Origin: Sulfurimonas denitrificans DSM 1251
GTDB taxonomy: Bacteria; Campylobacterota; Campylobacteria; Campylobacterales; Sulfurimonadaceae
DNA length: 64,000 nucleotides
Reading direction: 5' to 3'
NCBI RefSeq assembly: GCF_000012965.1
Contig: NC_007575.1
Coordinates: 558,001 to 622,000, forward strand
Positions 1-64,000 of this stretch are shown piece after piece (the stretch's first letter is position 1; every line of letters begins with the position of its first letter). The position numbers and the translations under genes were made by a program. The notes under the pieces were generated by a model. It saw nothing but the letters and a program-made list of their open reading frames with translations. It had not been told where the DNA came from and made no database searches.

Positions 1-740
1 AGTCTCATACTGCTAATAAATTTAAAGATATAACAGAAGAAAATGCAGATGCCAATGGCATATCATCAGCATTTGTAAAAGACAAACAGTATTTAAGATG
101 TGATATATTGCCTGAAGTGATAGTCACATTTACAAAAGAGGGTTTTAGTGTTATTCATGATAAGAAAAAAGCAGATTACACGGTTGATTTAAGTCTTCTC
201 TCTTGTGGTCAGGGAAGAGAGTATTATGAATTCAGAAACGCAAACCCTCCAAAAAGCAAAGATTTTTATAAGCGTAACATTGAACTTGCGCATGAATATC
301 TGCAAAGAACCAACAATGTAGTTATGCCAAACAAATACTACGGAATACCAGAAGAAGATAAAAAAATCTTAGAAAGTTACTTCAAAGAAACACAAATTAA
401 AAGCAATGATACAAATGTAGTCACAAGTGGCGTTATAAGTGGTATGGGATACATAGGAAACACTGCTGGGGCACTTGGAACATTAGGTGGTGGCTCTGCA
501 CCAACTGGAGCCAAAGCACTTGGAGGATTTGGTCTTGCTATGGGAATTATTTCTTTAACAGGCGGAGTAAGAAATCCAGATGTTTATAATGAGTTTAAGA
601 TAACTAAAAATTCAAGTGGCAAAAGCTGGAGTAAAACAGTTAATCTTCTCACTTTTACTCCTCAAGACTGGAAAATAAACATAAATAAACCTATATATGA
701 CTGGACTATTGATGAGATACCTTGGAATGAATTAGATTAA
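1..740 (+). CDS. Hypothetical protein, 5' end outside window
   Basis: The reading frame is open from the left edge of the window (frame of base 3) to TAA at 738-740, so the true start lies upstream; the TTG at 108 is only an internal codon. I do not recognise the family. The visible 245 residues comprise a mixed alpha/beta part (with GREYYEF), then a glycine-rich stretch encoded near 430-570 with many small residues (GVISGMGYIGNTAGALG) that resembles a glycine-zipper membrane or surface segment, and a Trp-rich end (WTIDEIPWNELD). A role as a surface or periplasmic protein is an inference from this composition alone. Confidence 0.6.
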   Translation, partial: SHTANKFKDITEENADANGISSAFVKDKQYLRCDILPEVIVTFTKEGFSVIHDKKKADYTVDLSLLSCGQGREYYEFRNANPPKSKDFYKRNIELAHEYLQRTNNVVMPNKYYGIPEEDKKILESYFKETQIKSNDTNVVTSGVISGMGYIGNTAGALGTLGGGSAPTGAKALGGFGLAMGIISLTGGVRNPDVYNEFKITKNSSGKSWSKTVNLLTFTPQDWKININKPIYDWTIDEIPWNELD

Positions 741-794
741 GAGAATCATAAAATTTACCAATAAGGGTTTAAATCGTATATAAAAATAGATTTC

Positions 795-1916
795 TTAAAG
801 AGCAGGGATAAGAGTTATCTCTGTTATCTCACTACATGCACCAAGTCGCATGGGTGGACCCCAAAATCCAGTGCCTTTGTTTACGTAGATTTGCAACTCT
901 TTGTTGTGTTGATGCAGGGCGCTAATATATGGTTGTTGAAGTTTTACTAAAAATCTAAAAGGGAAGAGTTGCCCTCCATGCGTGTGACCGCTTAACATCA
1001 AGTCAACACTATGAGTCACTTCTTCTATATATTTTGGTTGATGTGCTAAAAGAATCGTTGGAGAGTTTTTTAAATTTTCCAACGCTTTGCTTAAATCAGG
1101 AACATAACTCTTAGTTCTATATCCAAAGATATCATAAACCCCAGCTAAATTAAAGCCCTCACCCTCATCGCCAATATATATATTTTCATTCTCCAAAACT
1201 CTTATGTCAAGCTCTTTTAAGCTCTCTATTATTTTGGCTATATCATGAAAATATTCATGATTTCCAGTTACAAAAAAGGTTCCGTAAGCGGATTCTAAGT
1301 GCTTAAGCTCTGCTAAAATATCTCTGCCTCTATCCATCTTTATATCTATTAAATCTCCAGTAATGACTACTAAATCGGCTCTTATGTCATTGACTCTAAG
1401 AACTAAATTTTTTATAAATGCTTTATCTATGAGCCCACCTATGTGGATGTCGCTGAGTTGAACTATCTTGTATGATTTTTTTAGTTTTTTTATCTTTATA
1501 TCTATTTTTTCGAGTTTAATGTCTCTTGCGTTATAAATGGACTTTGCACTTAGTGTTGATGCTAGGAGCAGTGAAGAGAGGTCAAGGGAGCGTTTAAAAA
1601 AGTTTCTTCTTTTTGCTGAGAGAGGAGCTATTTTAAGTATAACTCTTGAGATGTCATAAATGATAGCTGTACAAAAGAGCAGAAAAAGAAGACCAATAGG
1701 AAGTGAAAATAAAAAGTATAGCCAGTTAGCAAAATCTAGATAGTAGCGCCCTAACATGTAGCCAATAATACCAAGATAGTTTACAAATAAAAAAATATGG
1801 AAGTAAAATTTATGAGTTGCTTTGACATCAAGATAAGCTATGAACCTTCTTGATATATAGAAGTTGATAAGAGCAAAAACGCTTAAAAAAACGATGAAAA
1901 AAAGTAGTGGATTCAT
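795..1916 (-). CDS. Membrane-anchored metallophosphoesterase
   Basis: This is a calcineurin-like phosphoesterase of the YkoQ/YaeI kind, 373 aa. The N-terminal 120 residues hold about three or four hydrophobic segments (around 3-22, 36-57 and 63-88). The catalytic domain follows with the standard metal ligands in order: DIH (156-158), GD (187-188), GNHE (218-221), a histidine in LLAHQP, and GHTHGG near 312. Relatives hydrolyse phosphoester bonds, some in lipid substrates; the substrate here cannot be told. The gene is divergent from cbpA. No Shine-Dalgarno precedes the ATG, and a TATAAT ends about 7 nt upstream, so the mRNA may be leaderless. Confidence 0.88.
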   Translation of the reverse strand: MNPLLFFIVFLSVFALINFYISRRFIAYLDVKATHKFYFHIFLFVNYLGIIGYMLGRYYLDFANWLYFLFSLPIGLLFLLFCTAIIYDISRVILKIAPLSAKRRNFFKRSLDLSSLLLASTLSAKSIYNARDIKLEKIDIKIKKLKKSYKIVQLSDIHIGGLIDKAFIKNLVLRVNDIRADLVVITGDLIDIKMDRGRDILAELKHLESAYGTFFVTGNHEYFHDIAKIIESLKELDIRVLENENIYIGDEGEGFNLAGVYDIFGYRTKSYVPDLSKALENLKNSPTILLAHQPKYIEEVTHSVDLMLSGHTHGGQLFPFRFLVKLQQPYISALHQHNKELQIYVNKGTGFWGPPMRLGACSEITEITLIPAL

Positions 1917-1922
1917 GTTTGA

Positions 1923-1928
1923 ATTATA
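1923..1928 (-). promoter_or_regulatory. -10 box of metallophosphoesterase gene, possibly leaderless
   Basis: On the minus strand TATAAT lies only 6 nt upstream of the ATG at 1916, so transcription would begin at or within 1-2 nt of the start codon. No purine-rich ribosome binding site is visible between them. A leaderless transcript is inferred. Confidence 0.45.
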
Positions 1929-1956
1929 GCAAAGAAAACTAAACTAACACTTCAGC

Positions 1957-1977
1957 CTTGATTGACATCCGCTCAAC
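1957..1977 (+). promoter_or_regulatory. HAIR-like HspR operator upstream of cbpA-hspR
   Basis: CTTGATT-N7-GCTCAAC matches the HspR-binding inverted repeat (HAIR, CTTGAGT-N7-ACTCAAG) at 6 of 7 and 5 of 7 positions. It overlaps the -35 element of the cbpA promoter, which is the expected arrangement for autorepression by the HspR encoded two genes downstream. Confidence 0.7.
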
Positions 1978-1991
1978 TCTTGTGATATAAT
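1962..1991 (+). promoter_or_regulatory. Sigma-70 promoter of cbpA-hspR
   Basis: A perfect -35 TTGACA (1962-1967), an 18-bp spacer and a perfect -10 TATAAT (1986-1991) with an extended TGA before it. The unusual strength fits a heat-shock operon held down by a repressor; the HAIR-like operator covers the -35. Confidence 0.8.
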
Positions 1992-2032
1992 CATACTTAA
2001 CAATTAAACAATTTATATTTTAGGAAACAAAT

Positions 2033-2905
2033 ATGGCAAAATCTTTATATGACACACTTGAAATCTCAGAGAATGCAACTGAAGCAGAGATAAAAAAAGC
2101 GTATAGAAAATTAGCAAGACAGTATCACCCAGATGTAAACAAAGAGAAGGGAGCTGAGGATAAATTTAAAGAGATAAACTCAGCGTATGAGATACTAAGC
2201 GATAAAAAGAAAAAAGCACAATATGACGCTCACGGCGATAATATGTTCGGTGGACAAAATTTTCATGACTTCTCACGCTCACATGGTGGCGGAAGTGGCG
2301 ATTTGGATGAGATATTAAGAAGTATGTTCTCAGGGGGAGGCGGTTTTGGAGGGTTTGGTGGCTCTTCATTCGGCGGTGGCGGTTTTGGCGGACATCAACA
2401 ACCAAATCTTGATATAGAAACAAGTGTCACAATACCATTTAGTGTTTCAATCCTTGGAGGCTCTCACTCTGTTGCAGTAAATGGAGAACGATTTGACATA
2501 AAAATTCCAGCAGGTGTAAATAGTGGAGAGAAGATGCGTGTTAAGGGCAAAGGACATGCTCAAGGAGGACGTGCAGGAGACCTGTTTTTAAAGATAAATG
2601 TAGCCTCTAATCCTGAGTACATAAGAGATGGCGATGATTTGGTTAAAAAGTTTGATGTTCCTCTTTATGCAGCACTATTTGGAGATAAAATAACTATACA
2701 AACGTTAGAAAAAGAGATAAAGTTAAAAATCCCTCAAAATACAAAAAATAACCAAAGATTCCGTGTAAAAGAGATGGGTGCTATGAATCGCAAGACAAAA
2801 GAGCGTGGAAATTTATATCTTGAAGCAAATATAGTTTTACCAAAGATTGAAGACCTTGATGAAAAATTAGCAGAACTAATGCAAGAAAAACTACCAAAGG
2901 AGTAA
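2033..2905 (+). CDS. cbpA: CbpA-type DnaJ-like co-chaperone
   Basis: A 290-aa Hsp40 that stimulates the DnaK ATPase and delivers unfolded clients. An N-terminal J-domain (about 1-70) contains the essential HPD at 32-34. A Gly/Phe-rich linker follows (about 75-125, repeated GGFGG), then the two-part beta-sandwich substrate-binding region (about 125-285). The CxxCxGxG zinc-finger repeats of DnaJ are absent, which makes this the CbpA/DjlA-like short class. The gene is followed 3 bp later by hspR, an order known from Helicobacter and Campylobacter where the pair forms a heat-shock operon repressed by HspR. Confidence 0.92.
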   Translation: MAKSLYDTLEISENATEAEIKKAYRKLARQYHPDVNKEKGAEDKFKEINSAYEILSDKKKKAQYDAHGDNMFGGQNFHDFSRSHGGGSGDLDEILRSMFSGGGGFGGFGGSSFGGGGFGGHQQPNLDIETSVTIPFSVSILGGSHSVAVNGERFDIKIPAGVNSGEKMRVKGKGHAQGGRAGDLFLKINVASNPEYIRDGDDLVKKFDVPLYAALFGDKITIQTLEKEIKLKIPQNTKNNQRFRVKEMGAMNRKTKERGNLYLEANIVLPKIEDLDEKLAELMQEKLPKE

Positions 2906-2908
2906 AAT

Positions 2909-3286
2909 ATGATTCATGATTATGACGAACCAGTATATTTAATAAGTATCGTTGCAAAAGTTTTAGAAATACATCCACAGACGCTTAGGCAGTATGAGAG
3001 AGAAAATCTTGTAACTCCATCAAGGTCAAATGGAAAGATAAGACTCTATTCACAAAGGGATATAGATAGAATAAAACTTATACTAAGACTCACACGTGAG
3101 CTTGGAGTAAATCTTGCTGGAGTTGATATTATCTTGAGATTAAAAGAGAATGTTGATGGAATGGAACAGGATATTTTAGATCTTAGACAAGAAGTTATGA
3201 GAGCAAAAAACTCTCAAACAGTCTCTCACGATAAAGCGCTTGTTGCTAAAAAAAGTATCTACGAGATGATAATTTTTAAGAAGTAA
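2909..3286 (+). CDS. hspR: MerR-family heat-shock repressor HspR
   Basis: A 125-aa winged helix-turn-helix protein. The N-terminal MerR-type DNA-binding region (about 10-75) carries the HspR signature PQTLRQYERENLVTPSR and an arginine-rich wing, followed by a short coiled dimerisation helix. In Campylobacter and Helicobacter, HspR binds HAIR repeats and represses cbpA-hspR and groESL together with DnaK feedback. Here it sits directly behind cbpA (3-bp gap), and a HAIR-like site lies in the operon promoter, so autoregulation is likely. The start ATG is preceded by AAAGGAG. Confidence 0.93.
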   Translation: MIHDYDEPVYLISIVAKVLEIHPQTLRQYERENLVTPSRSNGKIRLYSQRDIDRIKLILRLTRELGVNLAGVDIILRLKENVDGMEQDILDLRQEVMRAKNSQTVSHDKALVAKKSIYEMIIFKK

Positions 3287-3370
3287 CTGACCTTATGCAC
3301 TTTTCATAAAAATGCGTAAAACACCTCGTAATTCTCGAAAAACTTTGTTCTTTCGTAGCTTTAGGGGGTT

Positions 3371-3390
3371 GTAGGGATATTTGTCCCTGC
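3371..3390. terminator. Inverted repeat between convergent hspR and murA
   Basis: GTAGGGA and TCCCTGC form a 7-bp stem (one G-T pair) with a 6-nt loop in the 150-bp gap between two convergent genes. No clean U-tract follows on either strand, so termination is only a guess. The region could instead be a copy of a dispersed intergenic repeat. Confidence 0.3.
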
Positions 3391-3436
3391 CACTAAGACG
3401 GATGCGTTTGTTTTAGTGTGTAACATCAGGAAGTAG

Positions 3437-4705
3437 CTACTCTTTTAGTCTTGAAATATCTGCACCAACATTTTGCAGCTTTTTCTCTAAAGAGTCATAA
3501 CCTCTATCTAGGTGGTAAATGCGGTGAACATCAGTAATTCCATCTGCGACTAAACCAGCTAAAACCAAAGCACTTGAAGCTCTTAAATCTGTTGCCATCA
3601 CATCAGTTCCACTCAATTTTGAGTGGCCGTTTACTGTTGCTACATTTCCATTTAAAGAGATATCTGCACCCATTCTTTGAAGTTCACTAACATGCATAAA
3701 TCTGTTCTCAAAGAGTCTCTCCTCGATTATAGAAGTTCCATCTGCTTGTGTTGCAAGTGCTAAAAACTGAGCTTGCATATCGGTAGGAAAAGCAGGATAC
3801 TCTTGCGTTACAATTTTTACATGTTTGATGATTTTCGATGGGTGGATAGTAATAGAGTCATCTGTTATAGTAAATTTGCTTCCCATCTCTTCAAGCTTTG
3901 ATAAAACAGCGCCTAAATGTTTTGCATTAGCTCCTTTTAGGGTAAGCTCTGACTTTGTAATAGCGCCAGCACATAGATAAGTTCCAGCCTCAATTCGATC
4001 TGGTATAACACTAAAAGGTGCAATCTCTAGAAGTTCTCCACCAGTTCCATGAATAGTTAAAACCGCAGTTTCAATCCCCTCAATCTTTACTCCACTAGCA
4101 TTTAGTATTTCACAAAGTTGAACCACTTCAGGCTCTCTTGCAGCATTTGTTATTGTTGTTACTCCCTTGGCTAGAGCTGCTGCCATAACGATATTTGCAG
4201 TTCCTGTTACTGTAATCTTGTCAAAAATAATATTGCAACCCTTTAGCCCATCTGGTGCAATGGCATGGATATAACCAGCTTCTATATTTATTACAGCACC
4301 CATCTGCTCTAAAGCTTTTAAATGCAAATCAATTGGGCGTTGTCCGATGGCACATCCACCAGGAAGAGATACTTCACAGTGACCAAATCTCGCTAATATT
4401 GGACCAAGGACTAAGATAGAAGCGCGCATAGTTTTTACAATATCATAAGTCGCTTTTGTCTGATTTAGAGTTGATGTATTTATGGTTGTGGAATAATTTT
4501 CCCATGAGGATGAACACTCTGCACCCAAGTTTGATAAGAGTTTTAAAAGAGTTTTAATATCTGCTACATGTGGAAGATTTTTTATAGTAACTATGTTCTT
4601 AGCAAGTATGCTCATGGCAATTAGTGGCAGAGCTGCATTTTTTGCACCAGAAATTTTTATTTCGCCATGTAGTTTAGGAGATTTTTTAATTTGTAAGTAA
4701 TCCAT
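3437..4705 (-). CDS. murA: UDP-N-acetylglucosamine 1-carboxyvinyltransferase
   Basis: MurA, 422 aa from the ATG at 4705, catalyses enolpyruvyl transfer from PEP to UDP-GlcNAc, the first committed step of peptidoglycan synthesis in the cytoplasm. The start was set at MDYLQIKKS, which begins the conserved family; the frame extends 21 codons further upstream but across the promoter. The substrate loop [11 protein letters not shown] holds the catalytic Cys (about residue 118), the target of fosfomycin. The KNAALP motif (22-27) and C-terminal [13 protein letters not shown] are typical. The length equals the family norm. Confidence 0.96.
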
Positions 4706-4730
4706 GGTTGTCTTTTTGTTGAGGTATGAA

Positions 4731-4739
4731 ATTATATCA
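4731..4739 (-). promoter_or_regulatory. Extended -10 promoter of murA
   Basis: On the minus strand the sequence reads TGA-TATAAT, 25 nt upstream of the MurA ATG. No clear -35 is visible; an extended -10 can compensate. Confidence 0.5.
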
Positions 4740-4759
4740 AAAATAGTTTGTGTTTTTGG

Positions 4760-4765
4760 TATAAT
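4760..4765 (+). promoter_or_regulatory. -10 box upstream of the small ORF at 4793
   Basis: TATAAT 27 nt upstream of the ATG at 4793, back to back with the divergent murA promoter. The -35 region is not convincing. Confidence 0.45.
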
Positions 4766-4792
4766 CACTTAAGTAAAGATAGGAAAAAAAGT

Positions 4793-5221
4793 ATGAGTTC
4801 AGCCTTAGATAGATTAAAAAACTTAACAAATAAAATCTCTAGTTATGAGCGCACAAGAAAAGATAATTTGATTCTGCTTGAAAAACTATACAATGAGCTA
4901 GAGATAAATCAAAAAGTTGAAGAGTTTAGTGAACTCTTTAGCTACAAAGCCATAAATCTCTCTGGTGCATCGCTTTTGAGTGATAGTTTAGGAGAGGTAA
5001 AAAAGGGCAAATACCTTCAAATACTAGCAATTGGCTACGATAGAGATGCTGTTGTAAAGAGTAAAAACATCTCATTGGGTTATTTTGGAAAAGCTCAAAA
5101 TGTGGATGTAGATCTAAAAAACAGAGTTGTAGAGTTTATCATCCGCTTTAGATTCGAGAAGAGTTTTATGACACTGGAGCACTATCACATAATGTTAGAA
5201 TCTTTCAAGAGTGATGAGTAA
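4793..5221 (+). CDS. Hypothetical protein, 142 aa
   Basis: No family recognised. The start was placed at the ATG at 4793, which has a purine-rich AGGAAAAAAA in front of it; the frame remains open 15 codons upstream but that stretch lies over the promoter. The first 50 residues are charged and helical (LDRLKNLTNKISSYERTRKDN), probably a coiled coil; the rest looks like mixed alpha/beta with no Cys or signal peptide, so it is likely cytoplasmic. The stop overlaps the start of the following membrane protein by 8 bp, which suggests co-translation. Confidence 0.7.
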   Translation: MSSALDRLKNLTNKISSYERTRKDNLILLEKLYNELEINQKVEEFSELFSYKAINLSGASLLSDSLGEVKKGKYLQILAIGYDRDAVVKSKNISLGYFGKAQNVDVDLKNRVVEFIIRFRFEKSFMTLEHYHIMLESFKSDE

Positions 5222-5753
5222 GTTTTTTTTTCTCCTTTGGCTTAAGTGGGCGTTTAGAGTGACTCTTTGCAGTACACTTTTGGCATTTTCTCTCTCAGGA
5301 TTATTAACATTTTTTTTATATCTATATCAGGGTAGTCAAGAACTTACTTCTGAGGTTTACATGGCTCTTTTTGATATTTTAAAATTTTGGTTTGTAATAT
5401 TTTGGTCTTTTACAATATTAATCGCACTATTTAGAAGTTTAAAGTATCTCTTTAACAGTTGCATAAATGGCTTTGAGTTAAAACTTTTGAGTTGTGATGA
5501 GAAGAGTTATATAGAGAAAATCGGTTATGGAGATTTAGTAAGAGTGTGGCGAAAATGGCTTATGCTTCTTATCTGGTTAGTAAGTGCGCTTGTGATTTTA
5601 GCACTTGTATATACGTACATATTCTCTTCATATGGGGGATTGTTTGAGTGGTTTGATATCTACACGCTTTATGCTTTCATACTAATATCTGGCTACCTCT
5701 CTTTTATACTAATGAGCTCAAGATGTAAAAAAGTGAAGATACGCCCATGTTGA
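5214..5753 (+). CDS. Hypothetical membrane protein, 179 aa
   Basis: An integral membrane protein of unknown function with four apparent hydrophobic segments (about 5-30, 48-72, 115-140 and 150-168) and a charged cytoplasmic-looking loop between the second and third. The ATG at 5214 overlaps the upstream stop by 8 bp, and the end overlaps the exonuclease gene by 7 bp, so the three genes form one translational chain. No recognisable motif. Confidence 0.65.
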   Translation: MSKFFFLLWLKWAFRVTLCSTLLAFSLSGLLTFFLYLYQGSQELTSEVYMALFDILKFWFVIFWSFTILIALFRSLKYLFNSCINGFELKLLSCDEKSYIEKIGYGDLVRVWRKWLMLLIWLVSALVILALVYTYIFSSYGGLFEWFDIYTLYAFILISGYLSFILMSSRCKKVKIRPC

Positions 5754-6451
5754 TTTTTTTGGATGTAGAGACGACGGGGCTAGAAAATGGTGATAAAATC
5801 TGCTCAATCGGAATAATTTGCGTTAGTGAAACTGCTATTTTTTCAAAGTATGAACTTGTAAATGAGGGCAAAAAAATATCGTCAAAAGCCTCAAGTATAA
5901 ACCATATAACAAACGAGATGATAAAAGATAAGCCAAAATTTAAAGATAGCAAGACATGGGAAATTTTACATGAGAATAATAATCAAAGCTCAACTATAAT
6001 CGCACACAACGTAAACTTTGACCTTAAAATGTTACTACAAAGTGGATTTTTGTGGCAAGGTAAAGTGGTTGATACTCTCAGAGTAACCAAACATCTCATC
6101 CCAGAGTGTGAAGAGTTCTCCTTACAATTTTTAAGGTACGAGTTAAAACTTTATAAAGATGAGAAAAAAGAGGCTGCAAAGTACAGTGCAGAGATATCAG
6201 CGCATAATGCTCTTAGTGACGCATTGCATGTAAAACTTCTATATGAGTATCTCTTAGAGATAAAAGAGCATGATGAGTTAGTAGCTTTGAGTTTAAAAAA
6301 TGTCTTAATTGAGAAATTTAATTTTGGAAAGTATAAAGGTCGTTACATAGAAGAGATAAGCATGTGCGACAGAGGCTATTTAGAGTGGATGCTCTTACAT
6401 GTAGCGGATTTGGATGAAGATTTAAGATATAGCATAAGAGGGGTTTTATAA
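5747..6451 (+). CDS. DnaQ-like 3'-5' exonuclease with C-terminal extension
   Basis: A 234-aa DEDDh exonuclease. The catalytic residues are visible in order: DVE (D6, E8), NFD (D92) and HNALSD (H153, D158). The proofreading subunit of Pol III (DnaQ) and ExoX share this core. After residue 190 comes a short module with FNFGKYKGRYIEEI and YLEWML, which matches the DUF3820-type tail found on several DnaQ-like proteins. It overlaps the membrane protein upstream. It could serve as the epsilon proofreading subunit or as an ExoX/RNase T-like repair enzyme; these cannot be separated by eye. Confidence 0.82.
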   Translation: MLIFLDVETTGLENGDKICSIGIICVSETAIFSKYELVNEGKKISSKASSINHITNEMIKDKPKFKDSKTWEILHENNNQSSTIIAHNVNFDLKMLLQSGFLWQGKVVDTLRVTKHLIPECEEFSLQFLRYELKLYKDEKKEAAKYSAEISAHNALSDALHVKLLYEYLLEIKEHDELVALSLKNVLIEKFNFGKYKGRYIEEISMCDRGYLEWMLLHVADLDEDLRYSIRGVL

Positions 6452-6506
6452 AGTTGCTATGCTATACTTTTGCCCTAAATTTTTATAAAGCCTATAAGGA
6501 CGATAT

Positions 6507-6896
6507 TTGAGAGTAGCAGTTGAGTGTAAATCGCCACTTTTACAAAAGTCACTTGAAATTTTTTTATCAAAGCATCTTAGTTCGCTGAAAAATTGTGATA
6601 TTGTTGTGCGGGACATAAAAGTTCTTGATGATGAGAGGACTTTTTATATTTCAAGTTCAAATGGAAGTGATTTAATAAAACCATTTTCAAAATCTCAACT
6701 AATTTTGGCTCTTGAGAGACGATACAAAGAGATGAACAGAGGAAATCTGCACTATCTAAACAAAATATATCAAGAAGATGAGCTTGATGATGATTCTGTA
6801 ATGGGCTTTGATATTTTGCAAAAACGCATAGAGTCTTTAACAAAAGAGTATCAGGAAAATATTTTAAGAGCAGTGAGAGCGTTTTATGAAAAGTAA
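6507..6896 (+). CDS. Hypothetical protein, 129 aa, TTG start
   Basis: No known family recognised. It starts with TTG at 6507, preceded by AAGGACG at a proper spacing, and ends 11 bp inside rsmD. The sequence begins with a short beta-alpha unit (MRVAVECKSPLLQKSLEIFL) reminiscent of a receiver-like fold but without the acidic phosphorylation pocket, and ends in a charged helix (LTKEYQENILRAVRAFYEK). Likely cytoplasmic and co-expressed with rsmD. Confidence 0.65.
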   Translation: MRVAVECKSPLLQKSLEIFLSKHLSSLKNCDIVVRDIKVLDDERTFYISSSNGSDLIKPFSKSQLILALERRYKEMNRGNLHYLNKIYQEDELDDDSVMGFDILQKRIESLTKEYQENILRAVRAFYEK

Positions 6897-7476
6897 TCTT
6901 ATAATAAAAAAGATAGTGGCTGGCAAATTTAAAAATAAAACTATAAAACTTCCCTCAAAAACAACAACTAGAAGCTCAAAAGCGATAGTTTTAGAGTCTT
7001 TTTTTAATACAATCCAATTTGAAATCATAGATGCAACTTTTGTAGAACTGTTCTCAGGAAGTGGCTCGGTTGGGCTTGAAGCGCTAAGTCGTGGAGCAGC
7101 CAAAATAATATTTATGGAAAAAAACAGTGAAGCTCTTAAGATTTTAAGAGAAAACATAGCTCAAACTGATCCCTCTTTATGCGAAGTTTATGGAGGAGAT
7201 ACATTCTCAAATATCTCAACAGTCATAAAAAACTTAGAGAAAAAAAACCATAAAGCATATTTCTATATAGATCCGCCCTTTAGCACAAGAGATGGTATGG
7301 AAGAGATTTATAATAAAACGCTCTCTCTTATAGCAACATTGCCAAAAGAGTGCGTAAAACTAATCATTATAGAGCACATGAGCACACTGATAATTCCAGA
7401 TGAAATAGGAACTTTTAGAGTAAAAAAAGTCAAAAAATTTGGAAATACAACTCTCTCTTACATGCAAAGCCAATAA
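6886..7476 (+). CDS. rsmD: 16S rRNA (guanine-966-N2)-methyltransferase
   Basis: A 196-aa Rossmann methyltransferase. The SAM-binding motif I ELFSGSGSVGLEA is at 54-66, and the catalytic motif IV DPPF is at 129-132, the pair diagnostic of RsmD (YhhF). The enzyme methylates G966 in helix 31 of 16S rRNA in the assembled 30S subunit. It overlaps the preceding small gene by 11 bp and lies 45 bp before flgI, which has its own sigma-54 promoter. Confidence 0.9.
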   Translation: MKSNLIIKKIVAGKFKNKTIKLPSKTTTRSSKAIVLESFFNTIQFEIIDATFVELFSGSGSVGLEALSRGAAKIIFMEKNSEALKILRENIAQTDPSLCEVYGGDTFSNISTVIKNLEKKNHKAYFYIDPPFSTRDGMEEIYNKTLSLIATLPKECVKLIIIEHMSTLIIPDEIGTFRVKKVKKFGNTTLSYMQSQ

Positions 7477-7478
7477 AG

Positions 7479-7493
7479 TGGAATAACATTTGC
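7479..7493 (+). promoter_or_regulatory. Sigma-54 (RpoN) promoter upstream of flgI
   Basis: TGG at 7479-7481 and TTGC ending at 7493 place the invariant GG and GC exactly 10 nt apart, the -24/-12 arrangement of RpoN promoters. It lies 28 nt before the flgI ATG. RpoN control of rod, hook and ring genes is standard in Campylobacterota. Confidence 0.65.
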
Positions 7494-7521
7494 TCTATAT
7501 CCCTATATTTAAGGATATACG

Positions 7522-8577
7522 ATGAAAAAAATTCTATTTTTATTTACAGCTTCTTTACTTCTACATGTAACACTTCAAGCTGCTAAGATTAGCGATGTAG
7601 CTAGTATTGTTGGTGTAAGAGATAATCATCTTATAGGTTACTCTTTAGTTGTTGGTCTTCAAAAAACTGGAGATGGAACAACTTCAAAATTTACACTTCA
7701 ATCAATCGCTAACATGTTAAAAGCTATGAATATTGATATGAAGCCTATTGATATAAAATCAAAAAACGTTGCAGCAGTTGTTGTAACAGCAGAGTTGGCG
7801 CCATTTGCAAGACAAGGCGATAAGATAAATATCACAGTCTCTTCAATTGGTGATGCGAAATCACTTGAGGGTGGAACACTTCTCATGACTCCACTCAAAG
7901 GGGTAGATGGTAAAATCTACGCACTTGCTCAAGGGGCGGTTAGTATAGGCGGAAGAAACGGCAAGGGTGCTGGAGATTCTCACCCTACCGCAGGGCTTAT
8001 ATATGATGGCGGATTGGTTGAGAGAGAGATAGCTATCGACCTTTACAATCAAGATTATGTAACACTCTCCCTAAAAGATGCAAATTTCCAAAATAGTGTA
8101 TCAATTCAAAAAACATTAAATGGCTACTACTCGACAGAGGTTGCGGTGGCAATGGACTCTAGAACTGTTAAGTTAAAAAAACCATCAAACAAAACTATGA
8201 TAGAGTTTTTAGCTGAAGTTCAAGAGATTAACATGGATTATAATGTTCAAGATAGGATAGTTATTAATGAGAGGACAGGGACGATTATTTCAGGCGTTGG
8301 AATCCATATTAAGCCTATTATTATGACACATGGTGATATAACTATAAAAATCACAGAGCAAGAGAATCCAGACAAACCAGCTGGTTCAATGGTTGTAGAT
8401 GAAAATATGGTTATAGGACTTAATGAAAATGAGCTATATACAAAAGAGGGAACAACAACAGTTGCAAATCTTGTTCGCTCACTTCAAAAGCTCGGAGCAA
8501 CACCAAAAGATATCATATCCATTTTAGAAGCGATGAAGAGTGCTGGCAGTATCTCTGCTGAATTGAAGTTGATATAA
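7522..8577 (+). CDS. flgI: Flagellar P-ring protein FlgI
   Basis: A 351-aa protein that assembles into the peptidoglycan-level P ring, the bushing of the flagellar rod. A Sec signal peptide (about 1-20, cleaved after LQA) sends it to the periplasm. Family hallmarks include GYSLVVGLQKTGDG, NMLKAMNID, and the C-terminal NLVRSLQKLGATPKDIISILEAMKSAGSISAEL. Length is normal. The stop codon shares one base with the start of the flgJ-like gene. A sigma-54 site lies just upstream. Confidence 0.96.
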   Translation: MKKILFLFTASLLLHVTLQAAKISDVASIVGVRDNHLIGYSLVVGLQKTGDGTTSKFTLQSIANMLKAMNIDMKPIDIKSKNVAAVVVTAELAPFARQGDKINITVSSIGDAKSLEGGTLLMTPLKGVDGKIYALAQGAVSIGGRNGKGAGDSHPTAGLIYDGGLVEREIAIDLYNQDYVTLSLKDANFQNSVSIQKTLNGYYSTEVAVAMDSRTVKLKKPSNKTMIEFLAEVQEINMDYNVQDRIVINERTGTIISGVGIHIKPIIMTHGDITIKITEQENPDKPAGSMVVDENMVIGLNENELYTKEGTTTVANLVRSLQKLGATPKDIISILEAMKSAGSISAELKLI

Positions 8578-8879
8578 TGAAAGGTGTAAACTCAATAGAT
8601 TTACAAGCAGCATTTGTATCGCAACAGCATCAGATTCCAAAGATAGATCCAAAAGCTGAGAACAAAGAGCTAAGAGCACAAACAGATGCTTTTGAATCTG
8701 TAATATTGAAGATGATGATGGATAATGCAATGCAAGATGAAAAAAATATCTTCTCAGAAGAGAATGACCCAGGTGATAAAATATACAAATCTATGTATAG
8801 AGAAGAGTTGGCCAAAGCGAGTGCTGGTGGATTTGGATTTTCTCAGATGTTGTATGATTTTTTAAGTCAGAAGCAGTAG
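8577..8879 (+). CDS. flgJ: FlgJ-like rod-binding protein, N-terminal domain only
   Basis: A 100-aa protein equivalent to the N-terminal rod-capping domain of FlgJ (ENKELRAQTDAFESVILKMMM and IYKSMYREELAKA). The C-terminal muramidase domain of enterobacterial FlgJ (about 300 aa) is missing; single-domain FlgJ is normal in Campylobacterota, where another lytic enzyme opens the peptidoglycan. It overlaps flgI by 1 bp (TAATG), so translation is coupled. Confidence 0.85.
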   Translation: MKGVNSIDLQAAFVSQQHQIPKIDPKAENKELRAQTDAFESVILKMMMDNAMQDEKNIFSEENDPGDKIYKSMYREELAKASAGGFGFSQMLYDFLSQKQ

Positions 8880-8898
8880 GCTTTCTTTAGAAAAGTAT

Positions 8899-8925
8899 TA
8901 AGTTTTTTCTTTATTATGCCGATAT
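8899..8925 (+). promoter_or_regulatory. Sigma-28 (FliA) promoter upstream of flgM
   Basis: TAAGTTT (8899-8905), a 12-nt spacer, then GCCGATAT (8918-8925) matches the FliA consensus TAAAGTTT-N11/12-GCCGATAA. It lies 48 nt before flgM. FliA control of its own anti-sigma factor and of flgK is common in late flagellar regulons. Confidence 0.75.
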
Positions 8926-8972
8926 GGTTGAACACAAATATCGTAATAAACGAGAGAAAAAAAGGATAGAAA

Positions 8973-9182
8973 ATGATTTCACAACTAAATAGTGCGGGTG
9001 TTCGCACTGCTTATGCCAACAGTTTTGGTGAAGCTAAAGAGGCTTCACAAAAAGGTACTCTTAGTGTTTCAAAACAAGGAGACACTAGTAAAGTAGAGCA
9101 GATAAAAGATGCTATTGCTTCTGGTGAATACAAAATAAATTTACAAACTCTCTCACAAAAGATTGCCCAAGAGTTGTTGTAA
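8973..9182 (+). CDS. flgM: Anti-sigma-28 factor FlgM
   Basis: A 69-aa protein with the FlgM core KVEQIKDAIASGEYKI followed by a terminal amphipathic helix. FlgM binds FliA and blocks late flagellar transcription until it is exported. It lacks the long disordered N-terminus of Salmonella FlgM (97 aa), as is usual in Campylobacterota. It is preceded by a FliA-type promoter and AAAGGA, and followed by the flgN-like and flgK genes, so the unit is flgM-flgN-flgK as in many flagellated bacteria. Confidence 0.88.
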   Translation: MISQLNSAGVRTAYANSFGEAKEASQKGTLSVSKQGDTSKVEQIKDAIASGEYKINLQTLSQKIAQELL

Positions 9183-9212
9183 GTTTTTAAACATACAAAA
9201 AAGGATTATATT

Positions 9213-9641
9213 ATGCTTTCTTATCATTTACAAAGTGCTCTAAGCGACCTTAGAGATTTAATAAAAATTACTGAGTCAGACGTAGAAGATATAAAAATTG
9301 CAAATCATAATCCACAGTTTGATAGATTAAAATTAAAAGAGGAGAAACTAAAGAGCTTTGAGTCAAAAAAAGCTATGATTGATCATGAGATAGCTTCTTT
9401 AATAAGCATAAACCCAAGTACAGAGTTAACTCAACTTTTAAACGAAGAGCAGCATGAATATCTTGCAGAACTAAAAGTAGAACTTCAAAATCTCCGTGAT
9501 GCTAATAAGCGTTATGCAAAGCTGGTATTAGCTGTTAGCAACCTTTACAACACTTTTTTAGAGAGATTAGTCCCAACAGAGATGCAAGGTTACAACAGAG
9601 TCGCTTCAAAAGATTCAACAATTTTAAAAGTGAGAGTGTAA
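9213..9641 (+). CDS. flgN: FlgN-like flagellar export chaperone
   Basis: A 142-aa, almost entirely helical, charged protein with coiled-coil character (LKLKEEKLKSFESKKAMIDHEI, then ELKVELQNLRDANKRYAKLV). Size, composition and position between flgM and flgK identify it as the FlgN class, the cytosolic chaperone that holds FlgK and FlgL for export. Sequence conservation in this family is weak, so context carries much of the call. It ends 1 bp before flgK. Confidence 0.75.
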   Translation: MLSYHLQSALSDLRDLIKITESDVEDIKIANHNPQFDRLKLKEEKLKSFESKKAMIDHEIASLISINPSTELTQLLNEEQHEYLAELKVELQNLRDANKRYAKLVLAVSNLYNTFLERLVPTEMQGYNRVASKDSTILKVRV

Positions 9642-9642
9642 T

Positions 9643-11529
9643 ATGGGAACTTCTATATTTAACTCACTGAGCATTGGCTATAGCGGATTGAGCGCTGCTC
9701 AAGCAGGTGTTAGTACAACAAGTCATAATATAACCAATGCAGAGAGTGAAGGTTATACAAGACAAAGAGTAGTAACTGCCGCTGCTACACCAGTAAATAT
9801 GGCTCCTGGAAACGTGGGAAATGGCACACAAATTATGGATATTGCCAGAATATTTGATAATTTTGTATATGATAGATATACAGGAATATCTGCAGAGAAA
9901 GAGTACTCAGATTTTACAAAACAGACCCTAGAGACACTCTCAACATACTTTCCAGAGATTGATGGTGTTGGTATAAAATCAGACTTGCAAGATTACTATA
10001 ACATGTGGCAGACATTTGCGGATAATCCTGATAATGATGCCATAAAGTTATCTTTAGCAAAGCAGACAGAAGCGCTCTCAAATGGTATTATTTCAACTCA
10101 AAATAAAATTTATGATCTTCAATCAACTCTAAACACACAACTTAAGGTGAACGTAGATGAGGTGAATCTTCTAGCAAAAGAGTTATCCAAGATAAATATC
10201 TCAATAGAAGTTGCTGAAGCTGGAGATACGTTTACGGCGAATGATTTAAGAGATAAAAGAAATTCAATAGAGCTAAGCCTTGCTAAACTTATAGGAGCAG
10301 ATTCTATAAGTGGACAGATAAATTCAAATATTATAATAAATAGTGCATCTAATGAAAAAAATGGAAGTTACACTTTAAGTGTAAATGGATTTAATATAGT
10401 AGATGGCGGAACTTACCATCCAATTCATATATCAAGTGATAAAAATTCAAATGGTTTTTATGAACTCTCATACGAGAGACAAGATGGTGTTTTAATTGCT
10501 ATGGATGAAAAAATTCCAGGTGGTAGAATAGGTGCTATACTTGATCTCAGAGGTGACAAGATTGAAGGAAATTCCTCTGGAACTCCATCAAATGGAACTT
10601 TACAAAAAGTTTTAGATGAACTTAATGCTTTTGCTACAACGCTTATTGAATCTACAAACAATCTTTATGCATCAAGTGCTACAAAGAGTATGAGTTCAAA
10701 GAATATAAGTATAAATCCAACACTCCCCATATTGGACTCTAACTTAAATATAAGAGCAGGCGCTTTTGATATTGTTATTTATGATATTGATGGAAATGAG
10801 AGTGCAAGAAGAGTAATAAACATTAACAATCTTACGACAATGAATGGAGTAGCAGGTTCAAACTCGATACAAGGGCAGATAATAGATCAAAAAGATGATA
10901 ATGCAGACGCAAATGCTAACAATGATATAGATGATTTTATGCAGTTTCATTGGGCAACGTATCAAGGTGGAGGAAACGCACTAGAACTTGTTATGGATTC
11001 TAGCTATGGTGCAAAAGGTTATACTTTTTCAATAGAGGATAATCTTAAAACAAATCAGTTTGATTCTGGCTCTAATTTTGCAGGGGCTCTTGGACTTAGT
11101 AGATTTTTTGATGGAGATAGTGCTAAAGATATAGGTTTAAACAGTGCCCTAAGAGATAACCCAACAAATATAAAAGCAGGTAAAACATCATCATCTGGGG
11201 ATAATACACTTGCTTTAAATATGATTCAACAACAATTTGAGAACTACTCTTTTGAGGTTGGAAAATTGAAATATGAGTCAACTATTTACGGAATGTTCGA
11301 TGTTGTTGCGACTGAAGTTGGCATAAGAACAAAAGAAGCTATTTTAAATAACCAAACGATTACAGCACAATTTAATGCAACTGAGTTAGAGTACTCTTCT
11401 ATTTCGAAAGTGAGCATAGATGAGGAGTTGACAAACCTTATAAAGTATCAAACTTCATACGGCGCTGCCTCAAAAATAATAACAACAATAGATCAGATGA
11501 TGCAAACTCTTCTTGGAATTAAGCAGTAA
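9643..11529 (+). CDS. flgK: Flagellar hook-associated protein 1 FlgK
   Basis: A 628-aa junction protein between hook and filament. The N-terminus carries the rod/hook signature SGLSAAQAGVSTTSHNITNA (about residues 14-33), and the C-terminus the matching coiled-coil helix (SIDEELTNLIKYQTSY ... MMQTLLGIKQ). The middle part (about 250-530) is the variable surface-exposed region. It is secreted by the flagellar type III system without a cleaved signal. It is preceded directly by its likely chaperone FlgN. Confidence 0.95.
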   Translation: MGTSIFNSLSIGYSGLSAAQAGVSTTSHNITNAESEGYTRQRVVTAAATPVNMAPGNVGNGTQIMDIARIFDNFVYDRYTGISAEKEYSDFTKQTLETLSTYFPEIDGVGIKSDLQDYYNMWQTFADNPDNDAIKLSLAKQTEALSNGIISTQNKIYDLQSTLNTQLKVNVDEVNLLAKELSKINISIEVAEAGDTFTANDLRDKRNSIELSLAKLIGADSISGQINSNIIINSASNEKNGSYTLSVNGFNIVDGGTYHPIHISSDKNSNGFYELSYERQDGVLIAMDEKIPGGRIGAILDLRGDKIEGNSSGTPSNGTLQKVLDELNAFATTLIESTNNLYASSATKSMSSKNISINPTLPILDSNLNIRAGAFDIVIYDIDGNESARRVININNLTTMNGVAGSNSIQGQIIDQKDDNADANANNDIDDFMQFHWATYQGGGNALELVMDSSYGAKGYTFSIEDNLKTNQFDSGSNFAGALGLSRFFDGDSAKDIGLNSALRDNPTNIKAGKTSSSGDNTLALNMIQQQFENYSFEVGKLKYESTIYGMFDVVATEVGIRTKEAILNNQTITAQFNATELEYSSISKVSIDEELTNLIKYQTSYGAASKIITTIDQMMQTLLGIKQ

Positions 11530-11536
11530 CAAAGAG

Positions 11537-12331
11537 ATGCCAAAATTCAGTATTTTTATACTTTTATCTGTTTTTGTGTTCTCATTTTTTGGTTCTGTTA
11601 TATATGCAATAGATGCTTATACACTTGATAGCCAAGCTATCTTAATCCCTCCGTCTTTTGAGCACATATTAGGCACGGATAGGTTGGGTAGAGATATTTT
11701 AGCAAGATTAATTGAGGGTGGAAAAACATCTTTGATTATAGGAGTTGGAAGTGCTTTTATAGCCTCATTGATAGGGCTTTTGCTTGGCTCTATGGCTGGG
11801 TATTTTAGAGGTGGTTTTGATAAAGGTTTTATAATTTTGGTTGATCTATTTTTGACTTTTCCTACATTTTTTCTTCTCTTGGCACTTGTAAGTTATGTAA
11901 ACGCATCTTCATGGGTTTTGATTGTTATTATCTCTATTACGGGTTGGATGACAACAGCTAGGCTTATCCGCTCAGAGAGTTTTAAGATAACATCACAACC
12001 TTATATAAAGATATTAAATATCGCAAAAGTTGGAAGATTAAAAATACTTTTTAAATATTATGCACCGCTTCTAGCTCCTATCTATTTTGTCAGTTTTACT
12101 TTTGGTGTAGGCGGGGCTATACTAGCAGAGTCTGGACTTAGTTTTTTGGGACTTGGTATTGTAGCGCCTCAAATGAGCTGGGGAACAATTCTTAGTAGTG
12201 GAAAAGATGTTGTTGAGATAGCATGGTGGGTTAGTTTTTTCCCAGGTCTTATGATATTTTTAGTAACATTTTCTTTAATAAATATCTCAAATTATCTACA
12301 ACAGCTAACAAATAAAAAAGAGATAAAGTAG
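11537..12331 (+). CDS. ABC transporter permease, DppC/OppC type
   Basis: A 264-aa inner-membrane permease with about six membrane segments. HILGTDRLGRDILARLI is the DppC/OppC N-terminal signature, and the EAA-like loop precedes LAESGLSFLGLGIVAPQMSWG. Relatives import di- or oligopeptides or nickel with a partner permease, two ATPases and a binding protein. None of these partners is present in this window, which is odd. The start was set at ATG 11537, which has AAAGAG before it and begins just after the flgK stop; an upstream TTG would overlap flgK. Confidence 0.85.
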   Translation: MPKFSIFILLSVFVFSFFGSVIYAIDAYTLDSQAILIPPSFEHILGTDRLGRDILARLIEGGKTSLIIGVGSAFIASLIGLLLGSMAGYFRGGFDKGFIILVDLFLTFPTFFLLLALVSYVNASSWVLIVIISITGWMTTARLIRSESFKITSQPYIKILNIAKVGRLKILFKYYAPLLAPIYFVSFTFGVGGAILAESGLSFLGLGIVAPQMSWGTILSSGKDVVEIAWWVSFFPGLMIFLVTFSLINISNYLQQLTNKKEIK

Positions 12332-12380
12332 TTTAAAAACTATTAAAATTTGCTTTATTTAAAACCAATTCAATAAAGGA

Positions 12381-12386
12381 TATAAT
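12381..12386 (+). promoter_or_regulatory. -10 box upstream of the trpG/pabA gene
   Basis: TATAAT 28 nt before the ATG at 12415, with a weak TTTAAA 17 bp further upstream. Confidence 0.4.
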
Positions 12387-12414
12387 TCCTTAATTAAAGC
12401 AAGTGGAAAATAAA

Positions 12415-12984
12415 ATGATTTTAATGATTGATAATTATGATAGTTTTACGTACAACATTGTTCAGTATTGTAGAGAGTTAGGTGCTGATTTGAAGATAAT
12501 AAGAAATGACGAGATGAGTGTTAAAGAGATAGAAGCGCTGGGTCCTCAAAAGATTATAATCTCCCCGGGCCCTGCAACTCCTAATGATGCTGGAGTTACT
12601 TTAGAAGTTATAGAGCATTTTAAAGACAAGGTGCCAATTTTAGGGATTTGTTTGGGGCATCAAAGTATTGCACAGGTTTTTGGAGCAAAAGTTGTGCGTG
12701 CTAAAAATATGATGCATGGCAAAACCTCTCTTATGAAAAGAAGTGGGGATTGTGCAATATTTAAAGATATTCCACAAGAGTTCATAGCAACAAGATATCA
12801 CTCTTTGATAGTAGATAAAAATTTTATCCCAGATATCATTGAACCAACTGCGTATAGTCAGGATGATAATGAAATAATGGCTCTAAAGATAAAAGATAAA
12901 GATATTTACGGAGTTCAATTCCATCCAGAATCTATTATGAGCGAATATGGACATGAAATAATAGGAAACTTTTTAAAACTATGA
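12415..12984 (+). CDS. trpG: Anthranilate/aminodeoxychorismate synthase glutamine amidotransferase
   Basis: A class I glutamine amidotransferase of 189 aa. It hydrolyses glutamine and channels ammonia to a chorismate-using partner (TrpE or PabB). Visible motifs: MIDNYDSFTYN at the start, the oxyanion region SPGPATPNDAG, the nucleophile in GICLGHQS, and the His-Glu pair in VQFHPES. The ATG at 12415 is preferred over the GTG at 12403 because it begins the conserved MILMIDNYDSF block and has GTGGA upstream. No trpE or pabB is adjacent, so the TrpG and PabA roles cannot be separated; it may serve both. Confidence 0.9.
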   Translation: MILMIDNYDSFTYNIVQYCRELGADLKIIRNDEMSVKEIEALGPQKIIISPGPATPNDAGVTLEVIEHFKDKVPILGICLGHQSIAQVFGAKVVRAKNMMHGKTSLMKRSGDCAIFKDIPQEFIATRYHSLIVDKNFIPDIIEPTAYSQDDNEIMALKIKDKDIYGVQFHPESIMSEYGHEIIGNFLKL

Positions 12985-14174
12985 GTATAAGGCTTGCCCT
13001 ATTTATAATTTTAACGCTAGATGCGTTATTATTAATTTTTCAAATAAGCGAGTTATCTATATCTTATAATGAGGCGCTTCTTTTAAGTGGCGATTTCTCT
13101 TTTCTTCAAGTTCTGATAAAAACTTCATTCTATTTTTTTGGACAAAATGATTTTGCTCTTAGATTACCTATGATAATTCTTCATATTTTGAGTGCAATTT
13201 TAGTTTATAAAATCTCAGAGAAATATTTAAAAATCAATAGAAATAGAGTTTGGCTACTTCTTGTTTTTATTTTTTTACCAGGAGTTATGAGTGCAGGAAT
13301 TATAGTAAACGAAGCAGGATTTATTCTATTTGCGCTACTTCTTTTTGTCTATCTTTATAAGAAAATTTCTTATCCTCACATGTATATACTTTTGATTTTA
13401 TACATGTTACTTGATGGAAGTTTTGTTTATCTTTTTATCTCACTCGCTATGTTTGCAATTTATTCAAAAAATAGAGCTTTTTTTATTTTAAATATCCTAC
13501 TTATTATAGGTTCTCTCTATATTTACGGCATTGATATGCATGGTTCTCCAAGAGGTTATTTTCTTGAATCCCTTGGAATTTACGCTGCAATTTTTACACC
13601 GATAATTTTTATATATCTTTTTTATGTTTTATATAGAAGATATTTAACTAAAGATATTGACATGTTATGGTTCATAGCTACTGTTACACTAGCTATCTCA
13701 CTAACTCTCTCCTTTAGACAACGTATAGAGATAGAATATTTCGCACCTTTTGTAATCTTAGCGCTTTTTCTTGTTGCACAGACTTTTGAGCACTCGTATA
13801 GAGTACGTTTAAATATCTTTAGAAAAAATTATAAGTTAATGTTTTTAATATCATTAATATTACTGTTTGTTAATAGTTCAGTAGTCTTTTTTAACAAATA
13901 TTTATATCTAATAGTAGAAGAACCAAAAAAGCACTTTTCATACAATATGCATGTAGCAAAAGAGCTCTCTGTGGAGCTTAAAAAGAGAGATATTTATTGT
14001 GTAAATACAAGCACTAAGATGGCAAAAAGATTAGAATTTTATGGTGTAACTAAATGCAACAGCTATATACTACAAGAAAATTACCTCGGAGAATCAACAC
14101 AAGATAATGTAACAATTAGTTACAAAAATGTAGTGGTTTATTCTGCCAATGTTACAAAAATAAACACAAATTAA
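12981..14174 (+). CDS. GT-C-type membrane glycosyltransferase-like protein
   Basis: A 397-aa protein with roughly ten hydrophobic segments and a short C-terminal soluble part (from about residue 310). The N-terminal region, with an acidic NEALL in the first loop and FALRLPMIILHILSAILVY, resembles ArnT/PMT-type enzymes that take sugars from polyprenyl phosphate at the outer face of the inner membrane. The family link is by pattern and the substrate is unknown. It overlaps trpG by 4 bp (ATGA), so it is co-translated with an unrelated function. Confidence 0.6.
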   Translation: MSIRLALFIILTLDALLLIFQISELSISYNEALLLSGDFSFLQVLIKTSFYFFGQNDFALRLPMIILHILSAILVYKISEKYLKINRNRVWLLLVFIFLPGVMSAGIIVNEAGFILFALLLFVYLYKKISYPHMYILLILYMLLDGSFVYLFISLAMFAIYSKNRAFFILNILLIIGSLYIYGIDMHGSPRGYFLESLGIYAAIFTPIIFIYLFYVLYRRYLTKDIDMLWFIATVTLAISLTLSFRQRIEIEYFAPFVILALFLVAQTFEHSYRVRLNIFRKNYKLMFLISLILLFVNSSVVFFNKYLYLIVEEPKKHFSYNMHVAKELSVELKKRDIYCVNTSTKMAKRLEFYGVTKCNSYILQENYLGESTQDNVTISYKNVVVYSANVTKINTN

Positions 14175-14183
14175 ATCTATAAA

Positions 14184-14204
14184 GCACTTAGTCCTCTCAA
14201 GTGC
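14184..14204 (+). terminator. Hairpin after the GT-C gene
   Basis: GCACTT (14184-14189) pairs with AAGTGC (14199-14204) across a 9-nt loop, 10 nt after the stop. There is no U-run, so this is a weak terminator or attenuator candidate in front of aclB. Confidence 0.35.
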
Positions 14205-14205
14205 C

Positions 14206-14232
14206 TTGAGATTAATCAACATGTGATACTAT
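14206..14232 (+). promoter_or_regulatory. Putative aclBA promoter
   Basis: TTGAGA (14206-14211) and an extended TGA-TACTAT (14224-14232) lie 30 nt upstream of aclB. The spacer of 15 bp is short, so the -35 is uncertain. AGGGAG serves as the ribosome binding site. Confidence 0.4.
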
Positions 14233-14261
14233 TTTGGAAATATTAAAAACAGGGAGTTGCA

Positions 14262-15596
14262 ATGGCTCAAAAGGCGATTAGAGAATTTGACGCAAAGTCA
14301 ATTTTGGCTAAGCATTGGGATAAATATTTTCCAAATTTTACTTACGCATACGAAACGGTTATGGTTCAAAATGGATCAGAGCTTAAAAAAGCTGCAAAAG
14401 AAAAAACATGGTTAAAAGATAAAAAATTAGTTGCTAAACCAGATATGCTATTTGGTAAAAGAGGAAAAAATGGCTTAGTTCTTTTTAGAGACTCTAAGCC
14501 TGGAGATGTATCTTTAACTAAAGCATCATCTTGGATTGATGAAAAATCAGGCGAAAAACAGTCTGTTTATTTTTCATTTGATGGCGACACTCCTAGCGGC
14601 GAAGCAAAAGTTGATATGTTGACTCACTTTATCGTTGAGCCATTTACTCCGCACTCTCAAGAAGAAGAGTACTATATTTCTGCTACATGTGTTGGCGATG
14701 ATGATGTTTTATACATGTCAGCTGAGGGTGGAATGGAAGTTGAAGAGAATTGGGACAAAGTTACAGAAGTGGCTTTCCCAATTACTGCAACAGAAGAAGA
14801 AATTGAGAAAAAAATCAAAGCAAGTATTCCAAAAGATGTGGCTGCTAAAGATAAAGAGGCATTTGCAGATTTTGCAATAGGCTTTTTTAGAGCATATAGA
14901 GAGTTAAATTTTGCATATTTAGAGATAAATCCATTTGTTCTTCAAGGTAAAAAAGTTGAATTACTAGATATGGTTGCAAAACTTGATGATACTGCTGGGT
15001 TTATGATGAGAGAAGAGTGGGGTGATGTAGATTTCCCAACTTCTTTTGGCATGGAAGAGAAATCTCCTGAAGTTTTAGCTATAGAAGATGCTGATAGTAA
15101 ATCAGGTGCTTCGCTAAAACTAACCATATTAAAACCAGAAGCAAGAGTTTGGACTATGGTTGCAGGTGGTGGTGCTTCAGTTGTTTATGCTGACACTATC
15201 GCTGATTTGGCTGGAATTGAAGACCTTGCTAACTATGGCGAATACTCAGGTGGGCCAACTACAAGTGAGACAAAATTTTATGCTGAGACTATTTTAGATC
15301 TTATGACAAGAGACAAAGATCTTAAAGGCAGAGATAAAGTGTTGATTATTGGTGGTGCAATTGCAAATTTTACGGATGTTGCTAAAACATTTACGGGTAT
15401 TATTCAAGCATTTGAGCTTTACGCTGATAAAATGAAACAAGTTGGTATTAAGATTTATGTTAGACGCGGTGGACCAAATTATGAAAAAGGTCTCAAAGAT
15501 ATTAAAGAAGCAGCAGATAGACTTGGTCTTTATATAGAAGTTTATGGACCAGAAACACATGTTACTGACATTGTGCGTATGGCACTAGCAAAGTAA
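14262..15596 (+). CDS. aclB: ATP-citrate lyase, small subunit AclB
   Basis: A 444-aa ATP-grasp, succinyl-CoA-synthetase-beta-like subunit. With AclA it cleaves citrate with ATP and CoA to acetyl-CoA and oxaloacetate, which closes the reductive TCA cycle for CO2 fixation. The opening AQKAIREFDAKSILAKHW and the CoA-ligase-like second half (GGGASVVYADTIADLAG, YSGGPTTSETKFYAE) match the N-terminal half of eukaryotic ACLY. It is followed 9 bp later by aclA, the order known in autotrophic Campylobacterota. Confidence 0.94.
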   Translation: MAQKAIREFDAKSILAKHWDKYFPNFTYAYETVMVQNGSELKKAAKEKTWLKDKKLVAKPDMLFGKRGKNGLVLFRDSKPGDVSLTKASSWIDEKSGEKQSVYFSFDGDTPSGEAKVDMLTHFIVEPFTPHSQEEEYYISATCVGDDDVLYMSAEGGMEVEENWDKVTEVAFPITATEEEIEKKIKASIPKDVAAKDKEAFADFAIGFFRAYRELNFAYLEINPFVLQGKKVELLDMVAKLDDTAGFMMREEWGDVDFPTSFGMEEKSPEVLAIEDADSKSGASLKLTILKPEARVWTMVAGGGASVVYADTIADLAGIEDLANYGEYSGGPTTSETKFYAETILDLMTRDKDLKGRDKVLIIGGAIANFTDVAKTFTGIIQAFELYADKMKQVGIKIYVRRGGPNYEKGLKDIKEAADRLGLYIEVYGPETHVTDIVRMALAK

Positions 15597-15605
15597 GGAA
15601 AAGAG

Positions 15606-17420
15606 ATGGCACAATTATATACTAGAGATACACAAGCAATTTTTTGGAATAACAACGCAAGTGCTATTCAAAGAATGCTAGATTATGACTATACAATTAA
15701 AAGACAAAAACCTTCGGTTGCAGCTATTGTAGCTCCAACAAGTAACTCTAAATTTGATAAGTTTTTTTATGGTCCAGATGAGATTATGATTCCACTTTAT
15801 AGAAATACAACTGAAGCAAAATCAGCACAACCTCAGGCTGATGTGCTATTAAACTTTGCATCTTTTAGAACAGCTTACGATGTAACTATGGAAGCATTAG
15901 AGCTTGGTGGATTTACATCTATTATGGTTACAGCCGAGGGAATTCCTGAGAGATTAGCTCGTAAAATGAATGCAACAGGAAGAGAAAAAAATGTCACTAT
16001 TATTGGACCAGCAACAGTTGGTGCAATAGCTCCAGGCGCATTTAAAATTGCAAATATTGGTGGAACGATTGAAAATATTGTTCAATCAAAACTTCACCGT
16101 GCAGGATCTTGTGGACTTGTAACTCGTTCAGGCGGTCTCTTCAATGAGCTCTCAAATATTATCGCAATTAACGCTGATGGTATCGCTGAGGGTGTTGCAA
16201 TCGGTGGCGATAGATTTGTTGGATCGGTATTTATAGATAATCTTCTTAGAATGGAAGCTAACCCTGAAGTAAAGTACATGTTACTTTTAGGTGAAGTTGG
16301 TGGAACTGAAGAGTATAAGGTAATTGAAGCTGTAAAAAGTGGAAAAATTAAAAAACCAATTATTGCATGGTGTATAGGTACGATAGCTAAGTATTATGAC
16401 AGTGGCGTTCAGTTTGGTCATGCTGGTGCATCTGCAAATGGCGATATGGAAACGGCTGAAGCTAAAAACAGAGCTATGAAAGAAGTTGGTATTCATGTTC
16501 CTGCATCATTCAATGATTTACCAGAAATAATTAGTGCGCTTTACCATGAACTCCATGCAGAGGGAACTATAAAAGATATTATAGAACCTTCTATGAATGT
16601 ATGTCCAAGTGTAAGAAAATCAAAACAGTTTATCTGTACTATTTCTGATGACAGAGGAGATGAAGCTCACTACTGTGGTTATCCAATTAGCTCAGTTGCG
16701 ACACCAGATACAGGATTTACTATTGGTGATGTAATGAGTATCTTATGGTTTAAAAAACGCTATCCAAGATGGGCAGTTGACTTTTTAGAAACAGTTCTAA
16801 AAACAGTTGCAGATCATGGTCCAGCTGTTTCAGGCGCTCACAATGCTAAAGTTACAGCTCGTGCAGGTAAAGATGTTATCAGTTCACTAATTTCTGGACT
16901 ACTTACAATTGGGCCTCGTTTTGGTGGAGCTATTGATGATGCTGCTAAGTATTTTAAATATGCAAGTGATAATGGAATGAGTCCAAATGACTTCTTAAAT
17001 CATATGAAAAAAGAGGGCATTCCAATTCCAGGGATAGGGCATAGAATCAAGTCGCTTAAAAACCCAGATTTACGTGTTGAGGGATTAAAGAAGTTTGCAA
17101 AAGCAAACTTCCCTTCAACTCCGCTTCTTGATTATGCTTTAACGGTTGAACAACTTACAACATCTAAAAAAGAGAATCTTATTTTAAATGTTGATGGTAC
17201 TATTGGTATATTAATGGTTGACATGTGGAGATCACTTGGATATAAAGATGAAGAGATAGATGTATTTATAAATGCAGGCGCTCTAAATGCGTTCTTTATT
17301 TTAGGTAGAAGTATCGGTTTTATCGGGCATATCTTGGATGAGAAACGTCTAGCAATGCCAATGTACAGACATCCAATGGATGATATCTTATATGATGTAA
17401 AGTTAGCAGAAAACTTATAG
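15606..17420 (+). CDS. aclA: ATP-citrate lyase, large subunit AclA
   Basis: A 604-aa subunit fusing a succinyl-CoA-synthetase-alpha-like part to a citrate-synthase-like part. The phosphorylated catalytic histidine is in GHAGASANGD (H272). The C-terminal third has citrate-synthase features: GPAVSGAHNAKVTARAGKD, IGPRFGGAIDDA, and PGIGHRIKS (H479). Together with AclB it catalyses ATP-dependent citrate cleavage in the cytoplasm. Ribosome binding site AAGGAAAAG. A strong hairpin follows the gene. Presence of aclBA marks autotrophy by the reductive TCA cycle. Confidence 0.95.
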   Translation: MAQLYTRDTQAIFWNNNASAIQRMLDYDYTIKRQKPSVAAIVAPTSNSKFDKFFYGPDEIMIPLYRNTTEAKSAQPQADVLLNFASFRTAYDVTMEALELGGFTSIMVTAEGIPERLARKMNATGREKNVTIIGPATVGAIAPGAFKIANIGGTIENIVQSKLHRAGSCGLVTRSGGLFNELSNIIAINADGIAEGVAIGGDRFVGSVFIDNLLRMEANPEVKYMLLLGEVGGTEEYKVIEAVKSGKIKKPIIAWCIGTIAKYYDSGVQFGHAGASANGDMETAEAKNRAMKEVGIHVPASFNDLPEIISALYHELHAEGTIKDIIEPSMNVCPSVRKSKQFICTISDDRGDEAHYCGYPISSVATPDTGFTIGDVMSILWFKKRYPRWAVDFLETVLKTVADHGPAVSGAHNAKVTARAGKDVISSLISGLLTIGPRFGGAIDDAAKYFKYASDNGMSPNDFLNHMKKEGIPIPGIGHRIKSLKNPDLRVEGLKKFAKANFPSTPLLDYALTVEQLTTSKKENLILNVDGTIGILMVDMWRSLGYKDEEIDVFINAGALNAFFILGRSIGFIGHILDEKRLAMPMYRHPMDDILYDVKLAENL

Positions 17421-17434
17421 TAAATCTCCGCTTT

Positions 17435-17464
17435 TATATTCAAGGAAATCTCTCCTTGAATATA
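17435..17464 (+). terminator. Strong hairpin after aclA
   Basis: A perfect 12-bp stem (TATATTCAAGGA with TCCTTGAATATA) and a 6-nt loop, 14 nt after the aclA stop. The following bases are T-rich but not a pure U-tract. Confidence 0.65.
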
Positions 17465-17499
17465 TCATTCTATTCAAAACAAACTCTTTATGTAATCAT

Positions 17500-17529
17500 T
17501 TAACATTTTTACATTTTTTTTGATATACT
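17500..17529 (+). promoter_or_regulatory. Promoter of the pseudopilin gene
   Basis: TTAACA (17500-17505), an 18-bp spacer, and an extended TGA-TATACT (-10 at 17524-17529), 33 nt before the ATG. Confidence 0.5.
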
Positions 17530-17562
17530 TAAACCAAAAAAAGTATTTTCATTGGATAATTT

Positions 17563-18213
17563 ATGAAAAAAGCATTTACTATGCTTGAATTAATTTTTAT
17601 AATTATTTTAATTGGCATATTAGTTACAGTTGTTATACCAAGAACAGGTTCAAATAAACTCCAAGAAGCTGCAACGCAAGTTGTATCACATATACGTTAC
17701 ACGCAACACTTAGCTATGGTGGATGACAAGTTTGATGCAAATGATGCAAATTGGTATAAAAATAGATGGCAAATATTTTTTGCTAGCACAGAGGGAAGCA
17801 GTGGTGAATGGGCATATTCAATATTCTCTGACTCTTCTGGAAGAAGCACTGGTAACCCTGATGAAACTGAACTCGCTATAAATCCTTTAGATAGATCTAA
17901 ATATTTGACAGGAGGCTATAGTGCAGGAATTATCCCTTTTGGGCATCCTAAAGTAACTAAAGAGTTAAACTTAGGAAAAGAGTACGACGTAAAAAATATT
18001 GTTTTTTCAAATAGTTGCAGTATTACAAAGTCCACAAGAATAGCATTTGATTATTTAGGGCGACCCTTAAGAGGTGCTTTTTACAATTATAATTCTGCTT
18101 ATCCAGCTAAAAACAGATTAATAACTACACAGTGTACTATTACTCTCAGTAATAATAGTAAGAGTATAGTTATAGCAATTGAGCCTGAAACAGGTTATTC
18201 TCACATATTATAA
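17563..18213 (+). CDS. Type II/IV pseudopilin-like protein
   Basis: A 216-aa protein with a class III prepilin leader: a short basic MKKA then FTMLELIFIIILIGILVTVVIP, with the conserved glutamate at position 5 of the mature part. The residue before the cleavage site is Ala instead of the usual Gly, which prepilin peptidases tolerate. The remainder contains two Cys near the end (NSCSI and TTQCTITL) that could form a disulfide. It is probably an inner-membrane pseudopilin of a type II secretion or type IV pilus system; no partner genes are nearby. Confidence 0.75.
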   Translation: MKKAFTMLELIFIIILIGILVTVVIPRTGSNKLQEAATQVVSHIRYTQHLAMVDDKFDANDANWYKNRWQIFFASTEGSSGEWAYSIFSDSSGRSTGNPDETELAINPLDRSKYLTGGYSAGIIPFGHPKVTKELNLGKEYDVKNIVFSNSCSITKSTRIAFDYLGRPLRGAFYNYNSAYPAKNRLITTQCTITLSNNSKSIVIAIEPETGYSHIL

Positions 18214-18288
18214 AGTAGTAAAATTCACCTATAAAAAAATATTAAACCCGCATTCATTATTTTAAGCGTCTTCTAAGCAATCCTTCCC

Positions 18289-18294
18289 TATAAT
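18289..18294 (+). promoter_or_regulatory. rRNA operon -10 box
   Basis: TATAAT in CCCTATAATTCCC, about 315 nt upstream of 16S. No consensus -35 at the right distance. Confidence 0.5.
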
Positions 18295-18367
18295 TCCCAT
18301 CCACAAACACAGAGACCTAAAGTTTAGGTATCTAGGCTTCAAGTAGAGGCTTATAACGGTAGTTTGA

Positions 18368-18406
18368 GATCATTGAAAACTAAGCAAGTAAATAGACTTT
18401 AATAAC
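18368..18406 (+). other. Left arm of the 16S RNase III processing stem
   Basis: Complementary to 20190-20227 downstream of 16S. The first 25 nt pair with a single G-U, and the rest pairs with two small interruptions. The two arms enclose the whole 16S gene, the arrangement cut by RNase III. Confidence 0.8.
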
Positions 18407-18607
18407 TAAAACTAGTTATTATTTAAGTCGAGTAAGTTTACTTATAAAAACTAAATAACAACAACCGTCTATTCTATTTGGTCTCTATTAATTTAGAGAT
18501 ACCCAATAGTATAGATACTATACAATAAAGTCCATCAAGTATTAAATTACATGATGGCAACATAAAGCCAATGATTTTTAAATCTTGGGCAAAGATTAAA
18601 CAAACCA

Positions 18608-20129
<1,522 letters not shown>

Positions 20130-20189
20130 CTAGAGTAGAGTCAATCATTCATTTGAATTGACATACAAGAAAATCTCACAAGAGAAACA

Positions 20190-20227
20190 GTTATTTTAGT
20201 CTTTTACTTGCTTAGTTTTCAGTGATC
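20190..20227 (+). other. Right arm of the 16S RNase III processing stem
   Basis: Reverse complement of the leader segment 18368-18406, as described there. It lies between the 16S 3' end and tRNA-Ala. Confidence 0.8.
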
Positions 20228-20250
20228 ATTGTTCATTTGAAATTGAAAAT

Positions 20251-20326
20251 GGGGAATTAGCTCAGCTGGGAGAGCGCCTGCCTTGCACGCAGGAGGTCAG
20301 CGGTTCGATCCCGCTATTCTCCACCA
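20251..20326 (+). tRNA. tRNA-Ala (anticodon TGC)
   Basis: A 76-nt cloverleaf in the 16S-23S spacer. Acceptor GGGGAAT pairs with ATTCTCC, the D arm contains GCTCAGCTGGGAGAGC, the anticodon arm CCTGC/GCAGG frames loop CTTGCAC with TGC at 20284-20286, and the T arm contains GGTTCGATCC. The CCA end is encoded. Confidence 0.97.
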
Positions 20327-20621
20327 TTTCTTATTTATATAGATAAAAATTTAGAAAGTTTAATTCAAGTTCTTCAACTCAAGAGTTTGAATTAGACTTT
20401 ATAGTCTATGTTCATTAAATTATTATTGTTAAAGTCAACATATAGTTATAAAAAGATAGCTAGATATATGTAAATATATTTAGAGATTAGTTTATAAATT
20501 ATATCAACTAAAATAACTACAATTAAACAGGATACTGCCCTACATTAAGTAAGGTAGTGAACGCAAAACTAATGAAGTGATTTTAGCGTAAGCTAAAAAG
20601 TTTCTTTAGTAAATTAGAATA
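20327..20621 (+). other. Spacer between tRNA-Ala and 23S
   Basis: A 295-bp, very AT-rich spacer. No second tRNA (tRNA-Ile is expected in many relatives) could be found on either strand. It contains the left arm of the 23S processing stem at 20542-20564. Confidence 0.7.
20542..20564 (+). other. Left arm of the 23S processing stem
   Basis: A 23-nt segment around AAGGTAGTGAAC that pairs with 23515-23537 behind 23S; the 12-nt core is perfect and the flanks use G-U pairs. Confidence 0.75.
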
Positions 20622-23508
<2,887 letters not shown>

Positions 23509-23514
23509 TACAAA

Positions 23515-23537
23515 GTGTTCACTACCTTGTTTAGTGT
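23515..23537 (+). other. Right arm of the 23S processing stem
   Basis: Contains GTTCACTACCTT, the reverse complement of the core of 20542-20564. It directly follows the 23S 3' end. Confidence 0.75.
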
Positions 23538-23651
23538 ACAGGTGTCTGAAATATGTAGTTATTTAGAATATTGACTTTAACAATGAAAATCTCACTCAAC
23601 TGACTTATACAGTCATATTTAAGTACATATTAACATGTATTTAAATGTGAT

Positions 23652-23771
23652 TGTCTAGGTGGCTATAGAGAGAGGGAAACGCCTGGCCCCATTCCGAACC
23701 CAGAAGCTAAGCCTCTCATCGCTGATAATACTGATCCTTGCAGGATTGGAAATGTAGGTCGCTGCCTAGTT
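23652..23771 (+). rRNA. rrf: 5S ribosomal RNA
   Basis: About 120 nt with the conserved CCATTCCGAACCCAGAAG loop and terminal helix TCTAGG/CCTAG. Ends are accurate to about 3 nt. Confidence 0.93.
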
Positions 23772-23870
23772 GATCATTTCTACTACTTACCAACACTTCT
23801 TTAACTTCAATCAAATCCACTTTTTAATTCTAGTCTAACTCTTTTATAAACTTTATTCATTTACTGTTTT

Positions 23871-23894
23871 AATTCTTTAATTCTTTAATTCTTT
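23871..23894. repeat. Tandem 8-bp repeat (AATTCTTT)3
   Basis: Three perfect consecutive copies, flanked by T-rich sequence, in the gene-free gap. Confidence 0.8.
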
Positions 23895-24176
23895 TTGCTA
23901 AAGCACTTCGTTGATTTTAATTTTATTAGGTATTTACATGTAGTAATTCCCATTCATCAATTTTAATATTAAGTGCAACACTTGATTAAGTGGATTTTTA
24001 CTCTTTAGGGCAGTTTTAATTCTTTTATGTAGTTATTTAAATTTTTTCTTTTATCTGTTTGACTTTGTAAATTCTATTGTAATTAAACTCAATATTCTAA
24101 GAACTTTAGAAAATTGTATTTGTTTTTATAATTGGCATTTTTTTATAATTAAGCCAAAATAATGGCACTTTAAAAA

Positions 24177-24206
24177 TTGATAATATGGTATCATTTTGCA
24201 TACTAT
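24177..24206 (+). promoter_or_regulatory. Putative gmhA promoter
   Basis: TTGATA (24177-24182), an 18-bp spacer and TACTAT (24201-24206), just before the AGGA ribosome binding site of gmhA. Confidence 0.4.
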
Positions 24207-24219
24207 TTTAGGATGTTAT

Positions 24220-24807
24220 GTGAAAAAATATATTAAAGAGCAAATCAAAAAATCATTTGAGATAAAACAAACTATTTATGAGAACGAAAATTTAATTAAC
24301 AAGATTGAAGAGGTTTCAAAACTTTGCGTAGCTTTATATAGGGGTGATAAAAAAACTATTTTAGCTGGGAATGGTGGGAGTGCTGCCGATGCTCAGCATA
24401 TTGCAGCAGAGTTAGTTGGAAGATATGGCTTTGATAGGCCCTCTATTCCTTCTTTAGCATTAACAACAGACACCTCATGCTTAACTGCGATTGGTAATGA
24501 TTATGGATATGATAATGTGTTTTCTCGTCAATTAGAAGGGATGGGGCAAGCGGGGGATATATTTATAGGCATATCAACCTCAGGCAACTCTAAAAATATA
24601 ATAAATGCGTTTATTAGTGCAAAGAAAAAAGGGATAACAACTGTTGCATTAGTTGGGCGAGATGGCGGAGAGATGGCTAAGATGGCAGATGTTGCTTTAG
24701 TTGTTCCATCTGATTCAACTCCTAGAATTCAAGAGTCGCATATACTTATTGGACATATAATTTGTGACATTATAGAAAAAGAGATTTTTGGAGATGGTGT
24801 TAACTAG
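24220..24807 (+). CDS. gmhA: Sedoheptulose-7-phosphate isomerase
   Basis: A 195-aa SIS-domain enzyme converting sedoheptulose-7-phosphate to D-glycero-D-manno-heptose-7-phosphate, the first step of ADP-heptose synthesis. Motifs: AGNGGSAADAQHIAAELVGR, FDRPSIPSLALTTDTS, and GISTSGNSKN. GTG at 24220 was chosen since it follows AGGATGTTAT and yields the usual family length; the frame is open upstream to 24196. It heads the gene run gmhA-gmhB-asparaginase-like-ccoI-ccoS. Confidence 0.95.
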   Translation: MKKYIKEQIKKSFEIKQTIYENENLINKIEEVSKLCVALYRGDKKTILAGNGGSAADAQHIAAELVGRYGFDRPSIPSLALTTDTSCLTAIGNDYGYDNVFSRQLEGMGQAGDIFIGISTSGNSKNIINAFISAKKKGITTVALVGRDGGEMAKMADVALVVPSDSTPRIQESHILIGHIICDIIEKEIFGDGVN

Positions 24808-24813
24808 TATCTT

Positions 24814-25320
24814 ATGAATAGAGCACTTTTTTTAGATAGAGATGGCGTTATAAATGTTGAGATTAACTACCTTATTAAAATTGAAGATTTTGTCTTTATT
24901 GATGGTATATTTGAACTTTGTAAAAAGTATCAAGATAGAGGATATTTAATATTTGTTGTTACAAATCAGTCGGGAATTGCCAGAGGTTTTTATACTCAAG
25001 AAGATTTTGATGTTTTAACTTCATGGATGATGAAAGAGTTTTTAAATCGAGGTGTAATTATAAAAAAAGTTTACTTCTGTCCTCACCATCCTGAAATATC
25101 TGGAGAGTGTAGTTGCAGAAAACCAAAAGCTGGAATGCTGCTTGAGGCAAAAAAAGAGTTCGATATAGATTTACAAAACTCTATTTTAGTTGGAGATAAA
25201 GAGAGAGATATTGAGGCTGCTCTTGCTTCAGGAATAAAAGAGAGCTATTTCTTTGATGAAAAAGGTATTTGTAAAGAGTCTAAAGCAACAAAAATTATTT
25301 CAAATTTAAGAGAGGTATAA
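24814..25320 (+). CDS. gmhB: D-glycero-D-manno-heptose-1,7-bisphosphate 7-phosphatase
   Basis: A 168-aa HAD-superfamily phosphatase removing the 7-phosphate after HldE kinase action. The catalytic aspartates are D8 and D10 in FLDRDGV, with VVTNQSG as motif II and VGDKERDIEAA as the acidic motif. The zinc loop CPHHP-x4-CSCRKP is typical of GmhB. It starts 6 bp after gmhA. Confidence 0.94.
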   Translation: MNRALFLDRDGVINVEINYLIKIEDFVFIDGIFELCKKYQDRGYLIFVVTNQSGIARGFYTQEDFDVLTSWMMKEFLNRGVIIKKVYFCPHHPEISGECSCRKPKAGMLLEAKKEFDIDLQNSILVGDKERDIEAALASGIKESYFFDEKGICKESKATKIISNLREV

Positions 25321-25322
25321 AA

Positions 25323-25808
25323 GTGCTAATATTAAATAGTGGTGGAACATTTAACAAAAAATATAACTCTTTAAACGGAGAGTTGGAGATACCTTATAAC
25401 AACAGTGTAATTGAAGAGATTCTAAAAAGTGTTGAATTTAAATATGATTTGGCTGGTGTAGTTTATAAAGACAGCTTAGATATGAATATGGATGATAGAA
25501 AAAGAATAGCTCATATTATTATGGAGTCAAGTGATGATACCTTTATAATCGTTCATGGGACTGATACTATGCTTCTGAGTGCAGAGTTCTTATCCGAGGT
25601 TTTTGATGATAGAAAAATTGTATTTGTTGGGTCTATGAGACCATTTGAAATTGATAATATAGAAGCTAGCTTAAACTTAGGAATGGCTATTGGATTTGCA
25701 AAAGCGCTTAAAGAAAATGGGGTATATATATGTATGAGTGGACATGTAGAACCTTGGCAAAAAATATATAAAAATAAAAAATTTGGAAAATTTGAAGTTG
25801 TCCTCTAA
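25323..25808 (+). CDS. Asparaginase-like protein, N-terminal domain only
   Basis: A 161-aa protein similar to the N-terminal alpha/beta domain of L-asparaginase/glutaminase: LNSGGTFNKKYN carries the first catalytic Thr, IIVHGTDTM the second Thr and Asp, and VFVGSMRPFEID the next conserved block. Full enzymes are about 330 aa; the C-terminal domain is absent and no remnant follows, since ccoI begins within its last codons. GTG start, preceded by AGAGAGG. It is either a compact amidohydrolase known in Campylobacterota or a stable half protein. Activity is uncertain. Confidence 0.7.
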   Translation: MLILNSGGTFNKKYNSLNGELEIPYNNSVIEEILKSVEFKYDLAGVVYKDSLDMNMDDRKRIAHIIMESSDDTFIIVHGTDTMLLSAEFLSEVFDDRKIVFVGSMRPFEIDNIEASLNLGMAIGFAKALKENGVYICMSGHVEPWQKIYKNKKFGKFEVVL

Positions 25809-28236
25809 AGTTGCTTGCTCTCATTGTAATATAAAATTTGAAGAGTCTGTAATGATTAAAGAAGTACAGAGCTCTTCTAAAGAGAGTTCTGCTTCACAGA
25901 CTCTTATTCGTTACTTTTGCTGCAGCGGTTGTCAAGGTGTTTTTTATCTATTACAAGATAAAGGACTTGAGAGTTTTTATGAAAAAAGTAAAGATATTGA
26001 GTTGTCTCTGCAGAATCAAAATCTTAAAGATTCCTCTAGTTTTGATAGTCAATCTTTTTATGATAAATTTGTAAAAAAAAATAGCGATGGCTTTTGTGAA
26101 GTCTCTTTAGTAATAGAGGGGATTCACTGTTCGGCTTGTGTCTGGTTAAATGAAAAAGTACTGCACAATATGGATGGGGTTATTGAGGTAAATATAAATT
26201 TTACAAATAACAAAGCCATAATAGTATGGGCGGATGATATTGTAAAATTATCAAATATAATAGATACAATCCGTTCAATTGGTTATAACGCATTTGCTTA
26301 TGACTCATCAGCACAAGAACTTCACGCCAATAAAGAGAGAAAATCTTACTACTTAAAAATGGCAGTTGCTATTTTTGCTTCTATGAATACGATGTGGATT
26401 GCAGTTGCACAATATGCTGGCTATTTTAGCGGAATTACTCAAGATGTAAAAACAATACTAAATATTGCAGAGGGAGTACTCGCTACTCCTGTTCTTTTTT
26501 ATAGTGGTTGGGTCTTTTTTAGAGGTGCCTATTATGGTTATAAAAATAGAGTTGTAAACATGGATATGTTGGTAGCCACTGGAGCTACACTAACTTACAT
26601 GTACTCTTTATACATCACAATTATACAAAGAGGAGAAGCCTACTTTGACTCTGTGAGCATGATTATTACATTTGTTTTAATTGGTAAATTTTTAGAAGTG
26701 CTCAGTAAAAAAAATGCGGCTGACACGCTTGATAAAATTGCAAGTAGTATCCCAAGTGAAGTAAAAATTTTAAAAGAAAACAGAATAGTTAATGTAAAAC
26801 TTGATGATGTTGGTATTGGAGATATAGTAATCGTCTCTAGCGGAGAGAGAGTTTTACTTGATGGAGAGATTATCAAAGGAGGCGGTTCATTTGATGAATC
26901 AAATCTTACGGGAGAGAGTGAGCCTATATATAAAAGTGTAGGCATGAGTGTGATTAGTGGTACTCTTAGTATTGATGCTGATATAAATTTTAGAGCTAGT
27001 AAAGATTTTAAACACTCAACACTCTCCAATATTGTAAAGCTTTTAGAATCTGCAATAAATAAAAAACCAAAAATTCAGCAGATGGCAAATAGATTGTCTG
27101 AACATTTTTCATCAGTTATCTTAGCTCTATCGGTACTAACACTATTTGGATGGTGGTTTTGGACCAATAACTTTGAAACTTCTTTGATGATTGCTATATC
27201 TGTCATTATTATCGCATGTCCTTGTGCGTTAGCGCTAGCAACTCCTGTTGCTACTCTTGTTGGATTAGGGCTTGGTGCTTCAAGAGGAGTTCTTTTTAAA
27301 GAAGCAGCAGGGTTAGAAATAATGGCAAAAACAGATACTCTTGTTTTGGATAAAACGGGAACTATAACAGTAGGAAAGCCAGAGGTTGTAAAAGAGCATA
27401 TTTTAGAAGAGTTTGATAAAAAACTACTCTACTCTCTTGTCTCATCTTCAAAGCATCCAGTTGCAAAAGGTATAGCAAATTATCTAAAAAACAGTGAGTA
27501 TATTTGCGATATTGTATTTGATGAGTTTGCTCAACTTCCAGCACTCGGTATAAAAGCTAAGCTTGGTAAAATAGAACTTCTGGGTGGAAATAAAAAGTTG
27601 CTTGATGAGAACAAAATTGAGATAGATTTTTTTACGCAAGGAACACTTTTTTATTTTGCAATAGATAAGCAGGTAGTGGCAATTTATGAACTAGAAGATA
27701 GAGTGAAAGATGGTGTTAAAGAGTTTGTAAATCGTATGCACAAGATGAATATAGATGTTGTAATGCTTACAGGAGATAATGAAAATATTGCAAAGAGAGT
27801 TGCTCAAAAGGTAGGTATCAAAACTATCTTTTACGAGCAGACACCTCAAAGTAAAGCAGAGTATATAAGCACTTTATCTAAAAATAAAAAAAATGTTGTT
27901 ATGGTTGGAGATGGAATAAATGATATCTTAGCTCTAGCGTCAGCTGATATTGGTATAGTAATGGGAAGTGGAAGCGATATAGCTGTTGAAGTAGGAGATG
28001 TTGTTCTTTTAAATAGTTCTATAAAATCATTAGAAGAGGCTCTAAAAATTAGTCGTACAACGTTTGGGCTGATAAAACAAAATCTAGCACTATCATTAAT
28101 CTATAATGCTCTAACAATCCCTCTTGCTATGGCAGGTTATGTTATACCACTTGTTGCTGCTATCTCTATGTCGGTTAGTTCACTATTGGTTGTTGGTAAT
28201 TCTCTGCGAATAAAATATAAATGGAATAGGGGTTAG
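25783..28236 (+). CDS. ccoI: Copper-transporting P-type ATPase for cbb3 oxidase assembly
   Basis: A 817-aa P1B ATPase (FixI/CcoI). It exports Cu(I) for insertion into cytochrome cbb3 oxidase. Order of features: an N-terminal Cys-rich zinc-ribbon-like module (CSHC at 12-15, CCSGC at 46-50), an HMA domain with GIHCSAC (116-119), membrane helices, TGES-type actuator, the CPC transport motif (479-481), phosphorylation site DKTG (D523), and GDGIND. The start is ambiguous: TTG codons at 25783, 25792 and 25798 all lie inside the upstream gene, so translation is coupled. It is followed 2 bp later by ccoS. Confidence 0.92.
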   Translation: MENLKLSSKVACSHCNIKFEESVMIKEVQSSSKESSASQTLIRYFCCSGCQGVFYLLQDKGLESFYEKSKDIELSLQNQNLKDSSSFDSQSFYDKFVKKNSDGFCEVSLVIEGIHCSACVWLNEKVLHNMDGVIEVNINFTNNKAIIVWADDIVKLSNIIDTIRSIGYNAFAYDSSAQELHANKERKSYYLKMAVAIFASMNTMWIAVAQYAGYFSGITQDVKTILNIAEGVLATPVLFYSGWVFFRGAYYGYKNRVVNMDMLVATGATLTYMYSLYITIIQRGEAYFDSVSMIITFVLIGKFLEVLSKKNAADTLDKIASSIPSEVKILKENRIVNVKLDDVGIGDIVIVSSGERVLLDGEIIKGGGSFDESNLTGESEPIYKSVGMSVISGTLSIDADINFRASKDFKHSTLSNIVKLLESAINKKPKIQQMANRLSEHFSSVILALSVLTLFGWWFWTNNFETSLMIAISVIIIACPCALALATPVATLVGLGLGASRGVLFKEAAGLEIMAKTDTLVLDKTGTITVGKPEVVKEHILEEFDKKLLYSLVSSSKHPVAKGIANYLKNSEYICDIVFDEFAQLPALGIKAKLGKIELLGGNKKLLDENKIEIDFFTQGTLFYFAIDKQVVAIYELEDRVKDGVKEFVNRMHKMNIDVVMLTGDNENIAKRVAQKVGIKTIFYEQTPQSKAEYISTLSKNKKNVVMVGDGINDILALASADIGIVMGSGSDIAVEVGDVVLLNSSIKSLEEALKISRTTFGLIKQNLALSLIYNALTIPLAMAGYVIPLVAAISMSVSSLLVVGNSLRIKYKWNRG

Positions 28237-28238
28237 AT

Positions 28239-28454
28239 ATGGATAGTTGGGTAATAGCCATGATGCTTGGAGCCTCTCTGTTTTTAGGCGCAATTGCACT
28301 TTTTGCATTTTTATGGGCAATAAAAAATGGTCAATTTGATGATGAAGAGAAATTTTTAAATGCTGCTAAATTTGATGGTGAAGATGAGCTTAACGATGCT
28401 ATAAAAAGAGAACAGAAAAAAGAAAATTTAAAAAAGAGTTATAAGCCAGAGTAG
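28239..28454 (+). CDS. ccoS: cbb3-type oxidase assembly protein CcoS
   Basis: A 71-aa protein with one N-terminal membrane helix (about 4-28, MMLGASLFLGAIALFAFLWA), then the CcoS hallmark NGQFDDEEKF and a charged tail. CcoS acts with CcoI in cofactor delivery to cbb3 oxidase. The gene starts 2 bp after ccoI. The ccoN-P structural genes are not in this window. Confidence 0.9.
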   Translation: MDSWVIAMMLGASLFLGAIALFAFLWAIKNGQFDDEEKFLNAAKFDGEDELNDAIKREQKKENLKKSYKPE

Positions 28455-28460
28455 AGAGTT

Positions 28461-28482
28461 GAATTGCCTAAAGAGGCAATTC
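28461..28482. terminator. Bidirectional hairpin between ccoS and the cytochrome gene
   Basis: A perfect 9-bp stem GAATTGCCT/AGGCAATTC with loop AAAG, placed between two convergent genes; it can act on both strands although U-runs are short. Confidence 0.65.
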
Positions 28483-28489
28483 TGATAAA

Positions 28490-28774
28490 TTATTTACCAA
28501 TAGTTTGTGCAAATTCTTCTAATTCAGCATCAGAGTACTTAGCAACTTGACCTTTCATAAGACCTTTCATTGCTCCGCCGTAACTGCCATCTTTATAGCC
28601 TTTAAGAGAAGTAGCGATATCCGCATGAGTCATCTCAGCAACGTTTTTAGATTTTCCTAAAGCAGGTTTTGTCCAATCAGCACCATGGCATCCTTGACAT
28701 GCGCCAGCAGCAACACCAGCCATTAGAGCAGTTGTTGCAGTTAAAGCAACGATTGATAATACAATTTTTTTCAT
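28490..28774 (-). CDS. Small c-type cytochrome
   Basis: A 94-aa class I cytochrome c of the c553 type. A Sec signal peptide (about 1-24) is followed by the heme site CQGCH, and a C-terminal helix with a methionine-containing segment (GAMKGLMKGQVAKYSDAELEEFA) supplies the second ligand. Mature protein is about 70 residues, periplasmic, and likely an electron donor to cbb3 oxidase or another terminal enzyme. The gene has its own -10 box and a good AAAGGGA ribosome site. Confidence 0.88.
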   Translation of the reverse strand: MKKIVLSIVALTATTALMAGVAAGACQGCHGADWTKPALGKSKNVAEMTHADIATSLKGYKDGSYGGAMKGLMKGQVAKYSDAELEEFAQTIGK

Positions 28775-28805
28775 TTTAATCCCTTTGATTTTTAATTTCG
28801 GGCAA

Positions 28806-28811
28806 ATTATA
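28806..28811 (-). promoter_or_regulatory. -10 box of the cytochrome c gene
   Basis: TATAAT on the minus strand, 31 nt before the ATG at 28774. No consensus -35 at the right distance. Confidence 0.45.
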
Positions 28812-28887
28812 GTAACTTTACTCTTAAATACTTGTTAATAGATTATCTGTTATTATTTTGTTAAACTTTAGAGGCTATGGGATACAA

Positions 28888-29898
28888 ATGAGATACATTG
28901 ATGATGATTTAAAAGATAAGACTATCCTTATAACAGGGGGTGCTGGTTTTATTGGTTCAAATTTAGCATTTTATTTTCAAGAGAACCATCCAGATGCTAA
29001 AGTTGTTATTTTAGATAGTTTTAGAAGCAAAGAGACTCTCTCAAATGGTAATCTTAAAAGTTTTGGACATTTTAAAAATTTGATTGGTTTTTTAGGAAAA
29101 GTGATAAGCGGTGATATTAATGATAAAGAGTTACTTAATAGTTTAGAGAAAGAGTATAAGTTTGATTATATTTTTCATGAAGCTGCTATCTCTGATACTA
29201 CGGCACAAGAGCAAGATTTGATGATAAAAACAAACGTTAATGCTTATGAGGACTTGCTTCTTCTTGCCCAAAAACATGGTGCAAATATGATTTATGCATC
29301 CTCAGCTGCAACATATGGCAATGCAGAATCTCCTCAAAGAGTGGGGTATGAAGCACCGCAAAATGTTTATGGTTTTTCTAAACTTTGCATGGATAATTTA
29401 AGCCGTGAGTTTATGAAAAAAAGTACGATTTCTATAGTTGGGCTTAGATATTTTAATGTTTATGGCGCAAGAGAATATTTTAAAAACTCCACCGCTTCTA
29501 TGGTTTTACAGTTTGCTCATCAGATGTTATCTGGCAAAAATCCCACTCTTTTTGAGAGTAGTGATAAGATTCTTCGCGATTTTATATATATAGAAGATGT
29601 TATTTTTGCAAATATTAAAGCGATGCAGCCAAAGAGAAGTGGTATTTTTAATGTAGGAACGGGCAAAGCAAGGAGCTTTCAAGATATAGTAGATATTTTG
29701 CAAAGTGAACTTGGAACTAATCTTACATGTGAGTATATTCCAAATCCATTTATTGGAAGTTATCAGTTTCACACAGAAGCGGACATCTCTTCAACAAAAG
29801 AGGTTTTGGGTTATGAGAGCAGATTTGAGTTAGAAGATGGGATTAGAGCTTACGCAAATGAAATAAGAAGAATTTATAATCAAGAAGTTGAAAAATGA
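28888..29898 (+). CDS. hldD: ADP-L-glycero-D-manno-heptose 6-epimerase
   Basis: A 336-aa extended SDR that inverts C6 of ADP-heptose, the last step of precursor synthesis. The NADP-binding GGAGFIGSNL is at about 16-25, the catalytic pair lies in YGFSK (YxxxK), and HEAAISDTT is the family's substrate loop. The ATG at 28888 (MRYIDDDLKDK) is preferred over a TTG ten codons upstream because GGGAT lies before it. It overlaps hldE by 4 bp (ATGA). Confidence 0.93.
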   Translation: MRYIDDDLKDKTILITGGAGFIGSNLAFYFQENHPDAKVVILDSFRSKETLSNGNLKSFGHFKNLIGFLGKVISGDINDKELLNSLEKEYKFDYIFHEAAISDTTAQEQDLMIKTNVNAYEDLLLLAQKHGANMIYASSAATYGNAESPQRVGYEAPQNVYGFSKLCMDNLSREFMKKSTISIVGLRYFNVYGAREYFKNSTASMVLQFAHQMLSGKNPTLFESSDKILRDFIYIEDVIFANIKAMQPKRSGIFNVGTGKARSFQDIVDILQSELGTNLTCEYIPNPFIGSYQFHTEADISSTKEVLGYESRFELEDGIRAYANEIRRIYNQEVEK

Positions 29899-31328
29899 AA
29901 ATATTAAAAAGTTTTACTCCCCGTATTTTAGTTATTGGTGATTTGATGATAGACCATTATCTATGGGGGAATTGTGAGAGAATCTCGCCTGAGGCTCCTG
30001 TGCAAATTGTGGATATTTCGAAAGAGACTACTGTACTTGGCGGCGGAGGCAATGTAGTAAATAACCTTGTGGCTCTTGGAGCAAAGGTAAGTGTTAGTGG
30101 TGTAATTGGCAATGATGAAAATGGTGTCGAACTACTGAAGCTACTAAGAGAAATTGATGTGAATGTAGATAATATAGTTATTCAAGAGGGGAGAAAAACT
30201 TCTAAAAAAAGTCGTGTAATAGCCGCTTCACAACAGATACTAAGATATGACAAAGAGAGCAAAGAAGAGATTAGTAAATCTTCCATAGAAGTAATTTTAA
30301 ACTCACTAGCCAAAGATATTTCAAGATATGATGCTGTTGTATTGTCAGATTATTCCAAGGGCGTTTTAACTAAAGAGCTTTGTCAAGGAGTCATCTCTAC
30401 ATGTAGTAAAAATGGCATAAAAGTTTTAGTAGATCCAAAAGGGAGTGACTATAGCAAATATAGTGGTGCTTATCTTTTAACCCCTAATAAAAAAGAGGCG
30501 ATACAAGCTACAAAAATAGACATAAAAGATAAGCAGAGCCTAAAAGAAGCACTCTTGAAGATGAAAAAAGATGCAAATTTAGCCATTTCTCTCATAACTC
30601 TATCAGAGGATGGCGTCGCCATTTATGATGATGAGATGAAGATTTTTCCTACAGTTGCAAAAGAAGTTTTTGATGTAACAGGAGCGGGAGATACGGTAAT
30701 TGCTTCAATAGCATTTGCGATAAGTGCGGGTAAGAGCATAGAAGAGAGCGCCAAATTTGCAAATCTTGCAGCTGGTGTTGTAGTTGGCAAGATTGGCTCT
30801 GCAACTGTTAGCATAAGTGAGATAGAGGAGTATGAAGCCTCTCTTCATAAAAGCACCTCAGATGCTCATATAAAGGGTTTTGAAGAGATAGAAGCGATAG
30901 TAAAACGCTATAAAGAGAGTGGGAAAAAGGTTGTTTTTACAAACGGGTGCTTTGATATCTTACATGTAGGTCACGTAAAGTACTTACAGATTGCTAAGAG
31001 TTTTGGAGATGTTTTGATAGTCGGCTTAAACTCTGATACTTCTGTTACAAGATTAAAGGGACCAAGCAGACCTGTGAATATTGCAGAAGATAGAGCTTAC
31101 CTTTTAGCGGCTCTTGAAGCAGTAGATTTTGTTGTGCCTTTTGAAGATGACACACCTTATGAACTTATAAAAATGATAAAGCCAGATACGCTTGTAAAAG
31201 GCGGTGATTATGAAGGCAAGAGTGTTATAGGTACAGAATTTGCACAGGAGTTGAAATTAGTTGATTTTGTAGATGGAAAAAGCACTACTAAAACTATTCA
31301 AAAGATAAAAGGAGATTTACATGTTTAA
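29895..31328 (+). CDS. hldE: Bifunctional heptose kinase/adenylyltransferase HldE
   Basis: A 477-aa fusion. Residues 1-320 are a ribokinase-type kinase making heptose-1,7-bisphosphate (GGGGNVVNNLVALGA; GAGDT near 262). Residues 345-477 are a cytidylyltransferase-fold adenylyltransferase with TNGCFDILHVGHVKYL. Together with GmhA, GmhB and HldD, all encoded in this window, it completes the ADP-L-glycero-D-manno-heptose pathway for LPS inner core. It overlaps hldD by 4 bp and the following outer-membrane gene by 8 bp. Confidence 0.95.
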   Translation: MKILKSFTPRILVIGDLMIDHYLWGNCERISPEAPVQIVDISKETTVLGGGGNVVNNLVALGAKVSVSGVIGNDENGVELLKLLREIDVNVDNIVIQEGRKTSKKSRVIAASQQILRYDKESKEEISKSSIEVILNSLAKDISRYDAVVLSDYSKGVLTKELCQGVISTCSKNGIKVLVDPKGSDYSKYSGAYLLTPNKKEAIQATKIDIKDKQSLKEALLKMKKDANLAISLITLSEDGVAIYDDEMKIFPTVAKEVFDVTGAGDTVIASIAFAISAGKSIEESAKFANLAAGVVVGKIGSATVSISEIEEYEASLHKSTSDAHIKGFEEIEAIVKRYKESGKKVVFTNGCFDILHVGHVKYLQIAKSFGDVLIVGLNSDTSVTRLKGPSRPVNIAEDRAYLLAALEAVDFVVPFEDDTPYELIKMIKPDTLVKGGDYEGKSVIGTEFAQELKLVDFVDGKSTTKTIQKIKGDLHV

Positions 31329-31893
31329 GAAAATATCACTAAGTATGCTTTGTGCTGCATCTGCCTTTGCGATGCATAGCGCTGAGATAAATGTAAATAA
31401 CGCAGATTTAGAATTAGCGGCAAAGTTAGATGTTGGGCAGTTTAATTATAATGTTGAGCCAAATACAATTTTTGTAGGGGCAAAATACCTAAAAGCCGAT
31501 GAGAAACATAGTGATGTAAATAAAATATATGATTATCAAGAGATAAACTTTTTAATGCAGAGGGATGTTAGCCATGAGTTTAGAGTTGGGCTTGGATTGA
31601 AATTAAATCACACTAAAGAGTTTGTTTCAACTCCATTGGGGATAGGAGCTCTTTACAAGTTGCCTATAACTTCGAGTGTTCCGTTTTATTTAGGCGGCTC
31701 TGTATATGTTGCTCCCGAGGTGCTCTCTTATGATAAAGCAGATAATTTTTTAGAGTATCGAGCAACACTTGAGGCAGAAGCTATAAAAAACGGCTTTTTA
31801 AGAGTTGGATATAGACATATAGATACAAACTATAAAAATTTTGACGTTGAGTTCAATGACTCAATCTGTTTTGGATTTAAGTTCCTTTTTTAA
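31321..31893 (+). CDS. YfaZ-like outer-membrane beta-barrel protein
   Basis: A 190-aa protein with a signal peptide (about 1-20, ending AMHSA) and alternating amphipathic strands typical of an 8-10-stranded barrel, ending in an aromatic residue (FGFKFLF) as outer-membrane proteins do. Pattern and length resemble the YfaZ family, whose function is unknown. Its start overlaps hldE by 8 bp, so it is produced with the heptose enzymes. Confidence 0.75.
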   Translation: MFKKISLSMLCAASAFAMHSAEINVNNADLELAAKLDVGQFNYNVEPNTIFVGAKYLKADEKHSDVNKIYDYQEINFLMQRDVSHEFRVGLGLKLNHTKEFVSTPLGIGALYKLPITSSVPFYLGGSVYVAPEVLSYDKADNFLEYRATLEAEAIKNGFLRVGYRHIDTNYKNFDVEFNDSICFGFKFLF

Positions 31894-31903
31894 AACTTAA
31901 TCT

Positions 31904-32881
31904 TTATAGATTTAACTCTTTTACGGCTTGTATAACTTCAACAGAAGTTATACCTTTCATACAGTCATGATGTTTTAGAGGGCACTCCCGCTTAACACAG
32001 GGAGAACACTCCAAATCGTGTCTTACTATTTTACCTTTTTCATTCATCCATGGATATGTCTGTTTATACTCTGTTGGACCTATGATAGCAACTGTTGGAA
32101 TCTGATAGGCAGCTGCAATATGCATAGGACCGCTGTCATTTGTGAGCATAAGAGAGCAGGCACCAATATTTGCACAAAGTTCTTTAATGGATGTTTTTCC
32201 AGCTAAATTTGTATAATTTTTAATGCCAAGCGATACTAGCTCTTTTTCTATTTTATTTGCAATTTCCATCTCATTTGGCGCACCTAAAATAATTATGTCA
32301 TAGACACTACTATAGTTAGCAGCAACTTGAGCAAAGCGCTCTGGATACCACTGTTTTGCGCTTCCAAACGCCGCTCCGCCATTTATGCCAAGTGTTGGTT
32401 TGTCAAATTTTAGGGCATCTATATAGAGTTTGCTTGGAGGAGTTATTCCATTCCAATTATCTACGTTTATCATAGCAAGCTGTGCATACTGCTGAGCTAA
32501 ATGTTTTGTATATTTAGGGATGTTTGGAGTGTGTGAGAGCAAAAACTTAGAGTGCCATGCCTCTCTTGCTATGGTTAAAACTGTGCCCGTAAATTTTAGA
32601 AGTAGCGATGAGTGTAGCTGTTTTCTAAAAGTAATTGCTAAATCAAATTTCCCTAACTCACGACCTAGTTTATATGTAGCAAGAACTCTAGATGGAGCTT
32701 TTTTTGTCTCATCTATGACTATTTTTTCGCAAAGCGGATGATATTTCATCACTTCTACTGAAGCAAAAGCTCCAACAAAAGTAAATTTAACATCTCTGTA
32801 GTGTGAGGCTAAAAGCTCTATTGCTGAAGTAGCCATAACAGTATCGCCTAACCAGTTTGGTAGAACTACAAGTATTCTCAC
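31904..32881 (-). CDS. waaF: ADP-heptose:LPS heptosyltransferase II
   Basis: A 325-aa GT9 enzyme that adds the second heptose to the LPS inner core at the cytoplasmic face of the inner membrane. The N-terminus ILVVLPNWLGDTVMAT carries the acidic catalytic region, and LTNDSGPMHIAAA is the ADP-heptose site. The end CSPCVKRECPLKHHDCM is the conserved Cys-rich WaaF tail. It overlaps the glycosidase-like gene upstream by 4 bp. Confidence 0.9.
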   Translation of the reverse strand: MRILVVLPNWLGDTVMATSAIELLASHYRDVKFTFVGAFASVEVMKYHPLCEKIVIDETKKAPSRVLATYKLGRELGKFDLAITFRKQLHSSLLLKFTGTVLTIAREAWHSKFLLSHTPNIPKYTKHLAQQYAQLAMINVDNWNGITPPSKLYIDALKFDKPTLGINGGAAFGSAKQWYPERFAQVAANYSSVYDIIILGAPNEMEIANKIEKELVSLGIKNYTNLAGKTSIKELCANIGACSLMLTNDSGPMHIAAAYQIPTVAIIGPTEYKQTYPWMNEKGKIVRHDLECSPCVKRECPLKHHDCMKGITSVEVIQAVKELNL

Positions 32882-34143
32882 GATAATGAATCCTTAATAT
32901 AGATATACAGCGGTGATGAGCCAATATGAAGTGTCTCGTTTTCTATCTCTTTGCCATCATAAGAGCACACTTTTTCAAAAAAATCTTCTCTCTTTAGTGT
33001 TGTTTTCTTTAGTGACCAGTGAATCTGAAGAAGTTGATTGTTTATTAAAAATTGAAGTATATAGTATCCACGTTTTATGTCAAGCCTTAAGAATTGTGCA
33101 TCTTTTAGACTCTTTAACATGTACTTATAAACTTCAAATGCTTCTCTTTTTCTAAGCCCATCTCTTGCATCTACGAGTCCATAGCCTGAGGCTATAAGTT
33201 GGTGCCATGAGAGAGTATCAACTTGCTGAGAAGCTAGAGTTAAGAGATGATAACGAAGCATAAAATCCGCATATAACTCTTCGCTCACACACTCATGTTC
33301 ACTAGTAGGTGCGTAAGGCGCTGTGTTAGATATAGGCCAATTTGTCTCTGTAATATGAAGCTCATGAGCACTTTTTGGACTAAGCCAAACCATAGTGCTA
33401 AGAAGTGAGATTTTATCTTGAAGAGTAAAACCCATTTGCATATTTTCAGGCGCACCTCGTCTATCAACGTATAAAAGTGCAGATGTAGCATCAAAGTGGC
33501 ACCCAAGAGAGTTAAAAAGCGTGTGAGAAGTAAAGTGATACTCAAAGTCTATTACACCGCTTCCTATCAATTTTATATCTTTGAATTTAGATTTTTTTAA
33601 ATTATATGCAACTTGATAAAAATTAGCATACTCATCAACGCTAAAAAATCCCCATTTCGCACGATTTATAGTTGAACCTATCTCAAACATATCTACATGT
33701 GATGAGAGAGAGTTAAAAATAGTCTCTAAATCTTTTTGCAAAAGTTGCAAATCTTCTACATGCTCTCTATCTTGAAGAATTTTAAGTGTTATTTTTTTAT
33801 CTTTGCACTGGAGTATAAACTCTTTGAGTAGTGGAAGTTTGTCCATTTCCCAGAGTTTTATCCTAAGTAAAACTCTCTCTATTTCAAGCTCTTGAAGCAG
33901 CTTAAGAGTCTCTTGCGGCTCTCTCTCAAAGTCTAGACCTAAAGAGAAAAAATCACTTGAAGCTATTTTTTTTCTTTTGACAAAAGGTGTCATGATGATT
34001 GCAAAAGGGAGCATTACAAAAGATATTAAAAAAGTTTTAATTAAAGAGGCAAGCTGATTTTTTCGCATCTTTTTTTTGTAACTTTTGTCTTTGAGCGGAT
34101 ATGGTTGATCGGAATAGTTATCCCAGTTAAATGGCTGTTTCAT
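32878..34143 (-). CDS. Membrane-anchored glycosidase-like protein
   Basis: A 421-aa protein with one membrane helix (about 33-55) after a basic N-terminus. The rest looks like a TIM-barrel glycoside hydrolase: successive beta strands RVLLRIKLWE, VDMFEIGSTIN, IKLIGSGVIDFE and HELHITETNWP, with glutamates at positions expected for catalytic acid and nucleophile (EIGS and TETN, GH-A clan style). I cannot name the family with certainty. It sits between waaF and ligE in the LPS core locus, overlapping waaF, which suggests trimming or remodelling of a surface glycan. Confidence 0.6.
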   Translation of the reverse strand: MKQPFNWDNYSDQPYPLKDKSYKKKMRKNQLASLIKTFLISFVMLPFAIIMTPFVKRKKIASSDFFSLGLDFEREPQETLKLLQELEIERVLLRIKLWEMDKLPLLKEFILQCKDKKITLKILQDREHVEDLQLLQKDLETIFNSLSSHVDMFEIGSTINRAKWGFFSVDEYANFYQVAYNLKKSKFKDIKLIGSGVIDFEYHFTSHTLFNSLGCHFDATSALLYVDRRGAPENMQMGFTLQDKISLLSTMVWLSPKSAHELHITETNWPISNTAPYAPTSEHECVSEELYADFMLRYHLLTLASQQVDTLSWHQLIASGYGLVDARDGLRKREAFEVYKYMLKSLKDAQFLRLDIKRGYYILQFLINNQLLQIHWSLKKTTLKREDFFEKVCSYDGKEIENETLHIGSSPLYIYIKDSLS

Positions 34144-34180
34144 AAGGCGAATTATAACGTTTTTAAGATAAAATGGCTCA

Positions 34181-34999
34181 ATGAAAAACCTGTTTAAATT
34201 AATAATCTTTACTCTATTGTTTGTAACTTCATCAAGTGCTCTGACTCTTCAAAAGGGCACTCTCTATACAAATCAAGATATTAAAGGGTATCTAATGTCT
34301 GAAAAACTTGACGGTATAAGAGCTTATTGGGATGGTAAAAATCTTCTCACAAGACAAAATAAAGTCATAAACGCTCCTGAGTTTTTTACGCAAAATCTTC
34401 CGCCATTTGAGCTTGATGGTGAGCTTTGGACTTCAAGAGGAGATTTTGAAAATATACAGTCAATAGTTATGGACAAAACTCCTTCAAAAAAGTGGAGCGA
34501 GATAAAATATATGATTTTTGAAGTCCCTCATGCAAAGGGTGATTTTTTAAAGCGTTTGGAAAAAGCAAGAGAGCATATAGAAAAAAAGAGAGCTCTACAT
34601 GTAGAGATTATAGAGCAAAAAATCTGTAACTCAAAGAGAGATTTGGATCTATTTTTAAAAGAGATTCTCTCAAGGGGCGGAGAGGGAGTCATGTTAAAAG
34701 ATGCTTCAAGAGAGTACTTTGAGGGTAGAAGTGAGCATCTGTTAAAGGTTAAAAAAGCTGATGATATGGAAGCAGAGGTGATTGGCATTAAAGAAGGAAA
34801 GGGTAAGTTTAAAGGGCTGATGGGAAGCTTACATGTAAGAGTAGAGAGTGGGGTTGAATTTTTTATAGGGAGCGGTTTTAGCGATGAAGATAGAAAAAAT
34901 CCGCCAAAAATAGGTGAAATAGTCACTTTTAAATATTATGGTTTTACGAAAGAGGGCAAACCAAAGTTTGCATCATTTATGAGAGTAAGAGAGGATTGA
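34181..34999 (+). CDS. ligE: Secreted ATP-dependent DNA ligase, LigE type
   Basis: A 272-aa minimal ATP-dependent DNA ligase with an N-terminal signal peptide (about 1-20). The adenylated lysine is K42 in SEKLDGIRAYWDG (motif I). ELDGELW is motif III, FEVPHAKGDF near motif IIIa, GGEGVMLK motif IV, and LLKVKK motif V; a short OB-fold follows. Lig E enzymes are thought to act on periplasmic DNA, often in naturally competent bacteria. It is divergent from the glycosidase-like gene and shares one base with the next GT9 gene. Confidence 0.88.
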   Translation: MKNLFKLIIFTLLFVTSSSALTLQKGTLYTNQDIKGYLMSEKLDGIRAYWDGKNLLTRQNKVINAPEFFTQNLPPFELDGELWTSRGDFENIQSIVMDKTPSKKWSEIKYMIFEVPHAKGDFLKRLEKAREHIEKKRALHVEIIEQKICNSKRDLDLFLKEILSRGGEGVMLKDASREYFEGRSEHLLKVKKADDMEAEVIGIKEGKGKFKGLMGSLHVRVESGVEFFIGSGFSDEDRKNPPKIGEIVTFKYYGFTKEGKPKFASFMRVRED

Positions 35000-35967
35000 T
35001 GAATATTTTAGTTGTACGAACCGATAAACTGGGCGATTTTATAACCGCACTCCCCGCTGTATATGTCTTGAAACAGCAAAACCTCAAAAATAGAGTTATA
35101 GTTTGTGTCGCTCCGCTAAATAGGGCTTTGGCTGAGTCTTGTGAGTTTATAGATGAGGTTATTGTTGATGATGGTAAAAGTTTTTGGGAGCTGGTTTTTA
35201 AGCTAAGAAAAGCAAAAATAGACGCTTCTGTCACCCTTTTTTCAAATACTCGTGTGGCACTTGCACAGCTCATTGCAGCAATCCCAAAGCGAATAGCGCC
35301 AGCGACAAAAATAGCTCAAATCTTTTATAACAAAAGAGTAGTACAAAGAAGAAGCAGAGTCGAAATGGCAGAGTTTGAGTACAACTTAGAGCTTACGAAA
35401 TCTCTCTTTAGCGATATTAGTTTAGAGTATAAAAAACCGCTCTTAACGTTTGATGATTCAAAAACTATCTATAAAACATTTTGTATAAACAATGATATTG
35501 AAAAAGAGATACTCGCTTTTCATGTTGGCTTTGGAGGCTCAAGCGATGCAAACCTCTCGCTTGATGAGTATGAGATACTAATTCGTGAAGTTATAACAAG
35601 AGATAAGTATCAAGTAGTTTTAACTTTTGGACCTGATGAGAAAGAGTTATATGAAGAGATGCAAGATAGGCTCTTTGATGTAAATGCAGTTTTTTACTTC
35701 TCTCTTGAGGGGCTTGTCTATTTCGCAAAACTTGTAAGCAATTTTAAACTTTTTATCTCAACATCAACGGGAACTTATCATGTAGCTTCACTTGTCGGAA
35801 CGCCGACAATGACTTTTTTTGCAGACAATCTTTTTTCAAGCCCCGCAAGATGGAAAAGTGTTGGAGATGAATCTCTACAAACACATTTTGTGATTCCACA
35901 TGATAAAGAAAAAAGAGAAAAGTTATTTGAAGAGATAAAAAAAGAGTTAACAATAGATAAAAATTAG
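34999..35967 (+). CDS. GT9 heptosyltransferase-family protein
   Basis: A 322-aa GT9 transferase related to WaaC, WaaF and WaaQ. NILVVRTDKLGDFITALPAVYVL is the family N-terminus, and the donor-binding block is changed to FISTSTGTYHVASLVGTP. It probably adds a third heptose or a related residue to the core, but the acceptor is unknown. ATG at 34999 shares its first base with the ligE stop (TGATG). Confidence 0.85.
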   Translation: MNILVVRTDKLGDFITALPAVYVLKQQNLKNRVIVCVAPLNRALAESCEFIDEVIVDDGKSFWELVFKLRKAKIDASVTLFSNTRVALAQLIAAIPKRIAPATKIAQIFYNKRVVQRRSRVEMAEFEYNLELTKSLFSDISLEYKKPLLTFDDSKTIYKTFCINNDIEKEILAFHVGFGGSSDANLSLDEYEILIREVITRDKYQVVLTFGPDEKELYEEMQDRLFDVNAVFYFSLEGLVYFAKLVSNFKLFISTSTGTYHVASLVGTPTMTFFADNLFSSPARWKSVGDESLQTHFVIPHDKEKREKLFEEIKKELTIDKN

Positions 35968-36717
35968 TTAAAGTTTTTTGTTAAGTTCATAAAGCTTTAT
36001 ATATTTATAAAAATTTGTCGCCATATGTGAAAATGCTATAACCAAACCCGCATAACCGTCTAGAAAACCTTTTTTTAAAAAGTATGTTTTAAAGAATGAA
36101 AATGCAGCGTTAAAAAAAGCTTTACTTGGGCTAGATTTTTTTTTACCGACATTATCTTGTGCAAATATAGTAGAGTAGCGGTCAAGTTTAAGTATGAAGT
36201 CTGTGATGGTATTGTAGGGATAGTGCTTAACTGCTCCGCTGATAAGGATGGTTTTAAATCCCTCCTCGATGACTTTTTCATGTACTTTTTCCTCACTAAA
36301 GCTGGTTTTGCTCCTATTGAATAATCTAACGATAATATCATTGCCCCAACAATGTTTGACTTGCGTACTTTTGTAGTAGTTTTCTCTTAAAATCGTGTAG
36401 ATATTTCTATCATTTAGTTCAAGATTTGAGATGTTTTTTATAAACTCATCGGATAAAACTTCATCTGCGTCAAGTGAGAATACCCACTCATTTTTTGCAT
36501 AACTGCAGGCTAGATTTTTTGTAGGACCAAAGCCTAAAAACTCTCCTATTACAAGGGTTACGTTTTTGTATTTTTTTGCAATCTCTATAGTCTCATCAGT
36601 TGAGCCATTATCGTATAAAACAACATCACGAAAATCGGCTAAAGAGTCCAGAGTAGAGCCTAGCGTAGAAGCGGCATTTTTAACTATGATAACGCATGAG
36701 ATATTTTCAATCAACAA
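35968..36717 (-). CDS. GT2 glycosyltransferase, WaaE/KdtX-like
   Basis: A 249-aa GT-A transferase. ISCVIIVKNAASTLGSTLDSL and LYDNGSTDETIEIA open the fold, and SLDADEVLS is the metal-binding DxD. These are typical of WaaE-like enzymes that add glucose or another hexose to inner-core heptose. It overlaps the kinase gene by 11 bp in the minus-strand cluster. Confidence 0.82.
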   Translation of the reverse strand: MLIENISCVIIVKNAASTLGSTLDSLADFRDVVLYDNGSTDETIEIAKKYKNVTLVIGEFLGFGPTKNLACSYAKNEWVFSLDADEVLSDEFIKNISNLELNDRNIYTILRENYYKSTQVKHCWGNDIIVRLFNRSKTSFSEEKVHEKVIEEGFKTILISGAVKHYPYNTITDFILKLDRYSTIFAQDNVGKKKSSPSKAFFNAAFSFFKTYFLKKGFLDGYAGLVIAFSHMATNFYKYIKLYELNKKL

Positions 36718-37441
36718 CTGCTTCTCCTCGCAATCTTTTTTTTCTGTTTTTTCTATTTTTGTGAGCTTGCGAATATTGTAAAGCTATCTTAATTGAGCGC
36801 TCTTCATCACTTTTATAAAGTCTAGCGTACTCTTTTATGATGATTTTTAAATCTTCATCTTTCGCCCAGAGTTTTGAGAAGTTTTTAAGGCGTTTATCTA
36901 AGTTTAGAGGTTTAAACTCCATTCTGTTGATATCAACTATTTTAAAAATATATCCATCACTCTCTTTTTTTATTAATATATTTCCCGGCGAGTAATCAAG
37001 ATGAAAAATACCCTCTACATGTAACTTAAATGTGAACTCTGCAAACGCTTTAAATATCTTCTCTCTATCTAAAAAAACACTCTCCAAAAGAGGTTCTCTT
37101 ATCGTAAAGTCATATTCAAAATTTTCACTTACAAAGTAACTCTCATGTAGCAAACCAGACTTTTTAAGCTCTACAAAGCCTATTGGTTTTGGTACAAACT
37201 GAGCTATTTTTACGCTGTTTTCGTAAGATTTTTTGGCTTTAGAGTCTCTAAAAAATGTATAAACAACTCTATTTATTAGATGTGGAACTTTAAAAGATTT
37301 TATAACTAAGCTTTTTTGTTTAAAATCTATGATTTTTATCTCATTTCTCGCTTTGTGAATTGAGTTTTGTGAATTTTTAAAGTAGCTTTGTATCTCTTTT
37401 AAAAGTGCACTATATTCATTTTGTATTACTTCAAATTTCAT
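36707..37441 (-). CDS. LPS core kinase-like protein (Kdo/heptose kinase, WaaP/InaA type)
   Basis: A 244-aa protein-kinase-fold enzyme. The catalytic loop is HLDYSPGNIL (His-x-Asp with a downstream Asn) and the metal-binding Asp is in KIVDINRM. Members phosphorylate Kdo or heptose in the LPS inner core. The C-terminus is very basic (HKNRKNRKKRLRG). It overlaps the neighbours on both sides. Confidence 0.75.
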   Translation of the reverse strand: MKFEVIQNEYSALLKEIQSYFKNSQNSIHKARNEIKIIDFKQKSLVIKSFKVPHLINRVVYTFFRDSKAKKSYENSVKIAQFVPKPIGFVELKKSGLLHESYFVSENFEYDFTIREPLLESVFLDREKIFKAFAEFTFKLHVEGIFHLDYSPGNILIKKESDGYIFKIVDINRMEFKPLNLDKRLKNFSKLWAKDEDLKIIIKEYARLYKSDEERSIKIALQYSQAHKNRKNRKKRLRGEAVVD

Positions 37442-38534
37442 TTTGTATCTTTTTTAAAATTGATTTGAAAAACTTATCAAACTCTATAACAGTAGTTTTA
37501 TGCGACATTTTGTTCTCGATAGTATCGGCGCAGTTAGCTGAGAGTTCTTGGAGTTTTTGTGGTGAAGTACTTAGCTCTATAATTTTTTGTGCGATTGCAT
37601 CGGCATCTTTGATTGGAACTATATAGCCATTAAATTCATCTTCTATTATTTCACTATTTCCCTCTATCGCAGAGGCGATTACAGGTGTGTTTGCTGCAAG
37701 AGATTCTAAAATAACTCTAGAGAGTCCCTCTTTTCTTGTTGATGCTTGAACTAAAACAGAACACGATGCTATGATTTGCGGTGCATCGTTTCTGTATCCA
37801 GTTACATGTATTCTCTCTTGCATACCACAATTTTTTATCTCTGACATATAAGGTTCTTGGGAGATATTTTGACCGATTAAAATAATGTGTATATTCTTAT
37901 ATGAGGCTAGTTTATGAGCCGCTTTAAGCAGATAAATAAGCCCTTTATGCGGTCTTACGTTTGCCACAAAGGCTACATTGAAGTTCTCTTGATTTGTTCC
38001 AAACTCTTCAAGAGAGATTTTTGAGGTCTCATACCATGAGAGCTCATGCCCCTTATAGATAGCCTCAACTCTCTTTGATTTGTCAAATATCTGCTCTTTT
38101 ACATGTCGTGCAACTGCTTTAGATACACAAATTACGCCATCAACTCTAGGATTGAGCGCATTTAGGTACGAACTTGGATCATGTCTGTAAAGTCCTCCAG
38201 TTGTTCCTCTATATGTTATAAGTTTTACATCTGTGCCGATTGAAGCGATAGTCGCATTTGAGATAGATTTTGAGTTTGTGGCATAGAGTATATCTATGTC
38301 ATACTCTTTTATCGCCCCTTTGATTTTTTTAATTGTAGATGGAGAAATCTTTTTTTTGTAGTGTGTATCTATAACTCTTATGCCATTTTCTTCAAATCTC
38401 TTTGCGTATTGACTATCTTTCTCAGTCATAATAGTTATGTTATATCCGAATTTAAGAAGCGAGATATATATCTCAGCCTCTGGTCTGATACTGTTGTATG
38501 AGCCATTGGTGGCTGTAAGGACTAAAAGATTCAA
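37431..38534 (-). CDS. GT4 glycosyltransferase
   Basis: A 367-aa GT-B enzyme. The C-terminal half has FVANVRPHKGLIYLLKAA and the retaining-transferase signature STRKEGLSRVILESLAANTPVIAS with the EX7E pair. It is an LPS core or outer-sugar transferase with unknown specificity. It overlaps waaC by 4 bp. Confidence 0.85.
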   Translation of the reverse strand: MNLLVLTATNGSYNSIRPEAEIYISLLKFGYNITIMTEKDSQYAKRFEENGIRVIDTHYKKKISPSTIKKIKGAIKEYDIDILYATNSKSISNATIASIGTDVKLITYRGTTGGLYRHDPSSYLNALNPRVDGVICVSKAVARHVKEQIFDKSKRVEAIYKGHELSWYETSKISLEEFGTNQENFNVAFVANVRPHKGLIYLLKAAHKLASYKNIHIILIGQNISQEPYMSEIKNCGMQERIHVTGYRNDAPQIIASCSVLVQASTRKEGLSRVILESLAANTPVIASAIEGNSEIIEDEFNGYIVPIKDADAIAQKIIELSTSPQKLQELSANCADTIENKMSHKTTVIEFDKFFKSILKKIQNEI

Positions 38535-39511
38535 GATAAGAGTTCCTTTGCTATTTTTATAATTTCATCCGAGTTGATATCACAAATAGAGAAGTCATTT
38601 TTATCAAGTTTGTAGTGATTTACGATACTTGAAGATTTTATAGCTCTATTTATAGGTGTTACGTATATACGGTTTAGTGGAGTTGGACCAAAAAGAGTGA
38701 TTGATGGCACATTTAATCCCCACGCCATGTGAGTTGGTCCTGTGTCATTGCCTATGAGAAGAGAGCATTTAGAGATAACATACTTTAGCTCATCCAAAGA
38801 GCCACGAGGCAGTAGATGTAAAAACTCTGATTTATCTTGCATCCAAAGAGCCTTTTTGTGCTCCTCTTCGCTTCCCCAGACTATAAAAGTTTTTACATGT
38901 AGAGCTTCTGCAATTTTTACGAACTTCTCTTTTGGGTAGTTTCTGCTCTCCCATGTAGAGCCTATTACAAAGAGATTAAAGATTTCAGGCAAGTTTTTTA
39001 CATGTGAAGATGAAAACAGAAACTTCTCTTTATTTATGATTTTTTCGTTTGTAACTTCTATGCCCAACGGTTCACAGATAACGGTTGCATTTCTGTCTAT
39101 CGTATTTGCGCTATATGCTATAGAGACTTTTTTATCGTAAAAAAATGAGGCTACTCCCTCACGAATGGAATCTTTATCAAAACCCGCAATGACTTTTGCG
39201 CCTATAATCTTTGAAACTATCGCTGATTTTAAAAGTCCTTGAGCGTCTATAACGATGTCATAACTGTTTTTTGAGTATTTTTTGAGTATCTTTAGTTGAG
39301 TAAAAATTTTACTTTTTTGTTTTTTTATGGATTTTAAATCTACTTCTAAAATATTATCAATGTGGGGGTTGTTTTTTAATACATCTGCAAAACTGCGCTC
39401 AACTACCCAATCTATTTGAGCATTAGGCAACTCTTTTTTTATAAACTGCAATGCAACCATAGCGTGAATAACATCTCCCATAGCAGAGAGTTTTACTATA
39501 CATATTTTCAT
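38531..39511 (-). CDS. waaC: ADP-heptose:LPS heptosyltransferase I
   Basis: A 326-aa GT9 enzyme that attaches the first heptose to Kdo. MKICIVKLSAMGDVIHAMVAL with VDWVVE-like IDWVVERSFADVL and IDAQGLLKSA is specific for WaaC, and the donor site is LIGNDTGPTHMAWG. The ATG at 39511 was chosen; it overlaps the stop of the acyltransferase gene (ATGA), and the four upstream codons are not conserved. Confidence 0.92.
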   Translation of the reverse strand: MKICIVKLSAMGDVIHAMVALQFIKKELPNAQIDWVVERSFADVLKNNPHIDNILEVDLKSIKKQKSKIFTQLKILKKYSKNSYDIVIDAQGLLKSAIVSKIIGAKVIAGFDKDSIREGVASFFYDKKVSIAYSANTIDRNATVICEPLGIEVTNEKIINKEKFLFSSSHVKNLPEIFNLFVIGSTWESRNYPKEKFVKIAEALHVKTFIVWGSEEEHKKALWMQDKSEFLHLLPRGSLDELKYVISKCSLLIGNDTGPTHMAWGLNVPSITLFGPTPLNRIYVTPINRAIKSSSIVNHYKLDKNDFSICDINSDEIIKIAKELLS

Positions 39512-40191
39512 CAGTTGCACCATCTTATATCTGTTTTTAAGACTCTAGCGCTATCTCCACCAATGACACTATGTTTAACTCCACTAAATTTTTTTGTAAT
39601 TGTTGTATTTGCTGCAATGATGCAGCCATCATCAATAAGTGTATTTTTCAGTATAAAGCATCTAGCCCCTATCCAGACATTATTGCCAATATTAACTTCT
39701 GTTGGAGTATTTATAATACTATAATTTTTATCAAAAACTGGGTGGTGGTCACTATCCATAATTATACATTGCCACGATATTCTGGCATTATCTCCAATAG
39801 TTATTTTTTTAGCACATAAAATTGTAGTCTCGCCTGTTATGCCAAACCTCTCTCCAGCACTAAAAGTAGCCTCTTTATCTATGATAAACTTTGAGCCTAA
39901 ACCAATTTTTGCTCTGCCTTTAAATGTTACAACGCCATCTATCTTTAAGAGAGTTCTTGTATAAGCGTAGTCAATATGCTCTGTTCCGCCAAAACCTATG
40001 CGGATAATCCCTGTTTTAACCTTGCCAAGGTTTATTTTTCCACCCAATGAGATAAGCTTAGTTTTATTAGAGACAATGATAGGCAGTTTTATTGCCTGAT
40101 TTAAAGGTAAAACTCTTAAGTTTACATATATGCTCTTTGGAATTGCAAATAAGTACTTAAAGAGATTTGATATTTTTCTTGAGTTTATCAT
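39511..40191 (-). CDS. Hexapeptide-repeat acyltransferase
   Basis: A 226-aa left-handed beta-helix transferase. Repeats run from about residue 50; the catalytic His is in SDHHPVF and the C-terminal block is NIGNNVWIGARCFILKNT with the DGCIIAANTTITK coil. It likely O-acetylates a core or capsule sugar. The ATG at 40191 has TAGGAATAAAATCA in front of it; the frame is open 21 codons further but lacks a ribosome site. It is the first gene of the minus-strand LPS cluster. Confidence 0.8.
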   Translation of the reverse strand: MINSRKISNLFKYLFAIPKSIYVNLRVLPLNQAIKLPIIVSNKTKLISLGGKINLGKVKTGIIRIGFGGTEHIDYAYTRTLLKIDGVVTFKGRAKIGLGSKFIIDKEATFSAGERFGITGETTILCAKKITIGDNARISWQCIIMDSDHHPVFDKNYSIINTPTEVNIGNNVWIGARCFILKNTLIDDGCIIAANTTITKKFSGVKHSVIGGDSARVLKTDIRWCN

Positions 40192-40322
40192 TGATTTTAT
40201 TCCTATAAAGTGCGCAATAATAACATAATTGAATTGAAACTTATGGATTGGCATATAGTGATTAATTAAGATTAAAATAAATTGTTATGCTTTTTTAGGT
40301 AAAATTCATTAAAAAAAGAGCT

Positions 40323-42044
40323 TTGGAACTATTATTGAAAAAAGTGTTTAAAAGATATTTGCCATATATAAAAGAGTACAAAAAAGAGTATTTTTTAGTT
40401 GTGATTGGTATGCTCTTTACAGTCGCTGCAACGACTGCTACGGCTCATATCATGAAACCACTTATGGATGAGATGTTTATAGAAAAAAAAGAGGAGATGC
40501 TATATCTTATCCCTCTTGGACTCATTGGAATCTACTTTTTTAAATCTATTGGAAGATATATACAGTCTGTTTACATGACATATATCGGGCAGCATATAGT
40601 TAGTAGATTTAGAGAGATGATGCTTGAGAAAATCATAAACTTTGATATGATGTATCTCTACCAAAACCGCAGTGGCGAGCTAATTTCAAGAGTTACCAAT
40701 GATATAGACAGAATCAGATACTTTGTGTCAAATATGTTGCCAGAGCTTATTCGTGAGAGTTTAACCGTGATAGCCCTTGTTGCTTATGTTATATATCTAA
40801 ATCCTATGCTCTCTTTTTACTCTTTGGTTCTTCTTCCCCTAGCCGTCTATCCTATTATTCAAATAGGGAAAAAACTTAAAAAATATTCTCGCCGTTCTCA
40901 AGAGAAAAACGCAGATGTTATAAGCAGACTAACAGAGGTTTTTAACAACAGTGAAATCATAAAAGCAAATGCAACGCAGAAGTTTGAGCTAGAGCGTTTT
41001 GGCGTACAAAACTGGCAATTTTTTAAGATAAATATGAAATCTGTTTATGTTGGCGACATAGTCTCCCCTCTTATGGAATTAGTAGGTGCAGCGGGACTTG
41101 CGGCTGTCATATACATTGGTGGCAGGGAAGTTTACAGTGGCAATATGAGTGTTGGAGAGTTTAGCGCATTTTTAACCGCAGTTGGACTTGTTTTTCAACC
41201 TATTCGCAGAATAGGGTCTATTTATTCAAAGATTCAAGATGCCCTCTCCGCGAGTGAGAGAGTTTTTGAACTGCTTGATAAAGAGAACAAGATAGTTGAT
41301 GGAAAAAAAGTTTTAAAAGAAGATATAACGCATATAGAGTTTAGAGATGTAAGCCTCAAATATGAAGAGAGATATATCTTGGATGGAGTCAATATAGAGA
41401 TAAAACAAGGACAAAATATTGCACTTGTTGGCGATAGTGGGGGTGGTAAGAGTACCTTTATAAACATGCTTCTTAGATTTTATGACCCACAAGATGGCTC
41501 CGTACTTGTAAATGGTATAAATATAAAGGAGTTTACGCAAGATTCTCTAAAGCATCATATTTCGCTAGTTACTCAAAGAATTTACATATTTCAAGATACT
41601 TTAGCCGCAAACGTTGCTTATGGGCAAGATATAGATGAGAAAAGAGTAAAAGATGCGCTTATATTAGCCGATGCTTTGAGCTTTGTAGAGTCGCTTGAAG
41701 ATGGGATAGAGACAAAAATGGAAGAGTTCGGCTCAAATCTATCAGGCGGACAAAGACAGCGCATAGCAATAGCTAGAGCTATCTATAAACATGCTTCACT
41801 TATACTCTTTGATGAAGCCACTTCTGCACTTGATAATGAGAGTGAAAAGAGGATTCAAGAAGCGCTACATAACTATACAAAAGATAAAATAACCATCACA
41901 ATCGCACACAGATTAGGAACAATACAAAATGCAGATAAGATTTTGGTTGTACAAAAGGGTAAAATTATAGCAAGCGGAAGCCACTCTGAACTGCTAGAGA
42001 GTTGTGAAGTGTATCAAAGATTGGCTGGTGGACTTAAAAAATAG
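40323..42044 (+). CDS. msbA: MsbA-like lipid exporter ABC transporter
   Basis: A 573-aa fused half-transporter: six membrane helices (about 20-320) then the ATPase with Walker A GDSGGGKST, signature LSGGQRQRIA, Walker B LILFDEATSALD and the switch His in IAHRLG. MsbA flips lipid A-core across the inner membrane; PglK-like flippases of lipid-linked oligosaccharide look similar, so that alternative stays open. The start is not certain: TTG at 40323 or 40335 or GTG at 40344. It lies between the LPS core cluster and the legionaminate operon. Confidence 0.82.
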   Translation: MELLLKKVFKRYLPYIKEYKKEYFLVVIGMLFTVAATTATAHIMKPLMDEMFIEKKEEMLYLIPLGLIGIYFFKSIGRYIQSVYMTYIGQHIVSRFREMMLEKIINFDMMYLYQNRSGELISRVTNDIDRIRYFVSNMLPELIRESLTVIALVAYVIYLNPMLSFYSLVLLPLAVYPIIQIGKKLKKYSRRSQEKNADVISRLTEVFNNSEIIKANATQKFELERFGVQNWQFFKINMKSVYVGDIVSPLMELVGAAGLAAVIYIGGREVYSGNMSVGEFSAFLTAVGLVFQPIRRIGSIYSKIQDALSASERVFELLDKENKIVDGKKVLKEDITHIEFRDVSLKYEERYILDGVNIEIKQGQNIALVGDSGGGKSTFINMLLRFYDPQDGSVLVNGINIKEFTQDSLKHHISLVTQRIYIFQDTLAANVAYGQDIDEKRVKDALILADALSFVESLEDGIETKMEEFGSNLSGGQRQRIAIARAIYKHASLILFDEATSALDNESEKRIQEALHNYTKDKITITIAHRLGTIQNADKILVVQKGKIIASGSHSELLESCEVYQRLAGGLKK

Positions 42045-42063
42045 ATAAGAGAGGTATTTGAAA

Positions 42064-43269
42064 ATGAAAAAAATATTAAACCTAATAGGAAGAACAAAAG
42101 AGCTTTTTATAGATGACATTAATACTCATAATAAAGAGCTTAAAAATATAGTTTCATCTTCAACTTTTTTGGTTCTCGGCGGTGCTGGAAGTATCGGTCA
42201 AGCAGTCACCAAAGAGATATTTAAACGCCACCCTAAAAAGCTACATGTAGTAGATATATCTGAGAACAATATGGTTGAGTTGGTTAGAGATATACGAAGT
42301 AGTTTTGGATATATTGATGGAGATTTCCAAACCTTTGCTTTAGATATTGGTAGCTCTGAATATGACGCTTTTATCAAGTCTGATGGGAAATATGATTATG
42401 TTTTAAATCTCTCAGCACTCAAACATGTAAGAAGTGAAAAAGATCCATTTACACTTATGCGCATGATTGAGACAAATGTTTTTAATACCGATAAAACACT
42501 TCTACAATCCATAGAAAATGGGGTAAAAAAGTACTTTTGTGTAAGTACAGATAAAGCCGCAAATCCAGTAAATATGATGGGTGCTAGCAAGCGAATCATG
42601 GAGATGTTTGTGATGAGAAAATCACAGCAGATAGATGTCTCAATGGCACGATTTGCAAATGTGGCTTTTAGTGATGGAAGCCTTCTTCATGGTTTTGATC
42701 AGCGTATAAAAAAACTCCAACCCATAGTCGCTCCAAATGATATAAAAAGATACTTTGTTACAACGCAAGAGAGCGGTGAACTTTGTCTTATGTCTTGTAT
42801 TTTTGCTCAAAACAGAGATATATTTTTCCCAAAACTAAGCGAAAATCTACATCTAATAACTTTTGCAGAGATTGCAGTAAAGTATTTAAAAGATTTAGGA
42901 TATGAACCATATCTTTGCAAAGATGAAGATGAAGCAAGAAATTTTTTCACTGAAAATTTCAAATCAAATACAGAGCATTCAAAGCAGTGGCCATGCCTAT
43001 TTACGGCAAGTGATACGACTGGAGAGAAGGATTTTGAAGAGTTTTTTACAGATGCAGAAACCTTAGATATGAATAGATTTGAGAATTTAGGTGTTATAAA
43101 AAATGAAGCAAATTATGATGAAGAGAAATTAAATCATTTTGAGAATACAATAAAAAAATATAAACAAAACCTCACATGGACAAAAGAAGATATTGTAAAA
43201 GAGTTTTTTAAAATGATTCCAGATTTTGGACATAAAGAGAGCGGTAAGTATCTTGATGCAAAGATGTAA
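42064..43269 (+). CDS. legB: UDP-/GDP-GlcNAc 4,6-dehydratase, LegB type
   Basis: A 401-aa extended SDR without the membrane segments of PglF. FLVLGGAGSIGQAV binds NAD, and STDKAANPVNMMGASKR is the CapD/PglF-type active-site block in which Met replaces the usual Tyr. It corresponds to Cj1319/LegB, which makes the 4-keto-6-deoxy intermediate of legionaminic acid. ATG 42064 lies 9 nt after GAGG; a TTG two codons upstream is less likely. It is the first gene of the sugar operon. Confidence 0.85.
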   Translation: MKKILNLIGRTKELFIDDINTHNKELKNIVSSSTFLVLGGAGSIGQAVTKEIFKRHPKKLHVVDISENNMVELVRDIRSSFGYIDGDFQTFALDIGSSEYDAFIKSDGKYDYVLNLSALKHVRSEKDPFTLMRMIETNVFNTDKTLLQSIENGVKKYFCVSTDKAANPVNMMGASKRIMEMFVMRKSQQIDVSMARFANVAFSDGSLLHGFDQRIKKLQPIVAPNDIKRYFVTTQESGELCLMSCIFAQNRDIFFPKLSENLHLITFAEIAVKYLKDLGYEPYLCKDEDEARNFFTENFKSNTEHSKQWPCLFTASDTTGEKDFEEFFTDAETLDMNRFENLGVIKNEANYDEEKLNHFENTIKKYKQNLTWTKEDIVKEFFKMIPDFGHKESGKYLDAKM

Positions 43270-43270
43270 T

Positions 43271-44407
43271 ATGAAAAATATAGTAGATTTTATACAAAAT
43301 ACTTTTAAAACTAAAGAGTTTGTTCCGCTTCATGAACCTAGATTTATAGGAAATGAAAAAAAATATTTAAACGACTGCATAGACTCTACTTTTGTCTCAA
43401 GCGTTGGTAAATATGTAGATACTTTTGAAAAAGAGTTTGCTTTGCGTGTAGGAAGTAAATACGCAATAGCAACGGTAAATGGAACTGCGGCGCTACATGT
43501 AAGTTTATTGCTTGTAGATGTAAAAAAAGACGATGAGGTTATCACTCAACCACTTACCTTTATAGCTACATGTAATGCTATCTCTTATCTTGGTGCAAAA
43601 CCTGTTTTTGTGGATGTTGATATTGATACTATGGGTTTGAGTCCAGATTCACTAAAGAGATTTTTAGAAAAAAATTGTGAGATAAAAAACAGTACATGTA
43701 TAAATAAAATCTCTGGCAAAGTGATAAAGGCTTGTGTCCCAATGCACACTTTTGGGCATCCTTGTCGTATTGATGAGATAAAAGAGATTTGTGATAAGTG
43801 GAATATATCTTTAGTAGAAGATGCAGCGGAGAGTTTGGGAAGTTACTATAAAAATAGGCATACAGGTACTTTTGGCAAAGTTGGAGCATTTAGTTTTAAT
43901 GGCAATAAAATTATCACCTCAGGTGGGGGCGGAGTTATAGTTACAGATGATGAGGCGATAGCAAAAAGAGCAAAACACATCACAACAACAGCTAAAATCC
44001 CGCACCCTTATGAGTATGTACATGATGAGGTAGGCTACAACTACAGACTGCCAAATATAAATGCAGCCCTGCTTGTGGCTCAATTAGAGCAACTTGATGG
44101 ATTTTTAGCCTCTAAAAGAGAGCTAGCTTTAAGATATAAAGAGTTTTTTTCAAAAAGTGAGATAGTTTTTGCAGAGGAGCCCAAGGAGAGTAAATCAAAC
44201 TACTGGCTCCAAGCGATACTCTTAAGCGATAAAAACCAAAGAGATGAATTTTTAGAGTTTACAAATAAAAACGGCGTAATGACAAGACCTATTTGGCGGC
44301 TTATGAATGAGCTTGAGATGTTTAAAGATTGTCAAAGAGATAATTTAAAAAATGCTAAATATTTAGAACAAAGAGTTGTAAATATACCAAGTAGTGTGAT
44401 TTTATAA
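43271..44407 (+). CDS. legC: Sugar-nucleotide 4-aminotransferase LegC
   Basis: A 378-aa DegT/DnrJ/EryC1 PLP enzyme that aminates C4 of the LegB product. PLP lysine is K213 in FNGNKIITSGGGG, with VEDAAESLGS holding the cofactor aspartate. ATG 43271 begins 1 bp after the legB stop; the frame continues 15 codons upstream inside legB. It shares one base with the next gene (TAATG). Confidence 0.9.
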   Translation: MKNIVDFIQNTFKTKEFVPLHEPRFIGNEKKYLNDCIDSTFVSSVGKYVDTFEKEFALRVGSKYAIATVNGTAALHVSLLLVDVKKDDEVITQPLTFIATCNAISYLGAKPVFVDVDIDTMGLSPDSLKRFLEKNCEIKNSTCINKISGKVIKACVPMHTFGHPCRIDEIKEICDKWNISLVEDAAESLGSYYKNRHTGTFGKVGAFSFNGNKIITSGGGGVIVTDDEAIAKRAKHITTTAKIPHPYEYVHDEVGYNYRLPNINAALLVAQLEQLDGFLASKRELALRYKEFFSKSEIVFAEEPKESKSNYWLQAILLSDKNQRDEFLEFTNKNGVMTRPIWRLMNELEMFKDCQRDNLKNAKYLEQRVVNIPSSVIL

Positions 44408-44982
44408 TGAAAGAAAAAATAATTTTAATCGGTGGCGGTGGGCATTGTCATAGTGTTATAGATGTTATTGAGCTTGAAGATAAGTATGAAATCGTAGGAA
44501 TTATTGATATCAAAGAGAATATTGGAAAAAAAGTTTTAGGTTATGAAATTATTGGATGTGATGATGATTTGAGTACTATATTTCAAACTTGTAAAAATGC
44601 AGTTATAACAGTAGGACAAGTAAAATCAAACAGCATAAGAGTTGAGTTGTTTGAGAAGTTAAAAAGAGTGGGATTTAAACTGCCAACTATAATTTCGCCT
44701 TTGGCTTATGTGTCAAAGCATGCATGCGTAGATGAGGGAACTGTGGTTATGCATCATGCGCTTATAAATGCAAATGCAAAAATAGGTAAAAATTGCATCA
44801 TAAACACAAAAGCTTTGATAGAACATGACGCGATTGTAGAAGATTATTGCCATATATCAACTGCAAGTGTTGTCAATGGTGGAGTGATAGTAAAAGCAGA
44901 TACTTTTTTTGGAAGTAATGCAACTTCAAAACAGAGTGTAAAAGTCGAGGGATTTATAAAAGCTGGGAGTGTAGCAAAATGA
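44407..44982 (+). CDS. legH: NeuD/PglD-like sugar N-acetyltransferase
   Basis: A 191-aa protein with an N-terminal Rossmann-like part (IILIGGGGHCHSVIDVIE) and a left-handed beta-helix from about 95 (CVDEGTVVMHHALINANAKIGKNCIINTKALIEHD, with the catalytic His near 137). In this position it probably N-acetylates the 4-amino group (LegH role); NeuD-type O-acetylation of the finished sugar is the alternative. The stop overlaps legI by 4 bp. Confidence 0.78.
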   Translation: MKEKIILIGGGGHCHSVIDVIELEDKYEIVGIIDIKENIGKKVLGYEIIGCDDDLSTIFQTCKNAVITVGQVKSNSIRVELFEKLKRVGFKLPTIISPLAYVSKHACVDEGTVVMHHALINANAKIGKNCIINTKALIEHDAIVEDYCHISTASVVNGGVIVKADTFFGSNATSKQSVKVEGFIKAGSVAK

Positions 44983-45980
44983 GCAAAGTCTTTATAATAG
45001 CAGAGGCAGGAGTTAATCATAACGGAGATATAAAACTAGCCAAAAAGCTTATAGATGTAGCTTGTATTGCAGGTGTTGATGCTGTTAAATTTCAAACTTT
45101 TAAAGCAATTAATCTTGTAAGTAAAAATGCACAAAAGGCTGAGTATCAAAAAAAGAACATGAGTGATGGCGATGATTCTCAGTTTAACATGTTAAAAAAA
45201 TTAGAGCTAGACATAGATACGCACAAAGAATTAATCGCATACTGCAACTCAAACAAGATAATGTTTTTATCTACCCCTTTTGACCATGATAGTATTGAGC
45301 TTTTAAATGATTTAGGGCTGCAAATTTTTAAAATTCCAAGCGGAGAGATTACAAATCTCCCATATTTAAGACACATAGGAAAACTAAACAAAAAAATCAT
45401 ACTCTCAACTGGAATGGCAGATATGGGCGAGATTGAAGATGCCCTAGATGTTTTAGTAAACGCTGGAACAAAAAAAGAGAATATTACAGTCTTACATGCT
45501 AACACAATGTACCCAACTCCTATGGAAGATGTAAATTTAAGAGCGATGATAACAATAGGAGAAGCTTTTGATGTAGCATTTGGATATAGTGACCATACTT
45601 TAGGCATAGAAGTTCCTATCGCAGCAGTTGCAATGGGCGCTACATGTATAGAAAAACACTTTACACTAGATTGTACGATGGATGGACCAGACCATAAAGC
45701 TTCACTAGAGCCAGACGAACTCAAAGCGATGGTAAAAGCTATACGAAATATTGAGTTAGCAATGGGAAGCGGTATCAAAAAACCATCTAAAAGTGAAATG
45801 CCAAATATTCAAATAGCTAGAAAATCTATAGTTGCAAAAAGTGGCATAAAAAAAGGTGAAATTTTAAGCGAAGAAAACCTAGCTATAAAAAGACCAGCAA
45901 ATGGGATAAACCCTATGAGATGGGATGAAATCGTTGGAACTATTGCTTCTAAGGACTATGAGGAAGATGAGTTGATATGA
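44979..45980 (+). CDS. legI: Legionaminic acid synthase (NeuB family)
   Basis: A 333-aa protein: a TIM-barrel synthase (1-270) that condenses a 6-deoxy-2,4-diacetamido hexose with PEP, then an antifreeze-like SAF domain (about 280-333). Motifs: AEAGVNHNGDIKLAKKLI, FSTPFD-like FLSTPFDHDS, GYSDHTLG, and EKHFTLD. It groups by context with NeuB2/LegI and not with PseI. It overlaps both neighbours by 4 bp. Confidence 0.9.
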   Translation: MSKVFIIAEAGVNHNGDIKLAKKLIDVACIAGVDAVKFQTFKAINLVSKNAQKAEYQKKNMSDGDDSQFNMLKKLELDIDTHKELIAYCNSNKIMFLSTPFDHDSIELLNDLGLQIFKIPSGEITNLPYLRHIGKLNKKIILSTGMADMGEIEDALDVLVNAGTKKENITVLHANTMYPTPMEDVNLRAMITIGEAFDVAFGYSDHTLGIEVPIAAVAMGATCIEKHFTLDCTMDGPDHKASLEPDELKAMVKAIRNIELAMGSGIKKPSKSEMPNIQIARKSIVAKSGIKKGEILSEENLAIKRPANGINPMRWDEIVGTIASKDYEEDELI

Positions 45981-46858
45981 ATGAAATAATCACTACAGAT
46001 AATCAAATGATACAAGACAAAATTTATACGCTAAGAGACGAACAAGTGATGTTGGATAAAGATTTGGCAGAGTTGTATGGAGTTGAAACAAAAAGAATTA
46101 ATGAAGCAGTTAAAAATAATCAAGATAAATTTCAAGAAGATTTTTTCTTTGAATTGACAAATGATGAATTTAGTATTTTGCGGTCGAAACTTTCGACCGC
46201 AAAATTTGCTAAAACTAGAACTAATCCTAAAGTTTTTACAGAACAAGGTGTCTATATGTTGGCGACTATACTAAAGAGTAAAGTTGCTTCACAAACTACT
46301 GTTTTGATTATTAAAACATTTGCAAATATGAGAAAGTTTTTATTATCAAATGCGAGTATCTTTCAAAGACTAGACTCACTTGAAGTTAAACAAATCCAAA
46401 GCAAATTAGAATCAGATGAAAAGTTCAATAAAATCTTCAACGCTATAGAAGAAAAGGGCATACCACAAAAACAACATATCTTTTACAACGGACAGATTTT
46501 TGATGCATATCTTTTCGTAAGTGATATTATAAAAAATGCTAAAACATCTATAAAACTCATTGATAACTATGTAGATGAAACAACATTAATATTGTTTACT
46601 AAAAGAGATGCAAATGTAAGTATGACAATATATACAAAAACGATATCTGCACAGTTAAATCTAGATTTACAAAAATATAATGCTCAATACCCAAACATAG
46701 AGATAAAAAAGTTTGATTTATCACATGATAGATTTTTAATCATTGATGAAAAAGAGATATATCACTTTGGAGCTAGCTTAAAAGACTTAGGTAAAAAATG
46801 GTTTGCAGTCTCCAAGATGGATATTGATTCTTTTGAATTTATGGAGAAGTTGAAATGA
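45977..46858 (+). CDS. ORF6N-domain protein with PLD-like C-terminus
   Basis: A 293-aa protein. Residues about 12-105 form the ORF6N (KilA-N-related) DNA-binding domain: VMLDKDLAELYGVETKRINEAV, ending KVFTEQGVYMLATILKS. A helical linker follows, then a domain (about 165-293) with a phospholipase-D-like half site HDRFLIID (H250, Lys replaced by Arg) and YHFGASLKDLGKK. Such proteins are usually found on phages and genomic islands. Here it overlaps legI and legG by 4 bp each (ATGA), so it is built into a glycan operon. A perfect 15-bp inverted repeat lies in codons 67-77. Function unknown; regulator or defence effector are both possible. Confidence 0.85.
   Translation: MNEIITTDNQMIQDKIYTLRDEQVMLDKDLAELYGVETKRINEAVKNNQDKFQEDFFFELTNDEFSILRSKLSTAKFAKTRTNPKVFTEQGVYMLATILKSKVASQTTVLIIKTFANMRKFLLSNASIFQRLDSLEVKQIQSKLESDEKFNKIFNAIEEKGIPQKQHIFYNGQIFDAYLFVSDIIKNAKTSIKLIDNYVDETTLILFTKRDANVSMTIYTKTISAQLNLDLQKYNAQYPNIEIKKFDLSHDRFLIIDEKEIYHFGASLKDLGKKWFAVSKMDIDSFEFMEKLK
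46175..46205. repeat. Perfect 15-bp inverted repeat inside the ORF6N gene
   Basis: ATTTTGCGGTCGAAA, one C, then its exact reverse complement TTTCGACCGCAAAAT. It encodes ILRSKLSTAKF in the DNA-binding domain. The GC-rich centre stands out from the AT-rich surroundings. Confidence 0.95.
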
Positions 46859-48018
46859 GTAAAAGAAAAATATGTGTAGTAACAGGAACTAGAGCTGAGT
46901 ATGGATTGCTTTATTGGCTTATGAAAGAGATACAAAATGATAGCGAACTAGAACTTCAACTCATTGTTACAGGAATGCACCTAAGTCCAGAGTTTGGACT
47001 GACTTATAAAGAGATAGAGAAAGATTTTAAAATTGATAAAAAAATAGAGATGTTGCTCTCTTCAGATACTGCTGTTGGCATCTCAAAGTCTATGGGCTTG
47101 GCTCAGATAAGTTTTGCAGAAGCTTATGAAGAGCTAAAGCCTGACATATTGGTAGTTTTAGGCGATAGATATGAAATATTTAGTGCTGTAAGTGCTGCTA
47201 TGATAGCTCGTGTTCCTATTGCGCATTTACATGGCGGAGAGAGTACTGAGGGCGCATTTGATGAGTCTATTCGTCATAGCATAACAAAGATGAGTCATCT
47301 TCACTTTACTGCTACAGAGGAGTATAAAAAGAGAGTTATTCAACTTGGAGAGCAGCCGAAGAGAGTTTTTAATGTTGGTGGAATGGGAATAGAAAACATT
47401 AAAAGATTAAAACTTTTAACAAAAAAAGAGTTTGAAGAGTCAATTAATTTTAAACTTAACAAAAAAAACATATTAGTAACTTTTCATCCCGTAACTCTTG
47501 AAAATTCAACCGCCAAAGAGCAATTTCAAGAGCTCCTTGATGCAATAGATGAGTTAAGGGATACAAATATAATTTTTACAAAAGCAAATAGTGATACAGA
47601 TGGAAGAGTTATAAATCAGATGTGTGATGAGTATGTTACTAATAATCATCATAAATCAATTTGCTTTACTTCCTTAGGGCAGTTACGCTACTTAAGCGCA
47701 TTGCAACATGTAGATGCTATGATTGGCAATAGCTCTAGCGGCTTAGCAGAAGCCCCTAGCTTTAAGATAGGAACTATCAACATCGGAGATAGGCAAAAAG
47801 GACGCATACAAGCCAAAAGTGTGATAGATTGTGAGCCTATAAAATCATCAATTTCTCAAGCGTTTAAAAAGCTTTACACTCAAGAGTTTCAAGAGTTATT
47901 AAAAAATACAGCAAACCCTTATGGTGATGGGTGCGCAAGTATAAAGATTGTTAAGGAACTAAAAAAGTTAGATTTAGATAATATTTTAAAAAAATTATTT
48001 TATGATTTAAGGGTTTAA
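46855..48018 (+). CDS. legG: UDP-diacetylbacillosamine-type 2-epimerase, hydrolysing (LegG/NeuC)
   Basis: A 387-aa GT-B-fold epimerase that releases the UDP or GDP moiety and inverts C2, giving the hexose substrate of LegI. VTGTRAEYGLLYWLM opens the protein, with DILVVLGDRYEIFSA, HLHGGESTEGAFDE, and GNSSSGLAEAPSF. All are NeuC/LegG signatures. It is preceded by the ORF6N gene (4-bp overlap). Confidence 0.92.
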   Translation: MSKRKICVVTGTRAEYGLLYWLMKEIQNDSELELQLIVTGMHLSPEFGLTYKEIEKDFKIDKKIEMLLSSDTAVGISKSMGLAQISFAEAYEELKPDILVVLGDRYEIFSAVSAAMIARVPIAHLHGGESTEGAFDESIRHSITKMSHLHFTATEEYKKRVIQLGEQPKRVFNVGGMGIENIKRLKLLTKKEFEESINFKLNKKNILVTFHPVTLENSTAKEQFQELLDAIDELRDTNIIFTKANSDTDGRVINQMCDEYVTNNHHKSICFTSLGQLRYLSALQHVDAMIGNSSSGLAEAPSFKIGTINIGDRQKGRIQAKSVIDCEPIKSSISQAFKKLYTQEFQELLKNTANPYGDGCASIKIVKELKKLDLDNILKKLFYDLRV

Positions 48019-48020
48019 TT

Positions 48021-49067
48021 ATGAAAAGAATAAATAATATAAAACTAAAACCAACTTCAACTATAAAAGAAGCACTTATAATTATTGATAGTGGTGCCAT
48101 GCAGATAGCTTTAATAGTTGATGAAAATGACAGGCTCTTAGGAACACTTACAGATGGAGATATAAGAAGAGGACTTCTAAAAGGGCTGGATTTAAATAGT
48201 TCCATAGAGTCTGTTATATTTAAAACTCCAACAGTTGCTAAGATAAGTGATACAAAAGAGGAAATTCTAAAAATAGCACTTACAAAAAAACTCCATCAAA
48301 TTCCTATAGTAGATGAAGATGGAAAAATTATAGGTATTCAAGATATAGAAGAGCTTATAAAACCAAAAGATAAAACAAACAGAGTTATTTTAATGGTAGG
48401 AGGTTTAGGGACAAGACTTAGACCACTTACAGAAAATACTCCAAAGCCCATGCTTAAAGTTGGAAACAAACCAATACTTCAGACTATAGTGGAAAAATTT
48501 GCTGAGTATGGTTACACAAATATAGTTATGTGTGTAAATTATAAATCACATGTAATAGAGAACTATTTTGGGGATGGGAGTGAGTTTGGAGTAAACATAG
48601 AGTATGTCTTGGAAGATAAACGTATGGGAACAGCTGGGGCATTAAGTCTTCTTAAAACCAAACCAACAGAGCCATTTTTTGTAATGAATGGAGACTTGCT
48701 TACCAATGTTAACTTTGCTCATTTAGACAACTATCATCTCTCAAATAACGCAATGGCAACTATGTGTGTAAGAGAGTATGATTTTCAAGTGCCTTATGGG
48801 GTTGTAAGTATAAAAAATAGCAAAATACTCTCCATAGAAGAGAAACCAACACATAAGTTTTTTGTAAGCGCTGGAATATATATGCTTTCTCCAGAAATCT
48901 TAGAGTATATTCCAAAAAATCAGTTTTATGATATGCCAACACTCTTTGAAGATCTTATAAGCAAAAATAAAAATGTAGTCTCCTTTCCTTTGAGAGAGTA
49001 TTGGCTTGATATTGGACGAATGGAAGAGTTTGAAAAAGCAAATAATGAGTATGATGAGGTGTTTTAA
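48021..49067 (+). CDS. ptmE: Glucosamine-1-phosphate nucleotidyltransferase with CBS pair (PtmE-like)
   Basis: A 348-aa fusion: two CBS domains (about 1-115, GTLTDGDIRRGLLKG and IPIVDEDGKIIGI) and a nucleotidyltransferase (about 120-348) with VGGLGTRLRPLTENTPKPML and MNGDLLT. In Campylobacter PtmE activates glucosamine-1-phosphate with GTP for a GDP-based legionaminate route, so this pathway may also use GDP sugars. The CBS pair suggests adenine-nucleotide control. It ends one base into legF. Confidence 0.85.
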   Translation: MKRINNIKLKPTSTIKEALIIIDSGAMQIALIVDENDRLLGTLTDGDIRRGLLKGLDLNSSIESVIFKTPTVAKISDTKEEILKIALTKKLHQIPIVDEDGKIIGIQDIEELIKPKDKTNRVILMVGGLGTRLRPLTENTPKPMLKVGNKPILQTIVEKFAEYGYTNIVMCVNYKSHVIENYFGDGSEFGVNIEYVLEDKRMGTAGALSLLKTKPTEPFFVMNGDLLTNVNFAHLDNYHLSNNAMATMCVREYDFQVPYGVVSIKNSKILSIEEKPTHKFFVSAGIYMLSPEILEYIPKNQFYDMPTLFEDLISKNKNVVSFPLREYWLDIGRMEEFEKANNEYDEVF

Positions 49068-49783
49068 TGTATAAGGATAAAACTTTTTTAGTAGTCATTC
49101 CAGCACGTGGTGGAAGCAAAGGGTTGCCTGGTAAAAACATAAAAGAGATTTGCTCTAAACCACTCATTGCATGGAGTATTGAAGCTGGTGTTAAAAGTAA
49201 ACATGTAGATGAGGTAATGGTAACAACTGATTATCAAGATATAGCAGATATTGCCAAAAAATATGGTGCAAATGTTCCATTTTTAAGACCTGATTTTTTA
49301 GCTAGTGATACTGCAACCTCATTTGATGCGATAAAACATACAATAGATTTTTATAAAAATGAGCTTCATAAAGAGTTTGATTATATTGTGTTGCTTGAGC
49401 CAACTTCACCGCTAAGAGAAGATTATGATATTGATAATATGATAGAAAAAATAGTTAATAATGAAAATGAGTTTGACTCTATCGTCTCAATAGGCGAAGT
49501 TCATGAACACCCATCCATTATGAAAAAAATTATAAACAATAATCATCTCTCTTCTTATTGCCAAGAGTTAGAGATGAAAACAAGAAGACAAGATAATGAT
49601 GTTGCCTATTTTCCTTATGGTGTTGCATACATCGTAAAAACAAAATCTTTGCTAGAGGAAGAGACATTTTACACAAAAAGAAATACTTTTTATGAGATAA
49701 AGCGTTACCAATGTTATGAGATAGATGATGTTTATGATTTCTTAGCGATTGAGAATATAATGAAATTTGAATGGGGGATATGA
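49067..49783 (+). CDS. legF: CMP-legionaminate cytidylyltransferase (LegF/PtmB)
   Basis: A 238-aa NeuA-type enzyme that activates the nonulosonic acid with CTP. VVIPARGGSKGLPGKNI is the nucleotide-binding loop and LLEPTSPLREDYDID the second conserved block. Context fixes the substrate class as legionaminate-type. The stop overlaps the start of the next gene. Confidence 0.9.
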   Translation: MYKDKTFLVVIPARGGSKGLPGKNIKEICSKPLIAWSIEAGVKSKHVDEVMVTTDYQDIADIAKKYGANVPFLRPDFLASDTATSFDAIKHTIDFYKNELHKEFDYIVLLEPTSPLREDYDIDNMIEKIVNNENEFDSIVSIGEVHEHPSIMKKIINNNHLSSYCQELEMKTRRQDNDVAYFPYGVAYIVKTKSLLEEETFYTKRNTFYEIKRYQCYEIDDVYDFLAIENIMKFEWGI

Positions 49784-50805
49784 TGAGATTTTTAGTAATT
49801 GGTTTAGGCTCAATGGGAAAGCGAAGAGTTCGCAATCTTATAGCATTAGGACATAAAGATAGTGTCGCAGGATTTGATTTAAGAGAAGATAGAAGAGATG
49901 AAGCTAAAAAGTATGAGATTGAATTATATGATAGTTTTGATAGAGCGATGGAGGAGTTTAAGCCAGATGCATTTTTAATCTCAACACCACCAAATTTACA
50001 TATGCACTATGCCTATATCGCACAAGAGAATGGTATTCACTCTTTTATAGAAGCTTCAGTTGTTGATGCTCAAAAAATATTAGAGTTGTCAAAAATTTTA
50101 AAAGATAAAAAACTCGTAATGGCTCCATCATGTACGATGCGCTACTACCCAATGCCTATGAAGATAAAAGAGTTAGTTTTAGGCGGTGTTATTGGTAAAG
50201 TTTTAAACTATAACTACCACACAGGGCAGTATCTTCCAGATTGGCATCCATGGGAGAAAATAGAAGATTTTTATGTCTCAAATCCTGATACTGGAGGATG
50301 CAGAGAGATTGTTCCTTTTGAGCTTACATGGCTAAATGATATTTTTGGCGATGGCAAACCTTTAGCCTGTGTCAGAAGAAAATTAACTGATATGCAAGCT
50401 AATATAGATGATATTTATCACTCTATTTTAGAGTATCCAAATAACGTGATTGGAAATCTAACAGTAGAAGTAATATCTAGACCAAAAGCAACCAGAGAGA
50501 TTAGAATATTGGGCTCAGAGGGCGAAATTGCTTATAGTGCAGACAGCAATGAGTTACGATATATAAATACAAAAATGTCTGATTGGGATAGAATAAACTT
50601 TGACACAGGTACTGTTGAGAGCGGGTATATCAATCCAGAAGAGCCATATATAAATGAAGTAAAAGCATATATAGATGCAATTATTGATGTGAAAAATGCT
50701 AAGCCATCATCATATCCAAACACACTAGAAGATGATTATAAGATACTACAAACACTTTACAAATTAGAAGAAATAAGCGAGGGAAGAGATGACTTATCAA
50801 GATAG
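49783..50805 (+). CDS. ptmF: Gfo/Idh/MocA oxidoreductase (PtmF-like)
   Basis: A 340-aa NAD(P)-dependent sugar oxidoreductase. N-terminal Rossmann FLVIGLGSMGKRRVRNL; the C-terminal alpha/beta domain begins after SCTMRYYPMP. The homologue PtmF of Campylobacter belongs to the same flagellin-sugar cluster; its exact step is not settled. ATG 49783 was preferred since GGGGGAT precedes it at a good distance; ATG codons at 49771 and 49780 are alternatives. Confidence 0.82.
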   Translation: MRFLVIGLGSMGKRRVRNLIALGHKDSVAGFDLREDRRDEAKKYEIELYDSFDRAMEEFKPDAFLISTPPNLHMHYAYIAQENGIHSFIEASVVDAQKILELSKILKDKKLVMAPSCTMRYYPMPMKIKELVLGGVIGKVLNYNYHTGQYLPDWHPWEKIEDFYVSNPDTGGCREIVPFELTWLNDIFGDGKPLACVRRKLTDMQANIDDIYHSILEYPNNVIGNLTVEVISRPKATREIRILGSEGEIAYSADSNELRYINTKMSDWDRINFDTGTVESGYINPEEPYINEVKAYIDAIIDVKNAKPSSYPNTLEDDYKILQTLYKLEEISEGRDDLSR

Positions 50806-52081
50806 ATTATTAAAAGTAATTCCAGGGGGAGCGCACACATACAGCAGAGGGTATGATCAATATCCACTAAATGCACCACAAATTCTAAAAAGAGGAAAAG
50901 GTGCTTATATTTATGATGAAGCAGAGAATGAATTTTTAGATTATGGAATGGCTCTTCGTGCTGTAAATCTAGGTTATGCAAATGATGAAGTAAATCAAGC
51001 AGCAATTAAACAGATTGAGTATGGTAATAATCTTACAAAACCAAGTTTGATTGAGCTTGAAGCAGCTGAACTTTTAGTAGATATGATAGATAGCGTTGAT
51101 ATGGTAAAGTTTACCAAAAATGGCTCAACCGCAACAACGGCAGCAGTTAAATTAAGTCGTGCATATACTGGTAGAACTTTAATAGCTAGATGTGTGGAAC
51201 AACCTTTTTTTAGTTACGATGACTGGTTTATTGGCTCAACTCCAATAACTAAAGGGATAACAAAAAACGATATAGAAAATACAAAACTATTTAATTATAA
51301 CAATATAGAGAGTTTAGAAAAATTGTTTAGTGAGTTTCCAAATGAGATTGCTTGTGTGATGCTCGAACCTTCTTCAACTGAACATCCAAAAGATAATTTT
51401 CTACATAAAGTAAAAGAACTTTGTCATAAAAATGGGGCAGTTTTTATACTTGATGAGATGATTACTGGGTTTAGATGGCATCTAAAAGGGGCTCAACACT
51501 ACTATGATGTTAAAGCAGACCTTTGTACTTTTGGAAAAGCTATGGCAAATGGTTTTTCAGTTGCTGCAATTGCTGGAAAAAGAGAGATTATGCAGTTAGG
51601 TTCTATTGAATTTATAGGACAAGAGAGGCTGTTTTTACTCTCAACAACGCATGGAGCTGAGATGAGCGGGCTTGGCGCATTTGTAGAAACAATGAAGTTT
51701 ATGAAAGAACAGCGTGTAGTTGAGCACATGTGGAATTATGGAGAAAAACTAATAGCGCTTATGAATGAGAGTGCTAAAAAATATGGGATAGAGAAAAACT
51801 TTATAGCAGGTGGCATAGAGTGTAGTCCTTACTATTTGACATTTGATAAAGATGGTGCAAACTCTTTAGGACTTAGAACACTGTTTTCTCAAGAGATGAT
51901 AAAAAATGGTGTTTTAATGCCATGGATAGCACTCTCTTATGCTCATGGCGATAAAGAGCTAGAGATAACAAAAAATGCATTAGAGAAAACATTTGAAGTG
52001 TATAGAAAAGCGGTTGATGATGGATATGAAAAATATTTAGTTGGGGAAGCAATCAAGCCAGTATTTAGAAAGTTTAATTAA
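50789..52081 (+). CDS. Class III aminotransferase, glutamate-1-semialdehyde-mutase-like
   Basis: A 430-aa PLP enzyme. VIPGGAHTYSRG is the GSAM-like N-terminus, LDEMITGFRW carries the cofactor Asp, and TFGKAMANGFSVAA the PLP Lys (K250). True HemL makes aminolevulinate, but the site in a nonulosonate operon, overlapping ptmF (17 bp) and the nitrilase (1 bp), argues for a sugar or side-chain amination. Related genes occur in other surface-sugar loci. The substrate is unknown. Confidence 0.8.
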   Translation: MTYQDRLLKVIPGGAHTYSRGYDQYPLNAPQILKRGKGAYIYDEAENEFLDYGMALRAVNLGYANDEVNQAAIKQIEYGNNLTKPSLIELEAAELLVDMIDSVDMVKFTKNGSTATTAAVKLSRAYTGRTLIARCVEQPFFSYDDWFIGSTPITKGITKNDIENTKLFNYNNIESLEKLFSEFPNEIACVMLEPSSTEHPKDNFLHKVKELCHKNGAVFILDEMITGFRWHLKGAQHYYDVKADLCTFGKAMANGFSVAAIAGKREIMQLGSIEFIGQERLFLLSTTHGAEMSGLGAFVETMKFMKEQRVVEHMWNYGEKLIALMNESAKKYGIEKNFIAGGIECSPYYLTFDKDGANSLGLRTLFSQEMIKNGVLMPWIALSYAHGDKELEITKNALEKTFEVYRKAVDDGYEKYLVGEAIKPVFRKFN

Positions 52082-52863
52082 TGAAAATAGCTTTGATTTC
52101 CTTAAACCAGATTTGGGAAGATAAAGATAAAAATTTAATTTTATGTGAAAAAAATATACAAAAAGCTGTAGAAGGCAAGGCTGATTTGATTATTTTTCCA
52201 GAGATGACATTGACAGGATTTTCTAACAATATACCTTTTATAGTAGAAAATATTGAAGATAGTAAAACAATAAAAGAGTTTTCATCTTTGGCTAAAAAAT
52301 ACAATACTGCATTGGTTTTTGGAGTTGCAATAAAAGATGGAGATAAAGCATTAAACAAGGCTGTCTTTATTGATAAAAATGGTAGCGTTTTGGGGAAGTA
52401 CTCAAAAATTCATCCATTTACTTTTGCAGGAGAAGATAAATATTTTAATGCTGGAAACAGTCTTGAAATTGTAAATTTTGAAAATTTTAAGATAGGGTTA
52501 ACAATCTGTTATGACTTAAGATTTCCTGAACTTTATAGCTCATTAGCTAAAAGTTGTGATTTGGTTATCAATATCGCGAATTGGCCTTTTAAAAGAGTAG
52601 CGCATTGGAATACGCTGCTTAAAGCAAGAGCAATAGAAAATCAAATCTTTATAGCAGGAATAAATAGAGTGGGAGTTGATGGAAATAATTTGGAGTATTG
52701 TGAGAGCAGTAATATGTTTAATGCAAATGGAGAACAGGTATATTTTGAACAAATTGATGAGATGAAACTTTATGAAATAGAGAAAGATTGGACTAAAGAA
52801 TTTAAAAGTAAATTTAATACAACAAATGATAGAAAAGTAGAATTTTATAAGGAAATATTGTAA
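52081..52863 (+). CDS. Nitrilase-superfamily carbon-nitrogen hydrolase
   Basis: A 260-aa amidase with a complete catalytic triad: E41 in FPEMTLTG, K109 in GKYSKIHPF, and C143 in CYDLRFPE. Omega-amidase and N-carbamoyl-hydrolase groups share this layout. It is locked between the GSAM-like aminotransferase and ptmA by one-base overlaps, so it probably acts on an amide or provides an amino or amidine group on the nonulosonate. This is inference from context. Confidence 0.85.
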   Translation: MKIALISLNQIWEDKDKNLILCEKNIQKAVEGKADLIIFPEMTLTGFSNNIPFIVENIEDSKTIKEFSSLAKKYNTALVFGVAIKDGDKALNKAVFIDKNGSVLGKYSKIHPFTFAGEDKYFNAGNSLEIVNFENFKIGLTICYDLRFPELYSSLAKSCDLVINIANWPFKRVAHWNTLLKARAIENQIFIAGINRVGVDGNNLEYCESSNMFNANGEQVYFEQIDEMKLYEIEKDWTKEFKSKFNTTNDRKVEFYKEIL

Positions 52864-53633
52864 TGCTGAATGAAAATATAGTAGTTATCACAGGTGGAGC
52901 TGGACTTATAGGAAAAGAATTTGTTAAAGCTGTCGTTGAAAATAATGGTATCGCAATTATTGCAGATATAAATAAAGAGATAGGTCTTGAAGCAAAAGAG
53001 AGTTTATCAAAAGAGTTAAATACTACAAAAATAGATTTTGTAAAACTTGATATTACTTCAAAAGAGTCTTTAAGTGAATGTATAGAGTACCTAAACGAAA
53101 AATATGGAAAAATTGATGCACTTGTAAATAATGCTTATCCAAGAAATAAAAATTATGGAAGACATTTTTTTGATGTAGAATATGATGATTTTATAGAAAA
53201 TTTAGGATTAAATCTTGGTGGGTATTTTACAACTTCACAACAGTTTGCAAAATACTTCAAGAAGCAAGGTTATGGAAATATAATAAATATAAGCTCAATA
53301 TATGGAGTTATGGCTCCTAAATTTGAGGTATATTCAAACACTTCTATGACAATGCCTGTAGAGTATGCAGCAATTAAGGCAGGGCTTATCCATCTTACAA
53401 AATATATGTCAAAATATTTTAAAGGTATGAATATAAAAGTAAATGCCCTAAGCCCTGGAGGTATTCTTGACAATCAGCCACAAGAGTTTTTGGATAAATA
53501 TAAACAAGAGTGTTCCAACAAAGGAATGCTTGACAAGAGTGATTTAAAAGGTACGTTAATCTATCTGCTTAGTGATATGAGCAAGTATGTAAATGGGCAA
53601 AATATAATAGTTGATGATGGGTTTAGTTTATGA
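52863..53633 (+). CDS. ptmA: Short-chain dehydrogenase PtmA-like
   Basis: A 256-aa classical SDR: VVITGGAGLIGKEF for cofactor binding, ALVNNAYPRN, the Ser in NISSIYG, and Y168-x3-K172. The C-terminus YVNGQNIIVDDGFSL is standard. It resembles PtmA of the Campylobacter flagellin-sugar locus. It is the last gene of the tightly overlapping run; a gap of 59 bp with TATAAT-like sequence follows. Confidence 0.85.
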   Translation: MLNENIVVITGGAGLIGKEFVKAVVENNGIAIIADINKEIGLEAKESLSKELNTTKIDFVKLDITSKESLSECIEYLNEKYGKIDALVNNAYPRNKNYGRHFFDVEYDDFIENLGLNLGGYFTTSQQFAKYFKKQGYGNIINISSIYGVMAPKFEVYSNTSMTMPVEYAAIKAGLIHLTKYMSKYFKGMNIKVNALSPGGILDNQPQEFLDKYKQECSNKGMLDKSDLKGTLIYLLSDMSKYVNGQNIIVDDGFSL

Positions 53634-53655
53634 TTTATATGTACAGATTCATTTA

Positions 53656-53675
53656 TATAATACTAAAAATATAAT
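53656..53675 (+). promoter_or_regulatory. Possible internal promoter before the tandem transferases
   Basis: Two TATAAT boxes (53656-53661 and 53670-53675) in the only gap (59 bp) of the operon, without clear -35 elements. Confidence 0.3.
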
Positions 53676-53692
53676 TTATATAGGAAAAATAT

Positions 53693-54664
53693 ATGAAAAA
53701 TTTATTTGTTGCAAGATCACCATTACAAGTTATAAATGCGATTGAAGCCGTTAAGCACTTTAAATTGACAAACAATACTCTTGTGCTTATTTATAATCGA
53801 TCAACTGCAAATACAAAACAGATGCGATTTTTATTAAGCTTACTTGAGTGGGAAGAGGTTATTCATATAGAAGATGGTTATGGATCAAAGATATTAAAAT
53901 ATGTAAATTTGATAAAAAAACTTAGAAAAGAGAGATTTAATTACATTTTTGTCGGAGAGCTTGGCGTATCTTATAAGATGATAATCGCAAATATAAAAAA
54001 AGAGAAAGTTTTTCTTATGGATGATGGAACAGCTACTATTGTTTATTATAATACTTTTATAAAGCAAGATAGATACAATAAATATAATTTTAAAGAGTTG
54101 CGATTTTTACTGTTTGGTTTAAAGATAAAAATTAGAGACAAAATAAATTTATTTACTTATTTTGATTTAGCGCCAGTTCATGGCAATGAAGTAATAAAAA
54201 ACAATTTAGCATATTTTAAACGAAAATATTTAAGTAATGCTATAAAAGAGAATGATATAGTTTATTTTATAGGACAACCTGCTGATATATTTATGGACAT
54301 TGATGTTTATAAAAAAGACATAGAGGCATTGATAAAAAAATTTAATAAAAAAATAGTCTATATTCCTCATCGTTTAGAGGTTTACAAACAACAAGAGGCT
54401 ATTAACTCTATTGAAAGTGACCTTTTTGAAGTTAAAAAACTAGACGTACCAATAGAGTTGTATTTTTTACAAAGTGATGTATATCCAATGCATATAGTTT
54501 CTTATTACTCTACGGCATTAGTAACACTAAAGTTCCTTTTTGATATGTGTATAAATGAATATATAATAGTTCCTAAAAACAGTATTAATGAAAAGAGATA
54601 TGAAGGGATAGAGAGTTGCTACTCTATATTTAAAGAATCAGGTATGCATCAATTGCAAATTTAA
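53693..54664 (+). CDS. Nonulosonate/sialyltransferase-like protein, copy 1
   Basis: A 323-aa soluble GT-B-like protein. Start NLFVARSPLQVINAIEA, the DDGTATI motif (about 119-125), and IVYIPHRLE near 220 fit the GT52 / polysialyltransferase-like pattern of CMP-sialic-acid users. The family call is by motif only. It is a close paralogue of the next gene (shared block with RFLLFGL and DKINLFTYFD). It follows the CMP-sugar operon directly, so it likely transfers the product of this cluster onto LPS or protein. Confidence 0.55.
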   Translation: MKNLFVARSPLQVINAIEAVKHFKLTNNTLVLIYNRSTANTKQMRFLLSLLEWEEVIHIEDGYGSKILKYVNLIKKLRKERFNYIFVGELGVSYKMIIANIKKEKVFLMDDGTATIVYYNTFIKQDRYNKYNFKELRFLLFGLKIKIRDKINLFTYFDLAPVHGNEVIKNNLAYFKRKYLSNAIKENDIVYFIGQPADIFMDIDVYKKDIEALIKKFNKKIVYIPHRLEVYKQQEAINSIESDLFEVKKLDVPIELYFLQSDVYPMHIVSYYSTALVTLKFLFDMCINEYIIVPKNSINEKRYEGIESCYSIFKESGMHQLQI

Positions 54665-54686
54665 TAAAAACAAGGATAAGTTGCGT

Positions 54687-55691
54687 ATGAAAAACTTATT
54701 TGTACTTAAATCGCCACTACAGGTTATAAACGCCCTTGAAGCAGTAGCGCATTTTAAATTATCAAAAAACATATTTGTTTTGATATACACAGACTCTTTA
54801 GTTAATGAAAATCAGATGAGAGAGCTCGCAGATAGTAATAGTATGCCTGATATTGAATTTATACATGTTAAAAAAGAGTTTAAATCTAAATTTTTAAAAT
54901 ATGTTCAGCTTATAAAAGAGTTTAAAAAAGATAGTTACAATCATATTTTTTTAGGAGAGATTGGCAAATTTCATAAAGTTCTTTTGGCAAATATAAAAAA
55001 AGAGAAGGTATTCTTACTAGACGATGGAACAGCGACTATTAAATTTTATAATGAAGTTATCAAAACGAATAAGTACAATAGATATAAATTTAAAGAGATG
55101 AGGTTTTTATTATTTGGATTAAGAGTTAAAATAAAAGATAAAATAAATCTATTTACCTATTTTGATTTTGAGCCAATTCATGGGGTTGAAATTGTAAAAA
55201 ACAGATTGGAAAATCTGAGAAAAAATAATCAAGGGCAAGAGTGTAAGCACAATGAAGAGATTATCTATTTTATAGGTGAGCCGTTAGATCAAATAAACGT
55301 TATCGATACGGATACGTATAAAGATATGATTGAAAATTTAATAAATATGTTCAAAAAAAAAGTTATATATATTCCGCATAGATATGAATCTAAACAGTTA
55401 AAAAAAACAGTATCTTCAGTTGATAACAAACTATTTGAGATAAAAAATATAAATAAACCAATAGAGACCTATTTTATAGAACAAAAAATATATCCTAAAC
55501 ATATAATATCCTGCTCTTCAACAGCGCTTACAACATTAGGCATGATGTATGAAGAGGCTATCGTAAATATAATAAAAATCCCAGAAAATGATAATAACAG
55601 GGCATATTTTGATAGTTTTTTAAGAGAGTTCTATGAAAATTCAGATAAAAATAGAGTAATTACATTTAGAGAGTTGGGAATTATAAAATAA
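54687..55691 (+). CDS. Nonulosonate/sialyltransferase-like protein, copy 2
   Basis: A 334-aa tandem paralogue of the preceding gene: NLFVLKSPLQVINALEA, LLDDGTATI, VIYIPHRYES and HIISCSSTALTTL (a donor-site-like SSTAL). ATG 54687 was chosen because it restores the MKNLFV start of copy 1; TTG at 54681 is closer to AAGGATAAG. Divergence outside shared motifs is substantial, so the duplication is not recent and acceptors may differ, for example chain start and chain extension. Confidence 0.55.
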   Translation: MKNLFVLKSPLQVINALEAVAHFKLSKNIFVLIYTDSLVNENQMRELADSNSMPDIEFIHVKKEFKSKFLKYVQLIKEFKKDSYNHIFLGEIGKFHKVLLANIKKEKVFLLDDGTATIKFYNEVIKTNKYNRYKFKEMRFLLFGLRVKIKDKINLFTYFDFEPIHGVEIVKNRLENLRKNNQGQECKHNEEIIYFIGEPLDQINVIDTDTYKDMIENLINMFKKKVIYIPHRYESKQLKKTVSSVDNKLFEIKNINKPIETYFIEQKIYPKHIISCSSTALTTLGMMYEEAIVNIIKIPENDNNRAYFDSFLREFYENSDKNRVITFRELGIIK

Positions 55692-55768
55692 AGTTTATCA
55701 ACCTTTCAACACTTTTTAGAGATAATCGCCCTCATTATAAAATATAAACAACTTTTACAAGGATATAT

Positions 55769-57136
55769 ATGTTAGATTTTGCAAAATTTACTAAGTACTC
55801 AAAGCCTGGACCTCGTTATACTAGTTATCCTACTGCACTGGAGTTTAGTGACTCTTTTGGGTATGACGAATATATACAAAAATTAAAATCTCAAGACTCT
55901 TCGCGTCCTTTGAGTCTCTATTTTCATCTTCCATTTTGTAAAAATGCATGTTATTTTTGTGGTTGTAATGTTGTTTTTACCTCTAAAGAGGATAAGATGC
56001 TTCGCTATTTGGAGTACCTAAAGAGAGAGTTAAAGATACTATCTTCTTTTGTTGATTGTAATCGTTCTGTTATTCAGATGCATTTTGGTGGTGGAACACC
56101 TACCTTTTTTAGCGCAGAGCAGTTGGATGAAGTTATAAAAGAGATTAGACATTTTTTTCCAAACTTTGTAAAAGAAGCTGAGATTAGTTGTGAAATAGAT
56201 CCTCGTCATATTGATGAAGATCAGATGAGAGTTTTAAGCCAAAATGGTTTTAATCGTGTAAGCTTTGGTATCCAAGACTTCAATGAAAAAGTACAGATTG
56301 CAGTTCATAGAGTTCAGCCTTATGAGATAACAAAATATGCTATGGATCTCGCAAGAAAGTACAACATGCACTCTGTTAATGTTGACCTTATTTATGGACT
56401 TCCATTTCAAACATTGGAAACTTTTAAAGAGACGTTAGCACGCTCTTTGACGCTCAATGCTGATAGATATGCTGTGTTTAACTATGCCCATGTGCCGTGG
56501 ATGAAAAAAACTATGCGAAAAATTGATGAAACAACGCTTCCGCTTCCTGATGAAAAACTCCAAATCATGCAATATACAATAGACTTTTTGACATCAAACG
56601 GTTATAGAATGATAGGAATGGATCACTTTGCAAAACCAGAAGATGAACTTTTTAAAGCTATAGAAAAAGGTGAGTTACATAGAAATTTCCAAGGTTACAC
56701 AACTAAAGGTGGAGCGGACTTGATAGGTGTTGGACTCACTTCCATAGGCGAGGGTGTCTCACACTATGCACAAAATTTTAAAGAGATGAAAGAGTACGAA
56801 GCAGCCATCGAAGAGGGCAAACTCCCTTTTGAGAGAGGTGTTGCTTTAAATGAAGATGATATGATTCGCCAATATGTAATTATGGAGCTTATGAGCAACT
56901 TCAAACTTGATATAAAAAGATTTGAGAAACTCTTTAACATCGATTTTAAAACATATTTTACAGATGCAATAAATGAGCTAAAACCTTTTGTTGATGATGA
57001 GCTCTTGACTATGAATGACAACTTCATAGAGTGCTCTCAGACAGGAACTCTACTGATTAGAAACATTGCTATGCCTTTTGATGCTTACATGAAGCGCCAC
57101 TCAGCAAATGCAAAAACCTTCTCTAAAACGGTGTAA
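55769..57136 (+). CDS. hemN: Oxygen-independent coproporphyrinogen III oxidase
   Basis: A 455-aa radical SAM enzyme that decarboxylates coproporphyrinogen III in heme synthesis under low oxygen. The 4Fe-4S cluster ligands are C57-x3-C61-x2-C64 in FCKNACYFCGC, with an additional C66 as in E. coli HemN. FGGGTPTF and the C-terminal HemN domain are present. Length is normal. It starts a run hemN-glcF-like-lgt with gaps of 2-6 bp. Confidence 0.95.
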   Translation: MLDFAKFTKYSKPGPRYTSYPTALEFSDSFGYDEYIQKLKSQDSSRPLSLYFHLPFCKNACYFCGCNVVFTSKEDKMLRYLEYLKRELKILSSFVDCNRSVIQMHFGGGTPTFFSAEQLDEVIKEIRHFFPNFVKEAEISCEIDPRHIDEDQMRVLSQNGFNRVSFGIQDFNEKVQIAVHRVQPYEITKYAMDLARKYNMHSVNVDLIYGLPFQTLETFKETLARSLTLNADRYAVFNYAHVPWMKKTMRKIDETTLPLPDEKLQIMQYTIDFLTSNGYRMIGMDHFAKPEDELFKAIEKGELHRNFQGYTTKGGADLIGVGLTSIGEGVSHYAQNFKEMKEYEAAIEEGKLPFERGVALNEDDMIRQYVIMELMSNFKLDIKRFEKLFNIDFKTYFTDAINELKPFVDDELLTMNDNFIECSQTGTLLIRNIAMPFDAYMKRHSANAKTFSKTV

Positions 57137-57138
57137 AA

Positions 57139-58422
57139 ATGAGCAAATCTGCACAAGAAATCTTTAACTTTGGTGCTACAACTGATGAGTGCATAAAGTG
57201 TGGAAAGTGTATTCCAGTTTGTACAATTCACAATGTAAATGCGGATGAGGTTACTTCTCCTCGTGGATTTTTAGACCTACTTGGTGCTTACCAAAGAGGG
57301 AATTTAGAGTTAGATCAAAACGCTAAAGATATTTTTGAGAGCTGTTTTTTATGTACAGCATGTGTTGAAGTATGCCCAAAATCACTTCCAACAGATATGG
57401 TAATAGAACAAGTTAGAGCAGATATTGGTAAAAAGTTTGGTATTGCTTGGTATAAAAGAGCGTTTTTCTTGCTTCTTCGTCATAGATGGCTAAATGATAT
57501 TGCTTTTAAACTCGGCTGGGTATTTCAAACATGTGGATTTAAAATTAAAGCAGATGTTGACTCTATGAGCGGTAGATTTAATCTGCCGATGTTAAAGGCG
57601 GATAGGCTTCTTCCTAGTCTTAAAAAAACATCATTTTTAAATTCACACCCTGAAAATATAAGCAATGGCGGCAAGCGAAAAGTAGCTATTTTTATAGGCT
57701 GTTTGGGTAATTATAACTATGTAAATGTGGGAAATTCTCTCTTAGAGATACTAGAGCATCTGGGTATTGACGCATTTTTGGCAAAAGATCAGAAGTGCTG
57801 CAGCGCTCCTGCTTATTTTACAGGTGATTTTTATACAGTTGATTATAACGCAAAGTTTAACATAGAGTACTTTGAGAGTTTTAGTAAAGATGTAGAAGCT
57901 ATTATTATTCCAGAAGCTACATGTAGCGCTATGATAAAAATAGACTATGAGCACTATTTTCATGACCAACCAGAATGGAAGGCAAGAGCAGTTGCTATTA
58001 AAGATAAGATTTTTATGGCAACTGAGTGGCTAGAGCAGAAAACAGAGCTGTCAAATATTTTAAAAACAAAGAAAAAAGATCCAAAAATAGTCACTTATCA
58101 TGACCCGTGTCATGCAAGAAAAATGCAAGGGATTTACGAAGAACCACGAACTCTTATAAGTAAAAATTACGACATAGTTGAGATGAGCGATCCAAATACA
58201 TGTTGTGGTTTTGGTGGTGTGACTATGCAGAGCGAGAAGTATCATTTTGCTAAAGCTGCTGGTATTCCAAAGGCCGATATGATTAAAAAAACTGGCGCAG
58301 ATATAGTAAGCTCAGAGTGTAGTGCATGTAGAATGCAGATAAACGCTTCAATGAACTATGTGGATGCTCCTCAAATCTTTAAAAACCCTATCGAGCTTAT
58401 AGCCGAAGCACTAAGAGAATAG
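57139..58422 (+). CDS. GlcF-like Fe-S oxidoreductase subunit
   Basis: A 427-aa protein with two 4Fe-4S sites (C18-x2-C21-x2-C24-x3-C28 and C69-x2-C72-x2-C75-x3-C79) and two CCG domains (CCSAPA; HDPCHARKMQG with CCGFGG and SECSAC). This is the layout of glycolate oxidase subunit GlcF, LutA/GlpC and heterodisulfide-reductase-like proteins. The flavin partner is not nearby, so the substrate is open. Confidence 0.85.
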   Translation: MSKSAQEIFNFGATTDECIKCGKCIPVCTIHNVNADEVTSPRGFLDLLGAYQRGNLELDQNAKDIFESCFLCTACVEVCPKSLPTDMVIEQVRADIGKKFGIAWYKRAFFLLLRHRWLNDIAFKLGWVFQTCGFKIKADVDSMSGRFNLPMLKADRLLPSLKKTSFLNSHPENISNGGKRKVAIFIGCLGNYNYVNVGNSLLEILEHLGIDAFLAKDQKCCSAPAYFTGDFYTVDYNAKFNIEYFESFSKDVEAIIIPEATCSAMIKIDYEHYFHDQPEWKARAVAIKDKIFMATEWLEQKTELSNILKTKKKDPKIVTYHDPCHARKMQGIYEEPRTLISKNYDIVEMSDPNTCCGFGGVTMQSEKYHFAKAAGIPKADMIKKTGADIVSSECSACRMQINASMNYVDAPQIFKNPIELIAEALRE

Positions 58423-58428
58423 GGCAGT

Positions 58429-59253
58429 ATGTATTTAAATCAATGGAATAATATATATGATAGATTTGATCCAGTAGCTTTTCATATCTTCTCTTTGCCA
58501 GTTCACTGGTATGGTATTATGTATGTTTTGGCTTTGATTAGCGCTCTTTATATTGGGAAGTATTTTATCAAAAGAGATAGTCTTGATTTTAGGGGCAAAG
58601 AGATAGATGCCTATTTTATCTATGTAGAAATTGGTGTTATCTTGGGTGCTAGACTTGGATATATCCTCTTTTATGATACTCAAACTCTCTACTATCTCTC
58701 TCATCCATGGCAGATTTTCAACCCTTTTGCAAACGGCGAATTTGTTGGTATTCGAGGTATGAGCTATCATGGTGCAGTGCTTGGTTTTTTAATAAGCACT
58801 TACATGTATTCAAAAAGATACAAAACAGAGTTTGGCAAGATTATGGACTTAGTAGCCATAAGTGTGCCTCTTGCTTTCGTTTTTGGGCGAATCGGTAACT
58901 TTTTAAATAAAGAGCTTATAGGTCGAGAGACAGATGCTCCTTGGGGGATTGTAGTCGATGGAGTTCTTAGACATCCATCTCAGCTGTATGAAGCCGTGTT
59001 AGAGGGCTTTGGTGTTTTTGTAGTTGTTTACATGTATAGAAAATATAAAAGTTTCAGCGGAGAGTTGATTTTAGTTTATGGAATAAGTTACGGACTGTTC
59101 CGTGCAATCGCCGAGATTTGGCGTGCTCCAGATATCCAAATAGGGTATGTTTGCTGTAACGCTATCACTCAAGGGCAGGTGATGAGCCTTGCTATGAGTG
59201 CAGTTGGAATTATTGCGTGGATTTACTTTAAAAATAGAGCTATAAAAGTTTAA
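58429..59253 (+). CDS. lgt: Prolipoprotein diacylglyceryl transferase
   Basis: A 274-aa inner-membrane enzyme with seven membrane helices. It moves diacylglycerol from phosphatidylglycerol to the lipobox cysteine. RGMSYHGAVLGF holds the essential His, and FGRIGNFLNKELIGRETD is the Lgt signature. It overlaps the convergent DUF2062 gene by 4 bp. Confidence 0.95.
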   Translation: MYLNQWNNIYDRFDPVAFHIFSLPVHWYGIMYVLALISALYIGKYFIKRDSLDFRGKEIDAYFIYVEIGVILGARLGYILFYDTQTLYYLSHPWQIFNPFANGEFVGIRGMSYHGAVLGFLISTYMYSKRYKTEFGKIMDLVAISVPLAFVFGRIGNFLNKELIGRETDAPWGIVVDGVLRHPSQLYEAVLEGFGVFVVVYMYRKYKSFSGELILVYGISYGLFRAIAEIWRAPDIQIGYVCCNAITQGQVMSLAMSAVGIIAWIYFKNRAIKV

Positions 59254-59741
59254 TTTCTTGAATTTTTACGCGAATTATTATCTTTTTTTACAGAACTTCT
59301 CCAGAAGTGATTTACAAGATAGTATCCAAGCAAAGAGCCAAAAATAGAGTAAAAAGCCGTTCCAGTATATAGAGGAACAAAAATATTTCCAATATTGTGG
59401 CTAAACCACTCCAGCGTCATCTCTACAGGTGTCGTCTCCATACCAAGTATAAAACTCCCAGTTAAATACTCCATGTAGTACATAGCAGGCATTGTAAAAG
59501 GGTTACTAAGCCAACACATAGAGATAGCTATTGGTACGTTAAATCTTGTAAAAGGGATGACGCCAACAACTGCGAGCATCTGCATAGGCATAGGTATAAA
59601 GGCTATAAAAAGCCCTATTAACACACCTTTTGACACCATTTTTCTATTTGCAGATAAATACTCTATAGGAATTCTGTATTTATCTGTAAAAGCCTTTAAT
59701 TTTTCACTTGCGTTTATATTTTTAAAAAATTTTCTTATCAT
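59250..59741 (-). CDS. DUF2062 membrane protein
   Basis: A 163-aa membrane protein with about three or four hydrophobic segments. GVLIGLFIAFIPMPMQML and SNPFTMPAMYY are the DUF2062 hallmarks (EpsG/ComB-like small membrane family of unknown function). It is convergent with lgt. Confidence 0.8.
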   Translation of the reverse strand: MIRKFFKNINASEKLKAFTDKYRIPIEYLSANRKMVSKGVLIGLFIAFIPMPMQMLAVVGVIPFTRFNVPIAISMCWLSNPFTMPAMYYMEYLTGSFILGMETTPVEMTLEWFSHNIGNIFVPLYTGTAFYSIFGSLLGYYLVNHFWRSSVKKDNNSRKNSRN

Positions 59742-59836
59742 AGTTTACGCCATTTTGAAATATGTGTGATTATAGCTACACGAAGCTTATATTAATATGT
59801 TAAAATTGCGCTATTAATGTAGAAAGTAGGTACTGT

Positions 59837-61135
59837 ATGTCATTTGAAAAATTAGGAGTTATAAAACCACTTCTTAGCGCTATAAAAGATTTAGGCTATG
59901 AAAAACCTACAACTATACAAACAAGAGCAATTCCTCTTATTTTGGCAAAAAGTGATGTCTTTGCAACAGCTCAAACAGGGACTGGTAAAACCGCCGCTTT
60001 TGGTCTAGGGATGCTTCAAAGACTTAGAAAAACTTCTGATGATAAACAGAGAGCTTTAAGAGGTCTTGTAATAGCGCCAACACGTGAACTCTCTATCCAA
60101 ATTTATGAAGATTTACAAAGTTATGCAAAAAATATGGGCATAAATATTGCAGTTTTAGTAGGTGGAAAAGATTTAGAGAGTCAACAAAAAATCTTAAAAG
60201 AGGGCGTTGATATAGTCATAGCAACACCAGGGCGAGTGCTAGAGCATGTTGATAAAGGCTTGAGTTTGTCACATGTAGAGATTTTTGTTCTTGATGAAGC
60301 TGATAGAATGCTAGATATGGGGTTTATGAAAGAGATTAGACGTATTCATCCGATTTTGCCAAAGAGACATCAAACACTTCTCTTCTCAGCAACATTTAGT
60401 GACAAGGTAAGAAAACTCTCAAAACTCATACTAACAAAGCCAGCATTTATAGAGACATCAAAAAAGAACTCTACTGTTGATACAATCAATCAAGTAGCTT
60501 ATCTTGTAGATACCGAGAAAAAAGCCCCACTTTTAGCATATATAATTGGCTCAAGAAATTTTAGACAAGTTTTAGTTTTCACAAGAACAAAAGCAAGTGC
60601 GGATCTTTTGGTAGTTGAGCTTAAAAAAGATGGACTGAAGTGTGGAATAATTCATGGAGATAAAACTCAAGCAAACCGCTTAAAAACTTTAAATGAGTTT
60701 AAAGAGGGGAAAATCAAAGTTTTAGTTGCCACCGATATCGCTTCAAGAGGTTTAGATATAGAGGAATTACCATTTGTCATAAACTATGAACTCCCATCAA
60801 TTCCAGAGGATTATGTCCATAGAGTAGGGCGAACAGGGCGTGCTGGGCGTGATGGAATGGCTATTAGTTTGATAGATATTTATGAGAAATTTGATATAAA
60901 AGATATAGAAAAACTAATCGGGATGAAAATTCCACAAGAAATTATTGCTGGATTTGAGCCAGATCCAACAATTCGCAGACTTGATCAAGATGAACTAAAA
61001 CTCAAAAGCGAACATAAAAAAGTAGAAGTAAAGCATGAGAGAAAACCTCGTAAAAAAGAGGATGGCTCTAAAAAAAGTGCTAATTATAAAAAGCCAGTTA
61101 CGACTAAAAAAAGAAAAACGTCAAAACGTGATTAA
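59837..61135 (+). CDS. rhlE: DEAD-box RNA helicase, RhlE-like
   Basis: A 432-aa helicase: Q motif with TIQTRAIP, Walker A ATAQTGTGKT (about 43-52), DEAD as VLDEADRML, SATFS, and HRVGRTGRAGRDG. The C-terminal tail after about 385 is strongly basic (Lys/Arg-rich) and probably binds RNA. It likely works in ribosome assembly or mRNA decay. It is followed 6 bp later by a pseudouridine synthase. Confidence 0.9.
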   Translation: MSFEKLGVIKPLLSAIKDLGYEKPTTIQTRAIPLILAKSDVFATAQTGTGKTAAFGLGMLQRLRKTSDDKQRALRGLVIAPTRELSIQIYEDLQSYAKNMGINIAVLVGGKDLESQQKILKEGVDIVIATPGRVLEHVDKGLSLSHVEIFVLDEADRMLDMGFMKEIRRIHPILPKRHQTLLFSATFSDKVRKLSKLILTKPAFIETSKKNSTVDTINQVAYLVDTEKKAPLLAYIIGSRNFRQVLVFTRTKASADLLVVELKKDGLKCGIIHGDKTQANRLKTLNEFKEGKIKVLVATDIASRGLDIEELPFVINYELPSIPEDYVHRVGRTGRAGRDGMAISLIDIYEKFDIKDIEKLIGMKIPQEIIAGFEPDPTIRRLDQDELKLKSEHKKVEVKHERKPRKKEDGSKKSANYKKPVTTKKRKTSKRD

Positions 61136-61141
61136 GATAAA

Positions 61142-61867
61142 TTGCTAGAAATTTTATATCAAGATGAGCATTTAGTAGCTATAAATAAACCAAGTGGACT
61201 TTTAGTCCATCGCTCTCCCATAGATAGGCATGAAACAGAGTTTGCTATTCAGACTTTACGCAACCAATTAGGGCGATTTGTCTATCCTATCCATCGTTTA
61301 GACAAACCAACTTCAGGAGTGTTGCTGTTTGCACTGGATAAAGAGAGTGCAAAAATCATGGGTGAGAAATTTATGGCACATGAGGCAAAAAAGAGTTATA
61401 TAGCTGTTGTTCGTGGCTATACTTTGCAAAGTGGAGAAATCGATTACGCTCTTAGCATAAAGTTTGATAAGATTGCAGATAAAGATAGTTCTAGTGATAA
61501 AGAGCCTCAAGAAGCGCTAACTCACTATAAACGATTAGCCACAGTTGAACTTGATTTTGAAGTGGGAAAGTATGACAAAACTCGTTATTCACTCGTAAAA
61601 CTCAATCCGTTAACAGGCAGAAAACATCAGCTTCGCCGCCATATGAAACATATCTCGCATCATATTCTTGGAGATACAAAATATGGAAGAGGAGAGCACA
61701 ATAAACTTATCCGTCAAGAGTTCGGCTGTCATAGAATGTTGCTTCATGCAATAGCTCTTGAAATATCCCATCCATATACGAAAGAGCTCCTTTACATCAA
61801 AGCCCCATTAGATGTTACATTTATAGAGATGTTTAGCTTTTTTGGATGGGATAAAAGCCTTGTCTAG
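61142..61867 (+). CDS. truC: RluA-family pseudouridine synthase, TruC-like
   Basis: A 241-aa enzyme with the catalytic Asp in HRLDKPTSGVLLFA (D54) and GRKHQLRRHMKHI, a block typical for TruC (tRNA U65). It has no S4 domain, as expected for TruC. The start is TTG with a weak ribosome site; the gene is probably co-transcribed with the helicase. Confidence 0.85.
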   Translation: MLEILYQDEHLVAINKPSGLLVHRSPIDRHETEFAIQTLRNQLGRFVYPIHRLDKPTSGVLLFALDKESAKIMGEKFMAHEAKKSYIAVVRGYTLQSGEIDYALSIKFDKIADKDSSSDKEPQEALTHYKRLATVELDFEVGKYDKTRYSLVKLNPLTGRKHQLRRHMKHISHHILGDTKYGRGEHNKLIRQEFGCHRMLLHAIALEISHPYTKELLYIKAPLDVTFIEMFSFFGWDKSLV

Positions 61868-61917
61868 GGTTTATACTATTTATGTATAATCATATTAAAT
61901 TTTAAACAGGAACTTCA

Positions 61918-62361
61918 ATGGAAACAATCTATCCATACGCACATGTAATTCACTTAATGTTAGCAATCATATTTTTAGGGTATGTATTTACAGACTTAGC
62001 TATGATTTCAGCACTAAAGAACAAATTTAGCAAAGATGTAGATGCAAAAATTAATAAAACATTGGGCGAGAAGAGTTTTAAAATATTTCCACTCTCTCTT
62101 TTAGTTATAGTTTTAACTGGTGGCATGATGATGTCAAGATATATAAACTCAAATGCTGGATTTTTTGAGACAGATTTGCAAAAACTTCTTGTAATAAAAA
62201 TAATATTAGCGCTTATCATCGTTCTTGGTGTTTTATACAATCTCTATACAAAGTTTGCAAAAAAACCAAAACACCCATTTATGCAAAATCATTTTCATAA
62301 AGTGGTAATAGTTTTAGGTTTTTTTATAGTCCTTCTTGCAAAAATGATGTTTGAAGTATAA
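61918..62361 (+). CDS. Small integral membrane protein, 147 aa
   Basis: Four hydrophobic segments (about 8-30, 54-74, 86-106 and 122-145), with His in the first and last (HVIHLM and NHFHKVV). This resembles CopD- or DUF2269-like membrane proteins with possible heme or metal ligands, but no firm assignment is possible. Ribosome site AGGAACT. TATAAT at 61885-61890 may be its -10. Confidence 0.65.
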   Translation: METIYPYAHVIHLMLAIIFLGYVFTDLAMISALKNKFSKDVDAKINKTLGEKSFKIFPLSLLVIVLTGGMMMSRYINSNAGFFETDLQKLLVIKIILALIIVLGVLYNLYTKFAKKPKHPFMQNHFHKVVIVLGFFIVLLAKMMFEV

Positions 62362-62390
62362 AGTTATAAACTTTACAAAGGGTTTGAATT

Positions 62391-64000
62391 TTGTCTAAAT
62401 ATAATTTTTATAAATTTTTTACACTCTATTTCATACTCTTTGGTATAGCCATCTCTGTTCTTGGCTCTTTTGTAAGTTATGCCTTGCAAGTAAAGGATAT
62501 TAACTTTGATATGGCAAAAAAAGCCAATGAAATATTTGAAATAAAAACAGATTCTATCTTGAAACCATTTATAGAAAATATGGACAACACAGTTATCTCT
62601 CTTGTTTCAAACAACACCATAAAAGAGTTTCTAAAAACAAGAGATGAACATGCAAAAAATGAACTAGAGCAGATTTTTTTAGCTGTTTCTTCTTCGCAAA
62701 GCATAATTACGCAAGCTAGATTAATATGCAAAGATGGTAAAGAACTCATAAGAGTTGAAAAAGATAACAATAATGATACAAATATTATAGTTGAGAAATC
62801 AAAACTTCAAGATAAAAGTGATACTTACTATTTTCAAAAAGTCTCTCAAATGAAAGAGGAGAGACTCTGGCACTCAAAAATAGACTTAAATATTGAGCAT
62901 GGCAAGATAGAGATTCCATATAAACCAACCATTAGACTTGCTATGCCAATTATAACTAATGGCGAATTTAGTGGAATGGTAATAGTTAATGTTCTAGTAG
63001 AGAATCTTTTTTTAGCAATTGGAAAATCCTCAGCATTTGAACATTACATAGTAGATAAAGAGAACAACTACATACTCCACGCAAATGATAAATTCTCATT
63101 TAATAAGTATAAAAATATAAAAAGAAGTTTAAATGAAGATTTTGAAAATGGGCTTGAAGCAAAAGGAGTCTATACTTTTGCATTAGATAATATTTTAAAA
63201 AATGAAGACAAAGCAACTTTAGTTTTTAAAACAAAAAAAAGTTATGAAAATTCTCTATTTAAAAAAGAGTTAAACACAATAATTATCATACTTATAGCAA
63301 ATATAATATTGAGCTTTATTGTAGCAATATACATATCTAAAACACCTACAAATCTTCAAGCAGCACTTGTTAAGGCGCATGAGAAGTTAAATGAATTTGC
63401 TTCAATAGTTGATAAATATGTCATAACTGCTACTACCAAGCCAGACAGTACGATTTTAAGTGTAAGCTCTGCTTTTGAGTCTTCAAGTGGTTACACAAAA
63501 AGCGAGTTAATAGGTAAAAAAATGAATATCATAAATAATCCTCAGCAGGATAAGAAAATATTCCTTGAGCTATGGAGTACAATTTTAAAGGGTGAAGTTT
63601 GGTCTGGAATTATGAAAAACAGAACAAAAAAAGGTGATATTTACTGGCTTGAACAAAATGTAGTACCGACACTTGATAAGGATAAAAAAATAGAATCATT
63701 TGTATCTGTTGGAGTCGATATTACTGCCAAGGTAGAGTTAGAGAGATTGGCTTCCATAGATAAACTTACGGGTGCTTACAACAGACGCATGATAGATGAG
63801 TTTATGAAAAAAGAGATTTTTTTACATGTAAGAGATTCTAAAAATCTTTCATTGATTATGGCAGATATTGATCACTTTAAATTAGTTAACGATACCTATG
63901 GGCACCAAGCGGGTGATGCCGTTTTGAGTGATGTTGGAAGAATCATCTCTTCAACCATAAGAAAATCAGATATTTTTGGAAGATATGGCGGAGAAGAGTT
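62391..64000 (+). CDS. Membrane PAS-GGDEF diguanylate cyclase, 3' end outside window
   Basis: Open from TTG at 62391 (AAAGGG before it) to the window edge, 536 codons visible. Order: membrane helix 1 (about 8-30), a periplasmic dCache-like sensor (about 40-285), membrane helix 2 (LNTIIIILIANIILSFIVAIYI, near 290-312), a PAS domain (about 330-450), and a GGDEF domain beginning DKLTGAYNRRMIDEF with DIDHFKLVNDTYGHQ. The last residues reach GRYGGEE, so the active-site GGEEF is present and c-di-GMP synthesis is likely. Whether an EAL domain follows is unknown. Confidence 0.88.
   Translation, partial: MSKYNFYKFFTLYFILFGIAISVLGSFVSYALQVKDINFDMAKKANEIFEIKTDSILKPFIENMDNTVISLVSNNTIKEFLKTRDEHAKNELEQIFLAVSSSQSIITQARLICKDGKELIRVEKDNNNDTNIIVEKSKLQDKSDTYYFQKVSQMKEERLWHSKIDLNIEHGKIEIPYKPTIRLAMPIITNGEFSGMVIVNVLVENLFLAIGKSSAFEHYIVDKENNYILHANDKFSFNKYKNIKRSLNEDFENGLEAKGVYTFALDNILKNEDKATLVFKTKKSYENSLFKKELNTIIIILIANIILSFIVAIYISKTPTNLQAALVKAHEKLNEFASIVDKYVITATTKPDSTILSVSSAFESSSGYTKSELIGKKMNIINNPQQDKKIFLELWSTILKGEVWSGIMKNRTKKGDIYWLEQNVVPTLDKDKKIESFVSVGVDITAKVELERLASIDKLTGAYNRRMIDEFMKKEIFLHVRDSKNLSLIMADIDHFKLVNDTYGHQAGDAVLSDVGRIISSTIRKSDIFGRYGGEE

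Follow-up and report, generated by a model that had tools for sequence, protein, structure and literature searches.

Locus organization

The window, a 64,000-nucleotide stretch of Sulfurimonas denitrificans DSM 1251, contains a legionaminate (Leg) cluster in which the genes for an aminotransferase resembling glutamate-1-semialdehyde aminomutase (GSAM) and for a nitrilase-superfamily amidase, here termed AT and NIT, lie between ptmF and ptmA in a single overlapping run on the + strand. The features are as follows.

42058-43269, +, legB 4,6-dehydratase of the core route, assigned by position and by homologues in other clusters (PseB/FnlA models weak, below cut-off)
43226-44407, +, legC aminotransferase of the core route (TIGR04181, 573.7 bits; cut-off 420)
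44407-44982, +, NeuD-type acetyltransferase (legH) of the core route (TIGR03570, 164.8 bits; cut-off 160.8)
44979-45980, +, legI nonulosonate synthase of the core route (TIGR03569, 521.8 bits; cut-off 399.65)
45977-46858, ORF6N-domain gene between legI and legG
46855-48018, +, legG epimerase/hydrolase of the core route (TIGR03568, 509.4 bits; cut-off 235.9)
48021-49067, +, ptmE nucleotidyltransferase with CBS domains, core route (NTP_transferase and CBS)
49067-49783, +, legF CMP-nonulosonate synthetase (CTP_transf_3), placed by its tree in an AT-linked clade
49771-50805, +, ptmF-like Gfo/Idh/MocA oxidoreductase (Pfam GFO_IDH_MocA) of the AT-type subfamily, proposed partner oxidoreductase
50789-52081, +, AT, GSAM-like class-III aminotransferase (430 aa; NCBIfam PRK06209 family), proposed glutamine-dependent nonulosonate aminotransferase
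52081-52863, +, NIT, nitrilase-superfamily amidase (260 aa), proposed omega-amidase for 2-oxoglutaramate
52863-53633, +, ptmA SDR oxidoreductase (adh_short_C2, 127.1 bits), proposed partner oxidoreductase

The core genes legB, legC, acetyltransferase, legI, legG, ptmE and legF are all present and span 42058-49783, legB being recognized by weak models only; the ORF6N-domain gene was absent from the list in the preliminary description. The overlapping run reported there for AT and NIT was confirmed: ptmF and AT share 17 nt, and a TAATG overlap joins AT to NIT and again NIT to ptmA. The order legF-ptmF-AT-NIT-ptmA recurs in an Arcobacter, a Micavibrio and two further Sulfurimonas, and in Turneriella, a spirochaete, one extra methyltransferase gene is inserted into it. 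The two proteins encoded 3' of ptmA gave no Pfam match, and a PDB search with the first of them returned nothing real.

Compared by gene set, the cluster shares its core genes with the Campylobacter jejuni CMP-legionaminate route (legB/C/H/G/I/F, ptmE, ptmF, ptmA). It differs in the addition of AT and NIT and in having legF and ptmF of other subfamilies than those in the AT-minus clusters of related genomes; its PtmA belongs to the same subfamily as in those clusters. PtmA scores 396.2 bits against PRK09186 (cut-off 255) and 299.6 bits against FlagModPtmA, below the cut-off of 350. PtmA is also found in AT-minus clusters (eight sequences), so it must have some other duty there. In AT-minus clusters ptmF, where matched at all, reaches only 31-56 bits, and it is absent beside AT in three loci (L115, L051 and L054).

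Identity of the aminotransferase and the amidase

AT matches Pfam Aminotran_3 (133.8 bits; cut-off 30.5) and exceeds the curated cut-off of the PRK06209 family (NF004856, 716.3 bits; cut-off 486). The gene is easily misread, since glutamate-1-semialdehyde aminomutase appears in the NCBIfam family name and in annotated records; together with a hemN gene a few genes downstream, this name would favour a role as the HemL of the genome. AT scores only 211.9 bits on the hemL equivalog TIGR00713, under the cut-off of 527.3, and a true hemL lies elsewhere in the genome (L003, G000:C1:1165032-1166297; 605.4 bits on the same model). The two proteins share a fold class and a PLP-binding core, with the lysine and aspartate of fold type I common to both (AT K250 and D222, HemL K266 and D238), whereas 44 aligned positions are differently conserved, for example HemL Trp61 and Tyr144-His145 against AT Leu56 and Phe140-Phe141. 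In a tree with 76 AT sequences and 14 HemL sequences, the latter all from related genomes, each group forms its own clade (supports 100/99 and 99/97), and AT is placed in sugar clusters. In agreement with the preliminary description, AT is not HemL; the HemL role is rejected and its probability is negligible.

NIT belongs to Pfam CN_hydrolase (145.9 bits; cut-off 23.2). Its best NCBIfam model is PRK10438/YafV (NF007757), which at 161.7 bits falls under the cut-off of 249 and is 66 bits ahead of the next model. The triad Glu41/Lys109/Cys143 (plus Glu118) corresponds to Glu42/Lys107/Cys141 of Escherichia coli YafV, with each triad residue missing from at most one of 24 aligned sequences; both enzymes of the window thus retain the full catalytic residues first noted for them. 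YafV is sister to the main linked NIT clade (88/89), on a long branch, in a tree where it is the sole reference. For the NIT of one other locus (L095), YafV and deaminated-glutathione amidase are practically tied (137.8 and 137.6 bits). From these sequence relationships, we propose that NIT may be an omega-amidase acting on 2-oxoglutaramate.

Distribution and pairing

The survey set comprised 80 AT loci kept from one genome scan. The family is not rare, with 65 of these loci reaching 340 bits or more in comparison with the window AT and with members in 24 of 397 genomes of the phylum. It occurs mostly in nonulosonate clusters, a NeuB-type gene being found in 34 of the 35 loci with full flanks whose AT scores at least 340 bits, and these clusters are of both the Leg and the pseudaminate (Pse) types. 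Within 2.5 kb of AT, a cytidylyltransferase is present in 57 and an oxidoreductase in 63 of the 80 loci. The AT tree indicates wide horizontal transfer. Among 149 related genomes, ptmE is matched at 460 bits or more in 38, and only three of these have AT above its cut-off, which bears out the earlier view of the AT/NIT pair as an add-on to the core route.

Two Pse-type loci (L227 and L220) combine PseB- and PseC-like genes, an aldo/keto reductase (by Pfam in L227; by KidO/methylglyoxal-reductase models, below cut-off, in L220), SpsF, AT, a PseG-PseH protein and a NeuB-type synthase; ptmE was not found in the stretches around them. The cluster in the window has no aldo/keto reductase gene. The sole fusion seen joins CTP_transf_3 to AT (L098). 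A GNAT-type acetyltransferase, which is what a new amine would call for, directly follows AT in L216, L218, L224 and L233, and in L226 at a score below the Pfam cut-off. A rhizobial branch (46-49% identity; L240, L241 and L242) has neither a NeuB-type gene nor NIT in the stretch; in the two annotated cases (L241 and L242), AT lies beside a dehydratase-like SDR, DUF4910, rfbC and a glucose-1-phosphate cytidylyltransferase. The family therefore also serves other sugars. A family-level draw of 393 genomes made in search of Tenacibaculum maritimum gave AT matches at E values up to 1e-75 in four, and a DNA-level search of E. coli clusters for O-antigens with known structures gave no match.

The amidase gene is linked to the aminotransferase gene beyond chance. 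NIT occurs in four of the 397 genomes of the phylum and directly adjoins an AT in all four (for the genome overlap, P is about 1e-5); ATs with identities of 43% and 48% are among these neighbours. In the 149 relatives, NIT reaches at least 340 bits in five. Four of these genomes also carry AT, and the remaining one (L168) carries a different class-III aminotransferase, clustered with a NeuB-type gene. NIT was found in none of 17 AT-minus ptmE stretches. It lies within 2.5 kb of AT in only 17 of the 80 loci, many of these loci being incomplete, and hence is not required everywhere. Two NITs (L092 and L095) are placed apart from the main linked NIT clade, so that the pairing may have more than one origin.

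Co-variation of LegF with the aminotransferase

On the LegF tree, with 19 AT-plus and 16 AT-minus sequences, the presence of AT changes only once (shuffled mean 11.9; none of 500 shuffles as low), and the window LegF lies on the AT-plus side of this branch and not in the clade of AT-minus clusters. The other genes required 12 changes for ptmE (shuffled mean 12.0), nine for legI (10.9), 12 for legG (11.5), six for ptmA (7.0) and seven for legC (8.9). Related genomes alone gave the same order of gene trees, with ptmA and legC leaning weakly the same way as legF (counts as low occurred in 46 and 48 of 500 shuffles); on the 25 sequences shared with ptmA, the LegF tree needs two changes rather than one. 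Since the presence of AT splits the LegF tree, and those of LegC, LegI, LegG, PtmE and PtmA little or not at all, the probable place of the cassette in the route is between LegI and the CMP-activating step. The co-variation of the CMP-synthetase also makes it probable that the product is not plain Leg5Ac7Ac, in line with the preliminary description.

The association may, however, be one old event kept by linkage. A purely physical link, with the cassette moving as one block and AT acting anywhere in the route, is favoured by the adjacency of legF to the AT segment, by the wide horizontal transfer of AT and by the single change on the LegF tree, hence possibly one event. Against this, ptmA, on the other side of AT and NIT, and ptmE, beside legF, are mixed between the AT-plus and AT-minus sets, and we regard this explanation as rather improbable.

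Proposed function

The separation of AT from HemL, its pairing with NIT, its nonulosonate context and the co-variation of LegF were computed directly; from them we infer a donor, an amidase activity, an order of steps and a position. An adjacent oxidoreductase would generate a ketone on the nonulosonate product of LegI; this enzyme would be PtmA or PtmF in the window and an aldo/keto reductase in Pse-type clusters. To that ketone AT, with PLP, would move the α-amino group of glutamine. NIT would hydrolyse the leaving 2-oxoglutaramate and so render the amination irreversible, and a dedicated CMP-synthetase (this LegF clade, or the SpsF type elsewhere) would activate the aminated sugar. The position would most likely be C8, giving 8-amino-8-deoxy legionaminic acid. 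We give about even chances to AT and NIT being a functional pair that aminates the LegI product with glutamine as donor, most likely at C8. The fuller proposal is more tentative, possible rather than probable: a widespread, horizontally moving cassette that would oxidize C8 and then aminate it with glutamine and an omega-amidase ratchet, ahead of CMP transfer by a dedicated synthetase, to yield 8-amino-8-deoxy (5,7,8-triamino) legionaminic acid, or 8-amino-pseudaminic acid in Pse clusters. The preliminary description had suggested an unusual N-linked side group or a supply of the amino donor. Here the predicted amine lies on the nonulosonate itself and would be added after LegI; NIT is reread, not as the maker of a side group, but as a putative omega-amidase serving AT, and a donor supply for GDP-GlcN is disfavoured.

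Other chemistries can be envisaged. AT might build an amino-acid-like acyl group for N5, N7 or O8 of legionaminate, with the amidase trimming an amide on it: N-acyl and amidine variety is common on Leg and Pse, formyltransferase-like and PIG-L-like genes (named on inspection of their sequences) lie beside several clusters, and a bulky acyl substituent would likewise make LegF co-vary. Yet no ligase is a steady neighbour of AT among the neighbour groups listed, a single ATP-grasp-like group, also named by inspection, occurring in five of the 80 loci; the steady neighbours are the cytidylyltransferase and the oxidoreductase, and the only fusion seen is to the former. We consider such acylation unlikely, though deserving of some weight. 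Many sugar aminotransferases act on NDP-hexose intermediates, and the rhizobial branch lies in an apparent nucleotide-hexose cluster, so that amination at C2, C3 or C4 of such an intermediate might be expected instead. LegC, LegG and LegI would then meet a changed hexose, but show no clear co-variation with AT (legC leans weakly), and LegC is present besides AT; this alternative appears improbable. Class-III enzymes that aminate fructose 6-phosphate are known. AT could supply, with PtmF and PtmA, glucosamine phosphate for GDP-GlcN, and PtmA has been placed in the first, GDP-GlcNAc step of the legionaminate pathway (available text of PMC4481668). The Pse route, however, starts from UDP-GlcNAc, and AT occurs in the Pse-type loci without ptmE in the stretch. 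This, and the failure of ptmE to co-vary with AT whereas legF does, lead us to set this option low, as very unlikely.

Relation to known systems

The proposed pair, an aminotransferase beside a nitrilase-family amidase closest to YafV, resembles that of glutamine transaminase and omega-amidase (YafV, Nit2) in methionine salvage; in the window, the partner is a class-III aminotransferase of a sugar cluster and both activities are predicted. In the text available to us, PMC6302742 describes a 2-ketoglutaramate ratchet in methionine salvage that may reach far beyond it. Chemistry at C8 has a parallel in Acinetobacter prophages, where EpaA (CTP_transf_3 plus Aldo_ket_red) and EpaB (SDR) convert Pse to 8ePse (PMC12053666, as far as accessible). 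The likeness is one of domain types: a cytidylyltransferase, an aldo/keto reductase and an SDR act there at C8 of a nonulosonate, and the same types recur in the Pse-type AT clusters, but EpaA/EpaB lack an aminotransferase and the window has Gfo/Idh/MocA and SDR proteins in place of an aldo/keto reductase. In phage records, a search for EpaA/EpaB relatives brought up no aldo/keto reductase match that was more than weak and partial, and the SDRs among the matches listed had 35% identity or less.

An amine at C8 of an ulosonic acid is also found in Kdo8N of Shewanella lipopolysaccharide, an eight-carbon sugar whose route runs through oxidation, amination and then CMP transfer with an aminotransferase of another family. 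Its structure is named in the accessible part of PMC3210612, which also gives 8-amino-3,5,7,8,9-pentadeoxynonulosonic acid in the O-polysaccharide of Flexibacter (Tenacibaculum) maritimus. The latter, known from chemistry and likened here by structure, is of the product type proposed, with a manno (Pse-like) configuration. A GSAM-like gene is listed in a Legionella O-antigen table (PMC3694923, in the part available), and a limited literature search, covering sources in part, found no publication tying such a gene to a legionaminate or pseudaminate step.

If correct, the proposal would assign genes to the 8-amino-nonulosonate of F. maritimus, an orphan sugar identified chemically, and would be, to our knowledge, the first genetic basis for 8-amino-nonulosonates. 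It would place the 2-oxoglutaramate ratchet outside methionine salvage and, as far as we know, be the first case of a glutamine-transaminase/omega-amidase ratchet serving sugar biosynthesis. AT and NIT would then form a marker pair that predicts an extra amino group on the sialic-acid-like surface sugars of Sulfurimonas, Arcobacter, Helicobacter, Capnocytophaga and others.

Identity of the aminotransferase

The preliminary description placed a class-III aminotransferase (AT) and an adjoining nitrilase-family protein (NIT) between ptmF and ptmA as an add-on to the legionaminate route, supplying an unusual N-linked group or the amino donor, and the gene coordinates bear out this placement within an overlapping cluster.

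42058-53633, + strand: legionaminate cluster, from the start of legB to the end of ptmA, with small gene overlaps
50789-52081, + strand: AT
52081-52863, + strand: NIT

AT scores 716 bits (cut-off 486) against the NCBIfam model PRK06209, which is named glutamate-1-semialdehyde aminomutase, and 212 bits (cut-off 527) against the hemL equivalog. A HemL role, the alternative weighed in that description, is ruled out by the latter score, by a separate true hemL (605 bits, cut-off 527) elsewhere in the host genome (one contig of 2,201,561 bases) and by a 92-row tree that puts the 76 AT rows in a single clade (100/99) and the 14 HemL rows, which all come from related genomes, in another (99/97). In an alignment of the 14 HemL rows with 74 AT rows, AT keeps the PLP lysine and aspartate; 44 positions are conserved in both groups (at least 95% in HemL, at least 85% in AT) but differ between them, among them W61, Y144 and H145 of HemL against L56, F140 and F141 of AT. 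Phyla are intermingled in the AT tree, with Legionella, Capnocytophaga and candidate-phyla bacteria as well as a spirochaete whose AT is 85% identical; the gene therefore moves between lineages.

Occurrence and genomic context

A single scan with two short patterns of a one-genome-per-species collection (84,980 species) gave 327 stretches encoding a close or distant AT relative, and the analysis went on with the best 80; among these, Sulfurimonas species are the closest named relatives. In 35 loci of this set AT reaches 340 bits or more and the flanks extend for 9 kb or more on either side; 34 of them hold a NeuB-type synthase. Within 2.5 kb of AT, across all 80 loci (many of them truncated), are found a cytidylyltransferase (57/80), an oxidoreductase (63/80) and NIT (17/80). 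Of the 69 loci where a gene on the same strand closely precedes AT, 50 have ptmF, SpsF or legF in that place; directly downstream, 20 of 63 loci have ptmA and 11 have NIT. The clusters are of two kinds, a legionaminic acid (Leg) type and a pseudaminic acid (Pse) type.

Gene content of the two kinds of AT cluster
Leg type: legC, legI, legG, ptmE, legF, ptmF, AT, NIT, ptmA
Pse type (loci L227, L220): PseB-/PseC-like genes (weak matches), aldo/keto reductase, SpsF, AT, sometimes NIT, PseG-PseH protein, NeuB-type synthase

In Flavobacterium sp. 9AF (locus L098, 9218-11314) an SpsF-type cytidylyltransferase and AT are fused into 698 residues. Four of 393 genomes drawn from the taxonomic family of the L098 genome hold AT, three with a separate adjoining cytidylyltransferase and one with the fusion; NIT occurs in one. 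In a rhizobial branch (L240, L241, L242) the stretch lacks a NeuB-type gene, which counts against an exclusively nonulosonate role. Its cluster is conserved (L240 is without annotation) and on the plasmids L241 and L242 comprises AT with a dehydratase-like SDR, DUF4910, rfbC, a methyltransferase, a glucose-1-phosphate cytidylyltransferase and a PIG-L deacetylase. Taken with the nonulosonate context, this branch marks AT as a family of sugar aminotransferases, most of whose members seen here are tied to nonulosonates.

AT is split over three frames in Legionella tunisiensis (L107), where legG and ptmE each appear in two pieces as well, and over two frames in Rhodobacteraceae SC52 (L243). Aliarcobacter, Helicobacter and others have radical SAM/SPASM-type genes close to AT (confirmed with Pfam in L048 and L231; called by clustering or sequence inspection in L090, L096 and L097). 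ORF6N/KilA-N domains are known from phage regulators; genes encoding them recur within nonulosonate operons at varying positions in the gene order (window 45977-46858; L042, 6.6 kb; L048, 1.5 kb; L176, 2.4 and 4.8 kb; L220, 7394-8197).

Proposed place of the amination step

Gene-by-gene trees were built for chosen clusters with and without AT, and the changes between the two states were compared with 500 shuffles.

Changes in each tree (shuffled mean; shuffles as low where given), all rows, then same-phylum rows
LegF: 1 (11.9; 0/500), then 1 (8.7; 0/500)
PtmE: 12 (12.0), then 8 (9.0; 162/500)
LegI: 9 (10.9), then 7 (8.4; 121/500)
LegG: 12 (11.5), then 9 (9.1; 316/500)
PtmA: 6 (7.0), then 4 (5.9; 46/500)
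LegC: 7 (8.9), then 5 (7.0; 48/500)

A single change in the tree of the CMP-synthetase LegF splits the clusters with AT from those without (19 and 16 rows); for the other five proteins, 69 to 375 of the 500 shuffles gave counts as low. Among the 25 rows with both genes, LegF required two changes (0/500) and PtmA six (122/500), the shuffled mean being 7.0 for both. With same-phylum rows the LegF split recurs on a branch with a support of just 56, and a weak tendency in the same direction is seen for PtmA and LegC. The strict company of LegF and AT could conceivably be a single old link kept by the closeness of the genes. Such linkage does not easily explain a pattern seen for LegF alone, because ptmE adjoins legF and ptmA adjoins AT/NIT, yet neither strictly tracks AT. 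The simplest reading of the trees is that LegF meets the changed sugar and LegC, LegG and LegI do not, which would place amine addition downstream of LegI but ahead of CMP transfer. Modifying enzymes such as acetyltransferases and methyltransferases would be expected with a new amine, and the genes directly 3' of AT fit this: an extra GNAT-type acetyltransferase in five loci of the phylum (L216, L218, L224, L233 and L226, the last match just below the Pfam cut-off) and a methyltransferase-group gene in six of the best 80 of 327 loci (Pfam-checked in L045).

The position aminated is possibly C8, a lead rather than a result, to which we give slightly less than an even chance. One precedent comes from Flexibacter maritimus (now Tenacibaculum). 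Its O-polysaccharide holds an 8-amino-3,5,7,8,9-pentadeoxynonulosonic acid (PMC3210612). The other is the conversion of Pse to 8ePse by EpaA (CTP_transf_3 and Aldo_ket_red) and EpaB (SDR), as described in PMC12053666; the same domain types are found in Pse-type AT clusters, and the PtmA of the window is an adh_short_C2 protein. A PtmA-like SDR (35% identity over 91%) is also encoded in a marine virus genome (MH319754.1, 84908-85594).

The nitrilase and a proposed amino donor

NIT shares E41, K109 and C143 (and E118) with Escherichia coli YafV, named 2-oxoglutaramate amidase in RefSeq. YafV is also its best NCBIfam model, at 161.7 bits (next 95.5), below the cut-off of 249; for the NIT of L095 this model ties with that of deaminated-glutathione amidase. 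Across 397 genomes of the phylum (E <= 1e-90 for AT, E <= 1e-45 for NIT), AT occurs in 24 (25 copies) and NIT in four, counts in which single misses are possible as just the best few candidates per genome were scored. All four NIT genes directly adjoin AT, two of them ATs at only 43% and 48% identity, and the probability of the genome overlap by chance is about 1e-5. NIT reaches at least 340 bits in five of 149 nearer relatives, four of which also hold AT. The fifth (G025, locus L168) carries a class-III aminotransferase from outside the AT family, its cluster including a NeuB-type gene, a cytidylyltransferase and two SDRs, perhaps for another aminated ulosonate. That cluster also contains a VOC/glyoxalase-like protein (by sequence inspection) and one weakly like sugar-phosphate epimerases. 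NIT was found in none of 17 stretches with ptmE and without AT, some of which end at contig ends. The NIT tree places two genes, those of L095 and of L092 (the latter a weak match, 83 bits), apart from the main linked clade; the pairing may thus have more than one origin.

In layout, the pairing of an aminotransferase with a YafV-like amidase matches the glutamine transaminase/omega-amidase couple, whose transamination step becomes irreversible once 2-oxoglutaramate is hydrolysed (PMC6302742). By this analogy the amino donor of AT would be glutamine.

Surroundings and implications

Upstream of the cluster lie LPS core genes, including a heptose-type kinase-cytidylyltransferase and two heptosyltransferase-family genes, and an MsbA-like transporter gene scoring below the cut-off of that model. 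Inside this region, 34181-34999 encodes a protein with ATP-dependent DNA ligase domains. Downstream, two mutually related proteins precede hemN.

53693-54664: protein of 323 residues, directly after ptmA, with no Pfam match and no real match in a PDB search
54681-55691: related protein of 336 residues, with no Pfam match

Both are candidate glycosyltransferases for the sugar of the cluster.

The component families are already known; in the open-access literature surveyed, no description of AT and NIT combined in nonulosonate clusters was found. The pair would constitute a nonulosonate tailoring cassette using transaminase/omega-amidase logic and, given the flanking LPS core and downstream genes, the resulting sugar may be destined for lipooligosaccharide, besides or instead of flagellin.
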